Assembly (NCBI GenBank): GCA_022827945.1 | Contig: JAJEIT010000072.1 | Span: 1 to 64,000 of the forward strand | Direction: 5' to 3' | DNA length: 64,000 nt | Origin: Dehalococcoidia bacterium | Lineage (GTDB): Bacteria; Chloroflexota; Dehalococcoidia; Tepidiformales; Tepidiformaceae | In this document: positions 1 to 64,000 of the stretch, in pieces | Layout: the number at the start of each line of letters is the position of its first letter | Position numbering within the stretch: position 1 is the first letter of the stretch | Position numbers and translations under genes: made by a program | Notes under the pieces: model-generated | What the model saw: only the letters and a program-made list of their open reading frames with translations | What the model was told of the DNA's origin: nothing | Database searches by the model: none

Positions 1-1
1 G

Positions 2-262
2 ATGGACGACATCGACCTCTGGGAGCTGAACGAGGCCTTCGCCTGCCAGGTCGTCTACTGCCGCGACCAGCTCGGCATCCCCGACGAGAACCTCAACGTG
101 AACGGCGGCGCCATCTCCATCGGCCACCCCTACGGCATGAGCGGGACGCGCATGGTCGGCCACGCCCTCCTCGAAGGAAAGCGCCGCGGCGCTCGCTACG
201 CCGTCATCACCATGTGCGTCGGGGGCGGCATGGGCGCTGCGGGCCTCTTCGAGGTCGCCTGA
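2..262 (+). CDS. Thiolase (acetyl-CoA acyltransferase), C-terminal part
   Basis: This is the last 86 residues of a thiolase-family enzyme; the gene begins before the window. Thiolases cleave 3-ketoacyl-CoA or condense acyl-CoAs. Visible family motifs are NEAFA, the glycine-rich [14 protein letters not shown] loop that carries the active-site histidine, and the C-terminal CVGGGMG loop with the second catalytic cysteine. It stops one base before an acyl-CoA ligase on the same strand, so the two are very likely co-transcribed in fatty-acid activation and breakdown. Degradative versus biosynthetic thiolase cannot be decided from this fragment. Confidence 0.9.
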
Positions 263-263
263 C

Positions 264-1835
264 ATGGGCCAGTGGCTCGTCGGCGACATCCTCGAACGCA
301 GCGTTCTGCTCTACGGCGACCGCCCCGCCGTCATCGACGGCGACGTGCGCCGCACCTACGCCGAGACCTCAGCCCGCATCCGCTCGCTGGCCGCGGGCAT
401 CCTCGCGCTCGGCGTCGAGCCCGGCGACCACATCGGCATCCTCGCCAACAACTCCCACCGCTACTTCGAGACGTACTTCGCCGCCCACTACGCGGGCACG
501 CCCCTCGCGCCCCTGAACATCCGCCTCTCCGGCCCCGAGCTCGAGTTCATCATCAACGACGGCGAGCTTCGCGCCCTCCTCGTCGGCCCCGAGTACCTGG
601 AGCTCCTCGCGTCGTTCCGCGACCGCCTCCCGAAGCTCGAGCACGTCGTCGTCCTCGGCGAGGGCGCCGGCGAGGGAATGCGCGCCTACGAGGATCTCGT
701 CGCCGCGAACGAGCCGCTTAGCGCTGCCGCCCGCGACTGGCGCGAGGACGACATGATCAACCTCTGCTACACCGGCGGCACCACCGGCCTCCCGAAGGGG
801 GTCATGCTCTCCCAGCGCAACGTCGTCTCCAACTCCCAGCACATCCAGATGACGTTCGCCTTCGAGGAGCCAGACGTCTGGCTCCACGCCGCCCCCATGT
901 TCCACCTCGCCGACGCCTGGGCCTGCTACTCGGTCACCGCCGCCGGCGGCGCCCACGCCTTCATCCCCGGCTTCGCCCCCGACCCCTTCTTGCAGGTCGT
1001 CCAGGACTGCGGCGTCACCGCCACCATCCTCGTGCCGACCATGATCAACTTCGTCGTGAACCACCCCACCGTCGGCGACTACGACCTCTCCTCACTGCGC
1101 GCCCTCCTCTTCGGCGCCTCCCCCATGCCCACCGACCGTATCCTCGCCGCCCGCGAGATCTTCGGCCCCATCCTCGCCCAGGCCTACGGCATGACCGAGA
1201 CCGCCCCCCTCCTCTGCGCCCAGCGCCTCGAGTGGCTCGACTACGACACGCCCGAGGGCATCGATCGCCTCGCCTCCTGTGGACGACAGGTGCAGGGCGT
1301 CGCCGTCCGCGTCGTCGACGAGAACGACGTGCCCGTCCCCGCCGGTGGCAGCGGCGAGGTCATCGCCCGCGGCCCCAACGTCATGCTCGGCTACTGGAAC
1401 CGCCCCGAGGAGACCGCCGCCGTCCTCCACGACGGCTGGATGCACACCGGCGACGTCGCCCGTATCGACGAGCAGGGCTTCATCTACATCGTCGACCGCT
1501 CGAAGGACATGATCGTGAGCGGCGGCGAGAACGTGTACACGACCGAGACCGAGGGCGCCCTCTACCAGCACCCCGCCGTCCTCGAGGCCGCCGTCTTCGG
1601 CATCCCCGACGACCGCTGGGGCGAGGCTGTCCACGCCGCCATCGTCCTGCGTGAGGGCGCGATCGCCACCGAGGACGATCTCGTCGAGCACTGCCACGCG
1701 CTCATCGCCGGCTACAAGTGCCCCAAGAGCGTCGAGTTCCACGAGACGCCGCTGCCCAAGTCCGGCGCCGGGAAGATCCTCAAGACGAACCTGCGCGCCC
1801 CCTGGTGGGAGGGCTACGAGCGGGGCGTCAACTAG
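264..1835 (+). CDS. Class I adenylate-forming acyl-CoA ligase
   Basis: A 523-residue AMP-dependent acyl-CoA synthetase, the usual length for long- or medium-chain fatty-acyl-CoA ligases. The adenylation P-loop TGGTTGLPKG lies near residues 170-179, the YGMTET motif in the middle, the GWMHTGD and DRSKDMIVSGGENVY motifs follow, and the C-terminal lysine motif is PKSGAGKIL. It would activate a carboxylic acid with ATP and CoA in the cytoplasm. The start follows the thiolase stop after a single base, so translational coupling is likely. Substrate chain length cannot be told from sequence; an aromatic or short-chain acid is possible. Confidence 0.93.
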   Translation: MGQWLVGDILERSVLLYGDRPAVIDGDVRRTYAETSARIRSLAAGILALGVEPGDHIGILANNSHRYFETYFAAHYAGTPLAPLNIRLSGPELEFIINDGELRALLVGPEYLELLASFRDRLPKLEHVVVLGEGAGEGMRAYEDLVAANEPLSAAARDWREDDMINLCYTGGTTGLPKGVMLSQRNVVSNSQHIQMTFAFEEPDVWLHAAPMFHLADAWACYSVTAAGGAHAFIPGFAPDPFLQVVQDCGVTATILVPTMINFVVNHPTVGDYDLSSLRALLFGASPMPTDRILAAREIFGPILAQAYGMTETAPLLCAQRLEWLDYDTPEGIDRLASCGRQVQGVAVRVVDENDVPVPAGGSGEVIARGPNVMLGYWNRPEETAAVLHDGWMHTGDVARIDEQGFIYIVDRSKDMIVSGGENVYTTETEGALYQHPAVLEAAVFGIPDDRWGEAVHAAIVLREGAIATEDDLVEHCHALIAGYKCPKSVEFHETPLPKSGAGKILKTNLRAPWWEGYERGVN

Positions 1836-2220
1836 CGTCCGGCTGGGTCGAGAGCGGGTTCTCCCCGATCAGGTAGTCCTCCACCGCCCGGCCCTCTCCC
1901 AGGTCCTCCGCGATCACCCGGTCGAGCGCCTCCCGCTGCATCCCCGCGTACCACCGCCCCTCCGGGTACACCACCGCCGTCGGGCCGCTCTCGCAGATGC
2001 GCAGGCACCCGACCTTCGTCCGGTAGATCGGCGTGACGCCCTCCCGCTTGTTCAGCTCGCCCACGCCGCTCTTGAGCCGCGTCCAGGCGGCCATGCCCTC
2101 CTCGGTCGTGCAGCAGTCCGGACCCGTGCAGATGAAGACGTGGCGGCCGTAGCCGCCCACGCCCCGCCGTTCCGCCTCCGCGCGCGCTCCGTCCAGTCCG
2201 GTGTCCTGTTTGTCCGTCAT
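1828..2220 (-). CDS. Thioredoxin-like [2Fe-2S] ferredoxin
   Basis: A small (about 130 aa) ferredoxin of the thioredoxin-fold 2Fe-2S type, related to the NuoE C-terminal domain and (2Fe-2S) ferredoxin domain proteins. Cluster ligands are visible as CTGPDCC near the N-terminus and as KVGCLRICESGP about 45 residues later. The start chosen is the ATG giving MTDKQ; a longer start nine codons upstream is open but adds only a basic unconserved stretch. Its 3' end overlaps that of the convergent acyl-CoA ligase by 8 bases. Likely a cytoplasmic electron carrier; the partner is unknown. Confidence 0.85.
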   Translation of the reverse strand: MTDKQDTGLDGARAEAERRGVGGYGRHVFICTGPDCCTTEEGMAAWTRLKSGVGELNKREGVTPIYRTKVGCLRICESGPTAVVYPEGRWYAGMQREALDRVIAEDLGEGRAVEDYLIGENPLSTQPDAS

Positions 2221-2326
2221 GCCGCTGTGCCGGTGAGGATAGGGCAATCCGTCGCGACGGTCCCGTTCGGGACGACCCGCGGGCGTGCAAATGCCCGTCC
2301 CCGGACTTGGCCGGCGACGGGCATGA

Positions 2327-2352
2327 GAAACCCCCGCCGGAGCGGGGGTTTC
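2327..2352 (-). terminator. Strong hairpin, probable terminator of the zinc-ribbon gene
   Basis: An 11-bp perfect stem (GAAACCCCCGC / GCGGGGGTTTC) with a 4-base loop lies 24 bases past the stop of the minus-strand gene ending at 2377. A second inverted repeat (ATGCCCGTC / GACGGGCAT) sits next to it at 2291-2324. There is no long U-run, so termination is inferred from stem strength and position. Confidence 0.6.
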
Positions 2353-2376
2353 AGGTCCAGAACGTGAAGCGAGCGC

Positions 2377-2595
2377 TTACAGGCGCAGCTTGCCGTGCGA
2401 CGGCTGGCGCCGGCGCTGGCGCTGCGGCAGTGCCGCTTCCTCGGCAGCCAGGTCGATGGGCGGCCGGGTCAGCACTTCGTGCACGTAGCCGCACATGATG
2501 CAGCTGCCGTAGGTGCCGTGCCAGTCGCGCTCCACGATGATGGAGCCGCTGCACTTCGGGCACGTCTGGGGCGGGGCCTCTTGCAAGGCAGGCAT
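2377..2595 (-). CDS. Small zinc-ribbon protein under a c-di-AMP riboswitch
   Basis: A 72-residue protein beginning MPALQEAP, with CPKC at about residue 12 and CIMC about 18 residues later: a four-cysteine zinc ribbon. The tail is basic (RQRRRQPSHGK). The start was chosen because AGGGAGAG lies just upstream; a longer reading frame would run back into the riboswitch. It has its own promoter, a leader of about 225 nt with a ydaO/yuaA-type c-di-AMP riboswitch, and a terminator-like hairpin, so it appears to be a single-gene transcription unit. Function unknown; nucleic-acid binding is a guess from the ribbon and basic tail. Confidence 0.75.
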   Translation of the reverse strand: MPALQEAPPQTCPKCSGSIIVERDWHGTYGSCIMCGYVHEVLTRPPIDLAAEEAALPQRQRRRQPSHGKLRL

Positions 2596-2672
2596 GGGGA
2601 ACTCTCCCTGGGTTCCGTGAGGCAAGATCATCTCGGCCTCGAAGCGAGCAGCCTGCTCGCCAGGCCTTCCTA

Positions 2673-2810
2673 GTGCATACGGGGTTAGCTGACGGGTTCG
2701 GGCGGAAGGTTGCCCTAGGGACTGGAGAGGTCCCATTCACCCCTGAAGGTGGTTCCCCCGCTGCGCCATGCGGCGCACTCTGCAGGTTTCGGTTTTCACC
2801 GAGCGCACGC
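2673..2810 (-). promoter_or_regulatory. ydaO/yuaA-type c-di-AMP riboswitch
   Basis: Read on the minus strand, this leader holds the hallmark blocks of the ydaO/yuaA RNA in order: GCGGGGGAACCA, then GGGGTGAAT, then CCCGAACCCGTCAGCTAACC, with GTGC/GCAC closing the outer stem. The order and near-identity of the blocks make chance unlikely. A GC hairpin (GCGAGCA/TGCTCGC, 2654-2670 region) and a GGAAC/GTTCC pair enclosing the Shine-Dalgarno site lie between the aptamer and the zinc-ribbon start at 2595, and could be the expression platform. This family is known to sense cyclic di-AMP and usually turns genes off; the sense here is not shown. Confidence 0.87.
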
Positions 2811-2828
2811 TCCTTGCGGAGCCCCTCG

Positions 2829-2858
2829 AAGCTAGCAGCCCCGAGATCGGCCTGTCAA
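2829..2858 (-). promoter_or_regulatory. Sigma-70-type promoter of the riboswitch transcript
   Basis: On the minus strand a consensus TTGACA (2858-2853) and TAGCTT (2834-2829) are 18 bases apart, placing the transcript start near 2822, just upstream of the riboswitch. The rest of 2859-2941 is comparatively AT-rich and holds no gene I can support. Confidence 0.7.
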
Positions 2859-2941
2859 GGACTTTGGGAAGGAAATCACAAATAAATGCCGAAATTCGTC
2901 GATATTCGTCCCGTGGAGCCCTGTATCCGCCCCTGATATGG

Positions 2942-4996
2942 CTAGGCGGCAACGAGCGCGGGCGCGATTACCGCCCCCGCCGCCCCCAGGAACACCGCCA
3001 GCGCCAGCCCTGTCTCCGCCGGCACGCCCTGCTTGCCGCCGCCCCTCCCCGCCAGCGCCAGCCCCGCGATCAGCGCCGCCAGCGCCGCCCCCGCAGCCAC
3101 CTCCCAGCCCGCGTTCCCCCCGACCGCCGGCCTCACGATCAGCGCCGCCGCCACCGGAACCGCCGCCGCCACCAGCACCGCCCCCAGCGTCCGCGCCACC
3201 GCCGCGCGCCGCCCCGCCGCCGCCAGCCCGATCGCGGCCAGCAGTCCCGTCAGCGCGACCAGCGCCCCCAACCCCACCAGCCGGTCGAGCCGCAGCGGCG
3301 GTAGCGAGGGGAACGGCAACGGTCCGCCCGCGATCGCCCTGGTGCCCTCGTCGAGCCGTCCCTGCTCGGCGCGAAGCTCCAGCAGGCGCCGCGTCTCCGC
3401 CTCCCCCGCGAGCAGGAGCTGCGGCACGTCGGCCGCGTGAACGTCGTGCCGGTCGAGCAGGTCGCGGTACGAGGCCAGGTCGTAGGCCGTCTGCGCCTCG
3501 ATGTCCTCGAAGTCGGGCACGACCCCGAGCTCGGCCGCGATCTGCACGTACCTCGGCACGTCGCTCGCGGCCACGTTCCCGAGCTCCGTCCGCACGGCCA
3601 GCAGCAGCGCCCCCGCCAGGGCCGCCCCCACGAGCGCCGTCCAGCCGATGCCGTGGCACCACCCCGGCGCCAGCGCTCGCTGCGCCGTCGCCGTCAACGG
3701 TCCGAGCGGCATGGCCGCCGGGGCTGCTTCCTCGCCCTCGGCCGGCTCGGCTGCTTCCCGGGCGCGCTCCGCCAGTGCGACCGCGTTCGCCGCCCCCGAC
3801 CCAAACGCGCGGATCGCGACCGCCGCCGGGGCAAGCGCGAGCGCCCCCGCCGCCGCCATCGCCACCCCGTACAGCGCCGTCGCCGTCGAGCTGACTCCCT
3901 CGATCTCGACCTGCCACCCGAACGCGAACGCCGCCACCAGGCCGGCGCCCGTCAGCAGCGCGAAGGCGGCTCCCGTCCCCCGGTAGCTCGACCCGTCTCC
4001 CACGATCGCCCGTCCCGTCACGAACACCACGGCGCTCAGGCCCGCTCCCAGCAGCCCCGCGCCTGAGAACCACCACCGCCCCTCCTCCAGCATCGCGACC
4101 GGCGCGAGGAACGCCAGCGCGCCGCCCACGACCGCCGTGATCGCGTACCCCGCCACCACCGACCGCCCCGCGTTCCGCATCGCCCGCGTCCAGAACGGGA
4201 GTGTGATCCCTGCGATGGTCGCTGCGGCCAGCCCCAGCGCCATCACCACCAGCGGCGTCACGATCCAGACCAGGTCGTCGCCGAGCTGCGCCATCGGCGC
4301 CCCCAGCACGAGCCCCGCGCCGCCTGCCGCCGCCATCAGCGCCACCGCGTCCGCCCCGCCCGCCGCGCTCGCCGCCGCCTCGACCGCTTCCGCCTCCGGC
4401 CCCTCCTCCTCGTCCGCGTTCCCGCTCGCCGCGAGCAGCCGCGCCGCCATCGCCGTCAGGGCCGCCCCCGCCCCTGCCCCCAGCACCAGGAACGCCGCCT
4501 CGCTGCCCGGGATGTCCGCCAGGCGCGTCGCGATGCCGTACAGTCCCGCGACCCCCGCCACCGCCAGCGCTCCGCCCGCGAGCGCGGGCGCCGTGCCTGC
4601 CCACAACGTGATCGCCAGCGCCTGGCGCAGCGTCCGGTCCGCTGCCGTCGCCGCCCGTTCGCTCGCGCGCTGACCCAGAGCCAGTCCCGCGGCCGCCGTC
4701 GCAGCCGCCGCCAGCGCTCCGGCCAGCACCGCCAGCCCTGCCACCGCGCCCGACTCGACGCCGTCGCGATACGCCCCCACCGCCGCGCCGGCCCCTGCAC
4801 CGCCCGCCAGCCCCAGCGTCACGCTGAGGATGACGAACCGCCAGATGTACGAGCTGCCCAGTTCGCGGGTGCGCTCCGCGGTGGCGGCCACGCCCTCGCC
4901 GGGGCGCGTCCGCAGGAGGATGTCGAGGGCGAACCAGGTGGCGAAGACGACCGCCACCACCGCTGCGAGCGGAGTCGCGAGCTGCGCCACGATCAC
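2942..4996 (-). CDS. Divergent membrane pyrophosphatase paralog lacking catalytic motifs
   Basis: A 684-residue, alanine-rich polytopic membrane protein that follows the H+-PPase layout of its neighbour. The segment GAVAGLAVLAGALAAAAT through GQRASERAATAADRTLRQAL matches the HppA region GAILSASAGYLGM through RANVRTAAKAQEGLNPAL, and LYGVAMAAAGALAL matches YGIALAAVGMLAPL. The acidic signatures are gone: no GADLVGKVE, no DNVGDNVGD, and ATDAYGPVADNAGG is replaced by AIRAFGSGAANAVAL. The C-terminal GDTVGDPFKDTSG is absent too. It starts with GTG 51 bases after hppA and is probably co-transcribed. It should be unable to hydrolyse pyrophosphate; a partner or regulatory subunit role is inference. Confidence 0.75.
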   Translation of the reverse strand: MIVAQLATPLAAVVAVVFATWFALDILLRTRPGEGVAATAERTRELGSSYIWRFVILSVTLGLAGGAGAGAAVGAYRDGVESGAVAGLAVLAGALAAAATAAAGLALGQRASERAATAADRTLRQALAITLWAGTAPALAGGALAVAGVAGLYGIATRLADIPGSEAAFLVLGAGAGAALTAMAARLLAASGNADEEEGPEAEAVEAAASAAGGADAVALMAAAGGAGLVLGAPMAQLGDDLVWIVTPLVVMALGLAAATIAGITLPFWTRAMRNAGRSVVAGYAITAVVGGALAFLAPVAMLEEGRWWFSGAGLLGAGLSAVVFVTGRAIVGDGSSYRGTGAAFALLTGAGLVAAFAFGWQVEIEGVSSTATALYGVAMAAAGALALAPAAVAIRAFGSGAANAVALAERAREAAEPAEGEEAAPAAMPLGPLTATAQRALAPGWCHGIGWTALVGAALAGALLLAVRTELGNVAASDVPRYVQIAAELGVVPDFEDIEAQTAYDLASYRDLLDRHDVHAADVPQLLLAGEAETRRLLELRAEQGRLDEGTRAIAGGPLPFPSLPPLRLDRLVGLGALVALTGLLAAIGLAAAGRRAAVARTLGAVLVAAAVPVAAALIVRPAVGGNAGWEVAAGAALAALIAGLALAGRGGGKQGVPAETGLALAVFLGAAGAVIAPALVAA

Positions 4997-5047
4997 CGCT
5001 CGCCTCCTCTCGGCCCGCCCCGTCGAGGCCGCGGACCGGCGGCTACG

Positions 5048-7138
<2,091 letters not shown>

Positions 7139-7228
7139 GGTTCCCCCAGAGACAGATGCTGAGCGGCGTCGCGCATCGCGGGGGATCCCCCTCGGATGGC
7201 AATCGCAGCAGGTTATGGGCCGCAAGGC

Positions 7229-7257
7229 ACTCTAGCGCCCCACCCCCCTGCGTTCAA
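7229..7257 (-). promoter_or_regulatory. Probable promoter of hppA
   Basis: On the minus strand TTGAAC (7257-7252) and TAGAGT (7234-7229) are 17 bases apart. The predicted start near 7222 gives an 84-nt leader, which contains the palindrome GGGGGATCCCCC (7180-7191). Confidence 0.55.
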
Positions 7258-7301
7258 TGTGACGCCTGTGTTTCGCGGACCCCGCCCGGATGCCGGCGGC
7301 C

Positions 7302-7940
7302 TCAGCCCTCGGGCGTCGCCCGCCGCTGCACGATCGCCATCGTCAGGTCGCCCCGCGTGCGTTCGAGGATTCCCCGCGTCTGGTCCGTCGTGCGCCGCAG
7401 CCCGCCCGTCATCGCGTCGGGGAAGTCGATCGTAACCAGCAGTGCGTAGATGTCGTCCATCGCTTCGAGCAGCGCCTCGCATCCGTCGAAGTCTCCCTGC
7501 CGCAGCCGGTCGAGGATGACCCGCCGCAGCTCCCCCGCCGCCTCCGCGACGCCGTTCAGCCAGGCCGCCGCGCTCACGCCCACGTCCTCCGGCGAGGGCA
7601 GCGGCGCCCCCGAGACCAGCGCCAGCGTCGCCCGCGCCTCCGCGTACTCCTTCTCCGCGTCGTGCACGAAGCCCGCATGCTCGATGTCCGGGTGCCCCCC
7701 GAGTCCTTCGAACCCCTCGTCCGCCGCCGCCCGCGCCGCGTCCAGCCGCGCCTCCGCCTCCGCCATCTCCCCCCGATGCACCTCGCGGATGCTGCGCGCG
7801 CTCGCCTGGATCAGCGCCCGCGAGGCGCGCAGCGCCTTCTCCCGGGCGGCGTGCTTCTCTTCCAGGTGCGCGACGATCCGCGGCGCGATCTCGCCAAGGG
7901 GCGACGTGTCCGGCCGGGGCGTGTCTCCGCCCCCGCTCAC
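7302..7940 (-). CDS. Translin-family protein
   Basis: A 212-residue all-helical protein of the translin family, which is best known from eukaryotes and archaea as a nucleic-acid-binding octamer with RNase partners. Family-like segments are AEKEYAEARATLAL, LNGVAEAAGELRRVILDRLRQGD, YALLVTIDFPDAMTGGLRR and RGILERTRGDLTMAI near the C-terminus. The start is a GTG overlapping the stop of the upstream FmdB gene (GTGA), a typical translational coupling; an in-frame extension upstream is only the FmdB shadow. Role in this organism is unknown; binding of single-stranded RNA or DNA is family-based inference. Confidence 0.85.
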   Translation of the reverse strand: MSGGGDTPRPDTSPLGEIAPRIVAHLEEKHAAREKALRASRALIQASARSIREVHRGEMAEAEARLDAARAAADEGFEGLGGHPDIEHAGFVHDAEKEYAEARATLALVSGAPLPSPEDVGVSAAAWLNGVAEAAGELRRVILDRLRQGDFDGCEALLEAMDDIYALLVTIDFPDAMTGGLRRTTDQTRGILERTRGDLTMAIVQRRATPEG

Positions 7941-8278
7941 AGGTTCTTGACCGGGTCCGGCAGGTCGCCCTCGCGCGCCGCGTCGATCATCTCCCGCGCG
8001 CTCTCCGGCATGTCGACGCCGTACTCGTCGAACCGCTTCTCCACCCACGACCCGATCTGCCGCGGATCCTTGAGGTCCGCCTTGCTGTCCGTCGCCGGGT
8101 CGCCGTAGCGCTCCAGCACGTCCTCCCGCGAATACGTCCGCGCGAAGCTCGAGACCAGCCGCTGGGTCGACTCGCTCCCGCAGTGCTCGCAGGCGGCCGT
8201 CGCCTTCGGGTCCGGCTTGCGGGAGAAGTGATTCGTGATCTTCCGGCACTCATCGCAGCGGAACTCGTAAATCGGCAT
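7937..8278 (-). CDS. FmdB-family zinc-ribbon protein
   Basis: A 113-residue protein starting MPIYEFRCDECRK, the classic FmdB/CxxC_CXXC_SSSS opening, with the second pair CEHC about 23 residues later. The C-terminal half is acidic and helical and may be an extension of the short (about 60-70 aa) family core. FmdB proteins are putative regulators of unproven role. It overlaps the translin gene by four bases, so the two are translated together. Confidence 0.85.
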   Translation of the reverse strand: MPIYEFRCDECRKITNHFSRKPDPKATAACEHCGSESTQRLVSSFARTYSREDVLERYGDPATDSKADLKDPRQIGSWVEKRFDEYGVDMPESAREMIDAAREGDLPDPVKNL

Positions 8279-8308
8279 AACGTGGCGATCCTAGCACGCT
8301 CCGGCGCG

Positions 8309-8678
8309 CTACTCGTCCGGAATCTCGAGCCCGCGGAAGTGCTCGATGTGCGCCACCGAGTCGCGCGCCCCGATGTCGAGGCTGACGAGGTCGATGCGGA
8401 CGCACTCGGGGTCGACGCCCTGCGCTTCGCAGTACTCCATCGCGCAGCGCCACATCCGCTGCAGTTTGCGCGTGTCCAGCGACTCCGCCGCCACGCCCCG
8501 CTCCGCCCGCCGCGTCCGCACCTCCACGAAGGCGACATCCTCGCCGTCCCGCGCCACCAGGTCGATCTCGCCGCTGGGCGTGCGCGCGTTTCCGGTCCAT
8601 GATCGTGAGCCCTGCCGCCTCCAGCCGGTGCGCCGCCACGCGCTCGCCGAAGGCGCCCAGCTCCTTGCGGCGGTTCAC
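8309..8678 (-). pseudogene. yraN: YraN/UPF0102 family protein, split by a one-base frameshift
   Basis: The two halves of a YraN-type nuclease-fold protein lie in different frames. The GTG at 8678 gives VNRRKELGAFGERVAAHRLE through TIMDRK. The sequence then continues only in another frame as ARTPSGEIDLVARDGEDVAF and VEVRTRR to the stop at 8309. Removing one T from the TTT at 8589-8591 restores a 122-residue protein, the normal family length, with the GEIDL and FVEVRTR motifs intact. The start overlaps the rnhB stop as GTGA. It may be a true lesion, a programmed shift or a sequence error; the intact motifs on both sides favour a recent event or an error. Confidence 0.8.
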
Positions 8679-9337
8679 AGGTCGAGCTTGCCCTGCGCGA
8701 ACGGCGCCCAGCTCACGCGGTGAGCCTCGCACGGACCGCGCCGGTCGATCGCGGCCCGGTGCGCTTGCGTGTAGTACCCCTTGTTCCGGCAGAACCCGTA
8801 CCCCGGGAACCGCTCGCACAGCCCCGTCATCCATCGGTCGCGCGCGACCTTCGCCACGATCGAGGCCGCCGCCACCGAGACGCTGCGGGCGTCCGCCTTC
8901 GGCTCCACCCGTACACGCGGCAGGGGCAGCGGCAACGCGTCGGAGATGACCAGGTCGGGCGTGCAGGGAAGCGCCTCGATCGCGCGCAGCACCGAGAGCC
9001 GCCGCGCCTCGACGATCCCGCGGCTGTCGACCTCCGCGCTCGTCGCCCACCCGATCCCGTGCGGGATCGACGCCTCGATCTCGGCCGCCAGCTCCTCGCG
9101 CGCCGCCGCCGTCAGCACCTTCGAGTCGCGTACGCGCCGGAACCACGGCCGCTTGTCGTCCGGCGCGAGCAGCACCGCCGCCGCCGTGACCGGGCCGGCG
9201 AGCGGCCCCACCCCCACCTCGTCCACCCCTGCGACGGTCGCCGCGCCCTCGCGCCAGGCCTCGCGCTCCCATCGCAGGGAGGGGATGCGGGAACGGGGTT
9301 GCTTCGTTCGGGGTTTCGCGCCGTTCGAGCGCGCCAC
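8675..9337 (-). CDS. rnhB: Ribonuclease HII
   Basis: A 220-residue RNase HII, which removes ribonucleotides from RNA-DNA hybrids and misincorporated rNMPs. The N-terminal catalytic block is AGVDEVGVGPLAGPV (family consensus DEAGRGPLAGPV), followed by DSKVL and the ASIVAKVARD motif. The DEVGVG variant replaces the usual arginine of the GRG motif, which normally contacts the junction ribonucleotide; this is worth noting but both acidic residues remain. It lies in the rnhB-yraN pair common in bacteria, two bases after the upstream dehydrogenase gene. Confidence 0.92.
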   Translation of the reverse strand: MARSNGAKPRTKQPRSRIPSLRWEREAWREGAATVAGVDEVGVGPLAGPVTAAAVLLAPDDKRPWFRRVRDSKVLTAAAREELAAEIEASIPHGIGWATSAEVDSRGIVEARRLSVLRAIEALPCTPDLVISDALPLPLPRVRVEPKADARSVSVAAASIVAKVARDRWMTGLCERFPGYGFCRNKGYYTQAHRAAIDRRGPCEAHRVSWAPFAQGKLDL

Positions 9338-9339
9338 GG

Positions 9340-10212
9340 CTAGCGCGCCACCCCGGCGCGCTCGGCCAGCAGCGCCGCCAGCGCCTCTTCCAGCGCGGGC
9401 GGCTCGGGCACGTCCTTGAACTCGCTCCAGCGGCGGAAGATCTCCGCCGCCGCCCGGTGGAACCCGTCCGGCAGACCGGCCCCCGCGAACGTGTCCGCGA
9501 TCTCCTCCATCTCGCCCGCGAAGCGCCAGGCCTTCGCCGCGCTTCCGAGCGCGCGCCCCTCACCGCTCACCGCCAGCTCCGCCTGCGAGATCGCCCACTC
9601 GTCGCGCAGCGCCTCCGCCACCCCCTGCCGCTCCGCCAGCGCGAGGATGCCCGCCAGCAGCGCCGACGTGCCCTTCGTGTACGCGGCGTACGCCATCTTC
9701 AGCGCGGAGGCCGCCCCGGGTTCCGCCCCGATCGCGATCGCCTGCAGGGGACTCCCTTCGAACAGCGCCGCCACGTCCTCCGCCTCGCCCCCCGACAGGT
9801 ACAGCCGCGTGATGCCCGGCTTCCACGCAGGCGGCCCGATGATGCCTCCGTCGACGAACCCCTGCGCCCCGCCCGCCAGCACCGTCCCCCCGATCGACCG
9901 CCCCCGAGCCGGCGACACCGCGTTCCCCTCGACGTAGACGCCCCCGAATCCCGTCCCCGCCACCTGCTCGGCCAGCGCCGGGGCTGCGTCCGGCGGACAC
10001 ACGCTGATCACGGTCGCCGAGGCCGACGTCAGTTGTTCGAGGCTGCCCGCGTCCTCAAGGCCCGCGCCTTCCGCCCGCTCGCGCGTGGCCGCGCTGCGGC
10101 CCTCGCTCGCCCAGAGCACGCGGTGTCCCCGTCCCACGAGCGCCGCCCCGACGGAAGCGCCCATCGCCCCCGGATGAAGGAGACCGATGGCGCCGCCGGG
10201 AGCGTCCGCCAT
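9340..10212 (-). CDS. 6-phosphogluconate-dehydrogenase-like NAD(P)-binding protein
   Basis: A 290-residue enzyme of the beta-hydroxyacid dehydrogenase family. The Rossmann start is IGLLHPGAMGASVG, and the C-terminal region resembles the putative phosphogluconate dehydrogenase C-terminal domain (DUF1932-like), with ALKMAYAAYTKGT at the position of the conserved lysine helix. Likely a cytoplasmic oxidoreductase; the substrate cannot be assigned. It sits tightly between a small coiled-coil gene and rnhB on the same strand. Confidence 0.8.
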   Translation of the reverse strand: MADAPGGAIGLLHPGAMGASVGAALVGRGHRVLWASEGRSAATRERAEGAGLEDAGSLEQLTSASATVISVCPPDAAPALAEQVAGTGFGGVYVEGNAVSPARGRSIGGTVLAGGAQGFVDGGIIGPPAWKPGITRLYLSGGEAEDVAALFEGSPLQAIAIGAEPGAASALKMAYAAYTKGTSALLAGILALAERQGVAEALRDEWAISQAELAVSGEGRALGSAAKAWRFAGEMEEIADTFAGAGLPDGFHRAAAEIFRRWSEFKDVPEPPALEEALAALLAERAGVAR

Positions 10213-10215
10213 TCG

Positions 10216-10536
10216 CTAGCTCCCGCTCTGTGGCGGTTGCCCCGGAGGCGCTGCCAGCAGCGCATCGAGCTCCGCCGCGTTCTCCGCGAGCTGCTCGTTC
10301 AACGTCTCGATGCGCGTCAGCGCCGACTGCACCTCGGCCAGGTCGCTCTCCATCTCGCCCGAGGCCAGCAGCGGGTAGAGCGCCTCGCCGATCGATGTCT
10401 TCTCGCGCCTGACGCGCGCTTCCAGCCGGCTCTCGCGCATTTCGAGCTGCGCCCGCCGGGCCTGCTTCTTGGTGGCCTCGGTCGCGGCCGTCGCGGTCTC
10501 CCGCACGGTGTCTCTCACACGGTCGAAAAAGCTCAT
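10216..10536 (-). CDS. Small coiled-coil protein of unknown function
   Basis: A 106-residue protein starting MSFFDRVRDTVRETATAATEATKK. It is strongly helical with heptad-like spacing through REKTSIGEALYPLLASG and SALTRIETLNEQLAENAAEL, then a proline-rich tail. There are no membrane segments and no cysteines. The start is the ATG at 10536; a longer open frame upstream is arginine-rich and is the shadow of the next gene. Resembles short coiled-coil proteins that precede zinc ribbons in other genomes, but no ribbon is present here. Function unknown. Confidence 0.65.
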   Translation of the reverse strand: MSFFDRVRDTVRETATAATEATKKQARRAQLEMRESRLEARVRREKTSIGEALYPLLASGEMESDLAEVQSALTRIETLNEQLAENAAELDALLAAPPGQPPQSGS

Positions 10537-10576
10537 TTCCCGGCCAAGTATAGGCGCACGCCCTTTCGCGCGGGAG

Positions 10577-11224
10577 CTATCGGCGGCGGGCCAGCGACTC
10601 CTCGTACACCCGCGCCATCCCCTCCAGCACCGTGTCCGCCAGCCCCAGGATGCTCTCCATCGCCTCCACCGCCTCGTCCGTCCCCTGCTGCGCCTCCGCC
10701 GCGAGCTGCGCCGCCGTCTCTTCGAGCGAGTGCCGCAGCGCATTGAACGTCATCACGGCGTCCGTCAGTGTCACCCCCGCCGCCACCAGCGTGCGTCCGT
10801 ATTCCGCGCCGATGCCGCGCGCATCGTCGATAAACCGCTCCGGCCGCGTCCGCGACGAGACGAATCGCGCGAACAGGTCGACCAGCTGCCGCCCGATGAA
10901 ACGCAGCCGCTCGCGGGTCGCCCGGTCCAGCCCCGCGAACGCATCCATGTCGCGGCTCTGGCGCCGGCGGCTCAGCCGGCGCTTCACGCGCCCCACCGCC
11001 AGCTCGCTGATGCGGTCCGTATCGATCGAGCCCGACGCCTGGCTGTGCTGCGCCATGAACTGGCGAACGTCCTCCTCGAGGATGCGCCGGTGCCCGCCGT
11101 TCGTGCGGTACGAACGAATCTCCCCCGCATCCGCCCAGCGCCGCACCGTCGAGTGGCTCACCCCGAGCAGCCTGCTCGCGCGCCCCAGCGACAACCACGC
11201 CTGCGCCTGAGTCTCGTCGGTCAC
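10577..11224 (-). CDS. MerR/excisionase-type HTH regulator with RsbRD-like C-terminal domain
   Basis: A 215-residue protein. Residues of about 10-60 form a helix-turn-helix of the excisionase/MerR type (LGVSHSTVRRWADAGEIRSYRTNGGHRRI). The rest is helical, and the stretch GRTLVAAGVTLTDAVMTFNALR resembles the helical sensor found in RsbRD-like and some histidine-kinase N-termini. The start is a GTG preceded by GGGAGG five bases upstream. Probably a transcription factor that senses a small signal through the helical domain; targets are unknown. Confidence 0.72.
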   Translation of the reverse strand: MTDETQAQAWLSLGRASRLLGVSHSTVRRWADAGEIRSYRTNGGHRRILEEDVRQFMAQHSQASGSIDTDRISELAVGRVKRRLSRRRQSRDMDAFAGLDRATRERLRFIGRQLVDLFARFVSSRTRPERFIDDARGIGAEYGRTLVAAGVTLTDAVMTFNALRHSLEETAAQLAAEAQQGTDEAVEAMESILGLADTVLEGMARVYEESLARRR

Positions 11225-11273
11225 GAAACCTCCCAAACCTCGCCACAAGCATAGGCGAGCCGCTCCCGCCCCG

Positions 11274-12455
11274 CTACTCCGCTTCCTTTCCCCTCTCGGC
11301 CGCGATCTCCGTCGCCCGCCGCACCGAGTCCTCCCCGAAGCGGTCGCGCAGGGAGTTGACCGTGTCCGCCAGCCGGTCCGCCTCGAACGTCTCCCCCAGC
11401 TTCAGCTGCCGCGCCGGCTGCTCGATGTTCATCACCCCCAGCCCGATCAGCCGCACCGGACGCTCCCCCTCCTCCCGCCAGGCCCGCTCGAACAGCTCCG
11501 CCCCCGCCTCGAAGATCTCGTCCGCGAGCGCCACCTGCCCCACCGCCGTCCACGACCGCGTGAGCGTCTCGAACGGCGGGAAGCGCAGCTTCAGGACCAC
11601 CGTGCGCGCCGCCAGCCCGCTGCGCGCCAGGTCCCGCGCTACCCGTTCGGCCTGCGTCCGCAGGATCGCCCGTAGCCGCGCCCGGTCCCCCACGTCCGTC
11701 CCGAACGTCGCCTCGCGGCTCACGGACTTCGCTCTCCCCCGGTGCTCCAGCACCGGCGCCTCGAACCGCCCCTGCGAGCGCGCGTGCAATTCCTCCCCCA
11801 TGCGCCCGAATCGCTCCCGCAGAGCGTCCGCGGGGTAGGCCGCCACCTCCCCGATCGTGCGCAGGCCGAGCTGCGCCAGCCGCTCCTCCAGCTTCGCCCC
11901 CACCATCGGCAGGTGACGCACGGGCCGCGGCGCCAGGAACGCCGCCTCCTCCCCCGTGGCGACCACGCAGACCCCGTCCGGCTTCGCCGCGTCGCTCGCG
12001 ACCTTCGCGACCAGCTTGTTCGCCGCCACTCCCACCGACGCCGTAATCCCGATCTCCGCCCGCACCCGCTCCCGGATCATCCCCGCGATCGCCTCGCCGT
12101 CGCCGAACAGCCGCCCGGACCCCGCCACGTCGAGGTACGCCTCGTCCATGCCCGCCGACTCGCACACCGGCGTGAAGTCCCGAAGGATGGCGTGGAAGCG
12201 CTCCGAGGCGGGGGCGTAGTGGGAGTAGTCGGGAGGCAGGTACGTGGCCTGCGGGCAGCGGCGCTTCGCCTGCGCCGTCGGCAAGGCCGAGTGCACCCCG
12301 AAGGCGCGCGCTTCGTAGCTCGCCGTGCTCACGACGCCGCGCGGCCCATCGCCCCCAACCACGACCGGCGTCCCCGCCAGCTCGGGCCGCCGCAACAGCT
12401 CCATCGCCACGAAGAACGCGTCCAGGTCGACATGCAGCACGCTCGGCGAACTCAT
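11274..12455 (-). CDS. dinB: DNA polymerase IV (Y-family translesion polymerase)
   Basis: A 393-residue Y-family polymerase that bypasses DNA damage. The catalytic DLDAFFVAME (residues 10-19) and MDEAYLDV near residue 105 supply the metal ligands; the steric-gate region YEARAFGV and the little-finger domain follow, and the length is full. A perfect Gram-positive-type LexA box lies between its -10 box and the ATG, so it should be repressed by LexA and induced by DNA damage. It is separated from the upstream PAC2 gene by a terminator-like hairpin. Confidence 0.94.
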   Translation of the reverse strand: MSSPSVLHVDLDAFFVAMELLRRPELAGTPVVVGGDGPRGVVSTASYEARAFGVHSALPTAQAKRRCPQATYLPPDYSHYAPASERFHAILRDFTPVCESAGMDEAYLDVAGSGRLFGDGEAIAGMIRERVRAEIGITASVGVAANKLVAKVASDAAKPDGVCVVATGEEAAFLAPRPVRHLPMVGAKLEERLAQLGLRTIGEVAAYPADALRERFGRMGEELHARSQGRFEAPVLEHRGRAKSVSREATFGTDVGDRARLRAILRTQAERVARDLARSGLAARTVVLKLRFPPFETLTRSWTAVGQVALADEIFEAGAELFERAWREEGERPVRLIGLGVMNIEQPARQLKLGETFEADRLADTVNSLRDRFGEDSVRRATEIAAERGKEAE

Positions 12456-12456
12456 C

Positions 12457-12481
12457 CGAACACCCGTTCGGGGTCAGTCTA
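12457..12481 (-). promoter_or_regulatory. LexA/SOS box and -10 element of dinB
   Basis: The palindrome CGAACGGGTGTTCG (minus strand, 12470-12457) fits the Gram-positive LexA consensus CGAACRNRYGTTCG at every position. It starts two bases before the dinB ATG and lies just downstream of a TAGACT -10 box (12481-12476), so bound LexA would cover the transcription start. Confidence 0.85.
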
Positions 12482-12510
12482 CCGCACGTTTCCCCGGCAC
12501 TGCCCCATCT

Positions 12511-12540
12511 GAACCGTTCCCCCTCGCGGCGGGAACGTTC
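12511..12540 (-). terminator. Hairpin between the PAC2 gene and dinB
   Basis: GAAC-C-GTTCCC pairs with GGGAAC-GTTC (10 base pairs, one bulge) across a GC-rich loop, 16 bases past the PAC2 stop. It probably insulates dinB from upstream transcription. It lacks a U-tract. Confidence 0.45.
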
Positions 12541-12555
12541 GCGCCGGCTCGAACG

Positions 12556-13428
12556 CTAGTCGTTCTCGGAGTTCCCGCGCAGGAACTCCTCGATGTCGCC
12601 GACCAGGTCCGTCGCCTCCGGGAGGGGGTCGTCCGCCGCTTCCTCTTCCTCCACCTCCGCCAGCGCGCTTTCGAGCCGCTCCAGGTACGAGCGCATCTGC
12701 GGGTCTCCCGCGATTGTCGTGTCGAGCTGGTCCCGGAAGCGGTCGGAGGCTGCCTCCAGTTCTCCCAGGTCGAAGCCCGTCCCGAGCAGGCGTTCCAGGC
12801 GCTGCAGGACCGCGAGCGTCGCCGGCGGGCACTGCTCCCCCGTGATGTAGTGCGGCACCGTCGCCCAGAGGCTCGCCGAGGGGCGGCTCGCCTCCTGCAG
12901 GGCGTAGTGGAGGATGCCCACGATGCCCGTCGGACCCTCGTATCGCGACCGCTGCAGGTCGAGCTGCGCCGCCAGCTCCGGGTTGGCGGCGCTTCCGGTC
13001 ACCCCGATCGGGCGCCGGTGGCTCGCCTCCCCGATGAGCGCTCCCAGCGATACCACCATCGAGACGTCCAGCGCGTCGAACAGCTCCATGAACTCCTGCG
13101 AGAATGTGCGCCAGCGCAGGTTGGGCTCGGCGCCGATGCCGATAACGTAATCCGGCGAGTCTCCCGCCGTGCGTGCGTAGTAGAACTCGTTCCCCGGCCA
13201 CGTCAGCTGCCGCTCCCCGCTTGAGTCCAGCCGCACCGAGGGCCGGGTCTCCGTGAACGCGTAGAACGGCTCCGCCTCCATCGAGGCGAACCGCCGCGCC
13301 CCCAGGCGTCGCACCACGAACCGGGCCGCGTTGCTCGCGGCGTTGGCCGCGTCGTTCCAGCCGGTGAAGGCCAGCACCGCCACCGGCGATTGCAGCTCGG
13401 GCGTCCGCTCCATCGTCAGGTACCGCAT
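12556..13428 (-). CDS. PAC2 family protein
   Basis: A 290-residue protein of the PAC2 family, named for proteasome assembly chaperone 2 and common in Actinobacteria and some Chloroflexota as a homotrimeric cytoplasmic protein of unknown biochemical role. Family features are LAFTGWNDAANAASNAARF near residue 20, GIGAEPNLRWRTF in the middle and SLGALIGEASHRRPIGVTGS. The C-terminal 70 residues are acidic and probably coiled coil. No proteasome genes are present in this window. Confidence 0.85.
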   Translation of the reverse strand: MRYLTMERTPELQSPVAVLAFTGWNDAANAASNAARFVVRRLGARRFASMEAEPFYAFTETRPSVRLDSSGERQLTWPGNEFYYARTAGDSPDYVIGIGAEPNLRWRTFSQEFMELFDALDVSMVVSLGALIGEASHRRPIGVTGSAANPELAAQLDLQRSRYEGPTGIVGILHYALQEASRPSASLWATVPHYITGEQCPPATLAVLQRLERLLGTGFDLGELEAASDRFRDQLDTTIAGDPQMRSYLERLESALAEVEEEEAADDPLPEATDLVGDIEEFLRGNSEND

Positions 13429-13514
13429 CCGGCTCCCTTCGGGGTTCGCCCCCGCGCGGGGATTCTAGGCCCCTCGCGCCGCCGTCGCGCGATGGCCCGG
13501 TCGTTCGCACCCCC

Positions 13515-14036
13515 TCACGCTGTTCCCCGCGCGGCCAGCGCGTCGCGAAGCCACCTGCGGGAGATCGGCTCGTTCCCGCGCCGCACCGTGTCCAGCGCCT
13601 CATCCGGACGCACCAGCATCCTGCCCGTCGTCTCGTGTCGGGGGCGCCAGGGTTGCAGCGTCACCTCCGCGACCCAGAGCGAGCGGACCAGCACCAGTCC
13701 CGCTTCAAACCCCGCCAGGCACGTGCCCCTGGCATAGCCGAGCAACGTCGCATCCTCCACCACCGCGCATGCCTCCTCGAGCATCTCCCGGTCCAGCGTC
13801 TCCCGCCAGTCCTCGTCGCCCTCCGGCCTTCCGGCGGGAAACTCCCAGGAAGCGCCGTCCTGCGTCACGAGCACGACCGATCCTTCCGGCGTGAAGCACA
13901 TGCCCCCCGAGCCGTGCCGCCTGCCGTCGGGAGTCGGCAGCTCCGGCGGGTGCCACGACTCGGTCCAGTCCTGCCCCCTGCTGTCCCTGAACTCGTACGA
14001 CCGCCCCTCACGCGCTATGAAGTCCGAATCTGCCAC
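13515..14036 (-). CDS. Nudix hydrolase
   Basis: A Nudix-fold pyrophosphohydrolase. The Nudix box reads GRPEGDE then REMLEEACAVV, matching GX5EX7REUXEEXGU apart from alanine for the late glycine, so Mg2+ ligands (EMLEE) are retained. I chose the GTG giving VADSDF because GGGAG lies 7-8 bases upstream; an ATG 32 codons earlier (14132) is also open but yields an unconserved leader. About 173 aa. The substrate (a nucleoside diphosphate derivative) cannot be predicted. Confidence 0.78.
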   Translation of the reverse strand: MADSDFIAREGRSYEFRDSRGQDWTESWHPPELPTPDGRRHGSGGMCFTPEGSVVLVTQDGASWEFPAGRPEGDEDWRETLDREMLEEACAVVEDATLLGYARGTCLAGFEAGLVLVRSLWVAEVTLQPWRPRHETTGRMLVRPDEALDTVRRGNEPISRRWLRDALAARGTA

Positions 14037-14151
14037 CAGAATCTCCCTCACCCGGCTCCACAACCCCGACCAGCCGTCGCCGCCCGCGCCAACCTCCACC
14101 CCTCGCGGCGCGACTCGAAGGAAAGCCAACACCCTCCTCCGACCCAGAAGA

Positions 14152-14730
14152 TCAACCGGCGTATTCCCAGCCGAGTTCCTTCTCCGTGAGGATGTCGCCG
14201 CTGCGGGTTACGTCGCCGTCGAGCACGCGGCCGACCACGAGCGTGTGGTCGCCCGTCTCGAAGAACTGCTCGACCGTGCAGTAATACCAGCCGAGCGCTT
14301 CCTCGAGGATGGGCGCGCCCTCCGGCGTGAGGAAGTGCGCGAGCCCTTCGAGCTTGTCGGTGACCGCCGCCGACGCCGCCGCCGAGCGGCCCCGGATCTT
14401 CTTCCCCTCCGCCGGCATCACCACCTTGCGTGCGATCTCGTGTCCGTCGCGTTCGTGCAGCAGGTTCACCGTGAACGCGTTCGTTTCGCGCACGAACCGC
14501 AGCGTGCGGGCGTCGTTCTCGATCGACGCCGCCACCAGCCGCGGCTTGAATGACACCTGCATCACCCAGTCCGCGATCATCAGGTTCCGCTCGCCCCCGG
14601 CGCTGACCGACCCGATCACGTGCACGCCGTAGCACATCTTCAGGAGCGCCTTCTCGATCGGTTCGAGGTTGAGCGGCTCGCCGGGGATGCTGGGGAACTC
14701 CGATCCGGGGAAGGGCTGCTGCTGCGTCAC
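14152..14730 (-). CDS. Flavin reductase-like (FMN-binding split barrel) protein
   Basis: A 192-residue flavin reductase domain protein. Visible features are the N-terminal MCYGVHVIGS strand, NLMIADWVMQVSFKPRLVAASI (the flavin-binding region with the usual T/S replaced), TNAFTVNLL and the terminal barrel strands. Such proteins reduce FMN or serve as partners of monooxygenases. It stands alone between the Nudix gene and a divergent ABC transporter. Confidence 0.82.
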   Translation of the reverse strand: MTQQQPFPGSEFPSIPGEPLNLEPIEKALLKMCYGVHVIGSVSAGGERNLMIADWVMQVSFKPRLVAASIENDARTLRFVRETNAFTVNLLHERDGHEIARKVVMPAEGKKIRGRSAAASAAVTDKLEGLAHFLTPEGAPILEEALGWYYCTVEQFFETGDHTLVVGRVLDGDVTRSGDILTEKELGWEYAG

Positions 14731-14885
14731 TGCTGCCGTCCGTTCGTGGCCCCGCGCCGGCCGGACCCGCCTCGGGCCGGGCTTCCGCCGTGGGTCGCCG
14801 CACGAACACTGTAGCCCAACCGGGCGAAAAGGGAGCGTCTGCGAACGGCCTCGCGGGCCGACCGACGGGGTCGCCCCGAAGCCGG

Positions 14886-14914
14886 TTGCCGCTTGGCCTC
14901 CCGAACCCTACTAT
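14886..14914 (+). promoter_or_regulatory. Probable promoter of the ABC transporter operon
   Basis: TTGCCG (14886-14891) and TACTAT (14909-14914) are 17 bases apart, about 43 bases before the ATG of the solute-binding protein. No Shine-Dalgarno site is obvious at that ATG. Confidence 0.6.
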
Positions 14915-14957
14915 TGGCCCCGAAAATCTCCCACATGGTGGGCACGAAACGACCGTA

Positions 14958-16079
14958 ATGACAGATTTGCTACCTTTGGTGCGAAGGTCTCGCCTGCTCC
15001 TCTCCCTCTCGCTTGTTGTGCTCCTGAGCGTGGCTCTCCTCGTTGCCTGTGGCGACGACGACGCTCCTCCCCCGTCCACGCCCGCCCCCACCGAGGCCGC
15101 AACGGAAGCCCCCGCCGATGCAGCGACCGAAGCCGCCACGCCGGCGCCGACGGAAGCTCCCACCGAGGAGGCGACCCCCGAGCCCACGGCAGCCGCCACG
15201 GAAGCGCCCACCGAGGCCCCGCCCGCTCCCGGCTACCCCCGCGACGTCGTCGATCTCTTCGGGCGGACCGTCACCATCCCCGACCTGCCGAAGGCGATCG
15301 TCGCCATCAGCCCCACCGCCACCGAGCTCGTGTACGCAGTCGGGGGCACGGTCGTGGGCCGCACGCGGACCGTGAACTACCCGCCCGAGGCCCTTGAGGC
15401 GACCGATGTCGGCAATGCCTACCAGCCCAACCCCGAGGCCATCCTCGCCCTTGAGCCCGACCTTGTTGTCGCCGACTCCACCATCCACATCGCCCCCGAC
15501 GTCCGCGAAACCCTGGAGGGGCTCGGCGTGCCCGTCATCTTTGCCGGCGCCGCCAGTGTCGATGAGGTGGTCACCGGCCTCACCCTGCTCGGCGAGGTGC
15601 TCGACAACCCCGACGGCGCCGCCGAGGCCGTCGCCGCGGTCGAGGCCGCCCGCGCCGCCGCCCGCGAGGCGCTCGCCGGCCAGGATCTCTCCGCCGTCAT
15701 CCTCATCGGCGACCGCGATCGCAACCTCTACGCCGCCAAGGCCAGCAGCTACGGCGGCTCCATTCTCGATGCGGTCGGGCTCGCCAACCCCGCCGACGTG
15801 CAGCCCGACTCGGGGCCCTTCCCCGGATTCACCCGCGTCTCCCCCGAGGCGCTGCTCGAGTTTGACCCCGTCTACATCTTCACCGTCACACCCGCGCCGC
15901 CGCCGGCCCCGCGCCTCAGCGGCATGCTCGGCTTCTTCCCCGGCATGAGCGGGCTGCAGGCCATGGCGAACGGCCGCGTCATCGAGATCGACGTCCAGCT
16001 CCTCGTGCAGTCGCCCGGACCGCGCGTCATCGAAGCCTTCGCCGCCATCGTCGAGGCGGTTACCGGCAGCGGGCAGTAG
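14958..16079 (+). CDS. ABC transporter solute-binding lipoprotein (cobalamin/siderophore type)
   Basis: A 373-residue lipoprotein. The signal peptide ends in a LVAC lipobox with Cys31, then comes a T/E/A/P-rich tether of about 50 residues, then a BtuF/FepB-like periplasmic-binding fold (DLFGRTVTIP, AISPTATELVYAVG, NPEAILALEPDLVV). It captures a metal chelate (cobalamin, heme or siderophore) and hands it to the FecCD-type permease encoded 15 bases downstream. The start is the ATG directly before the signal peptide; a 56-codon upstream extension is unconserved. I found no cobalamin riboswitch in the leader, which leaves the substrate open. Confidence 0.87.
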   Translation: MTDLLPLVRRSRLLLSLSLVVLLSVALLVACGDDDAPPPSTPAPTEAATEAPADAATEAATPAPTEAPTEEATPEPTAAATEAPTEAPPAPGYPRDVVDLFGRTVTIPDLPKAIVAISPTATELVYAVGGTVVGRTRTVNYPPEALEATDVGNAYQPNPEAILALEPDLVVADSTIHIAPDVRETLEGLGVPVIFAGAASVDEVVTGLTLLGEVLDNPDGAAEAVAAVEAARAAAREALAGQDLSAVILIGDRDRNLYAAKASSYGGSILDAVGLANPADVQPDSGPFPGFTRVSPEALLEFDPVYIFTVTPAPPPAPRLSGMLGFFPGMSGLQAMANGRVIEIDVQLLVQSPGPRVIEAFAAIVEAVTGSGQ

Positions 16080-16093
16080 CCGGGAGCGAGACG

Positions 16094-17128
16094 ATGGCTG
16101 GGGCCACGGTCGGGGCGCGCGCGGGGATGTCGTTCCTGGTGCCCCGCGGCCGGTCCCGGAGGCACTTCCTGCTCGCCTGCGCGGGCGTGCTCGCCCTCGC
16201 CGTCATCGGCCTCCTGACCATGATGTTCGGCGCGGTGAACCTCTCCGCCGGGGAAGCCCTGAGCGGCCTCACGGCCAGCTCCGACTCCCTCTCGGGGCTC
16301 GTCGTCGGCCAGATCCGCCTGCCCCGTTTCCTCGACGCCATCCTCGTCGGCGCATCGCTCGGCGTCGCCGGAGCGCTGCTCCAGGGCGTCACCCGCAACC
16401 CCCTCGGCGATCCGACGATCTTCGGCCTCACCGCCGCCGCCGGCCTCGCCACCGCCACCGCCATCTCCATCAACCCCCAGATATCCCAGTGGGGCGTCGC
16501 CCTCGCCGCCATGGTCGGGGGCCTCGGCGGCGCCGGCATCCTCTTCGTCATCGCCTACCGCGGCGCCGTCTCGCCCGTGCGCCTCGCCCTTGCCGGCGTC
16601 GCCCTCTCCGCGCTCTTCGGGGCCATCACCGTCGGGTTGGTCGCGAGCGTCCGCACCTTCATCCAGACCACGCTCGGTTTCCTCGCCGGCGGCCTCTACG
16701 GCTCCGACTGGACCGACTTCCGCTCGATCCTCCCCTTTGCCATCCCCGCCCTCGCCGCCTCCCTCCTGCTCGCCGGCCGTCTCAATGTCCTCTCCCTCGG
16801 CGACGAGGTCGCGACCGGCCTCGGCGTCCTCGCCGACCGTACGCGCCTCGCCATCCTCGTCATCGCCGGCGTCCTCACCGCCTCGGCCGTGGCCGTCGCC
16901 GGACTCGTGGGTTTCGTCGGGCTCCTCAGTCCCCACGTCGCCCGCTACGTCGCCGGCTCCGACAACCGCTACCTCATCCCCGCCTCCGCCCTGGTCGGGG
17001 CAATCATCGTCACCGCCGCCGACCTCGTTGCGAAGCTCGTCATCACCCCTTCCGAGATTCCCATGGGCATCATCACCGCCGCCGTGGGCGCTCCCTTCCT
17101 CCTCTACCTCGTGCGGTTCAAGGTGTAG
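16094..17128 (+). CDS. FecCD-family ABC transporter permease
   Basis: A 344-residue polytopic permease of the BtuC/FhuB/FecCD family with about ten membrane segments. Typical signatures are IRLPRFLDAILVGASLGVAGALLQGVTRNPL near residues 75-105 and GFVGLLSPHVAR, the ATPase-contact loop, near residue 275. It forms the membrane channel for the chelate bound by the upstream lipoprotein. Two bases separate it from the ATPase gene, so all three are one operon. Confidence 0.93.
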   Translation: MAGATVGARAGMSFLVPRGRSRRHFLLACAGVLALAVIGLLTMMFGAVNLSAGEALSGLTASSDSLSGLVVGQIRLPRFLDAILVGASLGVAGALLQGVTRNPLGDPTIFGLTAAAGLATATAISINPQISQWGVALAAMVGGLGGAGILFVIAYRGAVSPVRLALAGVALSALFGAITVGLVASVRTFIQTTLGFLAGGLYGSDWTDFRSILPFAIPALAASLLLAGRLNVLSLGDEVATGLGVLADRTRLAILVIAGVLTASAVAVAGLVGFVGLLSPHVARYVAGSDNRYLIPASALVGAIIVTAADLVAKLVITPSEIPMGIITAAVGAPFLLYLVRFKV

Positions 17129-17130
17129 CG

Positions 17131-17928
17131 ATGCGGCTGTCGACCGAGCGCCTCAGCCTCAGCTACAACGGCCGCGACGCCGTCCACGAGGTCACCCTCG
17201 ACCTCGAAAGCGGCGAGCTCATCGCCATCGTCGGACCCAACGGCAGTGGGAAGACCACGCTCCTGCGCGGCCTCTCCCGTCTGCTCCGGCCCGTTGCCGG
17301 ACACGTGCTCCTCGACGGCGAGGACATCCGCGCCATCAGCTCCCGGAGCGTCGCCCGCCGCCTCGCCGTCCTCCCCCAGGAGCACCCCGAGGGCGTCGAC
17401 ATCACCGTGAACGAGCTCGTCTGGCGCGGGCGCGCCCCCCACCAGGGCATCCTCCAGCGCGCCACCCCCGCCGACCACGAGGCCGTCGACTGGGCCCTCG
17501 AGGCCGCCGATGTCCATCACATCGCCGGCCGCCCCCTCGGCAGCCTCTCCGGGGGAGAGCGCCAGCGCGCCTGGATCGCCCTCGCCCTCGCCCAGCAGCC
17601 CCGCGTCCTCCTCCTCGACGAGCCGACGAGCTTCCTCGACGTGCAGCATCAGGTCGAGGTGATGGCCCTCCTCACCCGCCTCAACGCCGAGGGCATGACC
17701 ATCATCGTCGTCGTCCACGACCTCGCCCTTGCGGGCCGCTTCATGCAGCGCGTCATCGGCATGCGCGAGGGCCGCATCGCCTTCGACGGTCCCTCGCGAG
17801 AGGTGCTTCGCCCCGAGCCCCTGGAGGAGGTCTTCGGCGTGCCCATGCTCGTCCTGGAAGATCCCGAGAGCGGCCTGCCCGTTCCCCTGCCGAGATACCC
17901 GGAGGGCGCCGCCGGCCCGCAGGCCTAG
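17131..17928 (+). CDS. ABC transporter ATPase (FepC/BtuD type)
   Basis: A 265-residue ATP-binding subunit. Walker A is GPNGSGKTT (about residues 36-44), the Q-loop is LPQEHP, the signature is LSGGERQR, Walker B is VLLLDEPTSFLD and the switch histidine is VVHDLA. It energises uptake through the FecCD permease. The start ATG follows the permease stop by two bases. Its last four bases overlap the end of the convergent exported-protein gene. Confidence 0.94.
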   Translation: MRLSTERLSLSYNGRDAVHEVTLDLESGELIAIVGPNGSGKTTLLRGLSRLLRPVAGHVLLDGEDIRAISSRSVARRLAVLPQEHPEGVDITVNELVWRGRAPHQGILQRATPADHEAVDWALEAADVHHIAGRPLGSLSGGERQRAWIALALAQQPRVLLLDEPTSFLDVQHQVEVMALLTRLNAEGMTIIVVVHDLALAGRFMQRVIGMREGRIAFDGPSREVLRPEPLEEVFGVPMLVLEDPESGLPVPLPRYPEGAAGPQA

Positions 17929-19556
17929 GGGAAGGCGTTGTAGAGCGCGTCGTTGTCGCCGTCCTGCACGTCGGAGGTGACGCCTCCGATGGCGGCGATC
18001 GGCTTGTTACTCCTGATCACCATGCCGCCCATCATGCAGGTCGGCAGGGCGCCCAGCCCGGTCGTGTCCTTGTCGTCGGAGCCCTGGTCGAACACGAACG
18101 ATCCGTCGATGGTGATCGTGGTCTGGAAGAGCGCCAGGCCTTCGCACCCCTTGATTGCCTCGGCGGGGTTGTTCACCGCCACGATCTGGAGCTCCGCCTT
18201 CCCCCCGTCCGCGACCGCCACCCCGACCCAGCTGTTCGTGCCTTCCAGGTCCCGCCAGCCGTTGACGTTGCGGAAGACCAGCGGGAACTTCACGCTCGTC
18301 GTCGTCCGTCCCTTGGGCACCCCGTTCGCCGCCGCGTAGGCATCCGTGTCGCCCCGGTTCGCTCGCAGGAGCAGGGCGGCAACCGGTTCGTCCGCGTAGA
18401 CCGTCGCCCAGCCCTCGAAGCCCTCCGGCAGCTCGGCGCTGTCGTAGACGCTGTGCGTGACGCCCCCTCGCGCGGGCACCTCGATCTCGACCGTCACGAG
18501 CACGTCCCGGTCCGGATCGCCCCTGACCGTACCCTGGTAGACGATGCTGCCGCTCACGGCCTCGCCCCAGGGGTTGGCGATGGCGTACTCGGTCCAGTAG
18601 CCGCCCACCGACTTCTGCGCGAGTGGCATCACCACCCGCCTCGAGATGTCGTCCTCCGTCGTCCCCGGCCTGTCTTCGTCCACGACGAATCCGTTGTACG
18701 AGGCCAGCCGCGCGCTGCCGCCGTCCCCGCCGTAGAGGTCGACCGCCACCGTCACGGGCTGCGTCGAGTCGACCATCACGCTCATCAGGGCGTTCACCGT
18801 GCCCGAGGGCATGGCGATGGCCAGCGGTCCCGCGTCCGGGGCCAGCGTCATCTGACCGGTCGCCGGAATCGCCCAGCCCCCGTCCGGACAGCTCTCGCTG
18901 GCGACGTCGCTGGAGACGAGGGTCGTGCCCCCGTTCGAGGATGCCGCTCCCCTGCCCGGAACGAGCTCGTACGTGAGGGTGACGCACGCCACGTCGAGCC
19001 CCGCGTTCGCGATCGAGAAGCGGCTGTTGGTGACCGTTCCGTCACCCTCGTCGAGCTGGTTGGCCACGTACGGAAGCGCCACCCGCACCCCGCTCTCCGC
19101 GTAGGCGTTGTGGACCGCGTACGACCTCGTGTTCCCCGTTCCCACGGCCTCGCGCATGAGCAATGCGTTCAGCGGCCGGTCGCTTGAGAGCACTCCCACG
19201 CCCCGGAAGCCCGGCAGCAGCCCCTGGTTCAGGGCCTGGCTGAAGGTGCGCGTGCTCCACGCCGGGACTTCCGGGTGCATCTCGCTCGCGAGCGGAATGA
19301 GCACGCCCCCGGGCGTGTAGAAGTCCATCACGATCGTCGCCGGCTGCCGGCTGTTGTTCTGGACGAGGATGGCCGTGTGCTCCTTGCTCTCCGGCGAGAG
19401 CGAGGCGTTGACCTGGAAGGGAAGCCGCGGCCCGCGTGCCGACTCGCTCGCCCCCACCGGCGCGCTCCCGCTGCCCGCCGCCAGCGCCAGGAGCGCCAGC
19501 AGCCCGATCAGCACGGCCAGGGAGTGAGGGCGGACGCGTCGACCCAGACCTGTCAT
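17925..19556 (-). CDS. Exported protein with about three internal beta-rich repeats
   Basis: A 543-residue secreted protein. The N-terminus has a signal peptide (LAVLIGLLALLALAAGSGSAPVGA) without a lipobox. The mature part appears to hold about three diverged repeats of roughly 150 residues, each opening with a pattern like VQNNSRQPATIVMDFY, SIANAGLDVACVTLTY or AIANPWGEAVSGSIVY and continuing with a GF-G-SD-P-NALL type segment and a PLV strand. This suggests Ig-like or fibre-type surface modules. No catalytic motif is visible; function unknown. It converges with the ABC ATPase gene. Confidence 0.72.
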   Translation of the reverse strand: MTGLGRRVRPHSLAVLIGLLALLALAAGSGSAPVGASESARGPRLPFQVNASLSPESKEHTAILVQNNSRQPATIVMDFYTPGGVLIPLASEMHPEVPAWSTRTFSQALNQGLLPGFRGVGVLSSDRPLNALLMREAVGTGNTRSYAVHNAYAESGVRVALPYVANQLDEGDGTVTNSRFSIANAGLDVACVTLTYELVPGRGAASSNGGTTLVSSDVASESCPDGGWAIPATGQMTLAPDAGPLAIAMPSGTVNALMSVMVDSTQPVTVAVDLYGGDGGSARLASYNGFVVDEDRPGTTEDDISRRVVMPLAQKSVGGYWTEYAIANPWGEAVSGSIVYQGTVRGDPDRDVLVTVEIEVPARGGVTHSVYDSAELPEGFEGWATVYADEPVAALLLRANRGDTDAYAAANGVPKGRTTTSVKFPLVFRNVNGWRDLEGTNSWVGVAVADGGKAELQIVAVNNPAEAIKGCEGLALFQTTITIDGSFVFDQGSDDKDTTGLGALPTCMMGGMVIRSNKPIAAIGGVTSDVQDGDNDALYNAFP

Positions 19557-19616
19557 GGGGCCTCCGCTTTTCGAGTGTCGGGGCGGTCGCGTCTGCCGTC
19601 AATGCGGAGCCGGCGT

Positions 19617-19703
19617 CTACTCCAGCGAGCTCAGCACCTGGAACACGAGCACGAAGCAGGCCGCGCCCACCACCATGATCAGCACCAGCCGTCCGCCCCG
19701 CAT
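19617..19703 (-). CDS. Possible 28-residue single-pass membrane peptide
   Basis: An ATG-initiated frame encodes MRGG followed by one hydrophobic helix (LVLIMVVGAACFVLVFQVL) and stop. It fills the gap between two divergent exported-protein genes. Evidence is only the clean hydrophobic segment and position; there is no good Shine-Dalgarno site, so it may not be a gene. Confidence 0.3.
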   Translation of the reverse strand: MRGGRLVLIMVVGAACFVLVFQVLSSLE

Positions 19704-19808
19704 CCTGTCATTGTGGGGCGAACCGCCGGTTGTCGCTCGCCCGCGCCCTTGCCGCCGCCTTTCCCGCCGCTCTCGCACATCCTTCCCGTTTCCGTCACGA
19801 TAGTGGCG

Positions 19809-20660
19809 ATGCGCTGGATCATGCTGCTCGCGGCCGCCGTGCTCGTCGCGGTTCTCGTGGCGTGCGGTGGCGGGGACTCCTCGCCGGCTGCCCCCACCCG
19901 CACCGAGACCCCCCGCGCAACGGAGCAGCCCGCAGGAACCCGGGCGCCCACCTCGACGCCTGCGGCAACCGCCGCGGCTGCCGTCACCGCTACCGCCGAA
20001 CCGCAGGCGACCCAGCGGGGCGCGACAACCGAGGCTGCAACCCAAGCGGCCACGGAAGCCGCCACCCCGGCCCCCACGGAGGAACCCGAGGCCACCCGGC
20101 AGGCAGCCTCGACGCGGACCCCGGAGCCAACCCGGGGGGCAACGCCCGAGTCCACCCCCGAGACGGCCACCGAGGACCCCGAGCCGGCCGAGGAGCCGGA
20201 AGAGTCCGAGGAGCGGTCTACCGAGACGCCGGAGCCGGCAGACGATCCGGAACCCACGCAGGAAACCGCCCCCGAGGACGAGTCCACCCCGACCTCAACC
20301 GCCGCCGAGGCCGAGCCGGAGCCCGAACCCACACCCACCGATACCGCCGCCGATGTCCCCGAGGAGGCCGTCGCCTCCTCCCTGCCCCGGGTCTATTTCA
20401 TCCACACCGAGTGGTGATCGACCTGCCGGGCCCTCCGCCCCGTGTGGGCGGAACTAGAGCAGGAATACGCCGGCCGGATCGAGTTCATCCTGGTCGACCG
20501 CGAAAGTGACGATGGCGGCGAGTTCGCTCGCCGGCACAACGTCTTTTATCAGCCCGTATTCATCATCTACGAAGGCGATACGCTTGTGCGCCAGGACGCC
20601 ACCGTCTCCCGGGAGGCCGCCCTGCGCGCCTTCGTCGCCTCTGCCCTCGAGGAGGGATAA
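19809..20660 (+). CDS. Thioredoxin-like selenoprotein lipoprotein 1 (USTC active site; TGA at 20415 read as Sec)
   Basis: Read through the in-frame TGA at 20415-20417, this is a 283-residue lipoprotein. The signal peptide ends in a LVAC lipobox (Cys19). A low-complexity T/P/E tether of about 170 residues follows, then a thioredoxin-like domain VYFIHTEW-U-STC-RALRPVW with Sec203 and Cys206. The domain continues after the TGA with RIEFILVD, a likely cis-proline strand QPVFIIYEGD and a C-terminal helix to the TAA at 20658. Two sister genes downstream show the same TGA at the same place. A hairpin 23 nt past the TGA is a candidate SECIS. Probable role: extracytoplasmic thiol/disulfide or peroxide chemistry. 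As a plain stop, the TGA would remove the whole active site. Confidence 0.85.
20434..20452 (+). promoter_or_regulatory. Candidate bacterial SECIS hairpin, copy 1
   Basis: TCCGCCC and GGGCGGA form a 7-bp stem with a CGTGT loop that begins 23 nt after the TGA at 20415-20417. Bacterial SECIS elements lie within the coding region shortly after the UGA and carry a G in a small apical loop; this fits. The same 19-base core CTCCGCCCCGTGTGGGCGG occurs in both sister genes. Confidence 0.75.
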
Positions 20661-20662
20661 CC

Positions 20663-21103
20663 ATGCGCCTGACCGCCCTGATAGCAGCCACCGCCCTCGC
20701 CGCCGTGGTCCTTCTCGCCTGCGGAGGGAGCGACCCTGCCCCCACGGCAGCCCCCGCCCAGCCCGAGGCTACCCAGCAGTCCCAGGCCGCCGCCTCCGAT
20801 GGGGACTCCGCGGTCTCGTCCACGCCGAGGGTCTACTTCATCCACACCGAGTGGTGACCGACCTGCAATGCGCTCCGCCCCGTGTGGGCGGACCTGGAGC
20901 AGGAGTACGGCGACCGGATCGAGTTCTTCTCGGTTGACCGCGAAACGGAAGAGGGCCGGGAGTTCATCCGCGAACACGGACTCCCCGTCGGCCAGCCCGG
21001 CTTCGTCGTCTACAACGCCGCCGGGGAGGTGACCTACGCCGCCCTCGGCCCCACCCGGCCCGACGGCGTGCGCGACCTCGTCGAATCGGTCCTCCCCCAG
21101 TAG
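20663..21103 (+). CDS. Thioredoxin-like selenoprotein lipoprotein 2 (UPTC active site; TGA at 20855 read as Sec)
   Basis: Starts two bases after the stop of the first copy and encodes 146 residues when the TGA at 20855-20857 is read as selenocysteine. A LLAC lipobox (Cys20) and a short tether of about 35 residues lead to VYFIHTEW-U-PTC-NALRPVW, with Sec65 and Cys68. The post-TGA part (RIEFFSVDRETEEG, then VGQPGFVVYNAAGEV with the likely cis-proline) completes a thioredoxin fold. Downstream-only translation from the GTG at 20882 would lack a Shine-Dalgarno site and the active site. The cluster is almost certainly one operon with the first and third copies. Confidence 0.87.
20874..20892 (+). 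promoter_or_regulatory. Candidate bacterial SECIS hairpin, copy 2
   Basis: Identical stem-loop to copy 1 (TCCGCCC-CGTGT-GGGCGGA), with the loop again 23 nt past the TGA at 20855-20857. Flanking codons differ from copy 1, whereas the hairpin core is unchanged at synonymous sites. Confidence 0.75.
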
Positions 21104-21108
21104 CAGCC

Positions 21109-21510
21109 GTGCGTCCGCTAGCCCTCGCCGCCGCCGCAACCTTCGCGATAGCGGCGCTCGCGTGCGGGGGCGAACCCGATCCTGCGCAGTCCGACGGCGG
21201 CGCCACCGACACCTCTCCGGATGTCGTTGCCAACCCCCAGGTCTACTTCGTCCAGATCGACACCTGAGGACCGTGAAACCGCCTCCGCCCCGTGTGGGCG
21301 GCGCTGCAGGCCGAGTACGCGGACCAGATCGAATTCGTCACCGTCGACGCCAACACGCGGGCCGGTGCGGACTTTTCGGATATGTACGGCATCCGCGGGC
21401 ACCCCGGCTTCGTCGCCATCGACGCGAACGGGGAGGTGATTCACGCGGCGTTAGGCCCCTTCGACGAAGAGGGGTTGCGGGAGCTCGTCGCCTCGCTCGT
21501 GCCCGAGTAG
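21109..21510 (+). CDS. Thioredoxin-like selenoprotein lipoprotein 3 (UGPU active site; TGAs at 21265 and 21274)
   Basis: A GTG start five bases after the previous stop codon opens a 133-residue lipoprotein (ALAC lipobox, Cys19). Two in-frame TGAs, at 21265-21267 and 21274-21276, fall exactly where the thioredoxin CGPC cysteines belong: VYFVQIDT-U-GP-U-NRLRPVW, Sec53 and Sec56. The rest (IEFVTVDANTRAG, GIRGHPGFVAIDANGEV) is a clear thioredoxin fold with the cis-proline. Replacement of both active-site cysteines by Sec would give a diselenide enzyme. Random decay is unlikely to hit precisely these two codons and nothing else. The SECIS-like hairpin follows. Confidence 0.83.
21285..21301 (+). 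promoter_or_regulatory. Candidate bacterial SECIS hairpin, copy 3
   Basis: CCGCCC-CGTGT-GGGCGG again, with the loop 23 nt after the first TGA and 14 nt after the second TGA of the UGPU motif. The second distance is shorter than usual for a bacterial SECIS, so one element may have to serve two UGAs. Confidence 0.7.
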
Positions 21511-21513
21511 CGG

Positions 21514-22554
21514 CTAGCCCGCAGCCGCCATCAAGCGCTGCGCCCGGTCCACCAGCACCGGCACGAACCACTCGAAGCGGGCGCTGTCCGGGTTTGCCCC
21601 CGTCTCCTGCAGGTGCTGCATGTACAGCCCCTCGAGGATGATCGCGAGCTTGAACACCGCGAACACGTGGTAGAACGCGACGTGCCGCATCGAGCGGCCG
21701 CTCCCCTCCTCGTACAGCGCGATGATCTCCTCGTGGTCGGGGAACCCCTCCTGTGCGGTCAGGTTCTGCGGCGGATCCCAGCCCGGAGGCGGCGGCGGAT
21801 CGCCGGGGTCGCCCCAGTACGAGAGCAGCCAGCCCACGTCCGCCAGCGGGTCGCCTACCGTCGCCATCTCCCAGTCGAAGATGGCCACGACCCGCGGCTC
21901 CCCTGCCGCATACATCACGTTGTCGAGCCGGTAGTCGCCGTGGACGACCGTCGCCCCCGCGTCCCCCGGCATCCGCGCCCGCAGCCACTCCACGATCTCG
22001 TCGAGCCCCGGCAGGTCTCGCGTCTCGGGACGCGTCAGCTCCCACTGGCCGATCCAGCGCCGCATCTGCCGCTCCAGGTACCCCGAGGCCCGCCCCCGCA
22101 GCCCCACTTCCTCCCAGTCGACCGCGTGCATCTCCACCAGCGAGGCGACCAGGTCCTCCGCGATGCGCCGCCTCCCCGCGGGCGTGTCGTACGCCTCGGG
22201 GATCCCGTCACGCATCATCGCGCCGAAGCAGCGCTCCATCAGGTAGAACGGCGCCCCGATGACCGAGTCGTCGTCGCACGCGATCACCGGCGTGGGGACG
22301 CGCGCCCGCCCCTGCAGCGCCGCCATGAAGCGGTGCTCGCGCAGCACGTCGTGCGCCGTCGGCAGCAGCGGCCCCGGCGGCGGACGCCGCAGCACCCACT
22401 GCTGCGACCCCCGCGTCACGTAGTAGGTCACGTTCGAGGAACCCACCACGTGCCGCTCGCACTCGAGCGGCGCGTCGTCCCCCGGCACCCGCTCGGCAAG
22501 GAACCGCTCGAGCGCGGGAACGTCGATCAGGCCGTCCGAGTCTCCGTCCGCCAT
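21514..22554 (-). CDS. ACAD10/11-like phosphotransferase (APH fold)
   Basis: A 346-residue kinase-like protein of the aminoglycoside phosphotransferase fold. The catalytic loop is HGDYRLDN and the metal-binding motif IFDWEMATVGDPLADVGWLL. This sequence type resembles the kinase domain of eukaryotic ACAD10/11 and bacterial homologues that sit beside acyl-CoA dehydrogenases and are thought to phosphorylate 4-hydroxy acids. Here it follows an acyl-CoA dehydrogenase by 15 bases on the same strand, which supports that role over antibiotic resistance. Confidence 0.85.
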   Translation of the reverse strand: MADGDSDGLIDVPALERFLAERVPGDDAPLECERHVVGSSNVTYYVTRGSQQWVLRRPPPGPLLPTAHDVLREHRFMAALQGRARVPTPVIACDDDSVIGAPFYLMERCFGAMMRDGIPEAYDTPAGRRRIAEDLVASLVEMHAVDWEEVGLRGRASGYLERQMRRWIGQWELTRPETRDLPGLDEIVEWLRARMPGDAGATVVHGDYRLDNVMYAAGEPRVVAIFDWEMATVGDPLADVGWLLSYWGDPGDPPPPPGWDPPQNLTAQEGFPDHEEIIALYEEGSGRSMRHVAFYHVFAVFKLAIILEGLYMQHLQETGANPDSARFEWFVPVLVDRAQRLMAAAG

Positions 22555-22569
22555 CGACCCGTCGCCGCC

Positions 22570-23784
22570 CTAGAGCGCGGCGAAGTCCCAGCCAGCGCCC
22601 TCGCGGAAGCTGCGCAGGATGCGCCGCGAGACCACCATCCGGTGGGTCTCGTCGGGACCGTCGTAGATGCGCGCGCTGCGGGCCGCCCGGTACATCGACT
22701 CCAGCGGCGTGTCGCCGCTCACCCCGCGCGCCCCGTGCGTCTGGATCGCGCGGTCGATGACGTCGTGCAGCACCTTCGCGCCGAAGAACTTGATCGCCGA
22801 GATCTCGACCCGCGCCTCGTCGCCCGTGTCGATCTTCTCCGCCGCCCGCAGCGTCAGCAGGCGCGCCGCCTGGATCTCGACGTACGAGTCCGCGATCCAG
22901 TTCTGGATCGTCTGCTTGTCCGCCAGCGGCCCGCCGAACACGTGCCGCTTGAGCGAGTAGTCGCACATGATCTCGAAGGCCCGCTGGCTCTGGCCCAGCC
23001 AGCGCATGCAGTGGTGGATGCGCCCCGGCCCGAGCCGCTTCTGCGCGATACGGAAGCCGCCGCCCGCCTCGCCCAGCACGTTCGTCAGCGGCACGCGCAC
23101 GTCGTTGTAGCGAATCTCGCAGTGGTGCCCCTCGGTGTCCCCCATCACGCTGACCGGCCGGATGATGTCGAACCCCGGCGTGTCCGTGGGCACGATGATC
23201 TGGCTCATGCGGCTGTGCGGCGGCTGGTCCGGCTCCGTCACGCACATCACGATCGCGAACGACGCGTTCAGCGCCCCGCTCGTGAACCACTTGTGCCCGT
23301 TGATCACCCACTCGTCGCCGTCGCGCACGGCCGTCGTCTGCAGGTTCGTCGGGTCCGCCCCCGAGACTTCGGGCTCCGTCATGGAGAAGCAGGAGGTGAT
23401 GTCGCCTTCGACCAGCGGCTTCATCCAGCGCTCCTGCTGCTCGGGCGTGCCGAACTGCCACAGGATCTCCGCGTTCCCCGAGTCCGGCGCCTGTGCCCCG
23501 AACGATCGAGGCGCGAACGGACTCCGCCCCAGGATCTCGTTCATGTACACGTAGGGCATGAAGCCGATGCCCATGCCGCCCGCCTCGGCCGGCAGGTGGG
23601 GGGCCCACATCCCCATCCCCTTCGTCCGCCCCTGCAGGTCGCGCATGAGCGCGTCGGCTGCCTCGTCGTGCTCCGAGAACGCCGCCTCGTTCGGGTAGAT
23701 GTGCTCATCCATGAACGCCTTGGTCCGGTCGCGAAGCTCGTCGATCTCCGCCTGGCCCAGCGCTTCTCTCGTCTCAGTTACCAC
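22570..23784 (-). CDS. Acyl-CoA dehydrogenase (ACAD10/11 type)
   Basis: A 404-residue FAD-dependent acyl-CoA dehydrogenase. Signatures include CFSMTEPEVSGADPTNLQT, NGHKWFTSGA, the RARIHH-like LGPGRIHHCMRWLGQSQRAFE segment and the C-terminal QTHGARGVSGDTPL flavin region. It oxidises acyl-CoA, probably a 4-hydroxyacyl derivative given the adjacent kinase-like gene. The pair forms a two-gene operon. Its start lies close to the left end of the four-helix-bundle cassette. Confidence 0.92.
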   Translation of the reverse strand: MVTETREALGQAEIDELRDRTKAFMDEHIYPNEAAFSEHDEAADALMRDLQGRTKGMGMWAPHLPAEAGGMGIGFMPYVYMNEILGRSPFAPRSFGAQAPDSGNAEILWQFGTPEQQERWMKPLVEGDITSCFSMTEPEVSGADPTNLQTTAVRDGDEWVINGHKWFTSGALNASFAIVMCVTEPDQPPHSRMSQIIVPTDTPGFDIIRPVSVMGDTEGHHCEIRYNDVRVPLTNVLGEAGGGFRIAQKRLGPGRIHHCMRWLGQSQRAFEIMCDYSLKRHVFGGPLADKQTIQNWIADSYVEIQAARLLTLRAAEKIDTGDEARVEISAIKFFGAKVLHDVIDRAIQTHGARGVSGDTPLESMYRAARSARIYDGPDETHRMVVSRRILRSFREGAGWDFAAL

Positions 23785-23821
23785 GGCTCAACCTCCGTCG
23801 TTTGGCGCTGGGGAATGTACC

Positions 23822-23854
23822 AGTGATCGGTGGTCGGTGATCGGTGGTCGGTGA
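23822..23854 (+). repeat. Left inverted repeat of the four-helix-bundle cassette
   Basis: A 33-base array of a heptamer-like unit, GGTGGTC/GGTGATC, opening with AGTG and closing with GGTGA. Its reverse complement matches the repeat at 24293-24332 except for G/A differences and one missing seven-base unit. Confidence 0.75.
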
Positions 23855-23894
23855 GCAGCGAACGATTGCGCCACGACAGCGTATGGTGCCGACC

Positions 23895-24274
23895 ATGGCA
23901 ATACGCAACTATCGCGACCTTGAGGTCTGGCAGAGGTCGATGGAGTTGGCCGAGACCGTGTGGCGTCTCTCGGCCGGATTTCCTCGCGAGGAGCGGTTTG
24001 GCATGACGAGCCAGGTGCGGCGAGCCGCAACCTCCGTCCCGGCGAACATCGCCGAGGGTGCAGAGCGGCATGGAACCAGGAAGTTCCTTCAGTTCCTCGG
24101 CATAGCGAATGGCTCGCTTGCCGAGACTGAGACATTCCTGCTCCTGGCGGAGCGACTGGGCCTGGCTCCCCACGACACCGTCGAGGATGCACTCAAGCAG
24201 GCGGGGTCGTTGGACGCCTGCTGGCCGGGCTCAGGCGCTCGCTTCGCGAACGAACACGCACGGGACGCTCGTAG
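23895..24274 (+). pseudogene. Four-helix-bundle protein (23S-IVS-like family), frameshifted near its end
   Basis: MAIRNYRDLEVWQRSMELAE, SQVRRAATSVPANIAEGAER and FLGIANGSLAETETFLLLAE are hallmarks of the four-helix-bundle family first seen in 23S rRNA intervening sequences. The expected C-terminus VVGRLLAGLRRSLRERT is encoded in another frame and stops at 24274, so one base is missing in the GGGG run at 24203-24206. Without correction the frame runs on through the repeats into the SDR antisense. The gene is flanked by inverted repeats and preceded by TATGGT seven bases before the ATG. Probably a mobile cassette; protein function is unknown. Confidence 0.8.
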
Positions 24275-24292
24275 CTACTTTCGGCTACCCCT

Positions 24293-24332
24293 TCACCGAC
24301 CACCGACCACCGACCACCGACCACCGACCACT
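24293..24332 (+). repeat. Right inverted repeat of the four-helix-bundle cassette
   Basis: Five to six copies of ACCACCG in tandem (40 bases), the reverse complement of the array at 23822-23854. It ends within the stop codon of the neighbouring SDR gene, so this may be the insertion boundary. Transcribed together, both arms would fold into a long hairpin with the gene in the loop. Confidence 0.75.
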
Positions 24333-25242
24333 AGAACAGGCCGTGTTCCCGGCGAGCCTCCGCCGCTCTCGCCGCCCCCGCCTCGGCCTCCGCGTCCATC
24401 GACGCCAGGACGCTCTCCCCGCCCTCTGACGCGACCCGCTCCCGTACCTCCAGCAGGCGCTCCGGCAGGTCCCGGAACGTCAACCCGCGCCCGTCCAGGA
24501 GGCCGCCGTCCATGACGTTGTAGCTCCCGGTCATGTACTCGGCCTCGTCGCTCGCCAGCCAGCACACGAGGTTCCCGATGTCCGCCGGCTGACCGACCCT
24601 GCCGAACGGCAGCTCCCGTTCGAGCTTCTCGCGGGCGTCCCGTCGCGCCGCCACCGCTCCCCACAGCCGCGTTTCCGTCATGCCCGGCGCGACGCTGTTG
24701 ACTGTGATCCCGAACGGCGCCAGGTCGAGCGCCCAGCAGCGCGTCATCATCCGCACGGCTGCCTTGCTCCCGCAGTACGCCGACGACCCCATCTCCGCCC
24801 GTTCCCCGCTCACCGACGAGATCACCACCACCCGGCCCGCGCGCCCCTCGCGCACCATCTCGCGGGCGCACGCCTTCACCGTCAGGAACACGCCCTTCGT
24901 GTTCACGTCGAACACCGTGTCGATGTCCTCCTCCGTGAGGGTGAGGACGTTCGAGCCCCGCGAGATGCCCGCGTTCGCCACCGCGATGTCGAGCCCCCCG
25001 AGCTGCGCCGCCGTAGCCGACACCGCCGCCTCCAGCGACCCCAGGTCGCGCACGTCGACCGCCGCCGCCAGCGCTTCCCGCCCAAGCGCGCGCACCTGCG
25101 CCGCCGTCGCCTCTGCGCGCTCGGCGTCGAGGTCGGTGCAGGCCACCGCCGCTCCCGCCCGTGCGAGCGCCAGCGCCGTACCCTCCCCGATGCCGCTCCC
25201 AGAGCCCGTTACGAACGCCACCTTCCCTGTCAGGTCGAGCAT
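24331..25242 (-). CDS. Short-chain dehydrogenase/reductase
   Basis: A 303-residue classical SDR. The nucleotide motif is VTGSGSGIGEG (residues 10-20), NAG is at about residue 90, the catalytic Ser precedes YCGSK with Tyr and Lys, and the SVAPGMTETR segment follows. Oxidises or reduces an alcohol/ketone with NAD(P)H; the substrate is not predictable. The C-terminus extends some 50 residues beyond the usual core with an acidic helical tail. Confidence 0.9.
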   Translation of the reverse strand: MLDLTGKVAFVTGSGSGIGEGTALALARAGAAVACTDLDAERAEATAAQVRALGREALAAAVDVRDLGSLEAAVSATAAQLGGLDIAVANAGISRGSNVLTLTEEDIDTVFDVNTKGVFLTVKACAREMVREGRAGRVVVISSVSGERAEMGSSAYCGSKAAVRMMTRCWALDLAPFGITVNSVAPGMTETRLWGAVAARRDAREKLERELPFGRVGQPADIGNLVCWLASDEAEYMTGSYNVMDGGLLDGRGLTFRDLPERLLEVRERVASEGGESVLASMDAEAEAGAARAAEARREHGLF

Positions 25243-25387
25243 CTTGTCCTCCCGCCGCGCGACTGCCGGCGAGCCGCATTATCCCGCCCCTGGATGGCGC
25301 CCGCGCGGACTCGCACCCGTGTTCCCCGCCGACCTGCGATAGTGGAGGGCGCAAGCGCGGCCACCACCGCCCGGCGAGGCTGTTCCG

Positions 25388-26914
25388 GTGCCTTCCTTCC
25401 TCCAGCGCTTCTCCACGAGGCTGGCCCTCGTCATCGGCGCCGTCCTGGCCATCACGGCGATCGTCGTGCTCTCCTTCGTTCTCCGCGACGGCGGTATTCC
25501 CGCCCCCACCGACGGCATCGGCGACATCCCCACCGCCCACCTCGTCCCCGAGGACATCGCGCTCTACGTCGCCCTCTCCACCGACCTCGACTCGCCCTCC
25601 TGGGGTGGGGCCCTTGATGAGGCGGAAGACGCAGGCGCCGAAGACTCGCTTGCCCAGCTGCGCGAGCTGCTCGCAACCGAGATGGGCATCGACTGGGATG
25701 AGGAGATTGAGCCCTTCCTCGGGGGCGCCGCCGTCCTCTTCGTCTCGAGCCTCGACGCCGAAAACGAAGAAGGCCCTGCCGGCGCCGTCATCTTCCGCGC
25801 GCGCGACGCGACAGCTGCCGAGGCGGTCATCCTGGACCGGCGCAGCGACGGTTTCGAGGCGCGCGAATACCGGGATACGCCCTACAAGGTGATGGAGGAG
25901 GGCGGCGTACTCGCCGTCATCGGCGACCACTTCGTCTACGCCGCGGACGAGCCCACGCTCCACGCCATCGTCGACACCCGGCTCGGCGACACCCGCGCCC
26001 TCGCCGACGCCGACGACTTCCGCCGCCTGCGCAACGCCCTCGAAGGGGACGCGCTCGCCTTCGTCTACATCCACCCGGGCAACGTGATGGACGAGGCCCT
26101 TGAGGCATCCGGCGCGGAGGACGCGCGCGGCGAGGAACCGGACATCCTCGCCACGATCGGCCTCGACGAGCTCTTCGCCGAACCCATCGGTGTGGTCGTG
26201 AAGACGGACGAGGATTCGTTCCGCGTCCAGGCCGCGATGCTCGGCGACCCTGGTCCGCTCGTACCCCTCCTCCGTCCGCGCGACTCCCGCTTCGCCGCGA
26301 TGGTTCCCGCCGAGACCGCCGTCTTCGTCTCCGTCTACGACGTCGCCGGTGTCGTCGACGAGGCCTTCGGCGACACCGGCCTCGCCGCTCGCCTCCGCGA
26401 CGCCGTGCTCGAATCCGCCGACGAGGAAGGCGAACTGGGCCTCGTCGAGGATGTCCTCTCCCTCTTCGAGGGCGAGCTCGCCTTCGCCCTGTGGCCTTCC
26501 CGAGATATGGACGACTTCGGCTTCGTGCTCCTCGCCGAGGTCGACAACGAGGACTACGCCCGCGAGCTTCTGGAGGAGCTCTTCGCCGAGGCCCTCGACG
26601 CAGGCGAGGTGATCCTGTCGGTCGAGGATGGCATTGCCGCCGTCGGTCCGAGCGCCGCCGCCATCGAGGCCGTGCTCGACGGGAACGGCCCCTCCCTCGC
26701 CGGCTCGGAGCACTTCTCCGCCACCGTCGCCACCCTGGACAGGGGGCTGGCCACCTTCGCCTACGTCGATATCACGGGCCTCCTCACCTCCGCCGTCGAC
26801 GAGCTTGAAGCCGTCGACCTCGAGGGAGTTACGCTCGGTCTGATCGTGAACCTCCTCTGGGAGGACGACCGCATGCAGATCGAAGCCGCCTTCGCGAGCG
26901 GCGGGGGCGACTGA
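25388..26914 (+). CDS. DUF3352-family exported or membrane-anchored protein
   Basis: A 508-residue protein from a GTG start, with one N-terminal membrane helix (LALVIGAVLAITAIVVLSFVL) and a large acidic outer domain. Features such as ALYVALSTD, LGGAAVLFVSSLDAE and GPSAAAIEAVLDGNGPSL resemble DUF3352 proteins of Chloroflexota and Cyanobacteria. The halves (about 60-270 and 280-500) look like diverged repeats. Function unknown; signal-anchored with the bulk outside the cell. Confidence 0.78.
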   Translation: MPSFLQRFSTRLALVIGAVLAITAIVVLSFVLRDGGIPAPTDGIGDIPTAHLVPEDIALYVALSTDLDSPSWGGALDEAEDAGAEDSLAQLRELLATEMGIDWDEEIEPFLGGAAVLFVSSLDAENEEGPAGAVIFRARDATAAEAVILDRRSDGFEAREYRDTPYKVMEEGGVLAVIGDHFVYAADEPTLHAIVDTRLGDTRALADADDFRRLRNALEGDALAFVYIHPGNVMDEALEASGAEDARGEEPDILATIGLDELFAEPIGVVVKTDEDSFRVQAAMLGDPGPLVPLLRPRDSRFAAMVPAETAVFVSVYDVAGVVDEAFGDTGLAARLRDAVLESADEEGELGLVEDVLSLFEGELAFALWPSRDMDDFGFVLLAEVDNEDYARELLEELFAEALDAGEVILSVEDGIAAVGPSAAAIEAVLDGNGPSLAGSEHFSATVATLDRGLATFAYVDITGLLTSAVDELEAVDLEGVTLGLIVNLLWEDDRMQIEAAFASGGGD

Positions 26915-26983
26915 GCCCGAGCGATCGCCCATCCCCGTGCGCTATGATTCCCGCCCCGCCAGACGGCGGCTGAGGAGTGCGCC

Positions 26984-27463
26984 ATGCCCGTCGGACCCAA
27001 CGATCTCGAAACCGCCCGCAAGCTCTTTGAGGAAGGCGGATGGGGCAGCGGCGACCCCTACGGCCCCGACCAGTGGTTCGCCGAGGACGCCGTTATGCGC
27101 GACATCGTCGGCCATGAGGATGCGCTGCGTGGCCACGAGGAGATCCGCCAGTTCTGGGCGAGCCAGAAGGTCGGCATCACCCTGCGCGTCCCGGTCGAAG
27201 ACCTCTACGTCGCCGAGGGCCACCGCGGCGTCGCCGTCCTCTGGATGGCCTACGTCCAGATCATGGACGAGGAGAACGAGAACTACGCCAAGTGGATCAC
27301 CTTCGAGGGCATGTCCCGCCTCGAGTTCAACGACGAAGGCAAGGTGACGCTCGAGGTCGATTACCACCACGGCCCCCAGGGCGTGACCGATAGCTGGGTC
27401 GCCCACTGGAACGCCCGCCGCGCCCGCCCCTGGAAGGAGCTCGGCGAGATCACCGGCGCCTGA
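26984..27463 (+). CDS. SnoaL/NTF2-like protein, tandem copy A
   Basis: A 159-residue cone-shaped alpha+beta barrel protein judged by WFAEDAVMRDIVGHEDALRGHEEIRQFW and the terminal WVAHWNARRARPW. Such proteins are isomerases, hydrolases or binding proteins for small hydrophobic molecules. Shine-Dalgarno GAGGAG precedes the ATG. An adjacent copy with about 24 substitutions over 159 residues follows 55 bases downstream, including the leader, so this is a recent tandem duplication. Confidence 0.8.
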   Translation: MPVGPNDLETARKLFEEGGWGSGDPYGPDQWFAEDAVMRDIVGHEDALRGHEEIRQFWASQKVGITLRVPVEDLYVAEGHRGVAVLWMAYVQIMDEENENYAKWITFEGMSRLEFNDEGKVTLEVDYHHGPQGVTDSWVAHWNARRARPWKELGEITGA

Positions 27464-27518
27464 CCGCCGGCGAACCCTGTCGTTCCCACCCCGCCAGACC
27501 ACCGCTGAGGAGTGCGCC

Positions 27519-27998
27519 ATGCCCGTCGGACCGAACGATCTTGAAACCGCCCGCAAGCTCTTCGAGGAGGGCGGCTGGAGCAGCGGCGACCCCTACGGCC
27601 CCGACCAGTGGTTCGCCGAGGATGCCGTCATGCGCGACGTCGTCGGCCATGCGGAGCCCCTGCGCGGCCGCGAGGAGATTCGCGAGTTCTGGGCCAGCCG
27701 CCGGGTTGGTATCACCCTCCGCGTCCCCGTCGAGGAGCTCTACGTCGCCGAGGGTCACCGTGGCGTCGCCGTCCTCTGGATGGCCTACGGCCAGATCGTC
27801 GACGAGGAGAGCGACGACTACGGCAGGTGGGTCAGCTTCGAAGGCATGTCCCGCCTCGAGTTCAACGACGCCGGCGAAGTGACCCTCGAGGTGGACTACC
27901 ACCACGGCGGCCAGGGCGTCGTCGATAGCTGGGTCGCCCACTGGAACGCGCGCCGCGCCCGCCCCTGGAAGGAGCTCGGCGAGATCACCGGCGCCTAG
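27519..27998 (+). CDS. SnoaL/NTF2-like protein, tandem copy B
   Basis: Second copy, 159 residues, about 85 percent identical by eye to copy A, with the same leader sequence (CTGAGGAGTGCGCC) before the ATG. Most changes cluster in residues 45-65 and 88-105, regions that line the cavity in this fold, so the copies may have diverged in ligand. Function unknown. Confidence 0.8.
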   Translation: MPVGPNDLETARKLFEEGGWSSGDPYGPDQWFAEDAVMRDVVGHAEPLRGREEIREFWASRRVGITLRVPVEELYVAEGHRGVAVLWMAYGQIVDEESDDYGRWVSFEGMSRLEFNDAGEVTLEVDYHHGGQGVVDSWVAHWNARRARPWKELGEITGA

Positions 27999-28004
27999 GC
28001 CTCG

Positions 28005-28397
28005 CTACTCGCTCAGGAACATCGGGCCCGGAGGTGCGCTCGCGGCCGCCGCCTCCGTCACCTCCAGCATGTCCCGGATGCGCTCCGCCTCGCGTCCCAG
28101 TTCATCGGGGCTGAGCGAGTAGGCATGCCGTGCGATTCCGCCCATCCCCCGCGACCCCCACTCCACCACCAGGTCCTCGATCTCGTCCAGCACCGGACCG
28201 GGCACGGCCTTGCGCGGCAGCCGCAGCTCCGCGATCCGCGTCCACGCCGCCGCCAGGCCCTGCGGCGTCGGTTCCTCCGCGCCGAGGTCACCCACCGCGT
28301 CCCGCAGCCGCGCGATCGTCGGCTCCAGCTGGTGCGCCGTGTAGGTGGCGTCGTGGTCGTCGCGCAGGATGTCCGGCAGGTCCAGGTTGATGGGCAT
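28005..28397 (-). CDS. Hypothetical protein
   Basis: A 130-residue soluble, mostly helical, acidic protein beginning MPINLDLPDILRDDHDATYTAHQLE. Nothing I recognise as a family. The start is the ATG at 28397; an extension to 28457 is open but would overlap the VapB promoter. Convergent with the NTF2-like duplicate and divergent from the toxin-antitoxin module. Confidence 0.6.
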   Translation of the reverse strand: MPINLDLPDILRDDHDATYTAHQLEPTIARLRDAVGDLGAEEPTPQGLAAAWTRIAELRLPRKAVPGPVLDEIEDLVVEWGSRGMGGIARHAYSLSPDELGREAERIRDMLEVTEAAAASAPPGPMFLSE

Positions 28398-28448
28398 GGC
28401 GGCAGTGTAGCGCCCCGCAGCGCCCTTCGGGAGGCTGTTTCCATCCGA

Positions 28449-28479
28449 AGTGGTCACGTACTGCTACCATAGTGGTCAC
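28449..28479 (+). promoter_or_regulatory. Operator-promoter of the VapBC-type module
   Basis: Two identical AGTGGTCAC sites (28449-28457, 28471-28479), 22 bases apart (two helical turns), flank a TACCAT -10 box (28465-28470). TGGTCAC occurs once more over the antitoxin start at 28503. This is the arrangement expected for autorepression by the antitoxin-toxin complex. Confidence 0.6.
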
Positions 28480-28501
28480 ATTGGCACGGGAGAGCGCGAT
28501 C

Positions 28502-28777
28502 ATGGTCACGGAGAGGGACGATGGAGCCCGCACCATGAAGGCGTCCGAGTTCAAGGCGAGGTGCCTTGCCCTCATGGACGAGATCGCCGAGAGCGGCGAA
28601 GAGATCATCATCACCAAGCGCGGCAAGCCCGTTGCCAGGCTCGCCCCCTGCGAGGACAAGCCGGCCCCCTGGTTCGGGCGCGACCGCGACAGCATCGTCA
28701 TGCACGACGACCTGATCGAGCCCGTGGACGTCGAGTGGGAGGCGGAGACCGACCCCGACCGTGTCCTCAATCCATGA
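28502..28777 (+). CDS. Phd/YefM-type antitoxin
   Basis: A 91-residue antitoxin. The N-terminal domain MKASEFKARCLALMDEIAESGEEIIITKRGKPVARL is the typical Phd/YefM DNA-binding fold, and the acidic tail should wrap the toxin. The ATG at 28502 was chosen because GGGAG lies upstream; an ATG at 28472 would overlap the operator. Its stop overlaps the toxin start as ATGA, so antitoxin and toxin are translationally coupled. Confidence 0.87.
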   Translation: MVTERDDGARTMKASEFKARCLALMDEIAESGEEIIITKRGKPVARLAPCEDKPAPWFGRDRDSIVMHDDLIEPVDVEWEAETDPDRVLNP

Positions 28778-29172
28778 TCCTGCTCGACACACACGTCCTC
28801 GTCTGGCTCCGTTTCGGTGACAGGATGCTCGGAAGGCGAGCACGTGGCGTCATCGAGCGCGCCGCCCGGGACGGAACCCTTGCCGTCTCCACCATTACCT
28901 TCTGGGAGGCCGGCATGCTGCAGGAAAAGGGGCGCGTCGAGTTGCCGGCCGACCTCTCCGCCTGGCGCGCTTCCCTCCTGCGGGAGGGCCTCGTCGAGAT
29001 CCCCGTTGACGGCGCCATCGCCGTCCGCGCCGGTTCCCTGCGCGACATCCACGGCGACCCTGCCGACCGCGTCATCCTCGCCACCGCCCTCGAGGGGCAC
29101 CGCCTCATCACCGCCGATGCGCGCCTGCTCGACTGGCCCGGCGACATCGCCCGCCTCGACGCCCGCGTCTGA
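28774..29172 (+). CDS. VapC-type PIN-domain toxin
   Basis: A 132-residue PIN-domain ribonuclease. Acidic metal ligands are in MILLDTHVLVWLR (Asp5), the central FWEAGML (Glu) and DPADRVILATAL and LITADARLL near the C-terminus. It would cleave RNA when free of the antitoxin encoded immediately upstream (ATGA overlap). Confidence 0.9.
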   Translation: MILLDTHVLVWLRFGDRMLGRRARGVIERAARDGTLAVSTITFWEAGMLQEKGRVELPADLSAWRASLLREGLVEIPVDGAIAVRAGSLRDIHGDPADRVILATALEGHRLITADARLLDWPGDIARLDARV

Positions 29173-29245
29173 CCCCCGGGACACCGCTAGAATCCTGCAG
29201 CGACCGCAGACCCGAACGAGGGGCGGCCGCCAGGAGACTCCCGCC

Positions 29246-29854
29246 ATGAGCATCACAAGCGACATCTTCGAAGTCATGGACACCTGCCGCGCCATGCGCC
29301 GGCTCAAGCCCGACCCCGTCGACCGCGACCTCCTCCGCAAGCTCGTGCACGCCGCCACCCGCGCCCCCAGCGCCGGCAACACGCAGCTCTGGGGCTTCCT
29401 CATCGTCGACGAACCCGAGGGCAAGCAGTTCCTCGGCGAACTCATGCGCGAGCAGTTCGGGGCGCGCTTCCAGGTGCCCGAGGGCGACGAGCCGCCCGCC
29501 CGCATGATGCGCGCCGTCGCCGAGCTCGTGAACAACTTCGACCAGGTGCCCGCCGTCATCTTCCCCTGCGTCGAGAACGGCTATCCGCCGGGCGGCGAGC
29601 CCAACCCCATGTTCATGTGGTCGACCATCTACCCCGCCACCCAGAACCTCCTCCTCACCGCCCGCGCCCTCGGCCTGGGCGCCGCCATGACGACCTTCCA
29701 GATGGCCAACGAGGAGGCCATCAAGGAGCGCTTCGGCGTCCCCGGGAACGTCTCCATCGGCGCCACCATCCCCGTCGGCTATCCGAAGGGCCGCTTCGGT
29801 CCGGTCACGCGCAAGCCGGTGGAGGAAGTCATCCACTGGAACGGCTGGAACTAG
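29246..29854 (+). CDS. Nitroreductase-family flavoprotein
   Basis: A 202-residue FMN-dependent nitroreductase-like enzyme. RAMRRLKPDPVDRDLLRKLV and AATRAPSAGNTQLWGF form the FMN-binding N-terminus, and ATQNLLLTARALGLGAAMTTF the dimer core. AGGAG precedes the ATG by eight bases. Reduces nitro or quinone-like compounds with NAD(P)H; the physiological substrate is unknown. Confidence 0.9.
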   Translation: MSITSDIFEVMDTCRAMRRLKPDPVDRDLLRKLVHAATRAPSAGNTQLWGFLIVDEPEGKQFLGELMREQFGARFQVPEGDEPPARMMRAVAELVNNFDQVPAVIFPCVENGYPPGGEPNPMFMWSTIYPATQNLLLTARALGLGAAMTTFQMANEEAIKERFGVPGNVSIGATIPVGYPKGRFGPVTRKPVEEVIHWNGWN

Positions 29855-29864
29855 CGAGCGCCCC

Positions 29865-30686
29865 TCAGTCCCCGTCGCGCGGAGGCAGCTCGACGGGGAC
29901 GCCTACCCACGCGCCAATGTTCTCGCCCGTGCGCCCCTCCGGCCCCTCGCGCAGCAGGTCCAGCGTGAGCCCCGCGATCTGCTCCGACCGGATCCACGTC
30001 TCGACCCGGTAGGGAAAGGGGCGACCCTGCCAGTACGCGCGCAGCATGGGTGTGTCCGTCTCGCCCATGCAGATCGCGTTCACCCGCACCCCGTGCTCCC
30101 GCAGCGCCCCCGCCCACGCCTGCGTCAGACCGGTCAGGGCGAACTTCGAGGCGCTGTACAGGTCGGTGAACGGCGGCCGCTCGCCCACGATCGCGAGCTC
30201 CTCCGGCGTCCGCGGCATCAGCGGCTTCGGGGGCACCACGTAGTAGGTGCTCATGTTCACGATGTCGCCCCCGCCCCGCTCGACCATGCCCGGCATCACC
30301 GCCCGCCCGAACAGGAAGCACCCGCGCAGGTTCGTCCCCATGATCGACTCGTACTCCCGCAGCGCCTTGCTCCGCGGGTCCTGAACCGTGTGGTCGGCCC
30401 AGACGGCCGCGTTGTTCACGAGGATGTCGACCCCGCCGAACCGCTCCGCCGCCAGGTCGATCGTGCGGTACACGTCCTCCGGCTCCGAGACGTCCGCGAC
30501 CACTCCCACCACCTCGCCGCCGCCCCGTGCCGTCACCTCTTCGGCCACCTCCTCCACCAGCGGGCGCAGGTCGCACGTCACGACGCGCGCGCCCTCGGCC
30601 GCCAGCGCCTCCACGCAGGCGAGCCCGATCCCCATCGCCCCGCCCGTGACGACCGCGACCTTGTCCGCCAGGAACGGCTCGCTCAC
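29865..30686 (-). CDS. Short-chain dehydrogenase/reductase
   Basis: A 273-residue SDR with VTGGAMGIGLACVEAL for cofactor binding, NNAAVWADHT, and the catalytic pair in YSASKFALTG. Starts three bases after the stop of another SDR on the same strand, so these two form an operon, perhaps acting on successive steps of one pathway. Substrate not predictable. Confidence 0.9.
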   Translation of the reverse strand: MSEPFLADKVAVVTGGAMGIGLACVEALAAEGARVVTCDLRPLVEEVAEEVTARGGGEVVGVVADVSEPEDVYRTIDLAAERFGGVDILVNNAAVWADHTVQDPRSKALREYESIMGTNLRGCFLFGRAVMPGMVERGGGDIVNMSTYYVVPPKPLMPRTPEELAIVGERPPFTDLYSASKFALTGLTQAWAGALREHGVRVNAICMGETDTPMLRAYWQGRPFPYRVETWIRSEQIAGLTLDLLREGPEGRTGENIGAWVGVPVELPPRDGD

Positions 30687-30689
30687 GCG

Positions 30690-31463
30690 TCAGCCGTTCG
30701 CGTAGATGCCGGCGTCGACGATCAACGTCTGGCCGGTCATCATGCGGCTCTCGTCCGAGGCCAGGAACACGGCCGTGCCCGTCAGGTCGCCCGGCTCGAG
30801 CGACGTCCCCAGCGCTGCCTGCTGCCGCATGTGCTCGGCGAACGCCTCCGGCACGACCCGCCGCGTCGCGTCCGTCATCGTCACGCCCGGCGCGATCGCG
30901 TTCACGCGGATGTTCGAGGGCCCCGCCGTCTTCGCCATCGACTTCGTCAGGTACACCACCCCCGACTTCGAGAGCCCGTAGGCGTAGTTCGGGAAGTTCT
31001 CCACCTCCCCCGGCGGCTTGTTGAACATGTACGAGGCGATCGAGGAGATGTTGATGATCGAGCCGCCGCCCTGCTCCTTCATCTGCGGGAACACCGCCCG
31101 CCCGCACACAAGGATGCCGACCAGGTTCACGTCCAGCACCCGCCGCAGGTAGTCGATGCTCGGGTCCCCCACCTCCAGGTCGTAGTAGATGGCGGCGTTG
31201 TTCACGAGGATGTCGACCCGCCCGAAGCGCTCGACCGTGTCCTGGACCATCTTCGCCGCCCCTTCTTCGTCCGCCACGTCGGCGTGGATGGCGAGCGCCG
31301 ACGCTCCCGTCGCCTCGATCTCCGACTCGACCTGCTTCGCTTCCTCAGCCCGCAGGTCGGCGACGGCCACGGACGCGCCCTCCTCCGCGAAGCGCAGGCT
31401 GTACTCCCGCCCGATGCCCTGTCCCCCGCCCGTGACGATCGCGACCTTGTCCTGCAAGCGCAT
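30690..31463 (-). CDS. Short-chain dehydrogenase/reductase
   Basis: A 257-residue SDR starting MRLQDKVAIVTGGGQGIGRE, with NNAAIYYD, catalytic Ser in INISSIASY and the YGLSKSGVVYLTK tyrosine-lysine motif. The ATG at 31463 is the natural start; a longer frame upstream is unconserved. First gene of the two-SDR operon. Confidence 0.9.
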   Translation of the reverse strand: MRLQDKVAIVTGGGQGIGREYSLRFAEEGASVAVADLRAEEAKQVESEIEATGASALAIHADVADEEGAAKMVQDTVERFGRVDILVNNAAIYYDLEVGDPSIDYLRRVLDVNLVGILVCGRAVFPQMKEQGGGSIINISSIASYMFNKPPGEVENFPNYAYGLSKSGVVYLTKSMAKTAGPSNIRVNAIAPGVTMTDATRRVVPEAFAEHMRQQAALGTSLEPGDLTGTAVFLASDESRMMTGQTLIVDAGIYANG

Positions 31464-31567
31464 GGCGCTCCCCCTCGTGCGTGTTGGCGGGGAGCTTAGC
31501 GCGCCGCTCCCCGCCCCGTCCCGCGCGGTACCATCCCCGCCCAACTACGAGTCCAAGGAGACCTCGC

Positions 31568-31981
31568 ATGGACGACCGAGAACGCGCCAACGACGAACTC
31601 GTCACCCGCTTCTGCAGGGAGTGGGACGCCGCCTACCTGACCACCGAGGCGATGGCCCCCTACTTCACCGCCGACGCCGTCTATCACAACATCCCCCTGC
31701 CCCCGATCGAGGGCGGAGCCAGCATCGCCGCCATGCTCGGCGGCGGCGGCGCCCCGGACGAGGAGCGCGGCAGCAAGAACCTCGGCTGGGTCGTCCACCA
31801 CCAGGCCGCCAACGGCGATGTCGTCCTGAACGAGCGCACCGACAGCTTCGAGGTCGCCGGAAAGCGCTGGGACGTGCCCGTCTGCGGCGTCTTCGTCATC
31901 CGCGACGGCAAGATCGCCCGCTGGTCCGACTACTTCGACATGGACCACACCTGGCTTCCCCGCCCGCCCCGCGACGGCTAG
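31568..31981 (+). CDS. Limonene-epoxide-hydrolase/SnoaL-like protein
   Basis: A 137-residue NTF2-fold protein: TRFCREWDAAYLTTEAMAPYFTADAVYHNIPLPPIEGGASI resembles limonene-1,2-epoxide hydrolase family proteins, and ERTDSFEVAGKRWDVPVCGVFVIRDGKIARWSDYFD carries the catalytic-type aspartates. AAGGAG precedes the ATG. May hydrate an epoxide or bind a terpenoid; it faces the SDR operon. Confidence 0.82.
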   Translation: MDDRERANDELVTRFCREWDAAYLTTEAMAPYFTADAVYHNIPLPPIEGGASIAAMLGGGGAPDEERGSKNLGWVVHHQAANGDVVLNERTDSFEVAGKRWDVPVCGVFVIRDGKIARWSDYFDMDHTWLPRPPRDG

Positions 31982-31992
31982 CGCGGACATAA

Positions 31993-32020
31993 GAAAGGGG
32001 CCGCCTGGGCGGCCCCTTTC
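31993..32020. terminator. Bidirectional terminator
   Basis: A perfect 12-bp stem (GAAAGGGGCCGC / GCGGCCCCTTTC) with a CTGG loop lies between the convergent SnoaL-like gene and hsp20. The A/T-rich outer ends give a short U-run in both directions. Confidence 0.85.
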
Positions 32021-32047
32021 CGGGGAGGGATGGCGACCGAGCCGGCG

Positions 32048-32479
32048 TTAGCCGGTCGCGATCTTGATCTGCCGCGGCTTCGCCACCGCCGGCACCGGGA
32101 TGCGCAGCGTCAGCACGCCGTTCTTGAGCTCGGCGTTCACTTCCGCCTCGTGCAGCACCCCCGGAAGGGCCAGCCGCCGGCTCAGAGTCGACCAGCGCCG
32201 CTCGCGGCGGTGATAACGCTCGTCCTCGCTCGCCTCGCTCACGCTGTGCTCGGCCTTGATGGAGAGCACGCCCTGGTGGAGCTGCACGTCGATCTCGTCC
32301 TCGGCGAAGCCGGGGAGGGAGGCGCGCACGATCAGTTCCTGCTCGGTCTCGGAGATGTCGACGCCGAGGGCGCCCTCGTCGTAACCGCTCGCATCGGCCG
32401 GGCCGAACGCACGGTTGAAGAAGCGCTCCATGAACTCACGGGGCGAGTCGAAGGGGTCGTACCGGACGATTCCTGCCAT
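32048..32479 (-). CDS. Small heat-shock protein Hsp20
   Basis: A 143-residue alpha-crystallin-domain chaperone that holds unfolded proteins. The crystallin domain runs from about residue 40 (GVDISETEQELIVRASLPGF) to ELKNGVLTLRIP near residue 130, with the IxI-like tail KPRQIKIATG. A CIRCE-like operator overlaps its promoter, so HrcA repression with heat induction is expected. Confidence 0.92.
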   Translation of the reverse strand: MAGIVRYDPFDSPREFMERFFNRAFGPADASGYDEGALGVDISETEQELIVRASLPGFAEDEIDVQLHQGVLSIKAEHSVSEASEDERYHRRERRWSTLSRRLALPGVLHEAEVNAELKNGVLTLRIPVPAVAKPRQIKIATG

Positions 32480-32524
32480 GTCTCTTGATACTCCTCTCAC
32501 AATAGGATTGTGAAGTCTGAGGAG

Positions 32525-32563
32525 AGTATCGCGAGTATTGGCACTCTTGTCAAGAGAGTGCCA
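32525..32563 (-). promoter_or_regulatory. CIRCE-like operator overlapping the hsp20 promoter
   Basis: The perfect inverted repeat TGGCACTC-N9-GAGTGCCA (32563-32539 on the minus strand) matches the CIRCE layout TTAGCACTC-N9-GAGTGCTAA apart from the A/T-to-G/C change in the outer part. The nine-base spacer contains the -35 TTGACA (32553-32548), 17 bases from a GATACT -10 box (32530-32525). Confidence 0.82.
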
Positions 32564-32583
32564 GAAGGCCAGGGAAAGAGAAA

Positions 32584-32611
32584 CGCCGGGGGTGCGAGAG
32601 CCGCCCCGGCG
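32584..32611 (-). terminator. Terminator of the P450 gene
   Basis: CGCCGGGG and CCCCGGCG form an 8-bp stem nine bases after the P450 stop, followed on the minus strand by TTTCTCTTT: a standard intrinsic terminator. Confidence 0.8.
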
Positions 32612-32619
32612 CTTCGGTG

Positions 32620-33882
32620 CTACGCCTTGTCGAACAGGATGTGGAGCTCGTGCAGGCCCCGCAGGATGTAGCTCGGCTGGTGCGTCGGAGCGGGGTAGTC
32701 GGGGTCCAGGCGGAAGTTCTTCATCCGCTTCAGGACCTCCTCGAACGCCACCCGGATCTCCAGCCGCGCCAGGGCCGCGCCCACGCAGTAGTGTGGCCCC
32801 GCGCTGAACGCCATCTGGCTGCGCGCGTTCTCCCGCTCCACGTCGAACTCCGCCGCGTTCGCAAACTCGCACTCGTCCCGGTTCGCGGCCGCGTAGATGA
32901 GCATCATCAGCTGGCCCTCGGGGAGATCGACGCCGCCGAGGGTGACCGGCTTCGTCGTGCGCCGGAATAGGGCCCGCACGGGCGTCTCCACCCGCAGCGT
33001 CTCCTCCACCATGTTCGTGATCAGCGAGGGGTCGTCCTGGACCTTCGCCAGCTCGTCCGGGTTCTCGACGAAGAGCAGCATCGTGCTGCCGATGCAGTGC
33101 GCCGTCGTCTCCTTCCCGGCCACCTGCAGCTGCTGGAGGATGCTCAGGATCTCGGCGTCGTTCAGCGGGCGCTGCCCATCGTCCGGGTGGTCCATCTCGA
33201 CCGTCGCCAGGGTCGTGATGATGTTGTCCTTGGGGTTCTCCCGCGCCTCCTGGGCCCGCATCAGGAAGTACTCCTGCAGGTCCAGCCCCGCCTTGAGGAT
33301 GGCGCGCTCCTCCTCGGGCGGGATCTGCCGCTCGATGCCGCCGATGGCCGTATCGGCTCGCGCCTTGTAGTCCTTCAGATCCTTCCGCGGCACCCCGATC
33401 TGGTCGGCGATCACCGCCATCGGCACCTCGTCGGCGAACTGCTTCGTGAAATCCACCTTGCCGTCGTCGATGAACTCGTCGATCAACCCCGTCACGATCT
33501 CGCGCACGTAGCCTTCCATGCTGGCCACGCGCCGAGCCGAGAGCGCCTTGTTCACGAGGGAGCGGTAACGCTGGTGATACGGCGGGTCGGCGGACAGGAG
33601 CGTGGCCGCGTTCGACCGGTTCACGGTCTCGCGCAGCATCTTCAACTCCTCGTCCACGTCCTCTTCCTGCTGCAGGACCAGGTCGGCCGGCCCCGTCGGG
33701 ATGGCCGACGAGTACGTGAGCGGGTCGTGCACCACTTCGGTCAGCAGCTCGTGCGTGCTCACCACGGCCATGCCCAGCTCGGGCACGAAGTGCACGGGCG
33801 CCTCCTCGTGAAGCGCCTTGTAGAACGGGTACGGGCACTCCAGCGTCTCTGGATCAAGCAGGTTGAAGTCGGCAACGGCCAT
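32620..33882 (-). CDS. Cytochrome P450
   Basis: A 420-residue soluble bacterial P450 monooxygenase. The I-helix oxygen-binding motif is VAGKETTAH, the K-helix ExxR is EETLR, and the heme-binding loop FSAGPHYCVGAALARLE supplies the thiolate cysteine near residue 360. Hydroxylates a lipophilic substrate using electrons from a ferredoxin; no dedicated ferredoxin or reductase lies next to it. Stands alone, with its own terminator. Confidence 0.95.
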   Translation of the reverse strand: MAVADFNLLDPETLECPYPFYKALHEEAPVHFVPELGMAVVSTHELLTEVVHDPLTYSSAIPTGPADLVLQQEEDVDEELKMLRETVNRSNAATLLSADPPYHQRYRSLVNKALSARRVASMEGYVREIVTGLIDEFIDDGKVDFTKQFADEVPMAVIADQIGVPRKDLKDYKARADTAIGGIERQIPPEEERAILKAGLDLQEYFLMRAQEARENPKDNIITTLATVEMDHPDDGQRPLNDAEILSILQQLQVAGKETTAHCIGSTMLLFVENPDELAKVQDDPSLITNMVEETLRVETPVRALFRRTTKPVTLGGVDLPEGQLMMLIYAAANRDECEFANAAEFDVERENARSQMAFSAGPHYCVGAALARLEIRVAFEEVLKRMKNFRLDPDYPAPTHQPSYILRGLHELHILFDKA

Positions 33883-34025
33883 TGCGGTTCACTCCCAGAA
33901 CGCCCGCGGGCGTGGTCGCCGAATCGTACGGACTTTGCCTCCCAGCCGCACCCGCGCCGGCGCCGGGTACCCGCAGCGTCCTGCAACGAGACGCCCCGCA
34001 CCGCCTCCACCCCTCGCGGCGGAAA

Positions 34026-34061
34026 TTTCTGGGGAGGCTTGAGCTGGTGCCGGCCCAGAAA
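34026..34061 (-). terminator. Terminator after aapP
   Basis: TTTCTGGG and CCCAGAAA pair across a 20-base loop directly after the aapP stop codon, followed on the minus strand by TTTCC. It marks the end of the amino-acid transporter operon. Confidence 0.6.
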
Positions 34062-34838
<777 letters not shown>

Positions 34839-34856
34839 CGGGCTTCCCCCTCGATA

Positions 34857-36092
34857 CTAGCGCTCGCCGATGCCCAGCGAGCCTTCAACGCGCTGCGAGA
34901 TGCGCGACATGATGAACGCCACGACCCAGAAGATCACGGCAACGAACACGTACGCCTCGATCCGGTCGGGCGTGAACTCGAACTGGGCGATCGCCGAGTC
35001 GGCGTTCCCTTTCAGCTCCCGCAGCGGCAGGATGACCGTCACCAGCGTCGTGTCCTTCCAGATGGAGATGGCCTGCCCCACCATCGGCGGGATGGAGATA
35101 CGCAGCGCCTGCGGCATGACGATCAGCTGCATCGACTGGAACTGGTTCAGGCCCACGGCGTGCGCTGCTTCTGACTGACCGTGCGGGAGCGCCTGCAGCG
35201 CGCCGCGGATGTACTCGGCCATGTACGCCGCCGTGAATACCGCCAGCACCACCATCGCCCGCACGATCAGCTCGCCCCCGATCACGTCGTCGAGGATGAA
35301 CAGGGCCACGAAGAGCCAGCCCAGCAGCGGCGCCCCTCGCACCACCTCGATGTAGGTCGTGCAGGTCCACGAGATCGCCCGCATCCGCGACGCCCGCCCG
35401 AGCGCCAGCGGGATGGCGAGGATGAGGCCTCCCGCGATGCCCACCGGCGCCAGCACCAGGTTCAGCACGAACCCTTCGAGCTCCCGCGGGCGCGCCCCGC
35501 CGAAGGCCAGCAGCACGATCAACACGATCGGCAGCGCCGCGATCAGCAGCCCGGCCACGCTGCGCTGCTGCACCGTCCGCCCCGGACCCGCCTCCCGCGG
35601 CATCCGGATGGTGATCGCGTAGCCGGCGTACAGCAGTCCGACCGCGATCAGGTACCAGATCGTCGACCAGATAGCCGCGCCCCCGTGCGCCAGCAGCAGG
35701 ACCGCGAAGCCCGAGGCCAGGACGATGAAGAGATGGTCCCGCCGCCCCAGGCTCGCCCACGTGCCGTAGGTCAGCCCGATGAGCAGGAACACGAACATGA
35801 CGCTGAACCAGAGTCGCCACTCCTGGTCCATCGGGTAGCCGCCCGCGAACAGCAGCCAGCGGTTTTCCGTGATCACCCGCCAGTTCGCGTCGACGAACAC
35901 GAAATAGACGACGCCGTAGATGAGCAGCGCCAGGATCGCGGCCGTGATGATCGTCAGGAGCGTCCCGGCCCGCGAATTGAAGAGGTTGCGGCGCGCCCAC
36001 TCGCGGAAGCGCACGATCCGTGGCCGCCGGGCCCGCTCGCGGTGGGGCGGCAGCACGATGCGCTGTGGGTTCTGAGCCGGCATGTCGACCAT
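34857..36092 (-). CDS. aapM: General L-amino acid ABC transporter permease (AapM-like)
   Basis: A 411-residue permease with a long N-terminal cytoplasmic stretch and about eight membrane helices, longer than usual His/Glu-type permeases and typical of AapM. The ATPase-contact loop is ALPHGQSEAAHAVGLNQFQSM. It forms a heterodimeric channel with the AapQ-like subunit. 18 bases separate it from aapP. Confidence 0.9.
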   Translation of the reverse strand: MVDMPAQNPQRIVLPPHRERARRPRIVRFREWARRNLFNSRAGTLLTIITAAILALLIYGVVYFVFVDANWRVITENRWLLFAGGYPMDQEWRLWFSVMFVFLLIGLTYGTWASLGRRDHLFIVLASGFAVLLLAHGGAAIWSTIWYLIAVGLLYAGYAITIRMPREAGPGRTVQQRSVAGLLIAALPIVLIVLLAFGGARPRELEGFVLNLVLAPVGIAGGLILAIPLALGRASRMRAISWTCTTYIEVVRGAPLLGWLFVALFILDDVIGGELIVRAMVVLAVFTAAYMAEYIRGALQALPHGQSEAAHAVGLNQFQSMQLIVMPQALRISIPPMVGQAISIWKDTTLVTVILPLRELKGNADSAIAQFEFTPDRIEAYVFVAVIFWVVAFIMSRISQRVEGSLGIGER

Positions 36093-36105
36093 CAGCGCAC
36101 CCTCC

Positions 36106-37308
36106 CTAGATCCTCTGCGCCGTCACGCGCGCGTTGAAGAAGTTCATCACCACCGAGATCGCGAACGAGATCAGCATGTAGGTGACGATGATGACGAAGA
36201 ACATCTCGAGCGCGTGCCCGGCCTTGTTCTGCACGATGTTCGCGACCCGGAAGAGGTCGTCGTACAGCACCGCGTACGCCAGCGAGGAGTTCTTGTTGAT
36301 GTTGAGGTACTGGTTCGTGACCGACGGGATGATCTGCCGCAGCGCCTGCGGAAGGATCACCAGCGTCAGCCGCTGGTAGCCCGAGAGGCCGACTGCGTTC
36401 GCCGCTTCCGTCTGTCCCCTCGGCAGCGCCTGGATGCCGCCGCGCACGATCTCGGCGATGAAGGCGCTCGTGTACAGCGTGAGCCCCGCCACCAGCGCGG
36501 TGAACTCGGGCTCCATCACCATCCCTTCGATGTAGTGCGTGCCCACGATCATCGGCTCGTCCATGCTCACCGGCGCGCCCAGCGCGAAGAACGAAACCAC
36601 CGCTCCCAGCGCGAACACGCCCAGGGCCCACCGGTTGCCGTACTGTGGCTGGCCCGTCTCGCGCTCGCGCTCCTGGCGCTGCGCCCGCACACGCCCCGCC
36701 ACCACGGCCATCGCGATGAGCGCCGCTACCCACACGCCAACGAACCAGATCGGGGCGTTCCAGAAGCCCTCGTCCGGGACCGGCCAGGGCATCGCCATCC
36801 CGCGGTTCGAGATGAAGAAGAAGTCGCCCACGTTGACGACGTTCTCGATCAGCGGCGCCCCGATGAGGAGGATCGTGTAGACCAGCACCACCTGCACCAG
36901 CAGCGGCGTGTTGCGGAAAATCTCCACGTACAGCATGGCCATCTGCGCCACGAGCCAGTTCGAGGAGAGCCGGGCCACACCGACGAGCACGCCGATTACC
37001 GTCGAGAGCGCGATCGCCACCAGCACCGCCCGCAACGACGACCACACGCCGACCAGGTACATCGTGATGCGGGAGTTCGTGACCCCGTCGACGTCTACCA
37101 GCCACTGGTTGCCGACCTTGAAGGCAGCCGGTTCGTTCAGGAACCCGAAACCGAACTCGCGCAGGTCGAGCGACGTGTAGACGTAGCCGATCACCACCGC
37201 GGTGATGGCCACGTAGATGCCCTGCGTCAGCAGCCGGCGGACGCCCCGCCGGTAAAGGAGCGGGACCTCGGATGGTGGTGGTGGCGCGCTGCCCGTTGCT
37301 ACCGCCAT
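36106..37308 (-). CDS. aapQ: General L-amino acid ABC transporter permease (AapQ-like)
   Basis: A 400-residue permease with the Aap-type long periplasmic insertion between early helices (INGRGMAMP-like region) and the EAA loop ALPRGQTEAANAVGLSGYQR. It pairs with AapM. A 248-base spacer with a strong hairpin separates it from the binding-protein gene, whereas the gap to aapM is 13 bases. Confidence 0.9.
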   Translation of the reverse strand: MAVATGSAPPPPSEVPLLYRRGVRRLLTQGIYVAITAVVIGYVYTSLDLREFGFGFLNEPAAFKVGNQWLVDVDGVTNSRITMYLVGVWSSLRAVLVAIALSTVIGVLVGVARLSSNWLVAQMAMLYVEIFRNTPLLVQVVLVYTILLIGAPLIENVVNVGDFFFISNRGMAMPWPVPDEGFWNAPIWFVGVWVAALIAMAVVAGRVRAQRQERERETGQPQYGNRWALGVFALGAVVSFFALGAPVSMDEPMIVGTHYIEGMVMEPEFTALVAGLTLYTSAFIAEIVRGGIQALPRGQTEAANAVGLSGYQRLTLVILPQALRQIIPSVTNQYLNINKNSSLAYAVLYDDLFRVANIVQNKAGHALEMFFVIIVTYMLISFAISVVMNFFNARVTAQRI

Positions 37309-37480
37309 GGGCCTTCACCTGGCTGCGTGCCTTCGCCCGCGAGCGGTGCGGGGGCACGGACCGCCGGGATGCCTGGCGCCTGCTGGGTCATCGAAATCCC
37401 TTCCACCGGCGCGTCACCAGAACGCAATCGCAAGAATAACGGGATCGAAGGGAAAATGGGGACAAATGAATGGGGAAAGT

Positions 37481-37509
37481 GAAGGGGGCGCCCACCGGGC
37501 GCCCCCTTC
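37481..37509 (-). terminator. Intercistronic hairpin between aapJ and aapQ
   Basis: A perfect 13-bp stem GAAGGGGGCGCCC / GGGCGCCCCCTTC with an ACC loop, about 50 bases past the aapJ stop. Without a strong U-tract it may attenuate or protect the 3' end of aapJ mRNA, giving more binding protein than permease. Confidence 0.7.
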
Positions 37510-37556
37510 GTTGTGGTTGCCTCCGAGAGCCCCGGGAGGGCCCTCAGCCGGGTGGC

Positions 37557-38651
37557 CTAGCGGTACGGCAGTGCGTACTGGATGCCGCCCTGCCCGTCGG
37601 GGCAGCCGGAGTTGTTGATGACGAGGTCATTCAGCGTGCACGCGCGCGGGATGTTGTCCCCGATCGTGCGGTCGTAGATCTCGCCGTAGTTGCCCACGGC
37701 CGCGATCGCCCGCTGGATGAACTGCGGATCGACGCTGTCGAAGCCGAGGGCCGCCACTTCGCCGCCCTGGAACGGGACGCCGAGCAGGCGCGCGACCTCG
37801 GTGTTCGGCGGGTTCGCCGCCATCTGCGCCACGTTCGCCTGCGTGATCCCGATCTCCTCGGCCCTGATCAGGCCATGGACGACCCAGTTCACGACGTCCT
37901 TCCACTCACTGTCGTAGTCGCGCACGCCGGGAGCGAGCGGCTCCTTCGAGATGATCTGCGGAAGGATCTTGTAGTCCGCCGCGTCGTCGCGAACCGCGAT
38001 GCGGGAAGCGAGGTCCGAAGCGTCCGCCGTCAGCACGTCACAGCGCCCGGAGAAGAATGCATCCGCGACGTCCTGGCTCAGGCCGCCCTGCGGGTCGTAC
38101 TCAAGTCCGATGTCCGTGAAGTGGTCGGCGACGTTCTGCTCGGTGGTCGTGCCGGTCTGCACGCAGATGATCGCGTCGCCCATGTCCGAGGTCGAGTCGA
38201 TCCCCGAGTCGGTGCGAACGGCGAAGCCCTGGCCCGTGTAGAACGTGGTCTGGGCGAAGTCCACTGCCAGCTCGCGGTCGCGAGAGGCCGTGATCGTCGT
38301 CGTGCGGATGAGCACGTCGATCTCTTCCTCGGCCAACAGCTCGAAGCGCGTGGACGCGTCCGAAGCGTCGATGTACTCGACCTTCGTGTGGTCCTTCAGC
38401 ACCGCGGCGGCAAGCGCCTTGCAGAACTCGATGTCGAAGCCGACGACCGTGCCGTCAGCCTCGCGGAACCCGAAGAGCGGCTGCGTCTGCTTGACGCCGC
38501 ACTTGAGCTCCCCGCGGTCCTTGATTGTCTGGACCGTGTCGCCGCGGCCTTCGCCGCCGCCGTCCCCGTCGTCGTCGCCGCATGCCACGGCGACCAGAGC
38601 CACTATCGCTACCACCGCGGCAGCGAGGAGGCCAAAGCGCAATTTCTTCAT
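37557..38651 (-). CDS. aapJ: General L-amino acid-binding lipoprotein
   Basis: A 364-residue solute-binding lipoprotein: signal peptide with a VAVAC lipobox (Cys24), a short D/G linker, and an AapJ-like binding fold (LKCGVKQTQPLFGF, GFDIEFCKALAAAVL, VLIRTTTITASRDRELAVDF). Captures polar amino acids outside the membrane for the AapQMP transporter encoded downstream. GGGGGA precedes the ATG. Confidence 0.93.
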   Translation of the reverse strand: MKKLRFGLLAAAVVAIVALVAVACGDDDGDGGGEGRGDTVQTIKDRGELKCGVKQTQPLFGFREADGTVVGFDIEFCKALAAAVLKDHTKVEYIDASDASTRFELLAEEEIDVLIRTTTITASRDRELAVDFAQTTFYTGQGFAVRTDSGIDSTSDMGDAIICVQTGTTTEQNVADHFTDIGLEYDPQGGLSQDVADAFFSGRCDVLTADASDLASRIAVRDDAADYKILPQIISKEPLAPGVRDYDSEWKDVVNWVVHGLIRAEEIGITQANVAQMAANPPNTEVARLLGVPFQGGEVAALGFDSVDPQFIQRAIAAVGNYGEIYDRTIGDNIPRACTLNDLVINNSGCPDGQGGIQYALPYR

Positions 38652-38746
38652 GAGTCCCCCTTCGATTTCGTGAGCGTATGGCGCGCCGAGTCTACGCGCC
38701 CGTTCAAGTTCCGGCCAGTTCCCTTTACCCGTTCGTGTCGGTTCGC

Positions 38747-39727
38747 TTACCCGGAAGCGGTGCGCAGCGCCTCCGCCGTGCGCCGCGTGAACCCGAGGAA
38801 GCCGCCCGTCCCGATCGCCACCATGTTCAGGCCGTAGTTGCGCCCTTCGTTGAACACCTTCAGCGTCGCGATGTTCGCGCAGGCCGCCTTGAAGTAGTTG
38901 AAAATCTCCCAGTAGAGCAGCTCGTCACCGCCGATCTCGAACTCCTCCACCTCCCGCAGCAGGTCGAGGATCGGCTCCGGCGGCCCGAACATCCGACCCT
39001 TGATGTAGGCGAAAAACGCCACGTCTTCCATCGGGTCGCCCAGGTTCGACCACTCCCAGTCGACGTGGGCCATGATCTTCCCTTCGTGCAGGATGAAGTT
39101 CCCGGCGCTCAGGTCGCCGTGGTTGAGGCGCACCGGTCGCTTCGGCTCCGGGATGTTGCGGCGCAGCCACGCGATCGCCTCTTCCAGCAGCGGCTCCCGC
39201 ACGTAGCGGTAGCGCTCGTAGCGATCCGTCCACAGATCGAGCTGCTCCAGCGTGCTCTGGCGGGTGTCCTTCGGGATGCCGAGCTCGTGCAGGCCAAGTT
39301 CCTCGCACGAGTGGCGGTGCATCTCCCCGATCGACTTGATGTAGGTGCGCAGGATCGTCTGCGCCTTTTCGGGCTCCGCCAGGTAGCCGAAGCCCCCGTC
39401 CCCCTCCACCCGCTCCGTGACCATGAAGGGGTAGCCGAACCACTGCGGATCCTCCACCAGCCAGCGTGGTTTCGGCACCGGCACCGGCCCCCCGTGCAGC
39501 GCCTGCAGCAGCTTGAACTCCGGCTCGCTGGAGGTGCCCAGCACGCCCCCCTGCTCGATGCGGAAGACGAGCTCGGCCTCGTCCGGCTGGTCCGTCTTCA
39601 CCACCAGCGTCTCCCGCGACTGCCCCGAGGCGAGGCGTTTCAACTCCACCACCTGCACCGGCTTGCCGAGCGCATGGGAGAGGAAGGCGGCCGCGTCGTC
39701 CTTGCGAACCTCCGGCTGGTACGGCAT
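38747..39727 (-). CDS. APH-fold phosphotransferase
   Basis: A 326-residue kinase-like protein with the catalytic loop NHGDLSAGNF and the metal-binding HVDWEWSNLGDPMEDVAFF. Related to the ACAD-type kinase at 21.5 kb but distinct. It follows a small helical-protein gene by three bases, a pairing that suggests a shared pathway. Substrate unknown; antibiotic resistance is unlikely from the context. Confidence 0.82.
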   Translation of the reverse strand: MPYQPEVRKDDAAAFLSHALGKPVQVVELKRLASGQSRETLVVKTDQPDEAELVFRIEQGGVLGTSSEPEFKLLQALHGGPVPVPKPRWLVEDPQWFGYPFMVTERVEGDGGFGYLAEPEKAQTILRTYIKSIGEMHRHSCEELGLHELGIPKDTRQSTLEQLDLWTDRYERYRYVREPLLEEAIAWLRRNIPEPKRPVRLNHGDLSAGNFILHEGKIMAHVDWEWSNLGDPMEDVAFFAYIKGRMFGPPEPILDLLREVEEFEIGGDELLYWEIFNYFKAACANIATLKVFNEGRNYGLNMVAIGTGGFLGFTRRTAEALRTASG

Positions 39728-39730
39728 CGC

Positions 39731-40198
39731 CTACCTCCGCTGCCTTCCCGGGTAGCTGAACCCGATCGGCTGCCAGAACTCCGCCTGCCGCGTGGCGATC
39801 TCCATCAGGTCGTCCGTGATCCCGAGGCGGTCCGCGGGGAGGTCGTGGAAGCCGTACTCCCCCTGCTCGTAGGCCGCGTGGATCGCGTCGGTGATCGCCT
39901 GGCGCAGGGCCTCGTTGTGCTCGCGCAGCCCCTCCAGCCCCTCATCCGCCGGCCGCGCCGGCGCCGCCACCGCGTCCTCCCCGAGGGCGGCGTTCGCCTT
40001 CGCGAGCACGCCCTCGAGCCTGGCGTTCTCGCCTGCCAGGAAATCCGGCTCGCGCTCCGTTCGGCCCTCCAGGTGCTGCAGCATGAGCGCCATCTGCGTG
40101 CCCATCGCCTGCGCCCAGTCGGATTGCAGCTCCGGGATGAGCACGTCTTCGAGCACGTTACGCATGCCCACGATCAGCTCGTCGCTCGTCGGTCGCAC
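39731..40198 (-). CDS. Helical protein paired with a phosphotransferase
   Basis: A 155-residue mostly helical protein, starting with GTG after GGAGGGAAG. It is three bases upstream of the phosphotransferase gene. No recognised domain; MRNVLEDVLIPELQSDWAQAMG suggests an amphipathic helix bundle. It could be a partner subunit of the kinase. Confidence 0.7.
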   Translation of the reverse strand: MRPTSDELIVGMRNVLEDVLIPELQSDWAQAMGTQMALMLQHLEGRTEREPDFLAGENARLEGVLAKANAALGEDAVAAPARPADEGLEGLREHNEALRQAITDAIHAAYEQGEYGFHDLPADRLGITDDLMEIATRQAEFWQPIGFSYPGRQRR

Positions 40199-40376
40199 GC
40201 TTGCTTCCCTCCACGCGCCGGGGGCTCGGCCCGCCCCTGCGGCAGGCCCCGGATAATACCCGCGCCTCCCCCCAGCCGCTCCCTTCCCCCCCGGTTAGTT
40301 GATAAGGACAGGTGACGAAAGCGCTTATGCGCTATAGTCTTTCATCAGTTTCGACTGTTCAGGAGGGCAGATTGCC

Positions 40377-40664
40377 ATGAACAAGACCGAGATGGTGGCC
40401 GCACTGGCCAGGAAGACCGAGATCACGCAGTCCAAGGCTGCTGAGGTCGTCGACGCGATCTTCAGCACCGTTCCCGGGCAGGGCCTCATCGCAGGCGAGC
40501 TCCAGGGGGGCGGCGAGGTCTCCATCGGCGGCTTTGGGAAGTTCGAGACGCGTGAGCGGGGCGCCCGCATGGGCCGCAATCCCGCCACCGGCGCGACCAT
40601 CCAGATCGCCGCCAAGCGCGCCCCCGCCTTCAAGGCCGCCAAGAACCTGAAGGACTCCATCTAG
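40377..40664 (+). CDS. HU-family DNA-binding protein
   Basis: A 95-residue nucleoid protein: MNKTEMVAALARKTEITQSKAAEVVDAIF, then GFGKFETRERGARMGRNPATGATIQIAAKRAPAFK, the HU beta-arm and C-terminal signature. It bends DNA as a homodimer. AGGAGG sits 12 bases before the ATG and a TATAGT -10 box lies at 40333-40338. Three residues of the typical arm region (GQGLIAGELQGGG) are longer than usual, giving a slightly extended linker. Confidence 0.93.
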   Translation: MNKTEMVAALARKTEITQSKAAEVVDAIFSTVPGQGLIAGELQGGGEVSIGGFGKFETRERGARMGRNPATGATIQIAAKRAPAFKAAKNLKDSI

Positions 40665-40785
40665 GGGCAGTCCAGCGGGTGGGGCGGCGCCGCTCGATAC
40701 CAGGAGCCGCCTCACCCATCCGGTCTCACTTCCGCTGAGACCGGCCGCCACTCCCACAACCGCGGTCGGCGGTACGATCGTGCCC

Positions 40786-41163
40786 ATGACGAGGGTCACG
40801 GCTCCCCGCGGCGCACGGCGCGTGCTTCTCGGCCCGCTCTGGCAGTGGGCCGTCATCATCGCCGTCATCGTGCCGCTGGCGGTCGCGTTCGCCGCCTGGG
40901 GCGGCGCCTTCAACGCCACCGCCGAGAACGTCGCCCGGCACGCCCTGCGCGCCTGGTCGATCGTGCTCTTCAGCGCCTCCATAGCCTGGCTGGCGCTCGT
41001 GCTCCCCGGAGTGGTGCTCAGCACCATCGCCGCGCGCCGCCGCGGGACTCCCGGCCTCGTGGGGCAGGGCGCCTCCCTCTTCTGGGTCGGCGTCTCCCTT
41101 GTCGTGATTGCGCTGGCGGGCTCGATCGCGGTCTGGCTCGGGCTGGGCGGCTGGCCCCGCTAG
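40786..41163 (+). CDS. Small membrane protein, about three transmembrane helices
   Basis: A 125-residue hydrophobic protein with helices near residues 15-40, 55-85 and 95-120 (WAVIIAVIVPLAVAFAAW, IVLFSASIAWLALVLPGVVL, LFWVGVSLVVIALAGSIAVW). TACGAT seven bases before the ATG and no Shine-Dalgarno site suggest a leaderless message. Overlaps the convergent MmcQ-like gene by four bases. Function unknown. Confidence 0.65.
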   Translation: MTRVTAPRGARRVLLGPLWQWAVIIAVIVPLAVAFAAWGGAFNATAENVARHALRAWSIVLFSASIAWLALVLPGVVLSTIAARRRGTPGLVGQGASLFWVGVSLVVIALAGSIAVWLGLGGWPR

Positions 41164-41534
41164 GACCGGTCCGAGTCGAACGCGGCCACCAACCGCTTCG
41201 GCGCGATCAGCCGCCAGGAGTCCTCCACCAGCTCCACCACCTCGTCCCAGTCCACCTCCCCGTCGACCCGCAGCCCCACCCATCCCCGCGGCCCCACGTA
41301 GGCCGGCACGAAGAAGCGTTCCGGGGCCGCCTCCACCAGCAGATCCCGCACGCCCTCCTCGGGCTTCAGCCACAGCGCGACGCGCCCGTCCCCGTGGTGG
41401 TTGTCGGCGAAATGCGCGAACAGCTTCCCCCGCACCCGGAACGTGGGCATCCCCCACGCCTCTTTCTCCTCCGCTTCCGGCAGCGCGAGGCAGATCGCCC
41501 GCACCTGCTCCAGCGTCTCCGCCGGCTCCGCCAT
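41160..41534 (-). CDS. MmcQ/YjbR-family protein
   Basis: A 124-residue protein of the MmcQ/YjbR (DUF) family: LALPEAEEKEAWGMPTFRVRGKLFAHF, then LWLKPEEGVRDLLV and RGWVGLRVDG, VDWDEVVELVEDSWRLIAPKRL. DNA-binding-like double-wing fold; function unproven. Two bases after the MaoC-like gene, so co-transcribed. Confidence 0.85.
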   Translation of the reverse strand: MAEPAETLEQVRAICLALPEAEEKEAWGMPTFRVRGKLFAHFADNHHGDGRVALWLKPEEGVRDLLVEAAPERFFVPAYVGPRGWVGLRVDGEVDWDEVVELVEDSWRLIAPKRLVAAFDSDRS

Positions 41535-41536
41535 CC

Positions 41537-41953
41537 CTACGGGTCGAACTCCACCTGCACGTTGCCCCGCACGGAAGGCTGCCCGTCCTCCATGAGCGTG
41601 ACCACTTCCAGGTCCACGAGCTTCCGCCCGTCCTCCTCCCGCTTGTCCACCACCCGTCCCGCGACCATGAGCGGGTTCCCCGCGAAATCGGGCCGCCGGT
41701 ACGCGACGCGGACGCTCCGCACCGTTGCCCCCTGCCCCGCCCAGTCGCTGGCGTAGCTCGTGATCCACGCCAGCTTCATCAGCCCCGGCACCACCGCCCC
41801 GCGAAACCCCTCGCGCTGCGCCGTCGCCGAGTCGCTGAAGCGGCTCTTCGTCGCCGGATCCTGGCCCATGAAGCGAAGTGCGTCGTCCTCGGTCGGCGTG
41901 CGATCCAGCGGCTCCAGCTCGTCGTCGATGTTCACCTCTTCGAAGCTGGCCAT
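41537..41953 (-). CDS. MaoC-like hotdog-fold dehydratase
   Basis: A 138-residue protein with the MaoC/hotdog layout: DALRFMGQDPATKSRFSDSATAQREGFRGAVVPGLMKLAWITSY carries the hydratase-like helix (expected D...H replaced partly), followed by beta strands RVAYRRPDFAGNPLMVAGRV. GAGGAGGA precedes the ATG. Probable enoyl-CoA hydratase-like enzyme or a thioester-binding protein. Confidence 0.75.
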   Translation of the reverse strand: MASFEEVNIDDELEPLDRTPTEDDALRFMGQDPATKSRFSDSATAQREGFRGAVVPGLMKLAWITSYASDWAGQGATVRSVRVAYRRPDFAGNPLMVAGRVVDKREEDGRKLVDLEVVTLMEDGQPSVRGNVQVEFDP

Positions 41954-42089
41954 TGCGTCCTCCTCGCGCTCACGGTGACGATGATACGGACGCGCGCAAC
42001 CCCGCACCGCCCCGGATCACGTTGACCGTTGTCGCGGGCCGCTGTCACGCTGGATGCCCGTCCCCGCTCACCCTCCTCCCGGAGGCCCG

Positions 42090-42521
42090 ATGGAAAGCGC
42101 CGAACCGTTTCGCCTGCTGGTGATCTGCACCGGAAACCGCGCCCGCTCCCAGATGGCGCACGGCTGGCTGCAGTCCCTCGGCGGGGACCGCATCGCGGTG
42201 TCGAGCGCCGGCATCCAACCCAAGACCGTGCACCCGATCGCCATCCGCGTCATGGCCGAGGTCGGGATCGACATCTCCGGGCACACCTCCGACCACGTCG
42301 ACCGCTACCTCGAGGCTGACTTCGACCTCGTGCTGACCGTCTGCGACGCCGCCCGTGAGGCCTGTCCCGTCTTCCCCGGCGCGAAACGGACGCTCCATCG
42401 GGCGTTCGAGGACCCCGACTACCCCTGGATGACCGACGAGGAGATGACCGACGTGTTCCGCGGTATCCGCGACGCGATCGGCACGTTCAGCCGCGAGCTG
42501 CTGGCGTCGGAGCTGGCGTAG
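42090..42521 (+). CDS. arsC: Arsenate reductase (thioredoxin-coupled, LMW-PTP fold)
   Basis: A 143-residue ArsC of the low-molecular-weight phosphatase fold. The P-loop is CTGNRARS (Cys13, CX5R), and the relay cysteines are Cys85 and Cys92 in TVCDAAREACPVFPG, the arrangement of thioredoxin-dependent arsenate reductases. It reduces arsenate to arsenite; a thioredoxin would regenerate it. GGAGG lies four bases before the ATG. No ars regulator or efflux gene is adjacent. Confidence 0.88.
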   Translation: MESAEPFRLLVICTGNRARSQMAHGWLQSLGGDRIAVSSAGIQPKTVHPIAIRVMAEVGIDISGHTSDHVDRYLEADFDLVLTVCDAAREACPVFPGAKRTLHRAFEDPDYPWMTDEEMTDVFRGIRDAIGTFSRELLASELA

Positions 42522-42623
42522 CCGGCGACGGCAAGCCCGCATCCCGTTGACCGCCCGCCCGCCCCTCTGCGACCCTACTCGCGCATGGCCCGAATTTCCC
42601 GGCGTCGTGTCCCGGAGGACTCC

Positions 42624-43979
42624 ATGGAAGACGCCCTTATCGAGCAGCTGAAGAGCGAGATTCGCTACGAGTTCTCCCGCGAGGGTCCCCCCGAGGGTTT
42701 CCCGAAATTCCCCGACATCCCCGGCGGCCGCTACACCGACCCCGAGTTCTTCGAGCTTGAGCAGCAGCGCCTCTGGCCCCGAACCTGGCTGTTCGCGGGG
42801 CGGCAGGAAGATCTGCCCGAGGTCGGCAGCTACTGGCTCTTCGAGTCGCTGCGCGACACGCCCGTCGTCCTCGTCCGCGATGCCGGCATGCGCATCCGCG
42901 CCTTCCGCAACGAGAGCCCGAACAACGCCCCGCTCGTGCCCTGGCACGACGACAGCGCCCTCAGGACCGAGGTCGAGTTCGACGCTCCCGGCAAGCTCTT
43001 CCGCCAGCAGCACTTCCCCCGCCGCACCCTCCCCGACGGCGTCCTCCGCTGCCAGCGCCGCGGCTGGGCCTACGACACGAACGGCCAGCTCGTCGACGTG
43101 CCCTTCGGCGAGCAGCTCGACGCCATCCCCTACGAAGACCGCAGCCTCACCGAGTACCGCTGCGAGGTCTGGGACGGCTGGGTCTTCGTGAACCAGGATC
43201 CCGACGCCATGCCCCTCATCGAGTGGCTCGGCCCCATCGCCCGCCAGATGGCCCAGTTCCAGGGCGAGAACCTGCGCCTCTTCGAGAAGGACTCGCTCGT
43301 CATCAGCTGCAACTGGAAGGTCACCGTCGAGGCCTTCCAGGAGGTCTACCACTTCAAGCACATCCACCAGAAGGAAGGCGTCACCATGCTCGACCAGCGG
43401 GGCGCCACCATGGGGGTCTTCCCCCACGGGCACTCGCGCATGATCACGCCCATCACCAAGCGCGCCGCCGCCGCGTCCGGGATGGAGGACGCCCTCGACT
43501 GGAAGCCCGGCGGAGGCATGATGCGCGGCTTCGGCGACATGGGGCCGATCCGCGAGATCGACACCGTCGTCCCCATGGTCAGCTGCACCAGCACCGCCTT
43601 CAGCATCTTCCCTAACCTCATCACCCCCGTGGGCAGCACCGGCATGCCCTTCCTCCTCTGCTGGCCGATCGACATCGGTCACACGCTCTTCGAATGGGTC
43701 ACCTTCATGAACGACTGGGGCGACGACGACGATCCCGCCATCGTCCAGATGCGCGCCGACCGCCTCCACCAGCGCACCGTCGTGATGGAGGAGGACACCC
43801 GCAACATGACGCCCATGCAGAAGTCGCTCGACTCCCCCGGCCTCATCGGCATCCCCGTCAGCTACCAGGAGCGCCGCATCTGGCACTGCGCCGAGACGCT
43901 CGACCGCGTCATCGGCCCCGAGCGTCTCCCCGAGCACCTGCGCGTGCCCCAGCTCCTCGAGCCCTACCTCGAGCGCTAG
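42624..43979 (+). CDS. Aromatic-ring-hydroxylating oxygenase alpha-like protein with degenerate Rieske site
   Basis: A 451-residue protein aligned end to end with Rieske non-heme iron oxygenase alpha subunits: YTDPEFFELEQQRLWPRTWLF at the start and CNWKVTVEAFQEVYHFKHIH, the mononuclear iron motif, near residue 245. The first Rieske CxH block is absent (NESPNNAPLV at its place), and the second reads CQRRGWAYD instead of CxxHGW, so three of four cluster ligands are missing. It should not bind a 2Fe-2S cluster. The start is the ATG with GGAGGA five bases upstream. Function uncertain. Confidence 0.75.
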   Translation: MEDALIEQLKSEIRYEFSREGPPEGFPKFPDIPGGRYTDPEFFELEQQRLWPRTWLFAGRQEDLPEVGSYWLFESLRDTPVVLVRDAGMRIRAFRNESPNNAPLVPWHDDSALRTEVEFDAPGKLFRQQHFPRRTLPDGVLRCQRRGWAYDTNGQLVDVPFGEQLDAIPYEDRSLTEYRCEVWDGWVFVNQDPDAMPLIEWLGPIARQMAQFQGENLRLFEKDSLVISCNWKVTVEAFQEVYHFKHIHQKEGVTMLDQRGATMGVFPHGHSRMITPITKRAAAASGMEDALDWKPGGGMMRGFGDMGPIREIDTVVPMVSCTSTAFSIFPNLITPVGSTGMPFLLCWPIDIGHTLFEWVTFMNDWGDDDDPAIVQMRADRLHQRTVVMEEDTRNMTPMQKSLDSPGLIGIPVSYQERRIWHCAETLDRVIGPERLPEHLRVPQLLEPYLER

Positions 43980-44389
43980 GCCTTGCCCGCTGGCTCCGAG
44001 AAGTTCAGGAGATTCCCGTCCGGGTCCCGGACGATGAAGCCGGTGAGTCCCCACGGCTTCGTCTCAAGCGGCCGGCAGAATTCCACGTCCCTGCCGGCGT
44101 ACTCCCCGTACAGTCCCTCGACGTCGTCGACCTCGAGGTAGGCAGCCAGCAGCTCATGCCGCTCCGCCGCCTCGCGGTCCAGCACCGGCGCCTCGACAAG
44201 CCGCATGTTCAGGCGCACAGCGTCCCGCGAGAACTGCGCGTACACGGGCGGGTCGCCGAACAGGAAGCGGACCTCGAAGCCGAGCTGCTCCCCGTAGTAC
44301 CGCGCTGCCCGCTCCATGTCGCCGGTGAACAGCTGCGGATAGGCAGCCGTCAGCCGCGCCGCCCCCGTGGATTCCTCCGGTGCGCCCAT
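43976..44389 (-). CDS. VOC/glyoxalase-family protein
   Basis: A 137-residue vicinal-oxygen-chelate fold protein: YPQLFTGDMERAARYYGEQLGFEVRF and ECRP-like, PWGLTGFIVRDPDGNLLNFSEP at the C-terminal metal-ligand position. Could be a dioxygenase, glyoxalase or resistance protein; the substrate is not predictable. Four-base tail overlap with the oxygenase gene. Confidence 0.82.
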   Translation of the reverse strand: MGAPEESTGAARLTAAYPQLFTGDMERAARYYGEQLGFEVRFLFGDPPVYAQFSRDAVRLNMRLVEAPVLDREAAERHELLAAYLEVDDVEGLYGEYAGRDVEFCRPLETKPWGLTGFIVRDPDGNLLNFSEPAGKA

Positions 44390-44419
44390 CCGTAACCCTT
44401 CGGGTCGCGACTGGCCGGG

Positions 44420-45874
44420 TCAGCCGGCCTGCGACCGCGTGGACGCCAGCTCGCGCTCCTGCCGGGGTGCGACCAGCGGCAGCTGGTCCTGCACGTCCAT
44501 CGGGTAGCTGTCCGTGAAGCAGCCGTTGCAGAGGGAGCCCGCCGGCCGGCGCGTTGCCCGCACCAGGCCGTCGACGCTCAGGTAGCCCAGCGAGTCCGCC
44601 GCGATGTGCTCGCGGATCTCCGGCACCGACTTGTTGGCCGCGATCAGCTCCGAGCGCGTGGCCATGTCCACCCCCAGGTGGCAGGGGGCGATGATCGGCG
44701 GCGAGGCGATGCGCACGTGCACCTCCTTCGCCCCCGCCCGGCGCAGCAGCTCCATCACCCGCGGCTTCGTCGTCGCCCGCACGATGGAGTCGTCCACCAC
44801 CACCACCCGCCGCCCGTCCAGCACCTCGCGCATCGCGTTCAGCTTCAGCGCCACGCCCGCGTCGCGGATGCGCTGGTCCGGCTGGATGAACGTGCGCCCC
44901 ACGTAGCGGTTCTTCACGAGCCCGTCGCGATACTGGAGCCCCGCTTCCCGCGCGAATCCGATCGCCGCCGGAATGCCCGAGTCGGGCACGCCGATGACGA
45001 GGTCGGCGCTCGGCGGAGGGGGCTGCTCCCTCGCCAGCTCCTCCCCCAGCCGCTCCCGCGCCAGGTAGATCAGCTCGCCCGAGAGCCGGCTGTCCGGCCG
45101 CGCGAAGTAGACGTACTCCAGCGTGCATCCCGCCGTCCGCTCCGACCTGCCCAGCGGGAAGAAGCTGCGGATGCCCGACTCGTCGACCTGGATCACCTCG
45201 CCCGGCTCCACCTCCCGCTCGATCGTCGCCCCCAGGTGCTCCAGCGCGCAGGTCTCCGAGGCTGCGATCCACCCCTCCCCCAGCCGCCCCAGGCAGAGCG
45301 GGCGTACCCCGAGGGGGTCGCGCACCGCGAACAGCGTGTCCGGCGTCATGATCGTGAGCGAGTACGCCCCGCTCACCCGGCGCATCATGTAGTGGAAACG
45401 TTCCTCCCACGTGCCCGCGGGCGCCAGCGTCAGCAGGTGCGCGATCAGTTCCGTGTCGGCCGTGCCGTGCAGCTCCACGCCCATGGCCGCCACGTCCTCG
45501 CGCAGCACCTCGGCGTTGACCAGGTTCCCGTTGTGCGCGACCGCAATCTCCGCGCCGGTCTCGCGGTCATGGACGACGATTGGCTGCGCGTTGCGCGCCA
45601 GCGATCCGCCGGCGGTGCTGTAGCGGGTGTGCCCGATGGCGACATGCCCCTGCAGGCGCGCCAGGTCGGGCTCGTCGAACACCTGCGACACCAGCCCCAT
45701 GCCCGTCCGCAGGCGTACCGGGCCACCATCGCTCGTGGCGATGCCGGCGCTCTCCTGGCCGCGGTGCTGGAGCGAGTAAAGCCCGTAGAAGGTAAGCCGA
45801 GCGACGTCCTCTCCCGGCCCGTAGACGCCGAAGACGCCACAGGCCTCGCGCGGATGGTCGCTGCCGTCGCTCAA
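44420..45874 (-). CDS. purF: Amidophosphoribosyltransferase
   Basis: A 484-residue PurF catalysing the first committed step of purine synthesis. The N-terminal propeptide is short, with Cys12 (EACGVFGVYG) as the glutaminase nucleophile. PRPP binding is at VVVVDDSIVRATT, and cysteines in AGCTLEY, PIIAPCHLG and SLCNGCF match the Bacillus-type 4Fe-4S ligands. Stands alone; a TATACT box at 45925-45920 is a probable -10. Followed by a glyoxalase-like gene 30 bases on. Confidence 0.95.
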   Translation of the reverse strand: MSDGSDHPREACGVFGVYGPGEDVARLTFYGLYSLQHRGQESAGIATSDGGPVRLRTGMGLVSQVFDEPDLARLQGHVAIGHTRYSTAGGSLARNAQPIVVHDRETGAEIAVAHNGNLVNAEVLREDVAAMGVELHGTADTELIAHLLTLAPAGTWEERFHYMMRRVSGAYSLTIMTPDTLFAVRDPLGVRPLCLGRLGEGWIAASETCALEHLGATIEREVEPGEVIQVDESGIRSFFPLGRSERTAGCTLEYVYFARPDSRLSGELIYLARERLGEELAREQPPPPSADLVIGVPDSGIPAAIGFAREAGLQYRDGLVKNRYVGRTFIQPDQRIRDAGVALKLNAMREVLDGRRVVVVDDSIVRATTKPRVMELLRRAGAKEVHVRIASPPIIAPCHLGVDMATRSELIAANKSVPEIREHIAADSLGYLSVDGLVRATRRPAGSLCNGCFTDSYPMDVQDQLPLVAPRQERELASTRSQAG

Positions 45875-46004
45875 AGGCTCGTCCGCCCTTCGCGCGTGGC
45901 TTCCTCGCCTCGCACGCCCAGTATAGCGGCCATGCCCTGTGGGGCTATTCGGAGGGGCTACGCGAGCGACTGGCCGGCCCAGAGGCGCCGGCTCCGGGCA
46001 GGCC

Positions 46005-47660
46005 TCACGACCCGCCGTCGGGGAAGCACTCGGGAGCCAGTGCCTCCACTGTGCCCGGGAGCCGGACCATGATCCCGCTAATGTCGCTTCCGTCCACGAC
46101 GATCAGCGTCGCCTCGCTCTCGGCCGTCGTGAAGCCGTTCGCTGCCTCGTACCAGCCGAGGTCGACCGAGTCCGGGGGGCAGTATCTGCTGACCTTCAGC
46201 CGGTACGCACTGTCCGGTGGACGAAGCGTAAAGCGGCCGTCCCTGGCGACGGTCACCCCTTCGCTGCCCGAGCCGTCGACACGGACGGCGTAGACGGAGA
46301 GGCGGGTGGCATCGATCGGTTCGTCGTCCGGACCGCGGATATTCCCGGTAACGGTCCGCCGCACCTCCAGCTCCGCCGCACGATGGGCTGCGATTCCCTC
46401 ATACGCGTCCCCCGGAGAAAGCCCGAACGTGTGCTCGAACGCTTCCTCCCAGTTCGCACTGTCGGGGAGGGCTCGGTAGTACGCCACCAGGGCGGCCTCA
46501 CCCGCCCGGTTGACGAGCCACTCGGCTGCCAGCGTCGCGGTGGACGCGGTCTCTGCCCCCGTCAACTCCGCCGCCGTCGGCGACCACCGCTCGAGGTTCT
46601 CAAGGGGAGTCTGGTCGAAGCTCGCGGCCCAGGTCACCAGGGCCAGCGCGTCCCCCAGTGTCTTCTCGCCCTTCCAGTGGCGGAAGAGGTGCGCCGCGTA
46701 CATCGCCGCACCCTCGCTCAGCCACTCGGGCCCCAGGTCCCTGCCCCCCGCCGCCTGCTCCTGGAACGCCTCGAAGTAGAACCTCTCGATCCAATCGAAG
46801 GTTCGCGTCGCATGGATGAAGATGGCGCCGTTCCGGTAGGTCGCCTTGTGAACCTCGGCCACTGGTTCGACCGGGCCTCCCAGCGCTGCTACCCACGCCT
46901 CGTCGTCGGCCGCGATGTGTATGCGCACGTCGGACACGCGGATGCCGAAGCGTTCGTCGAAGAATCGGATAACGTCGGCCACCCTCGTGCGAAGCGTCTC
47001 CTGCTCCTCCTCCGGCACGTCCCCCCAGAACGTCACAGACGGATCGCCCTCTTCGCCGGCCTGCCGGGTCGGGGTCTCTCCCGGCGTCTCTGTTGCGACG
47101 GGCGGGGGAGTCGGCTCGACGGTTGGCTCCGGGGTGGACACCGGCGTCGGCGTGGTCGTGGTGACGGGCGTGTCGGTTGCGGCGGGCGTTGTTGTTGCCG
47201 GTGGCGAGGTCGCCTCTCCCGGGGCGGGTGTGGGGCTGGCGGTGGCTGCACCGGCGGGCTCATCGCCGGGGCTCGCGGGCGCCTCCTCGTCGTTCACGAT
47301 CAGGTAGGCCAGCACTCCGGCGGCGATCGCACCACCACCGACGATCGTGATCGCCGCACCCGCCACCACCGTCTTCCAGTAGCCGACGAGAAGCCCGATC
47401 GGAGTCAGCATCCAGCGGCGCGAAGCCGGCTGCGCGTCCGCCTGCGGCTCTCCGCGCCACGCCACCAGGTCCGCCCGGTCCGTCAGTTCAAGCTTGTTGC
47501 GGATGTTCCTGATGTGAAACTTGACCGTCGCGATGCCGAGCCCGAGCCGGACGGCGATCTCCGCATTGCTGGCGCCGGTGCGTATCTCCCGCAGAACGCG
47601 CCATTCCGCCGGAGTGAGGATGTCGGGATGGGGCGGACGGCCGCGCCCTCGTCTGAGCAC
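46005..47660 (-). CDS. Membrane-bound LuxR-type HTH protein with extracytoplasmic peptidase-like domain
   Basis: A 551-residue fusion. Residues 15-60 form a LuxR/NarL-type HTH (LTPAEWRVLREI, SNAEIAVRLGLGIATVKFHIRNI). A single membrane helix (about 96-122) and a T/P-rich linker (126-205) lead to an extracytoplasmic domain resembling MA-clan peptidases, with WLSEGAAMY at 313-321. The HExxH helix is not present (IERFYFEAFQEQ there). The C-terminus has a carboxypeptidase-regulatory-like beta domain. An external signal may reach DNA through the membrane; the peptidase is probably inactive. Confidence 0.7.
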   Translation of the reverse strand: MLRRGRGRPPHPDILTPAEWRVLREIRTGASNAEIAVRLGLGIATVKFHIRNIRNKLELTDRADLVAWRGEPQADAQPASRRWMLTPIGLLVGYWKTVVAGAAITIVGGGAIAAGVLAYLIVNDEEAPASPGDEPAGAATASPTPAPGEATSPPATTTPAATDTPVTTTTPTPVSTPEPTVEPTPPPVATETPGETPTRQAGEEGDPSVTFWGDVPEEEQETLRTRVADVIRFFDERFGIRVSDVRIHIAADDEAWVAALGGPVEPVAEVHKATYRNGAIFIHATRTFDWIERFYFEAFQEQAAGGRDLGPEWLSEGAAMYAAHLFRHWKGEKTLGDALALVTWAASFDQTPLENLERWSPTAAELTGAETASTATLAAEWLVNRAGEAALVAYYRALPDSANWEEAFEHTFGLSPGDAYEGIAAHRAAELEVRRTVTGNIRGPDDEPIDATRLSVYAVRVDGSGSEGVTVARDGRFTLRPPDSAYRLKVSRYCPPDSVDLGWYEAANGFTTAESEATLIVVDGSDISGIMVRLPGTVEALAPECFPDGGS

Positions 47661-47730
47661 GGCGTAAATCTAGCGGGCGGACCGGCGAATTTCCCCAGCC
47701 CCCCACGTCTGTGTCAGTTCCGGGGAACGG

Positions 47731-48402
47731 CTAGTTGGCCGGCTCGAACGGGTCCGTCGGCGGCTTGTCGTAGTCGAGGTACGGCGGCCACAGCGACTCG
47801 AGCTCACGCCGGATCGGGTCGCCTTCGGGCAGGTAGCGGTGGAACTGCGGCTCCACGTCGCGACGCTGCCAGCCACCCTCGATTGTGTCCTCCTTGATCT
47901 TGTCCTGGAGGAGCATCAGGCCCGTCAGCAGCGACTCCGGCCGCGGCGGGCAGCCCGGCACGTACACGTCCACCGGCAGGAGGACGTTGACGCCCGGGGT
48001 CACGCTGTAGGCGTAGGCGAAGGGCCCGCCCATCGTGGCGCAGCCGCCCATCGCGATCGCCCACTTCGGCTCCGGCATCTGCAGCCAGACGCGCCGGACG
48101 GCGGGGGCCATCTTCCACGTCACCGTGCCGGGCACGATCAGCAGGTCCGCCTGCCGCGGCGAGGCCCGGAAGATCTCCGCCCCGAAGCGCGCGATGTCGT
48201 AGCGCGGCATGGCCGTCGCGATCATCTCCATCGCGCAGCAGGCAAGCCCGAACATCGCCGGCCACAGCGACGAGCGCCGCGCCCAGTTCAGCACCTGGTC
48301 CACGCTCGTCACGAGCACGTTCTGCTGCAGCTCCTCCTCCACGCCCGTGAAGTCGTGAAGCGGCAGCGACTCGTAGACCTTGGTCGAATGTTCTGCGGGC
48401 AT
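47731..48402 (-). CDS. nuoB: NADH-quinone oxidoreductase subunit B
   Basis: A 223-residue NuoB carrying cluster N2 of complex I. The four cysteines are in LACCAMEM (Cys55, Cys56), [10 protein letters not shown] and [10 protein letters not shown]. No nuoA, nuoC or nuoD is adjacent; this copy stands alone. The last 45 residues extend beyond the core. TAGGCT seven bases before the ATG suggests a leaderless transcript. Confidence 0.93.
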
Positions 48403-48435
48403 CGCGCTCAGCCTACGGCGGCGTCGGAGCAGGCG

Positions 48436-48639
48436 CTAGCGCCGTCCCGAGTAGTACGCCCCGTCGTTGATCGGCTCGTCGATAAAGAGATCGCCGTTCC
48501 GGATCTTCATGTTGTAGCCGCACTCCGGATTCGTGCACGCCCATGCCTTGTAATGAATGGGCGCCCCCTGGCTTCCGAAGTCCGAAAAGGGAACGAGATC
48601 GCCGTCGTCACACCGACGGCAGCGTGGAAATTCGTCCAT
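48436..48639 (-). CDS. Small zinc-ribbon protein
   Basis: A 67-residue protein with CRRC near residue 7 and CTNPEC about 25 residues later, so four cysteines form a zinc ribbon. Hydrophilic, no other motif. GGAGGA lies directly before the ATG. Function unknown. Confidence 0.75.
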   Translation of the reverse strand: MDEFPRCRRCDDGDLVPFSDFGSQGAPIHYKAWACTNPECGYNMKIRNGDLFIDEPINDGAYYSGRR

Positions 48640-48710
48640 TCCTCCACCCCAACCCGTGGTAGTCGCGGAATCCTACCAACCGCCCCCACCCCGGGCAACG
48701 GCCAGCATCC

Positions 48711-49175
48711 CTAGGCCTTCGCCGGAGCAGTCCCCGCCGCCGCCAGAAGGTCCGCCAGCAGCAGCTCGAAGTCGGCCTCCGTGATCTCCCGCAGGTTGCC
48801 CTGGTAGGCCAGCGTCCAGTGCTCGCGGGGCCACCGCTGCGTCCACTCCATGCGGTCGTGGTACGGCTCAGCGTCGAGCCACCGGCTCTCGTCCAGCTCG
48901 ACCAGCGGCTCCGTCTCGACCCGGAAGGGATACAGCTCATCCGGCTTCTTGCTGCTCTGCCAGATGCGCGTGCTCTCCTCGACGATCGGCGAGTTCACCC
49001 GCACCGCCCCCGCGATCTGCTTCTTCCCCGTCACGTAAAAGACGAGCCCGTCGCCCGGCTCGATGCGGTACACCATCTTGCTGCGCGTGCTCTTGAAAGC
49101 GTGCCGTGCGAACCCCAGCTCGCGCGTCTTCCCGAAGATCTCCGGCCCTTGCGTCACCATCCAGTACTTCGGCAC
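48711..49175 (-). CDS. EVE-domain protein
   Basis: A 154-residue protein beginning VPKYWMVTQGPEIFGKTRELGF, with VYRIEPGDGLVFYVTGKKQIAGAVRV, typical of the EVE/PUA-like fold that binds modified bases in RNA or DNA. A GTG start was chosen because GGGAGGAA lies about eight bases upstream. Proteins of this type can be stand-alone readers or parts of defence systems; no such neighbours are seen here. Confidence 0.82.
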   Translation of the reverse strand: MPKYWMVTQGPEIFGKTRELGFARHAFKSTRSKMVYRIEPGDGLVFYVTGKKQIAGAVRVNSPIVEESTRIWQSSKKPDELYPFRVETEPLVELDESRWLDAEPYHDRMEWTQRWPREHWTLAYQGNLREITEADFELLLADLLAAAGTAPAKA

Positions 49176-49210
49176 GATTCCGTTCCTCCCGGGTCCGTCT
49201 CTTGTGGCTT

Positions 49211-50320
49211 CTACTGTAGCTGCGGCGACCAGTCCCCCGCATACCCCCGCACGAGCAGGTCGTCCCCCAGTTCCTCGATGGTGCGCTCCCGCAGCCGGAA
49301 CGCGTCGGCCGCGCGCGTGACTCCCGCCCCGCCAACCGCCGCCACCCCGTCCCCGCCCATGATGCTGGGCGCCAGGAACGCCCAGACCTCGTCGACGTGC
49401 CCGCCCTCGAACAGCGACCCCAGCACCGCCCCGCCACCCTCCGCCCAGATGGAGAGAACCCCCCGCTCCGCGAGCGCCGCCAGCAGCTGGTCGAGGTTGA
49501 GCCCGGCTCCGTCCCGCTCGCACTCGACCACCTGCGCCCCCGTCCCCGCGATCGCCACCTTCCACGCCCCGCTCGCCTCGTGCGAGGTCGCCACGAGCGT
49601 CCGTCCCGGCTCCGAGAACAGCTTCGCCTCCGGCGCGAGCCGCCCCCGCCCGTCGAGCACGACCCGGAGCGGCTGCCGCTCCGCTGTCTGCCCCCCCGGA
49701 CGCGCCGTCAGCGATGGGTCGTCGGCCAGCGCCGTCCCGCTCCCCACGAGTACCGCGTCGACCCAGTCGCGCTGCTCGTGCGCCCGCTCGCGCGCCGCCT
49801 CCCCCGTGATCCACTGCGAATCGCCTCCCGCCGCCGCGATACGCCCGTCCAGCGTCGCCGCGAACTTCGCGATGACGTACGGCCGCCCCGTCTCGCGGTG
49901 TTTCAGGTAGGGCCGCAGGAGCGCTTCTGCCTCCGCCGCCCCGTCCCCCACCTCCACCTCGATCCCCGCCTCGCGGAGCAGCTCCACCCCCCGCTCTCGC
50001 ACGCGCGGTTCCGCATCCAGTAGCGCCACGACCACCCGCTCGATGCCCGCCTCGATGATCGCCTCCGCACACGGCTGCGTCCGCTTCCCCGGGAAGGGCG
50101 CGCACGGCTCGAGGGTCACGTACAGCGTCCCGCCCCGCTCCCCGCCGGTCAGCGCGCGAGCCTCCGCGTGCGGACCCCCGTCCGGCGAGGTCGCGCCCTC
50201 CGCCACCACCCGCCCGTCGCGCACCAGCGCCGCGCCCACCCAGGGATTGGGGCTCGTGCGTCCCCGCACCCCGCGCGCCGCCGCCAGCGCCCGCTGCATG
50301 AACGGTGAAGCGTCCGCCAT
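49211..50320 (-). CDS. ribD: Bifunctional riboflavin deaminase/reductase
   Basis: A 369-residue RibD. The N-terminal deaminase domain has HAEARAL and the zinc motif PCAPFPGKRTQPC; the C-terminal reductase domain (from about residue 150) has KFAATLDGRIA, WITGEAAR and the terminal EGGGAVLGSL. It performs two consecutive steps of riboflavin synthesis. No other rib gene or FMN riboswitch is adjacent; TAAGCT seven bases before the ATG suggests leaderless mRNA. Confidence 0.94.
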   Translation of the reverse strand: MADASPFMQRALAAARGVRGRTSPNPWVGAALVRDGRVVAEGATSPDGGPHAEARALTGGERGGTLYVTLEPCAPFPGKRTQPCAEAIIEAGIERVVVALLDAEPRVRERGVELLREAGIEVEVGDGAAEAEALLRPYLKHRETGRPYVIAKFAATLDGRIAAAGGDSQWITGEAARERAHEQRDWVDAVLVGSGTALADDPSLTARPGGQTAERQPLRVVLDGRGRLAPEAKLFSEPGRTLVATSHEASGAWKVAIAGTGAQVVECERDGAGLNLDQLLAALAERGVLSIWAEGGGAVLGSLFEGGHVDEVWAFLAPSIMGGDGVAAVGGAGVTRAADAFRLRERTIEELGDDLLVRGYAGDWSPQLQ

Positions 50321-50396
50321 CGCCCCCAGCTTAGCGGCCTCTTCCGCCCTCAGGCGCGTGCGGGCGGGTGGGATCGTCGTAGTAAGCTTGAAGCAC

Positions 50397-50472
50397 GCCT
50401 CCGTAGCTCAACGGACAGAGCACCTGGCTTCGGACCAGGGGGTTGTGGGTTCGAGTCCTGCCGGGGGCGCCA
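50397..50472 (+). tRNA. tRNA-Arg (anticodon TCG)
   Basis: A complete cloverleaf: acceptor GCCTCCG pairs with CGGGGGC, anticodon stem CCTGG/CCAGG with loop CTTCGGA (anticodon TCG, reading CGA), T-loop TTCGAGT, discriminator G and an encoded CCA. It is the only tRNA I found; no tRNA-Sec is visible in this window. Confidence 0.95.
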
Positions 50473-50493
50473 GTTGAAACAGCTGTGGGTCGT

Positions 50494-50826
50494 TCAGCCA
50501 ATGCCCGCCGGCGTAGGTGGCTCCAGCGTCAGGCTCTCAACCTCTCCATCGGCGCCACGGACCTTGACCTCGATCTCCGCGTCGAAGGCCGCCAGCAGCC
50601 GCTGGATGGTTCGCCAGGTGGGCTGGACTTCCGCCGCCTCGATCCGGGAGATCTCGGGCTGGGTCATCCCCGCCCGCTGGGCGACCGCAGCCTGCGAAAG
50701 CCCGGTCACTCGTCGCAGCGTGATCAGCAAGCTCGCGAGCTGGTATTGGGGCCTGATGGCTTCATAGGCGACCCGTGTCTCGGGGTCTGCAAGCAGTTCT
50801 GCCTTGAGGTCTTTCCAATCGGTCAT
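50494..50826 (-). CDS. HigA-type XRE antitoxin
   Basis: A 110-residue antitoxin with an XRE helix-turn-helix (LITLRRVTGLSQAAVAQRAGMTQPEISRIE) preceded by MTDWKDLKAELLADPETRVAYEAIRPQYQLA, the HigA-type N-terminus. It would neutralise and co-repress with the toxin encoded upstream. Toxin-first order (higBA) is typical. Confidence 0.85.
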   Translation of the reverse strand: MTDWKDLKAELLADPETRVAYEAIRPQYQLASLLITLRRVTGLSQAAVAQRAGMTQPEISRIEAAEVQPTWRTIQRLLAAFDAEIEVKVRGADGEVESLTLEPPTPAGIG

Positions 50827-50890
50827 GACAGTCTCTCTTCCGCGAGTTAAGGAGCTCGCCCCGTCCACCCGTTCTAGGCAATAGTCAGTG

Positions 50891-51247
50891 CTAGGAGCGT
50901 CTCTCCTCTCTCGCAAGCCAGGTCGCTTGCCGCTTCTTCGCCGTTTCGATCTCATTCCGTGGCGTTCGTTGCGTCTTCTTCGTGAAGCCGTGCAGCAGCC
51001 CGAACGTGTGACCGAACCAGTGGAAGTAGATCACGCGCTGGATTCCGTTCTGGCTCCGAGCCCGTAGTTCCCACAGCCCACCTTCCAGTGGGCGCGCATG
51101 GGGTAGACCTAGCGCGTTCCCGTGCTCCTCCAACAGGTCGACTACGTTCAATACTGCAGCCCTGCCCTCCGGGTCGAGGCTCCGTATCCAGTCGTCCACT
51201 GGTTTCTGTCCAGTGTCTGACGTAAACGTCCGCACGGCCCAAGGCAC
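50891..51247 (-). CDS. HigB/RelE-like (Gp49 family) toxin
   Basis: A 118-residue toxin: PVDDWIRSLDPEGRAAVLNVVDLLEEHG, LWELRARSQNGIQRVIYFHWFGHTFGLLHGFTKKTQRTP, the phage-derived Gp49-like/HigB signature. It would cleave mRNA on ribosomes. The GTG start is placed at the expected transcription start (see the operator at 51254), so the message is probably leaderless. Confidence 0.88.
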   Translation of the reverse strand: MPWAVRTFTSDTGQKPVDDWIRSLDPEGRAAVLNVVDLLEEHGNALGLPHARPLEGGLWELRARSQNGIQRVIYFHWFGHTFGLLHGFTKKTQRTPRNEIETAKKRQATWLAREERRS

Positions 51248-51253
51248 CCCTGG

Positions 51254-51272
51254 AGTATAGCAAATACGCTAT
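51254..51272 (-). promoter_or_regulatory. -10 box and palindromic operator of the higBA module
   Basis: TATACT (51259-51254) lies six bases before the toxin GTG. It overlaps the inverted repeat ATAGC-N6-GCTAT (51257-51272), a likely binding site for the antitoxin. Confidence 0.6.
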
Positions 51273-51317
51273 GTCTCGCGCGTCTCGACCGGACCTCCGC
51301 GCCTACAATGACGCTCC

Positions 51318-52235
51318 ATGGACACCGTGCTCGCCGGCGGCGTGGGCGCTGCCCGATTCCTCCAGGGACTCGTGCAGGTCGTCGACCCTGCCTCCGTCAC
51401 CGTCATCTCCAACGTTGCCGACGACGTCGAGATGTTCGGCCTGCACGTCTCCCCCGACACCGACATCGTCATCTACTCCCTCGCCGGGGTCGTTAATCCG
51501 GAGACCGGCTGGGGCCTTGAGGGCGACACCTTCGATGTCGTCGACGCCCTGCGACGCTTTGGCTACGGACGCTGGTTCAACCTTGGCGACCGCGACCTCG
51601 CCACCGCCGTCCACCGGACGAGACTCCTCCGCGAAGGCCGCCCCATGCACGAGATCGTCGCCGAGCTGACCACAGCCTTCGGCGTCGCCTCGACCATCCT
51701 GCCGGTCACCAACGAGCGCGTCGCCACCCATGTCGTGACGGCGGATGGAGAGCTCGACTTCCAGGACTACATGGTGCGGCTCGCCACCGAGCCCGACGTG
51801 ACCGGCGTGCGCTTCGCCGGCGCCGACGAGGCCGTCCCCGGCCCCGGCGTCCTCGACGCCGTCCGCGAGGCCGACCGCCTCATCATCGCCCCCAGCAATC
51901 CCTTCGTGAGCATCGGCCCCATCCTCGCCGTCCCCGGGGTCCGCGAGGCCGTCGTCGAGAGCAACGCCCGGCGCATCGGCATCAGCCCCATCGTCGGCGG
52001 CCAGGCGATCAAGGGCCCGGCTGCCAAGATGCTCGCGAGCCTCGGCCACGAGGTCTCCGCGCTCGGCGTGGCGGAGATCTACCGCGACCTCGTCGACGTC
52101 ATGGTCATCGACGAGGAGGACCGCGCCCTCGCCCCGCGCGTCGAAGCCCTCGGCCTCACCTGCGCCGTCACCAACACCATGATGACCAGCCCCGAACGCA
52201 AAGCCGCCCTCGCCCGCTTCCTCACAACGCTGTAG
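51318..52235 (+). CDS. cofD: 2-phospho-L-lactate transferase (CofD/FbiA) of F420 synthesis
   Basis: A 305-residue CofD-family transferase that joins a phosphoenolpyruvyl or lactyl-phosphate moiety to Fo. N-terminal VLAGGVGAARFLQGL, then NVADDVEMFGLHVSPDTDIVIYSLAG, RWFNLGDRDLATAVHRT and GVRFAGADEAVP are family hallmarks. F420 use is common in Chloroflexota. Other F420 genes are not in the window. TACAAT eight bases before the ATG suggests a leaderless message. Confidence 0.92.
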   Translation: MDTVLAGGVGAARFLQGLVQVVDPASVTVISNVADDVEMFGLHVSPDTDIVIYSLAGVVNPETGWGLEGDTFDVVDALRRFGYGRWFNLGDRDLATAVHRTRLLREGRPMHEIVAELTTAFGVASTILPVTNERVATHVVTADGELDFQDYMVRLATEPDVTGVRFAGADEAVPGPGVLDAVREADRLIIAPSNPFVSIGPILAVPGVREAVVESNARRIGISPIVGGQAIKGPAAKMLASLGHEVSALGVAEIYRDLVDVMVIDEEDRALAPRVEALGLTCAVTNTMMTSPERKAALARFLTTL

Positions 52236-52275
52236 GGGCCACGCCGGCGGCCGCAGCACGCCTGGAGGGGTCCGC

Positions 52276-53727
52276 CTATTCGTCCGACCCCATGATGCAC
52301 TCTTCGTGGACCTCACTCGGGATCACCTGGCCCGACGCCACGCCATGATCGTGCAGGCATTGAACTTGCTCCTCGGTGAGCACGATCCTCTCGCCCGCAA
52401 CCCCACCCGCACTCTCACCGAATTCGCCTGACTCGATGCACTTCTCGCGGACCTCACTGGGGATCACCTGGCCCGAGCCCACGCCATGGTCGTGCAGGCA
52501 TTGAACTTGCTCCTTCGTGAGCACGATTGGCTCGCGCGCACCTCCAACCGCGCCCTCACCGAAAACCGACTCCTCGCTGGCAGCCGCCGTGGCGGCCCGC
52601 TCGGCGGCTGCCATCAAGCTGTTGTCACGGTCGTAGGCTGCGCGGGCGTCGGCCACGAGCTGCGCCACGTGGGCTTCGGTAACTCCCAGGTGCTCAATGA
52701 GAACCTCCGCTGGGAACTTGCCGCCCTGGACCGCCACGTCGACGCCCGTAGCTCCCAGCAGGTCCAGCGTCCGCAGGACTGCGGCGCCCGATGCATAGAA
52801 CCGCGTCAAGCCGAAGTACTGCTTCACCGACACCTGTACCTCGGGGCGTTGCTGTGGGTCGCCGAAGAGGCCCCACTCGTAGTTCCCTGCATGGTGGAAG
52901 AAGCGAGTGTCGTCGCCGGCCATGCGGTGTTCGAGGTAGCGGGCAGTCCCTTCGATCCGTTCCTGGTCGTTGTCATGCGCCACCCGGTTGTCGGCACCGA
53001 GCCGGGCCATGCGGAGCGCGGCGAAGCGGCGGGCCGCCGTTTCGCGGATGCCCGCGTCCCCGGTTGTGATGGCTTCCCTGAGTGCGCGATCTTCCAGAAT
53101 CGCCAGCGCGATGTTCTCGGCGGTGAAGGGGTAGTTCTCAAAGTCCTGCCCGGTGGCAAAGCCTCTGAACTCCACGATCTGATGGCGGTGGAACAGTTCG
53201 TGCATGAACGTGGCTGTCCACACGAAGCTGAAAGGCTCGAAGTACTCTTCGCCGCCGCCGGCGATCATGACGAACGTGGCGACGCCCGCCAGTCCGGTGT
53301 CCAGATCGAAGCGCGGGATCGTGGCGATTCGCTCCCCAACGTCAGCGTTCAGATCGGTGAAGTAGTGCAGCGACCTGAAAGGTGTGCCCTCCACGCTGAG
53401 TGGCGTCGGCTCACCTATCGTTTCGGGGGACGGGAAGTTGATGGCCAGCGCGGACGCGAACTCCTCTTCGGGGGTTCGGTACACGGCGAGCGCGGGGTAT
53501 GCACCGGGGTCGAAGCCGGCCCAGACACCCGTGGCTCCGGTGTAGGCCGTTGCGAGGTTGGCGATGACTTCCTCGGTCCACTCACCCGCCGCGGCTGGCG
53601 GGGACGCCGTCCCCGCAGGTGTGGGAGTTGACGTGGGGGCATCGCCGCCGCAAGCGGACGCGGCCAGGCCCACCGCCACCAAGGCTGCCACCAGAGTTGC
53701 GCGGGCAAGGTTCGTGATGAGCGTCAT
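52276..53727 (-). CDS. Gluzincin-type metalloprotease lipoprotein with C-terminal tandem repeat
   Basis: A 483-residue lipoprotein (ASAC lipobox, Cys26) with a T/P linker. The zinc helix HELFHRH is at residues 176-182, and Glu259 in RIEGTARYLEH is placed like the third zinc ligand of gluzincins. The last 90 residues are two copies of a unit with EQVQCLHDHGV-SGQVIPSEV and a terminal cysteine, about 47 residues apart. The repeat may bind metal, cell wall or a partner. Substrate unknown. Confidence 0.72.
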   Translation of the reverse strand: MTLITNLARATLVAALVAVGLAASACGGDAPTSTPTPAGTASPPAAAGEWTEEVIANLATAYTGATGVWAGFDPGAYPALAVYRTPEEEFASALAINFPSPETIGEPTPLSVEGTPFRSLHYFTDLNADVGERIATIPRFDLDTGLAGVATFVMIAGGGEEYFEPFSFVWTATFMHELFHRHQIVEFRGFATGQDFENYPFTAENIALAILEDRALREAITTGDAGIRETAARRFAALRMARLGADNRVAHDNDQERIEGTARYLEHRMAGDDTRFFHHAGNYEWGLFGDPQQRPEVQVSVKQYFGLTRFYASGAAVLRTLDLLGATGVDVAVQGGKFPAEVLIEHLGVTEAHVAQLVADARAAYDRDNSLMAAAERAATAAASEESVFGEGAVGGAREPIVLTKEQVQCLHDHGVGSGQVIPSEVREKCIESGEFGESAGGVAGERIVLTEEQVQCLHDHGVASGQVIPSEVHEECIMGSDE

Positions 53728-53837
53728 CTCTGCCGCCTCATCGTGGTGCCTTCTCTGCCAGCGCTTCCCGGTTCACTGCCGACTGAACGTAGCAGAGGGG
53801 TTGCGGGGAACCCATGGCTCCGCACCGCAGCCGCCCT

Positions 53838-54008
53838 CTAGGGACCGCCTCCATGAATCCCGCGGTGCCGTACGAGCTCGCGTTCCACCTCCATCTCCCT
53901 CTGCAACTGCTTCCGCACCACCTCGCGGTCCTCAGCCGTCGCTGGCTCCTTGCCGTCCACCAGCACGCGGTTCTGCCTGTGCAACAACCGCTTCCAGGAG
54001 AACTTCAC
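53838..54008 (-). CDS. Small basic helical protein
   Basis: A 56-residue protein from a GTG start seven bases after GGGGAGGA: VKFSWKRLLHRQNRVLVDGKE, then a charged helix REVVRKQLQREMEVERELVRH. The strong Shine-Dalgarno site is the main evidence. Function unknown. Confidence 0.5.
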   Translation of the reverse strand: MKFSWKRLLHRQNRVLVDGKEPATAEDREVVRKQLQREMEVERELVRHRGIHGGGP

Positions 54009-54086
54009 GACGGTATCCTCCCCACGCGGGTTCAACGCCCCCACCTTACAAGACCGGGCAACCGATGGGCCGTGCGTGCGCGAGCT

Positions 54087-55391
54087 CTAGAAGATCGGGT
54101 TGACGATGATCGCCTGCTCTCGCTCCGGCCCCACCGAGATCAGGTCCACCGGAACCCCCAGCAGCGACTCCACGCGCCGGATGTACACCTGCGCCTCCGC
54201 GGGCAGGTCGTCGAACGTGCGCACGCCCGAGGTCGGCGCGTCCCAACCCGGAAGCTCCTCGTAGACCGGCTTCGCCTTTCGCAGCGCCGAGGCACTCGCC
54301 GGCATCGTCTTCACGATCTCGCCGTCGATCTCGTAGGCCGTGCACAGCTTCAGCGCCGGCAGCCCGTCGAGCACGTCGAGCCGGGTCAGCGCCAGCGCCG
54401 AGAGCCCGTTGAAACGCACCGAGTAGCGCGCCGCCACCGTGTCCAGCCAGCCGATACGCCGCGGACGGCCCGTCGTGGTTCCGTACTCCCCGCGCCCGAA
54501 CTCCTTGCCGTGGTCGCGCAGCTTGTCGGCCATCTCCCCGAACAGCTCCGTCGGGAAGGGCCCGTTGCCGACCCGCGTGCAGTAGCTCTTGAACACGCCC
54601 ACCGCCCGCTGCACGTTCGTTGGCCCGATGCCGATGCCCAGGGTCGCCCCGCCCGCGGTGCTGCTCGGCACGCTCGAAGTCACGTACTCGTAGGTTCCGT
54701 GGTCGAGGTCCAGCAGCGAGCCCTGCGCGCCCTCGAGCAGCACGTATTCGCCCGCGTGCAGCGCCTCGGTCACGATCGCCTGCGTATCCGCGACGAACGG
54801 CTGCAGCCGCCGGCCGTATTCTGTGTACTCCTCGAAACAGGCATCGAAGTCGATCGGCTCACCGCCGTAGACGCCCGTGATCACGCGGTTCTGGTAGTCC
54901 ACCACCGACCGCATGCGCGACAGCAGGTCCTCGGGCTCCAGCAGGTCGATGATGCGAATGCCGCGCCGCGCTACCTTGTCGGTGAAGCACGGCCCGATGC
55001 CCTTCCCCGTCGTCCCGATGGCCCCGGCGCCGAGCCGCTCCTCTTCGAGCAGGTCGATGAGCCGGTGCCAGGGCATGACCACCTGCGCCCGGGCGCTCAC
55101 CGCCAGCTTGCTCGTGTCGATGCCCCGAGACTCCAGCTGCGAGATCTCGCCCAGCAGCACCTCCGGGTCGACGGCGACGCCGTTCCCGATAACGCACGTC
55201 TTTTCCGGGTAGAAGATGCCCGCCGGCACGAGGTGCAGCTTGAACTCGCCAAGCTCGTTCACGATCGTGTGCCCGGCGTTGTTCCCCGCCGAGTACCGCG
55301 CGACGACACGTGCCTTTCGGGCCAGCAGGTCGACGATGCGGCCCTTGCCCTCGTCGCCCCACTGCCCACCAACAACCACAACAGCCGGCAT
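54087..55391 (-). CDS. purA: Adenylosuccinate synthetase
   Basis: A 434-residue PurA, joining IMP and aspartate with GTP. The N-terminal GTP loop is GGQWGDEGKG (residues 8-17), catalytic GNNAGHTI, then VMPWHRLID, IGTTGKGIGPCFTDK and the TTGRPRRIGWLD C-terminal half. Purine gene, not linked to purF at 44 kb; a terminator-like hairpin separates it from the HEPN/MNT pair. Confidence 0.95.
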   Translation of the reverse strand: MPAVVVVGGQWGDEGKGRIVDLLARKARVVARYSAGNNAGHTIVNELGEFKLHLVPAGIFYPEKTCVIGNGVAVDPEVLLGEISQLESRGIDTSKLAVSARAQVVMPWHRLIDLLEEERLGAGAIGTTGKGIGPCFTDKVARRGIRIIDLLEPEDLLSRMRSVVDYQNRVITGVYGGEPIDFDACFEEYTEYGRRLQPFVADTQAIVTEALHAGEYVLLEGAQGSLLDLDHGTYEYVTSSVPSSTAGGATLGIGIGPTNVQRAVGVFKSYCTRVGNGPFPTELFGEMADKLRDHGKEFGRGEYGTTTGRPRRIGWLDTVAARYSVRFNGLSALALTRLDVLDGLPALKLCTAYEIDGEIVKTMPASASALRKAKPVYEELPGWDAPTSGVRTFDDLPAEAQVYIRRVESLLGVPVDLISVGPEREQAIIVNPIF

Positions 55392-55452
55392 GGTGGACTC
55401 GCTCCGGGCGCTCCCTCTTATCGGAAGCCGGCCCGTTCAGAAAGTGTACAGC

Positions 55453-55471
55453 CTCGCGCGGGAGGCGCGAG
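55453..55471 (-). terminator. Hairpin between the HEPN gene and purA
   Basis: CTCGCGC and GCGCGAG pair with a five-base loop 19 bases past the HEPN stop. No U-run, so a weak terminator call. Confidence 0.4.
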
Positions 55472-55489
55472 CGCTACTGGGTTGGGCGT

Positions 55490-55831
55490 TCAGTCCTCGG
55501 CCAGCAGGGTCTCGACCTCACGGACGAGAGTCGGCAACTCCTCGGTGACGGCCTGCCAGACCAACCGGCTATCGACGAAGGTGTATCCGTGAACAAGGAC
55601 GTTGCGGAAAGCGATGATTCGACCGGAATCGGTAATGCGGTCGGCCGTGACCTCGTCGCGACGAGCCAACTGCGACATGGCTTCGCCAATGATGGTGAAC
55701 TCTCGCTCGATGGCGGCGCGCAACATCGGTTCACGCATGTAGTCCGCGAACGTCTTGTCCGCAGAGAACTCTCCGATCAGGCGGGCCGCTTTCTGCATGT
55801 CGAAGAGGTACTTTTTCGACTCAGGCCGCAT
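55490..55831 (-). CDS. HepT-like HEPN ribonuclease toxin
   Basis: A 113-residue HEPN-domain protein with the catalytic RNVLVHGY (Arg76, His81, Tyr83) typical of HepT toxins. It overlaps the upstream MNT nucleotidyltransferase by 11 bases. In characterised pairs, the MNT protein AMPylates the HEPN tyrosine and blocks its RNase activity; that may apply here. Confidence 0.9.
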   Translation of the reverse strand: MRPESKKYLFDMQKAARLIGEFSADKTFADYMREPMLRAAIEREFTIIGEAMSQLARRDEVTADRITDSGRIIAFRNVLVHGYTFVDSRLVWQAVTEELPTLVREVETLLAED

Positions 55832-56141
55832 AGACCGGCGTCCTGGACTCCTCCACCGACTCCCGGAAGTAGGGGTTGTCGATGGTCGACTCTACAACCA
55901 GGTCGATGGGGCGCCCGAACATCTCCTCGAGCCCTTCCAGCAGGCCGAAGTAGGCGTTCGCGTAGACCCGGTGTGAGTCCGTCGGCTGGAACTCCACCAG
56001 AAAGTCGAGGTCGCTCTCGCCGGGGCGGTAGGCGCCGGTGGCAGCCGACCCGAACAGGTCGAGGCGCTGGACACGATGAAGCCGGCAGAGGCTCTCAAGC
56101 TCCGCTGCGCGCTCGGCGACGGCGGGGGCGATCACGACCAT
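55821..56141 (-). CDS. MNT-type nucleotidyltransferase antitoxin
   Basis: A 106-residue minimal nucleotidyltransferase: DLFGSAATGAY (residues 28-38) and ESDLDFLVEF (42-51) give the GSX10DXD motif. Encoded just before HepT with an 11-base overlap, as in MntA-HepT modules. Confidence 0.9.
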   Translation of the reverse strand: MVVIAPAVAERAAELESLCRLHRVQRLDLFGSAATGAYRPGESDLDFLVEFQPTDSHRVYANAYFGLLEGLEEMFGRPIDLVVESTIDNPYFRESVEESRTPVYAA

Positions 56142-56233
56142 GACTGCGTTTCAGTATGGGCAGCCCCACAACCCCCCGCAATCTTGATGTTCCGCCCTCG
56201 CCTCCCCGCTGCCCGGCACGGTAGAGTGCCGTC

Positions 56234-56455
56234 GTGGCTGTCGTCGACATCCCCGCTCCCATGTCCGGTTCCGTGTTCGAGGTGCTGGTGAGCGCCGGCG
56301 CCTCCGTGAGCGCGGGTCAGGAAGTGATCGTGCTGGAGTCCATGAAGATGGAGATTCCGGTTGAGAGCCCCGAGGCCGGCGTCGTCGCCGAGGTGCTCGT
56401 CTCCCCCGAGGAGACCGTCGAGGAAGGCCAGACACTCGTTCGCGTCGAGTCCTAG
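56234..56455 (+). CDS. Biotinyl/lipoyl-attachment carrier protein
   Basis: A 73-residue stand-alone biotinyl domain: the biotinylation motif ESMKMEI with Lys38, then VAEVLVSPEETVEEGQTLV. It may serve as biotin carboxyl carrier of an acyl-CoA carboxylase or as a lipoyl carrier. GTG start six bases after TAGAGT, so probably leaderless. Tail overlap of four bases with the next gene. Confidence 0.9.
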   Translation: MAVVDIPAPMSGSVFEVLVSAGASVSAGQEVIVLESMKMEIPVESPEAGVVAEVLVSPEETVEEGQTLVRVES

Positions 56456-56973
56456 CCCGCTTCCTCGCGGCTGCGTTCCTCCAGGAACCGTCCCCACAGT
56501 TCGTCGCGCTTGCGCGAGCCCCGCAGGTACCCCACCTGCCCGCAGATGAGCGGCCCGAAGAGCTGCGCCAGCAGGTACCCGCCGCCGATGAGCGCCAGGA
56601 ACGCGATGCCCAGCGCGATGCTGCGGTTCCCCACCAGGTCTGTTCCGTACACCACCAGCGCCACGAACACGCCCGCCGCGATCAGCAACCCGATCATCGC
56701 GCCGCCGTACACCCAGCGCTCCTCCGTCCGCTTCTTCTCGCGGTAGATGATGAGCGCTTCCCGCGGCACCTTGTCGACCGTCGGAAGGTCCCCCGTCGCC
56801 GTGCTGCAGTAGGGGCAGCGCTCGATGTCGCGCGCCAACCGCGCGTAGCAGAACCCGCAGAAGCGACCCGAGTTCGGTATCCGGCGGTCGAGGATTTCGT
56901 CCATCCGGTCCTGCAACCGCTGGACGTACGGGTAGGGCGAGACGTACCCCGCGACCTCCTGCGTTTCCGCCAC
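56452..56973 (-). CDS. Zinc-ribbon membrane protein
   Basis: A 173-residue protein with a zinc ribbon (CGFC near residue 39 and CPYC about 15 residues later) followed by two to three membrane helices (about 88-110 and 118-145). The ribbon is cytoplasmic by charge. Sixteen bases after a PEP-mobile-domain gene, so co-transcribed. Function unknown. Confidence 0.78.
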   Translation of the reverse strand: MAETQEVAGYVSPYPYVQRLQDRMDEILDRRIPNSGRFCGFCYARLARDIERCPYCSTATGDLPTVDKVPREALIIYREKKRTEERWVYGGAMIGLLIAAGVFVALVVYGTDLVGNRSIALGIAFLALIGGGYLLAQLFGPLICGQVGYLRGSRKRDELWGRFLEERSREEAG

Positions 56974-56989
56974 CGTCTCCTCCGGGCGG

Positions 56990-58546
56990 TCAGTCCGGGT
57001 GAATCCGCACGGTCCCCGCGGCTCCGTCGACCGTGACCGTCGCCCCGTCGGGGATGCGCTGCGTGCCCGACTCCGTGCCGGTCACGCAGGGGATGCCGTA
57101 CTCGCGCGCCTCGATGGCGGCGTGCGAGAGCACCCCGCCCTGGTTCGTCACGATCGCCGCCGCCGTGGTGAACACGGGCATCCATGAGGGCGCCGTGAAC
57201 GGGCAGACGAGGATGTCGCCCGGCTCCAGCGCTTCCGCCTCCTCGAGGCTGAAGACGACCCTTGCCCGTCCCGTCACGACGCCGTGGCTGGCGCCCTTGC
57301 CGTTCAGCAGCATCGGGTCGTCGCTGGGCTTCGGCGGTCCCCCGAACATGAGCGCGATCGGATTCGGCGGGCCACCCGCGGGCGGTGGCGCCGGCGGCGG
57401 ACCGAGGGTGAGGGGAGGGGCGAGGTCCGCCCACGAGGCGAGCTCGGCCTTCCGTTCCTCGATCGTCTCCAGCATCGCCCCCGAAGGGTTCGCGGCGAGC
57501 GGGGCCAGCTCCGCCAGCCGCAGGTGGAACACGTCCTCGGGCGCCGCCAGCGCTCCGGCGGTTGTGAGCTTGGTCCCCAGCGCGAGGCACGCCGGTCGGA
57601 GCGCCCCCACGCAGTTCTGCTGCCAGTGCGCGCGCCCCTCGATCACGAACACGTAGTCGGCCGCCCCTTCGACCAGCTCCCGGAACCGTTCCCGGTCGCT
57701 GTCGTCCGAAAGGGCCGCTTCGCAGCGCGCGACGGTGTCGGCCCGTTCTGCCGCCGAGCGTGCGTGCGCCGACACCGGCGCCCGCGAGGGGTCGGCCACG
57801 TATCCCGCCAGCAGGCGAAGCGCCGCCCCCGGCTCCTCCCGCCACGTCGGCGTGTGCAGCTCCCACCACGTCTGCGAGCCGTGTCCGTAGTCCTCGAGGT
57901 ACGCGTCGAACGCTTGCCCGAACGCGTCGCCGCCCTCCGCCGCCCGCGCCTCCGCAAGGTCGCCCGCGCCGACCGCCTCCAGCAGCGCCGGCGATGCCTG
58001 CGCCAGCGGCGCCAGCGCCTCCAGCTTCAGCCCCCGCGCCGCCGACTCGTTGTCGACTCCCTGCACGAGCGCCGCCACCAGGCGGTCGCGGTCGCCCATG
58101 GATCCCAGCTTCTCGCCGCAGAAGACCATCAGGGCGCTGGCCGGGGCCGCGATGATCATGAGCGGCTGCATCGTGTACGCGAACCCCCGCGCCGCCTCCG
58201 CCACGTAGCCGGGAAGCGCCTGCGCCAGCTCCTCGATCGGCCAGGGCCCGTAATCCTCCGACCACAGCCCTTCGCAGATCTCGCGGACGCGCGGCAGCGC
58301 GTGCTGCTCCCATGCCTCCCGGCCGTCGTTCGACGGCGGCGGGTCGAGCGCCGCTGCGGGCTGCCCCGTCCCCCCACCGAGGAAGGTGTACCCGTTGAGG
58401 TGAATCGCCCGCCCGCCGAAGGCCAGCATGAACGTCTCGAACATCTCCTGCGCGAGGGGCGGCAGCGGCCGCAGCACATGCGGGATGAGGCGCAGGGACA
58501 CCTCTTCCATGCCGGGCGGGGGCGCGAAGGTCTCGGTGGTTGTCAT
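56990..58546 (-). CDS. PEP-utilizing-enzyme mobile-domain protein without ATP-grasp domain
   Basis: A 518-residue protein. The C-terminal 100 residues (GVVTGRARVVFSLEEAEALEPGDILV, GGVLSHAAIEAREYGIPCV) match the phosphohistidine swivelling domain of PEP synthases and rifampin phosphotransferases, with the catalytic His in SHAAI. The N-terminal 400 residues are helical and lack an ATP-grasp nucleotide domain. The start is the ATG giving MTTTETF; a proline-rich segment (about 410-425) joins the halves. Possible carrier or orphan half of a two-component kinase; reaction unknown. Confidence 0.78.
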   Translation of the reverse strand: MTTTETFAPPPGMEEVSLRLIPHVLRPLPPLAQEMFETFMLAFGGRAIHLNGYTFLGGGTGQPAAALDPPPSNDGREAWEQHALPRVREICEGLWSEDYGPWPIEELAQALPGYVAEAARGFAYTMQPLMIIAAPASALMVFCGEKLGSMGDRDRLVAALVQGVDNESAARGLKLEALAPLAQASPALLEAVGAGDLAEARAAEGGDAFGQAFDAYLEDYGHGSQTWWELHTPTWREEPGAALRLLAGYVADPSRAPVSAHARSAAERADTVARCEAALSDDSDRERFRELVEGAADYVFVIEGRAHWQQNCVGALRPACLALGTKLTTAGALAAPEDVFHLRLAELAPLAANPSGAMLETIEERKAELASWADLAPPLTLGPPPAPPPAGGPPNPIALMFGGPPKPSDDPMLLNGKGASHGVVTGRARVVFSLEEAEALEPGDILVCPFTAPSWMPVFTTAAAIVTNQGGVLSHAAIEAREYGIPCVTGTESGTQRIPDGATVTVDGAAGTVRIHPD

Positions 58547-58616
58547 GGGAACTCCGGGGCGCGGGGTTCCGGCATTGTACGGGCGCGCCTTCCGAAGGGC
58601 CCCGGACCCTTCGTCC

Positions 58617-59036
58617 CTAGCCGAGTCCCAGTGCCCTTGCCCGCTGGTGGTCGACCTTTGTGCAGCGGTCCTGCGTCGCGACCAGTCCCGCCTCCAGCGC
58701 CCGCTCGATTGCCGCATCGTTCCTGATGCCCAGCTGCAGCCACACGGTCCCTGCCCCTATCGCGATCGCGTCATCGACGAACGGCCCGGTCCGATCCGGC
58801 CGCACGAACACGTCGACGAGGTCCACGTGCTCGGGGATGTCGCGAAGGCTCGCGTAGGCCCGTTCGCCCAGCACCTCGTCCGCGGGCTGCTGCACCGGCA
58901 CGGGGATGATCCGGTATCCCTCCGACTGCAGGTACGCCGCCACCTCGTACGCCGGGCGGAACGTTCGCGAATCGAGGCCCACCACCGCGATCGTCTTCGC
59001 TCCCAGCAGGGCGTCGAGCACGGGGTCGCTACTCAT
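58617..59036 (-). CDS. CoA-binding domain protein (YccU-like)
   Basis: A 139-residue Rossmann-fold CoA-binding protein: AKTIAVVGLDSRTFRPAYEVAAYLQSEGYRIIPV at the N-terminus, VDVFVRPDRTG and WLQLGI, with DRCTKVDH near the C-terminus. Such small proteins are related to the CoA-binding part of succinyl-CoA synthetases. Overlaps the upstream membrane-protein gene by eight bases. Confidence 0.88.
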   Translation of the reverse strand: MSSDPVLDALLGAKTIAVVGLDSRTFRPAYEVAAYLQSEGYRIIPVPVQQPADEVLGERAYASLRDIPEHVDLVDVFVRPDRTGPFVDDAIAIGAGTVWLQLGIRNDAAIERALEAGLVATQDRCTKVDHQRARALGLG

Positions 59037-59706
59037 CGGGCGTGCCTCCGGCCGCTTCTTCCTCGCTCAGCTCGACGAGCTCCCAGCCCTCCGGCAGCTT
59101 CACCTCGGCCCCCGTCAGGTTGGCGACGGCGGTCGCGACCGCCATGGTGCGGTCCATCCCGTCCGTCTGGTCCCCGGCGGGAACCGGCACCTGCGCCAGG
59201 GTCAGCCGCTTCCCCGACTGCTTCACCAGCACCAGCGCGAACTGCCGCAGCGTGTCCGTCTCCTCGCGCCAGCGATCCGGTGCGTCCCCCTCGATCGTGA
59301 TCGCGAGGTGGTCGATCTTCGCGAACGGCACCAGCTCGCGCGTCCCCACGCCCATCCCCAGGTACCCCTGCTGCCACGTCGCCGAACCTTTGCGCCCATC
59401 GACGACCACGTCCGCCCCCATGACCGCCGTCACCAGCGCCATCATGGAGATGGGGAAGGCGATGAGCGCGAACAGCAGGAGCGCCACCAGCAGGCCGAAG
59501 TGCAGGTCGCCGGCCTCGATCGCGATCAGCGCTCCCGCTCCCCCGCCCAGCGCTACCCCCAGCAGCGGGAGCAGGACCGTGCTCCGGGCGCTCCGGATCT
59601 CCACCCGATCGTTGCCGATGAGCGCCACCGATCGGTGCAGCAGCACCTCGTACCGCCCGTCCCGGCGGCGCGCGGCCACATGGCTCGGAAGAGCGGCGTC
59701 GACCAT
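59029..59706 (-). CDS. Membrane protein of unknown function
   Basis: A 225-residue protein with two membrane helices in the middle (about residues 44-65 and 70-95) between a beta-rich N-terminal part and a hydrophilic C-terminal domain. TACGCT lies six bases before the ATG with no Shine-Dalgarno site. Probably co-transcribed with the CoA-binding gene (eight-base overlap). Confidence 0.68.
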   Translation of the reverse strand: MVDAALPSHVAARRRDGRYEVLLHRSVALIGNDRVEIRSARSTVLLPLLGVALGGGAGALIAIEAGDLHFGLLVALLLFALIAFPISMMALVTAVMGADVVVDGRKGSATWQQGYLGMGVGTRELVPFAKIDHLAITIEGDAPDRWREETDTLRQFALVLVKQSGKRLTLAQVPVPAGDQTDGMDRTMAVATAVANLTGAEVKLPEGWELVELSEEEAAGGTPDE

Positions 59707-59784
59707 GCGGGAAGCGTAGCAGGGAGGCGCTCGGGGTGCGCCGCCGCTCGCGGGTGATCGGGCGTGCCTGTACGCTTATTGACA

Positions 59785-61044
59785 ATGAACGAGCTGCTGC
59801 GCTCGCGCACCCGTGTTGTCGTGACGGGCCTTGGAGCGGTAACCCCGGCTGGCACGAACGTGCCCGATTTCTGGGACAACATGCTGGAGGGTCGCTCCGG
59901 CATCGATCACATCACCTTCTTCGACACGACCGAGTTCCCCTGCAAGTTCGCCGGCGAGATCCCCGAGTTCGTTCCCGCCGAGTTCATGGACCGCAAGGCG
60001 GCCCGCCGCATGGGCCGCTTCTCGCAGCTGATGGTGGCCGCCGCCCGCGAGGCCATCCACGACGGCTCCCTCGACCTGGAGTCGCAGGACCTCAACCGGA
60101 TTGGCGTCCTCGTCGGCAACGGCGGCGGTGGCTACCCCGGCATCCAGGAGGCCGCCCACACGCTCTTCGAGCGTGGCGGCATGCGCATCGACCCCTTCTT
60201 CTTCTCGAAGCAGCTCGCCAACATGGCGGGCGCCCAGGTCGCGATGCAGTTCGGCCTTCGCGGCTACAACGGCACGATCGTCACGGCCTGCGCCGCGGGG
60301 ACCCAGGCCATCGGCGAGGCCGCCCTCATGATCCGCGGCGGCCGCGCCGACGTCGTCCTCGCGGGCGGCTGCGAGGCGGGCATCAGCGAGCTCGGCCTCG
60401 CCGGCTTCTGCGTCATGAAGGCCGTCACCAGCGCCGAGGGCGACCCCGTGAAGGCGAGCCGCCCCTTCGACGCCGAACGCGACGGCTTCGTCCCCTGCGA
60501 GGGGGCCGGCGCCATCCTCCTCGAGAGCGAGGAGCACGCCATTCGCCGCGGCGCCACCGTCTACGCCGAGCTCGCCGGCTTCGGCTGCACCTCCGATGCC
60601 TTCCACGTCGTCGCCCCTCCCGAGGGCGGCGAGGGCGCCGCCCGCGCCATGCAGGAAGCGCTCGACGACGCCGGAATGCACCCCGACGCAATCGGCTACA
60701 TCAACGCCCACGCCACGAGCACCCCCGCCGGCGACACCGCCGAGACCGACGCCATCAAGACCGTCTTCGGCGAGCGCGCCTACGACATCCCCATCAGCGC
60801 CACCAAGAGCCTCATCGGCCACGGCCTCGGGGCCAGCGGCGGCATGGAGACCGTCGCCGCCATCAAGACGCTGGAGACAGGGCTCGCGCACCCCACCATC
60901 AACCTCGAGAACCCGGACCCCACCTGCGACCTCGACTACATCCCCGAGGGCCAGCGCCGCGTCGACCCGCAGGTCATCATGAAGAACAGCTTCGGTTTCG
61001 GCGGCCAGAACAGCTGCCTCGTCCTCTCCCGCTACGAGCCGTAG
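59785..61044 (+). CDS. fabF: Beta-ketoacyl-ACP synthase II
   Basis: A 419-residue condensing enzyme of fatty-acid elongation. The active-site Cys169 is in VTACAAGTQAIGEA, the histidines in NAHATSTPAGD and KSLIGHGLGASGG, and the C-terminal loop is NSFGFGGQNSCLV. The start is the ATG giving MNELLRS; TACGCT eight bases upstream suggests a leaderless message. It stands alone, without acpP or fabD beside it. Confidence 0.94.
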   Translation: MNELLRSRTRVVVTGLGAVTPAGTNVPDFWDNMLEGRSGIDHITFFDTTEFPCKFAGEIPEFVPAEFMDRKAARRMGRFSQLMVAAAREAIHDGSLDLESQDLNRIGVLVGNGGGGYPGIQEAAHTLFERGGMRIDPFFFSKQLANMAGAQVAMQFGLRGYNGTIVTACAAGTQAIGEAALMIRGGRADVVLAGGCEAGISELGLAGFCVMKAVTSAEGDPVKASRPFDAERDGFVPCEGAGAILLESEEHAIRRGATVYAELAGFGCTSDAFHVVAPPEGGEGAARAMQEALDDAGMHPDAIGYINAHATSTPAGDTAETDAIKTVFGERAYDIPISATKSLIGHGLGASGGMETVAAIKTLETGLAHPTINLENPDPTCDLDYIPEGQRRVDPQVIMKNSFGFGGQNSCLVLSRYEP

Positions 61045-61053
61045 CGAGACGCG

Positions 61054-61518
61054 CTACTCGCTCGCGGCGGCCGCGCGCAACTCCGCGATGTCGAGCTTCT
61101 CCATCTCCAGCAGCGCTCCCATGACCCGCCCTGGGTTCTTCGCCATGATCTCTCCCAGCATGGCGGGGACGACCTGCCAGGAGACACCGAATCGGTCCTC
61201 CAGCCATCCGCACTGAGTAGTGGCCCCGCCCTCGGAGAGCCGGTCCCAGTAGTAGTCGATCTCCTCCTGCGTCTCGCAGGCCACGTTGAAGGAGATCGCC
61301 AGGGTGAAGGTGGCCTCCGCTCCGGCGTCGAAGGCCTCGAATCGTTGGCCTTCCAGCTCGAACTCCACCACTGCCCCTCCCTCCGCAGGGCCTACCGCGA
61401 TGGTCGACTCGGACAGGATCCGTGAGTTGGGGAAGACGGCCACGTAAAACTCGGCCGCCTCTCTGGCCCGACCGTTGAACCACATGGAGGGGCGTATCCG
61501 GGAACCCACGTGCGCCAC
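61054..61518 (-). CDS. PhnB/3-demethylubiquinone-methyltransferase-like VOC protein
   Basis: A 154-residue VOC-fold protein: RPSMWFNGRAREAAEFYVAVFPNSRI, then EGQRFEAFDAG, WLEDRFGVSWQVVP and the terminal AAMLEMEKLDI-like motif. Matches PhnB-type proteins, often annotated as 3-demethylubiquinone-9 3-methyltransferase-like, though no methyltransferase site is present. Function unproven. Confidence 0.86.
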   Translation of the reverse strand: MAHVGSRIRPSMWFNGRAREAAEFYVAVFPNSRILSESTIAVGPAEGGAVVEFELEGQRFEAFDAGAEATFTLAISFNVACETQEEIDYYWDRLSEGGATTQCGWLEDRFGVSWQVVPAMLGEIMAKNPGRVMGALLEMEKLDIAELRAAAASE

Positions 61519-61563
61519 TTGAACTCTCCCTGTTCAGCTTCAGGCCGAGGTGCTGCGTGCCCC

Positions 61564-63297
61564 CTACGCCGACCCGTGCCGCAGCAGCTGCCCCGGCGTC
61601 GCGCCCGTGCAGTCGCGGTCCTCGAACGTGACCTCGCCGTTCACCATCGTGTAGCGGTAGCCCTCGGCCTTCCGCACGCGACGCCAGGCGCCCGCGGGGA
61701 AGTCCCACGCCTTCACGATCGGCAGCATCTCCAGCTTCTCGTAGTCGTACACCACGATGTCCGCCGGAGCGCCCTCGCGGATGCAGCCCCGGTCGCGGAA
61801 GCCGGCCGCCAGCGCCGGGTAGGCGGCGAGACGCCAGTGCGCCTGCTCCAGGTCCATGATCCCCGCGTCCCGTACCCAGCGAGCCAGGAACTCCGTCGGG
61901 TACGCCCCCAGCGTGATGAACTTCGTGTGCGCGCCGCCGTCCGAGACCCCCGGTATCGCCACCGACGAGTTCGCCACCTCCGCCATCGCGTCCGGGTCCG
62001 TGGGGCGCGGCGGCGTCACGAACGTCGCCTGCAGGTCGTCCGCCAGCGAGAGGTCGAGGAACGCGTCGATGATGTGCTTCCCCTCCCGCTCCGCGATCTC
62101 GGCCAGGCCGTGACCCTCGTACTCCTTCAGCTCCGGGCTCTCGACCTCCTCGACCGTGAGCTGGGCGATGCCGGAGACGTTCGCGCCCCCGCCGGCCGCC
62201 TTCATCTGCGACTCGATGCCGCCGCCTGCGATCGGCCCGTGGCCTGCGTCGAACTCGTCCCGCAGCGCCTGGCGCACTTCGCCGTCGCGCATCTTCTCCA
62301 TGCGCACCTCGCGTGTCCCGAGCGTGACCTCGCGCCAGATCGGGCTCGAGTCGAACAGGTTCCAGTCCTCCAGGTTGAACTCGAAGCCCACGTCCACCGT
62401 CAGCGCCTGCCCGAAGATGCGCAGACCCCTCGCATTCGCCTCGTCCAGCTTCTCGATCATGAGCCGGTGCGGCGGCGTGTTCTGGCCGTGTTGGTCCGTC
62501 GCCGGCGCCAGCAGGTTCCAGATGACGGGACGACCGCTCACCTCCGCCACCTTCTCCGCCGCCTCGAACGGCCCCGTGATCTGCGCGAACCCCCGCCCGA
62601 CCTTCCCCATCACCCCGGCGAACGCGAGCAGATCCTCCTCCGACATCAGGTCCGTGATCATCGGCGTCCCGTCGTAGTCACGCTGGACGCTCTCCTCGCC
62701 CCCGAGCTGCACGGAGAAGCCGCACGCCCCCGCCCGCAGCGCTTCCTCGAAGAGGCGGCACATCTCCTCGCGCTCCGCCTCCGTTGCGGAACGGTTCTTC
62801 GCCGACTCCAGCCCCATCACGTACGCCATCAGCGGGTTCAGACCCACGTAGCTGAGCAGGTTCACGCCCTTCGGCGTCCGCTCCAGGCTGTCGAGGAACT
62901 CGGGGTAGGTCTCCCAGTCCCAGGCCATCCCCTCCCGCATCGACTCCATCGGCACTGCCTCGTTGCGGGCCATCGTCAGCATCGCCCGCTCCTGGTCCTC
63001 CGCCCGCACCGGCGCGAACCCGAAGCCGCAGTTCCCGATCACGACCGAGGTCACCCCGTGCCAGCCCGAGATGCTGCACCAGGGGTCCCAGTACACCTGC
63101 GAGTCGTAGTGCGTGTGCAGGTCGACGAACCCCGGCGCCACGACCAGCCCCTCGGCGTCGATCACCCGCGCGCCCTCGCTGTTGTGGATGCGCCCGATCG
63201 AGGCGACGAGCCCGTCCTTGATGCCGATGTCGGCGCGGAAGCGCGGCGTGCGCAGGCCGTCGATCACGGTCCCGCCGCGGATGATGGTGTCGAACAT
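61564..63297 (-). CDS. N-acyl-D-amino-acid deacylase-like amidohydrolase
   Basis: A 577-residue amidohydrolase. The metal-binding HxH is in PGFVDLHTHYD, and the family continues with NCGFGFAPVR, the GACGFSVQLG segment and SDGGAHTKFI (metal Asp). The domain order and length match D-aminoacylase-type enzymes that remove acyl groups from N-acyl-D-amino acids. The start is the ATG giving MFDTIIRG with GGAGG upstream. Substrate not proven. Confidence 0.86.
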   Translation of the reverse strand: MFDTIIRGGTVIDGLRTPRFRADIGIKDGLVASIGRIHNSEGARVIDAEGLVVAPGFVDLHTHYDSQVYWDPWCSISGWHGVTSVVIGNCGFGFAPVRAEDQERAMLTMARNEAVPMESMREGMAWDWETYPEFLDSLERTPKGVNLLSYVGLNPLMAYVMGLESAKNRSATEAEREEMCRLFEEALRAGACGFSVQLGGEESVQRDYDGTPMITDLMSEEDLLAFAGVMGKVGRGFAQITGPFEAAEKVAEVSGRPVIWNLLAPATDQHGQNTPPHRLMIEKLDEANARGLRIFGQALTVDVGFEFNLEDWNLFDSSPIWREVTLGTREVRMEKMRDGEVRQALRDEFDAGHGPIAGGGIESQMKAAGGGANVSGIAQLTVEEVESPELKEYEGHGLAEIAEREGKHIIDAFLDLSLADDLQATFVTPPRPTDPDAMAEVANSSVAIPGVSDGGAHTKFITLGAYPTEFLARWVRDAGIMDLEQAHWRLAAYPALAAGFRDRGCIREGAPADIVVYDYEKLEMLPIVKAWDFPAGAWRRVRKAEGYRYTMVNGEVTFEDRDCTGATPGQLLRHGSA

Positions 63298-63443
63298 GTC
63301 GGGGTCGCCTCCAGGTGTCTCAGGGCGCCCATTCGCACCGCGTACGAGGCGCGCAGGGCCCTGCGCTGAGCCTACCACTCCGGCCCTGCGGTTCCCATAA
63401 CGAGGAGCCCATCCCCGCCCCGCCCTGCCGCATACTGGCGCCC

Positions 63444-64000
63444 ATGCCGTGGGTCTCCGACGACAACGTTGCCACCTTCGTCGATCTCTACGAGCTCACC
63501 ATGGCCGCAAGCTATTTCGCCCACGGCATGAACGAGCCCGCCACCTTCGAGCTCTCCGTGCGGCAGCTCCCCCCGGGCCGCGGCTTCCTCGTCGCCTGCG
63601 GCCTCGAGGACGCCCTCGCCTACCTCGATGGCCTCGCCTTCAGCGACGACACCATCGACTATCTCCGCTCGCTCGGCACGTTCGACGAGGCGTTCCTCGA
63701 ACACCTGGCGGACCTGCGCTTTACGGGCGACGCCTGGGCCGTGCCCGAGGGCGAGACCGTCTTCGCCGCGGAGCCCCTCCTCCGCGTCACGGCCCCCCTC
63801 ATCGAGGCGCAGCTGGCCGAGACCTTCCTCCTCAACGCCATCACCTTCCAGACCATGATTGCGACCAAGGCCGCGCGCATCGCTCTGGCCTGCGGCGACC
63901 GCACCTTCGTTGACTTCTCCGGCCGCCGCGACCACGGCGCCGGCGCGGCGCTCGGGGTCGCGCGCGCCTCCTGCGTGGGCGGCGCCTCCGGCACCTCCAA
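63444..64000 (+). CDS. pncB: Nicotinate phosphoribosyltransferase, N-terminal part
   Basis: An open frame from the ATG at 63444 runs off the window end (185 residues seen). VATFVDLYELTMAASYFAHGM and ATFELSVRQLPPGRGFLVACGLED match the N-terminus of nicotinate phosphoribosyltransferases, with DFSGRRDHGAG as the phosphoribosyl-binding loop. It makes NaMN from nicotinate and PRPP in NAD salvage. CATACT seven bases before the ATG suggests a leaderless message. Confidence 0.88.
   Translation, partial: MPWVSDDNVATFVDLYELTMAASYFAHGMNEPATFELSVRQLPPGRGFLVACGLEDALAYLDGLAFSDDTIDYLRSLGTFDEAFLEHLADLRFTGDAWAVPEGETVFAAEPLLRVTAPLIEAQLAETFLLNAITFQTMIATKAARIALACGDRTFVDFSGRRDHGAGAALGVARASCVGGASGTS

Follow-up and report, generated by a model that had tools for sequence, protein, structure and literature searches.

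A c-di-AMP riboswitch paired with a conserved small zinc-ribbon gene in Dehalococcoidia

The window analyzed here, a stretch of 64,000 nucleotides of Dehalococcoidia DNA, carries on its minus strand a c-di-AMP (ydaO/yuaA) riboswitch aptamer (positions 2660-2794) and a gene encoding a 72-residue zinc-ribbon protein (2377-2595), which starts 64 nt past the aptamer match on the same strand. A strong hairpin after the gene (2327-2352, minus strand; −25.2 kcal/mol, z = −4.77) is the probable end of the transcript. Beyond it lies the next gene of this strand, encoding a [2Fe-2S]-like (ferredoxin-like) protein (1828-2247). The original prediction had described the zinc ribbon as the only downstream gene; it is indeed the one directly downstream, with the caveat that the [2Fe-2S]-like gene follows on the same strand and the hairpin at 2352-2327 stands between the two. 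Elsewhere in the neighborhood, the minus strand has two adjoining genes (2942-4996 and 5048-7225). One of the pair encodes a full ion-pumping pyrophosphatase (863 bits), the other a divergent relative of 684 residues, whose similarity to the pyrophosphatase family is weak. In several relatives of the window (L074, L081, L085, L087, L092, L097, L110, and L112), cobalamin riboswitches were seen on the opposite strand near the zinc-ribbon locus.

The riboswitch was matched from end to end by RF00379 in an Rfam scan (minus strand, 2794-2660; model positions 1 to 134 of 134), with 87.6 bits against a gathering score of 38 (E = 4.2e−19), and apart from one tRNA this was the sole Rfam match in the window. 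The covariance model thus bears out the ydaO/yuaA assignment made originally for positions 2673-2810; the element is the same, and only its ends were off by about 15 nt. Conserved blocks of the aptamer include GGGGUGAAU and CCGAACCCGUCAGCUAACC. When 40 ortholog aptamers were aligned, 93% of the cells in the Rfam helices and pseudoknot were paired, and compensatory changes occupied 184 cells, versus 59 after shuffling. The covariation score (0.412 versus 0.162 shuffled) was reached by none of 500 shuffles, and slid versions of the helices scored only 0.05 to 0.10, far below the real register. The pseudoknot joins CCUUCC (2704-2709, minus strand), a loop segment of the last hairpin of the aptamer, to GGAAGG (2665-2670, minus strand), and its two strands covary between lineages (CCUUCC/GGAAGG, GCCUUUC/GAAAGGC, and CUGAUUCG/UGGAUCAG). 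At least six contiguous pairs could be formed in 45 of 63 distinct leaders, versus a mean of 26 and a maximum of 35 when the tails were swapped among orthologs. On this comparative evidence, positions 2660-2794 are a genuine c-di-AMP riboswitch of a known class, firmly identified and predicted to bind its ligand.

The promoter that had been proposed upstream of the element was also recovered. It consists of a −35 hexamer TTGACA (2853-2858, minus strand), kept 5′ of the aptamer in most orthologs, and, after a spacer of 18 nt, an extended −10 element, TGC-TAGCTT (2829-2837, minus strand; −10 at 2834-2829). The same layout recurs before the aptamer in most orthologs, and those of Tepidiformaceae show TGnTAGnnT at 17 to 18 nt from TTGACA. 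A generic consensus promoter scan of the window did not report the TTGACA/TAGCTT promoter. Further 5′, comparison of the orthologs revealed a CRP/FNR-like palindrome, TGTGA-N6-TCCCA (2865-2880, minus strand), matched equally well in none of 200 shuffles of the upstream region of the window, which may provide a second transcriptional input. Among the leaders inspected (L036-L115), most of those from Tepidiformaceae had TGTGA-N6-TCnCA 22 to 24 nt before TTGACA. In other families a similar site was found near the transcription start, including in the leaders of family f21 that lack the riboswitch.

The protein has the cysteine pattern CPKC-x16-CIMC and ends in the tail RQRRRQPSHGKLRL. Its family is characterized by CPxC and CxxCG cysteines flanking an E-x-DW-x-G core and by a tail of the form RQRRRQPSHGK[LI][RK]L. 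This C-terminal tail (RRRQPSHGKLRL) is strongly basic, almost invariant among orthologs, and, the cysteines aside, the best conserved part of the protein. Over pairs of orthologs, codon differences within the tail were overwhelmingly synonymous (12,865 synonymous versus 1,444 nonsynonymous), which implies strong purifying selection on a real, constrained protein. No curated family claimed it: the best match was 21.7 bits in Pfam (cutoff, 29) and 15.3 in NCBIfam (cutoff, 31.3); the curated cutoffs of the TFIIB, RPB9, LysW, FmdB, and rubredoxin-like families were not reached; and searches of NCBIfam, PHROGs, and solved structures returned only subthreshold zinc-ribbon matches. The AlphaFold2 model, of moderate confidence (mean pLDDT, 73; pTM, 0.44), presents a ribbon, a single helix (46-55), and an unstructured tail. 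A fold search with this model gave no match passing an E value of 0.001.

A protein so small and so conserved probably has one specific job. The ribbon weakly resembles those of RNA polymerase and TFIIB, and its best neighbors in fold and sequence, none of them significant, are RPC10-type ribbons. We suggest, with low confidence, that the protein may use its ribbon and basic tail to bind nucleic acid, RNA polymerase, or the ribosome, as an accessory factor of osmotic adaptation. It could instead be a small protein linked to metal or redox chemistry, rubredoxin-like or a LysW-like carrier, given weak profile matches to rubrerythrin, rubredoxin-like domains, and LysW. We regard this alternative as rather unlikely, since it leaves aside the conserved, strongly basic tail outside the cysteines and the fact that the best fold matches, although none is significant, are RPC10-type ribbons. 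To our knowledge, no rubredoxin has a C-terminal tail as strongly basic as this one.

The association of riboswitch and gene was assessed in relatives, starting from the protein. Of 80 loci retrieved by protein patterns alone, 76 gave an RF00379 match in Rfam scans, just 5′ of the gene and in its orientation. The remaining four showed no riboswitch even in a permissive Rfam search; one of these is a second paralogue (L068) and another lies on a short contig (L047). The patterns used for this first set cover some of the C-terminal tail, and a profile was therefore run over 294 genomes of the class as a further test. Full-length matches scored above 100 bits and were separated by a gap from generic zinc ribbons, at 51 bits and below. 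RF00379 was upstream of 87 of the 106 full-length orthologs compared, in 13 of 15 families; 86 had it at 24 to 112 nt, and a direct scan added the last (L337). Given some three riboswitches in each genome, we estimate that chance would place one within 150 nt upstream of a given gene with a frequency of ca. 1e−4. The riboswitch was absent before the gene in family f21 (all genomes seen; in three of them judged from the genome-wide scan only), in both genomes of f50, and in G051, G090, and G012, as well as before the second paralogue of G016. The protein can therefore function without it. The gene is almost always present in a single copy, and no full-length member was found outside the class among 301 genomes of the phylum. 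A divergent zinc ribbon lacking the tail, in G037, is also located behind a riboswitch, here with a clear terminator (L339).

The original prediction could have failed if another gene followed the element in relatives; the orthologous zinc ribbon follows it in 76 of 80 loci and in 87 of 106 whole-genome comparisons. A related possibility is that the true target lies further downstream, having moved away in the genus of the window, with the zinc ribbon as a bystander. Many relatives do carry an ABM-like gene on the same strand, and after it one for a response regulator. These neighbors occur in just 33 and 29 of the 80 loci, respectively, whereas the zinc ribbon is constant, and the genus of the window has the ferredoxin-like gene in that place, behind the strong hairpin. 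Only the close group of the window, with its seven loci, was found to have this ferredoxin-like neighbor. We thus consider a bystander role highly improbable. Since the pairing is kept over most of the class, the c-di-AMP signal very probably has the zinc-ribbon protein as a dedicated target. The proposed link between an uncharacterized protein and c-di-AMP signaling is well supported by this conservation, and the same genome is predicted to make the ligand. The single diadenylate cyclase domain found there (PF02457 [DAC], E = 7.3e−42) belongs to a CdaA-like gene, and a CdaR-like gene comes next.

How the aptamer is read out is less clear in the window than in its relatives. After the aptamer comes a terminator-like hairpin, GGCCUGGCGAGCAG...CUGCUCGCUUCGAGGCC (2635-2666, minus strand), identified by folding and comparison of leaders, and its folding z score in the window is only −0.8. 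An intrinsic terminator would have a U-run at its end, and this is missing after 2666-2635. In many relatives the hairpin ends in 5 to 7 U; the three that were tested had z scores between −2.4 and −3.1. By a simple pattern, a U-run follows it in 27 of 76 orthologous leaders. In the genus of the window the hairpin (GGCCUGGCGAGC...) is kept, but most members have lost the U-run, which makes termination doubtful there and leaves the output step unsettled. A long-range antiterminator between GCGCUCGGU, conserved 5′ of the aptamer, and the 5′ arm of the hairpin was considered and dropped after inspection by eye, because the complementarity is lost in several orthologs. Closer to the gene, the ribosome-binding site GGGAG (2608-2604) is in the loop of a short hairpin, GGAAC...GUUCC (2598-2616, minus strand). 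This hairpin folds no better than shuffled sequences, and it shows no covariation because it is identical in all the members of the genus seen. When the aptamer was forced in a constrained fold, a crude calculation that ignores the energies of pseudoknot and ligand, the ribosome-binding site of the window became more open, its probability of being unpaired rising from 0.27 to 0.60. The site also opened in other members of the genus, except for L043, where it went the opposite way.

Studied members of the class offer a guide to the direction of control. As a rule for the class, the ligand promotes the terminator. This OFF mechanism has been established experimentally in Dehalobacter, where the pseudoknot strand and some of P1 can alternatively pair with the left arm of the terminator, and c-di-AMP lowered read-through in vitro (PMC9337991). 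In Corynebacterium glutamicum, a member of the class without terminator most likely exerts OFF control at translation (PMC9960051). By analogy, we infer the same direction for the genus of the window, where low c-di-AMP most likely means expression, as in the class. When c-di-AMP is high, i.e., when osmolytes or potassium are not short, the ligand would lock the aptamer together with its pseudoknot, the hairpin beyond would form, and expression of the zinc ribbon would be cut. Under osmotic stress, when c-di-AMP is low, the 3′ part of the free aptamer would interfere with the hairpin and the protein would be made, together with the osmolyte enzymes under the sister riboswitches. In many relatives the hairpin, with its U-run, is an intrinsic terminator, in agreement with the OFF mechanism of the class; in the genus of the window, where the U-run has largely decayed, control would probably be at ribosome binding, or mixed.

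The OFF direction is not established in the window itself, because the U-run is missing and the ribosome-binding site is more open under the aptamer constraint. These two observations, the second of which extends to the other genus members except L043, would also fit a real riboswitch that in this genus is an ON switch or only a weak modulator. Such a role seems unlikely to us: the members studied experimentally in PMC9337991 and PMC9960051 are OFF switches, the folding leaves out the energies of pseudoknot and ligand, and L043 goes the opposite way. Taken as a whole, a genuine riboswitch with OFF control and a one-domain zinc ribbon as its dedicated and evolutionarily constant target is, in our judgment, the likely explanation of the locus.

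The source genome (2.85 Mb) has three RF00379 riboswitches, located before the zinc ribbon, before a KamA-like lysine 2,3-aminomutase (L002), and before an 81-residue ORF followed by dnaX. Ku and LigD were rejected as targets of the riboswitch at L002, since the gene downstream is the KamA-like aminomutase. The riboswitch, 81-residue ORF, and dnaX arrangement (riboswitch at L003 1501-1629) was seen at seven loci of the genus, the orthologs being L212, L224, L228, L229, L231, and L232. We then counted 152 riboswitches in the source genome and its relatives by their first recognized downstream gene. The 72-residue zinc ribbon was the target of 33, followed by another, unrelated zinc ribbon of ca. 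60 residues (20), a 163-residue protein without recognized function (15), an MFS transporter (15), an unknown or cytidylate-kinase-like protein (13), KamA (12), SulP (7), the 81-residue ORF (7), GT2 (5), and trehalose-phosphate synthase (GT20; 4). At least three further types of small zinc ribbon are found behind RF00379 in relatives: the 60-residue type (20 loci), a 75-residue type (3 loci), and one divergent single case. The ca. 60-residue family has the pattern CPEC...RDRYCPGCH..TPEWRYG (L010-L016, L018, L021, L023, L024, L029, L031, L129, L132, L134, L149, L174, L187, and L189). The 163-residue protein has conserved histidines and no Pfam match (L127, L137, L140, L170, L173, L186, L203, and others).

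The sister targets (aminomutase, trehalose-phosphate synthase, transporters, and small zinc ribbons) point to a regulon of osmotic adaptation. Targets in osmolyte synthesis and transport agree with the role of c-di-AMP in other bacteria (PMC9337991, PMC9960051), and lysine 2,3-aminomutase is an experimentally established target of the class in Dehalobacter (PMC9337991). It is possible, and we propose it tentatively, that c-di-AMP governs osmolyte genes and tiny zinc ribbons in this class, the present protein being the core member that would act on the transcription or translation machinery; if so, it would represent a previously unrecognized protein arm of the osmotic response. The known targets of RF00379 are transporters, osmolyte enzymes, and cell-wall hydrolases, and small zinc ribbons are a theme apart from these. 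Riboswitches offer one of the few routes from sequence alone to the pathway of an uncharacterized gene, and here the conservation of the pair in 13 families makes the assignment to the c-di-AMP pathway unusually firm. A literature search returned no paper linking the RF00379 class to a zinc-ribbon gene, with the proviso that a 2013 survey of targets may list one, and for a link of the class with Chloroflexi it yielded only a passing mention. The riboswitch class is known; its zinc-ribbon target family is new, conserved, and uncharacterized, and the association is solid. The pair is also present in a cultured species, Tepidiforma flava, whose leader (L048) has the U-run, and is thus experimentally accessible.

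Among known zinc ribbons, those of RPC10/RPB9, TFIIB, TFS, and LysW share with the protein the CxxC-x16-CxxC spacing and a weak profile similarity, whereas all these matches are below curated cutoffs and do not include the RRRQPSHGKLRL tail. Among the riboswitches, that of C. glutamicum nlpC (PMC9960051) resembles the element of the window in missing a canonical terminator, but its target is a cell-wall peptidase. The tandem Na+/c-di-AMP riboswitch of Dehalobacter sp. CF (PMC9337991) has its counterpart in the KamA-like gene behind RF00379 in the source genome and relatives (L002), whereas the target of the window copy is another gene, with no second riboswitch before it. Compared with the RF00379 leader of Bacillus subtilis kimA, the element of the window has lost the U-run and controls a 72-residue zinc ribbon, but it has the same aptamer, the same pseudoknot between the last loop and the 3′ tail, and, in many relatives, a terminator.

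Follow-up and report, generated by a model that had tools for sequence, protein, structure and literature searches.

The 64,000-nt window analysed here, from an uncultured bacterium of the Chloroflexota class Dehalococcoidia, holds three neighbouring frames on the plus strand that share one domain order: a lipoprotein signal, a tether, and a C-terminal thioredoxin domain. Gene 1 (19809–20660, +) encodes a lipoprotein of 283 residues when TGA is read as selenocysteine (Sec, U), in which a long tether of about 165 residues, rich in Pro, Thr, Glu, and Ala, precedes a thioredoxin-like domain with the motif U-S-T-C. Gene 2 (20663–21103, +; 146 residues, motif U-P-T-C) is preceded upstream by a GAGGAGGG-like ribosome-binding sequence, and gene 3 (21109–21510, +; 133 residues, motif U-G-P-U) begins with GTG; both likewise encode lipoproteins with a thioredoxin-like domain. 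The intergenic gaps measure 2 and 5 nt, and the three genes are therefore probably carried on one transcript; a simple scan found neither a sigma-70 promoter nor an intrinsic terminator for the set. The lipobox reads LVAC in copy 1, LLAC in copy 2, and ALAC in copy 3, is followed by Gly, and is retained in the orthologues; from this signal, the three proteins are predicted to be anchored in the membrane and to face outward.

Each frame contains TGA at the first active-site position of its thioredoxin-like domain (20415–20417, 20855–20857, and 21265–21267, all on the plus strand). In copies 1 and 2 the second active-site Cys is retained, and in copy 3 that position is occupied by a second TGA (21274–21276, +), which is kept in seven genomes. 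All three domains have in common a VYF strand ahead of the active site and an LRPVWA segment behind it. The preliminary description of this DNA had placed the lipobox, the tether, the thioredoxin-like domain, and the TGAs at 20415, 20855, and 21265 where we find them, and its observations that the second Cys persists in copies 1 and 2 and that protein similarity continues on both sides of the TGA hold as well. Its heading gave UGPU for copy 3, a motif that its reasoning did not discuss and that the second TGA at 21274 bears out.

Conventional gene calling returns the three genes only as fragments. Split genes starting at the internal GTG of the VWAE segment were considered and are unlikely, because the resulting pieces would have no active site and because conservation of the frame runs through the TGA.

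Several other features of the window were recorded. A c-di-AMP riboswitch (ydaO/yuaA leader, RF00379; 87.6 bits) lies at 2660–2794 on the minus strand, and two near-identical tandem genes of 159 aa (26984–27463 and 27519–27998, +) are also present in genomes G033 and G034. The minus-strand gene at 17925–19556 encodes a 543-aa secreted protein that has no Pfam match and adjoins the set across the genus; a gene resembling it sits beside the single copy of genome G006.

Domain family and predicted fold

With TGA written as Cys for profile scoring, all three copies exceed the PF00085 gathering cut-off of 23.5 bits (E = 3e-9 for copy 1, 5e-6 for copy 2, and 2e-9 for copy 3), and the Pro before the third strand of the thioredoxin domain (the cis-Pro loop) is conserved. 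Modelled with AlphaFold2, Cys being substituted for Sec, the copy 3 domain has a pLDDT of 87.6 and matches thioredoxins (rmsd 2.4 over 92 residues at the best Z, 12.7); the predicted fold of copy 3 is that of a thioredoxin. Copy 3 lacks the conserved Trp that precedes the active site, and in a PDB profile search the best match was TXNDC5, followed by several PDI chains. The TrxA equivalog TIGR01068 gives 22–34 bits for the three copies against a cut-off of 96.8, and no NCBIfam selenoprotein model reaches its curated cut-off for any of them. The SaoT model (NF040730) scores 12 bits against copy 2 (E = 0.12; cut-off 65), and the StoA, ResA, and DsbE profiles yield weak matches far below their cut-offs.

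Conservation, selection, and origin of the set

The family occurs in 15 of the 38 genomes of the order, and all 28 of its copies carry an in-frame TGA, which lies in the active-site column wherever inspected. These carriers comprise seven assemblies of the genus with the same codons and eight further genomes of the order. Copies 2 and 3 are found in seven of the nine genus genomes, with copy 1 visible in six of these seven; in G030, the contig ends at the copy 1 site. Two members of the same genus depart from this pattern, G035 having a single copy and G028 none. Both TGAs are kept in 7/7 copy 3 orthologues, six of which read UGPU and the seventh UPPU. Elsewhere in the class and phylum, UxxC predominates among the weaker relatives, with CxxC in the same column in some of them, and among the relatives compared UxxU was seen in copy 3 only.

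We estimated dN/dS for the region downstream of the first TGA between the source genome (G000) and its congeners. The values are 0.18–0.28 for copy 1, with one divergent orthologue at 0.73, 0.21–0.27 for copy 2, and 0.07–0.11 for copy 3, the lowest of the three copies. Purifying selection acts on the sequence that follows the TGA.

In a phylogenetic tree each copy forms one group (support 84–100), the outgroup branches are long, and the root is not fixed. The set is flanked by genes for a FecCD-type transporter and an unnamed secreted protein and then by two genes named from sequence only, one phosphotransferase-like and the other acyl-CoA-dehydrogenase-like. The flanking genes are common to G033 and G034 and, in part, to the single-copy genome G035 at the same site. 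Taken together, the tree and the shared flanks suggest that the set arose by tandem duplication in place from a single UxxC gene and that UxxU is derived, copy 3 having probably lost its second Cys to Sec later.

SECIS-like hairpins

The bacterial SECIS model calls for a loop of 3–9 nt, a stem of 4–16 bp, a G in the first two loop positions, a spacing of 16–37 nt, and an energy of at most −7.5 kcal/mol (PMC13188914). The hairpin after the first UGA agrees with this model in 3/3 genes. Genes 1 and 2 carry UCCGCCC-CGUGU-GGGCGGA (20434–20452 and 20874–20892, respectively, both +), with a 7-bp stem, a loop 23 nt downstream of the UGA, and an energy of −12.7 kcal/mol. In gene 3 the hairpin is CCGCCC-CGUGU-GGGCGG (21285–21301, +; 6 bp, −10.8 kcal/mol), and its loop lies 23 nt after the first TGA and 14 nt after the second, the latter spacing falling short of the usual 16–37 nt.

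The compensatory changes in the stem (C-G to U-A, G-C to A-U, and C-G to G-C) exceed those in shuffled and slid controls. Pairing at the hairpin position is found in 96% and 86% of cells for the Sec genes vs 27% and 54% for nine Cys relatives; the hairpin is absent from the Cys relatives. Sequence by sequence, it is not significant against synonymous-codon shuffles (p about 0.1–0.3), and dinucleotide shuffles likewise lend it weak support. The hairpin signal thus lies in fixed position and covariation rather than in single-sequence shuffles. In copy 3, the isolated 45 nt after the first TGA prefer another fold, and the hairpin is not the minimum-energy structure.

UxxC thioredoxin-like lipoproteins were also observed in several other Chloroflexota families (loci L073–L087, L090, L094, L096–L098, L101–L103, and L105). 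They have motifs such as DAIWUPFC and a conserved hairpin of their own that is shifted downstream by one codon, to 26–27 nt (for example, GGCCCGU-CGUGC-ACGGGCU), and those scanned match no NCBIfam selenoprotein model at its cut-off.

Selenocysteine machinery and TGA usage

The source genome (2.85 Mb, 95% complete) contains selA, selB, selD, and a tRNA-Sec with a UCA anticodon (71 bits). ARAGORN and gathering-score Rfam scans found no tRNA-Sec near selB; the gene lies on another contig. In the sampled class genomes of good completeness, selA is present in 17/17 TGA carriers and in 150/220 genomes overall; the hypergeometric P is about 0.001, with the caveat that related genomes are not independent. 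Over all completeness levels, 28/33 carriers have it.

Further TGAs occur in the same genome. Its selD (L018) has a TGA of its own (LTGCGGU), and four peroxiredoxin-like (Prx-like) genes have one each; the surroundings are clearly those of an active site in three (WUPFC once, WUGC twice) and read GGUTSE in the fourth. The WUPFC protein (L135, G000:C45) has a hairpin with a GGU loop, the two WUGC genes stand in tandem (L136, G000:C72), and the GGUTSE peroxiredoxin is at L134 (G000:C46). The selenoproteome of this organism exceeds the three-gene set.

TGA also serves as an ordinary stop. Of 16 other complete genes scored within 18 kb around the set, 5 end in TGA, as do further genes in related loci; the code as a whole has therefore not been reassigned. 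In two congeners (L053 and L054, about 4996–5003), the apparent stop of gene 1 is a TGA that shares bases with the gene 2 start codon ATG (TGATG), and one transcript would then use TGA as both Sec and stop.

Alternative readings of the in-frame TGAs

The fragmentary gene calls, together with the absence of the genes from G028 and the single copy in G035, could be taken to mean that the genes are decaying pseudogenes or that the TGAs are sequencing or assembly errors. We reject this reading as very improbable: the same codons recur in the seven genus assemblies and the eight further genomes, the codon is only ever TGA and lies in the active-site column wherever inspected, dN/dS behind it is 0.07–0.28, and the Sec machinery is present. 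Conservation of the arrangement across the genus likewise argues against decay. The preliminary description had judged repeated decay at one codon implausible, and recurrence in seven genus genomes under purifying selection supports that judgement; orthologues with a normal stop, its counter-case, did not appear, with no fixed TAA or TAG at the TGA positions. The other lines of evidence to which it pointed also emerged, namely selA, selB, selD, and tRNA-Sec in the genome, distant homologues with Cys in the TGA column, and a hairpin with covariation after the TGA. The conserved in-frame TGAs would also fit a genome-wide reassignment of TGA to a different amino acid, of the kind known from genetic codes 4 and 25, with no Sec at all. 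With TGA ending ordinary genes, Cys as the aligned residue of the relatives, and a dedicated tRNA-Sec and SelB present, this reading too is rejected, its probability being close to nil.

The reading of the second TGA of copy 3 is the weakest point of the Sec interpretation. That codon could be a true stop or be read by a near-cognate tRNA, so that copy 3 would exist only in a single-Sec or truncated form, and the 14-nt distance to the hairpin and the different fold of the isolated segment are in keeping with this. Against it, TGA persists in all seven orthologues, although a single substitution would turn it into a Cys codon, and dN/dS behind it is the lowest of the three copies, which makes a stop or near-cognate reading quite improbable. 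We consider it very probable that the set consists of expressed, Sec-containing, extracytoplasmic thioredoxin-like oxidoreductases, and it is from the evidence above that we infer Sec insertion.

Proposed mechanism and electron path

SelB and tRNA-Sec would decode the in-frame UGA codons, aided by the SECIS hairpin just downstream, and the lipobox would anchor the products to the outside of the cell membrane. There the three proteins may act as thiol/selenol-disulfide reductases outside the cytoplasm, copies 1 and 2 through a Sec-Cys pair and copy 3 through a predicted Sec-Sec (diselenide) pair. From general selenium chemistry, a diselenide pair should exchange fast and resist over-oxidation. 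Electrons would most likely pass from cytoplasmic thioredoxin to the membrane protein CcdA and from there to the set, and our best guess for the substrates is oxidised extracytoplasmic proteins or peroxidases. The source genome has one ccdA (L126, DsbD_TM), which does not adjoin the set; in G406, a CPFC relative is directly followed by a ccdA gene (L123, 4067–4783). A CcdA-fed reducing direction is a tentative assignment that falls slightly short of an even call. The extracytoplasmic redox relay suggested in the preliminary description is plausible; its support is indirect and comes from the ccdA of the source genome and the ccdA adjoining one Cys relative.

The proteins could instead contain Sec and work as oxidants or isomerases, the UxxU protein forming or shuffling disulfides outside the cell in the manner of PDI, DsbA, or DsbC. 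The PDB matches to TXNDC5 and PDI chains, the missing Trp of copy 3, and a ccdA that does not adjoin the set in the source genome would suit such a role, whereas the PF00085 assignment and the CGPC-like UGPU motif resemble reducing thioredoxins and ccdA adjoins a Cys relative; we hold this direction to be fairly unlikely. The reducing scheme in its fullest form, a CcdA-fed selenium relay of two Sec-Cys thioredoxins and one Sec-Sec thioredoxin with a graded potential, in which one hairpin serves two UGAs, is speculative and, as a whole, unlikely. If it were true, copy 3 would represent a naturally occurring thioredoxin in which Sec, from UGAs nine bases apart, takes the place of the two catalytic Cys, and the set would pass electrons to extracytoplasmic targets via a CcdA-fed, membrane-anchored relay.

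Comparison with known systems

ResA and StoA are CxxC proteins of the TlpA-like branch that are fed by CcdA. The present set resembles them in its predicted membrane-anchored extracytoplasmic thioredoxin fold and in the presence of CcdA in the source genome; it differs in having a lipobox rather than a plain membrane anchor, in having Sec, and in scoring far below their cut-offs. SaoT is, like copies 1 and 2 of this set, a UxxC thioredoxin-like selenoprotein, but its match is limited to the 12 bits given above.

UxxU is known in a Prx-like thiol:disulfide oxidoreductase (PF00578), in Prx-like 2 (GOS survey), in FmdB-type proteins, and in the metal-binding family NF041115. The animal protein SelL is reportedly a UxxU selenoprotein with a diselenide (Shchedrina, 2007, is said to have described it). 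As in copy 3, both active-site positions of these proteins are Sec; they belong, however, to other domain families, and no thioredoxin-domain lipoprotein of a tandem set is among them.

A Sec-containing thioredoxin (PF00085, UxxC) is already listed (PMC9312934, PMC13188914), and thioredoxin is given one Sec in a 2026 table of prokaryotic selenoproteins. The set shares the family and the Sec position with this protein, and copies 1 and 2 share UxxC; it differs in being lipid-anchored (as predicted), tethered, and in tandem, in the UxxU of copy 3, and in scoring far below the TrxA equivalog cut-off. Neither prokaryotic selenoprotein review (PMC9312934, PMC13188914) contains a tandem set of lipid-anchored thioredoxins of which one is UxxU, or mentions lipoproteins or Chloroflexota, and the set is not described in the selenoprotein literature searched on Chloroflexi, sponges, SAR202, and Dehalococcoidia, of which subscription papers were thinly covered. 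UxxC thioredoxins and UxxU motifs are thus each known separately; we count their combination in a tandem set predicted to be lipid-anchored as new because it is absent from both reviews and from the one-Sec thioredoxin table and no NCBIfam selenoprotein model covers the three genes.

The set extends the pattern of one Sec per thioredoxin by a UxxU thioredoxin that the genus conserves beside two UxxC paralogues, and it belongs to a wide Chloroflexota family of selenoproteins, predicted to be lipid-anchored, whose genes are cut at the TGA in conventional gene calling. It offers a test case for the possible service of a single hairpin to two UGAs lying close together and a natural comparison, in one fold, of Cys-Cys, Sec-Cys, and Sec-Sec active sites.
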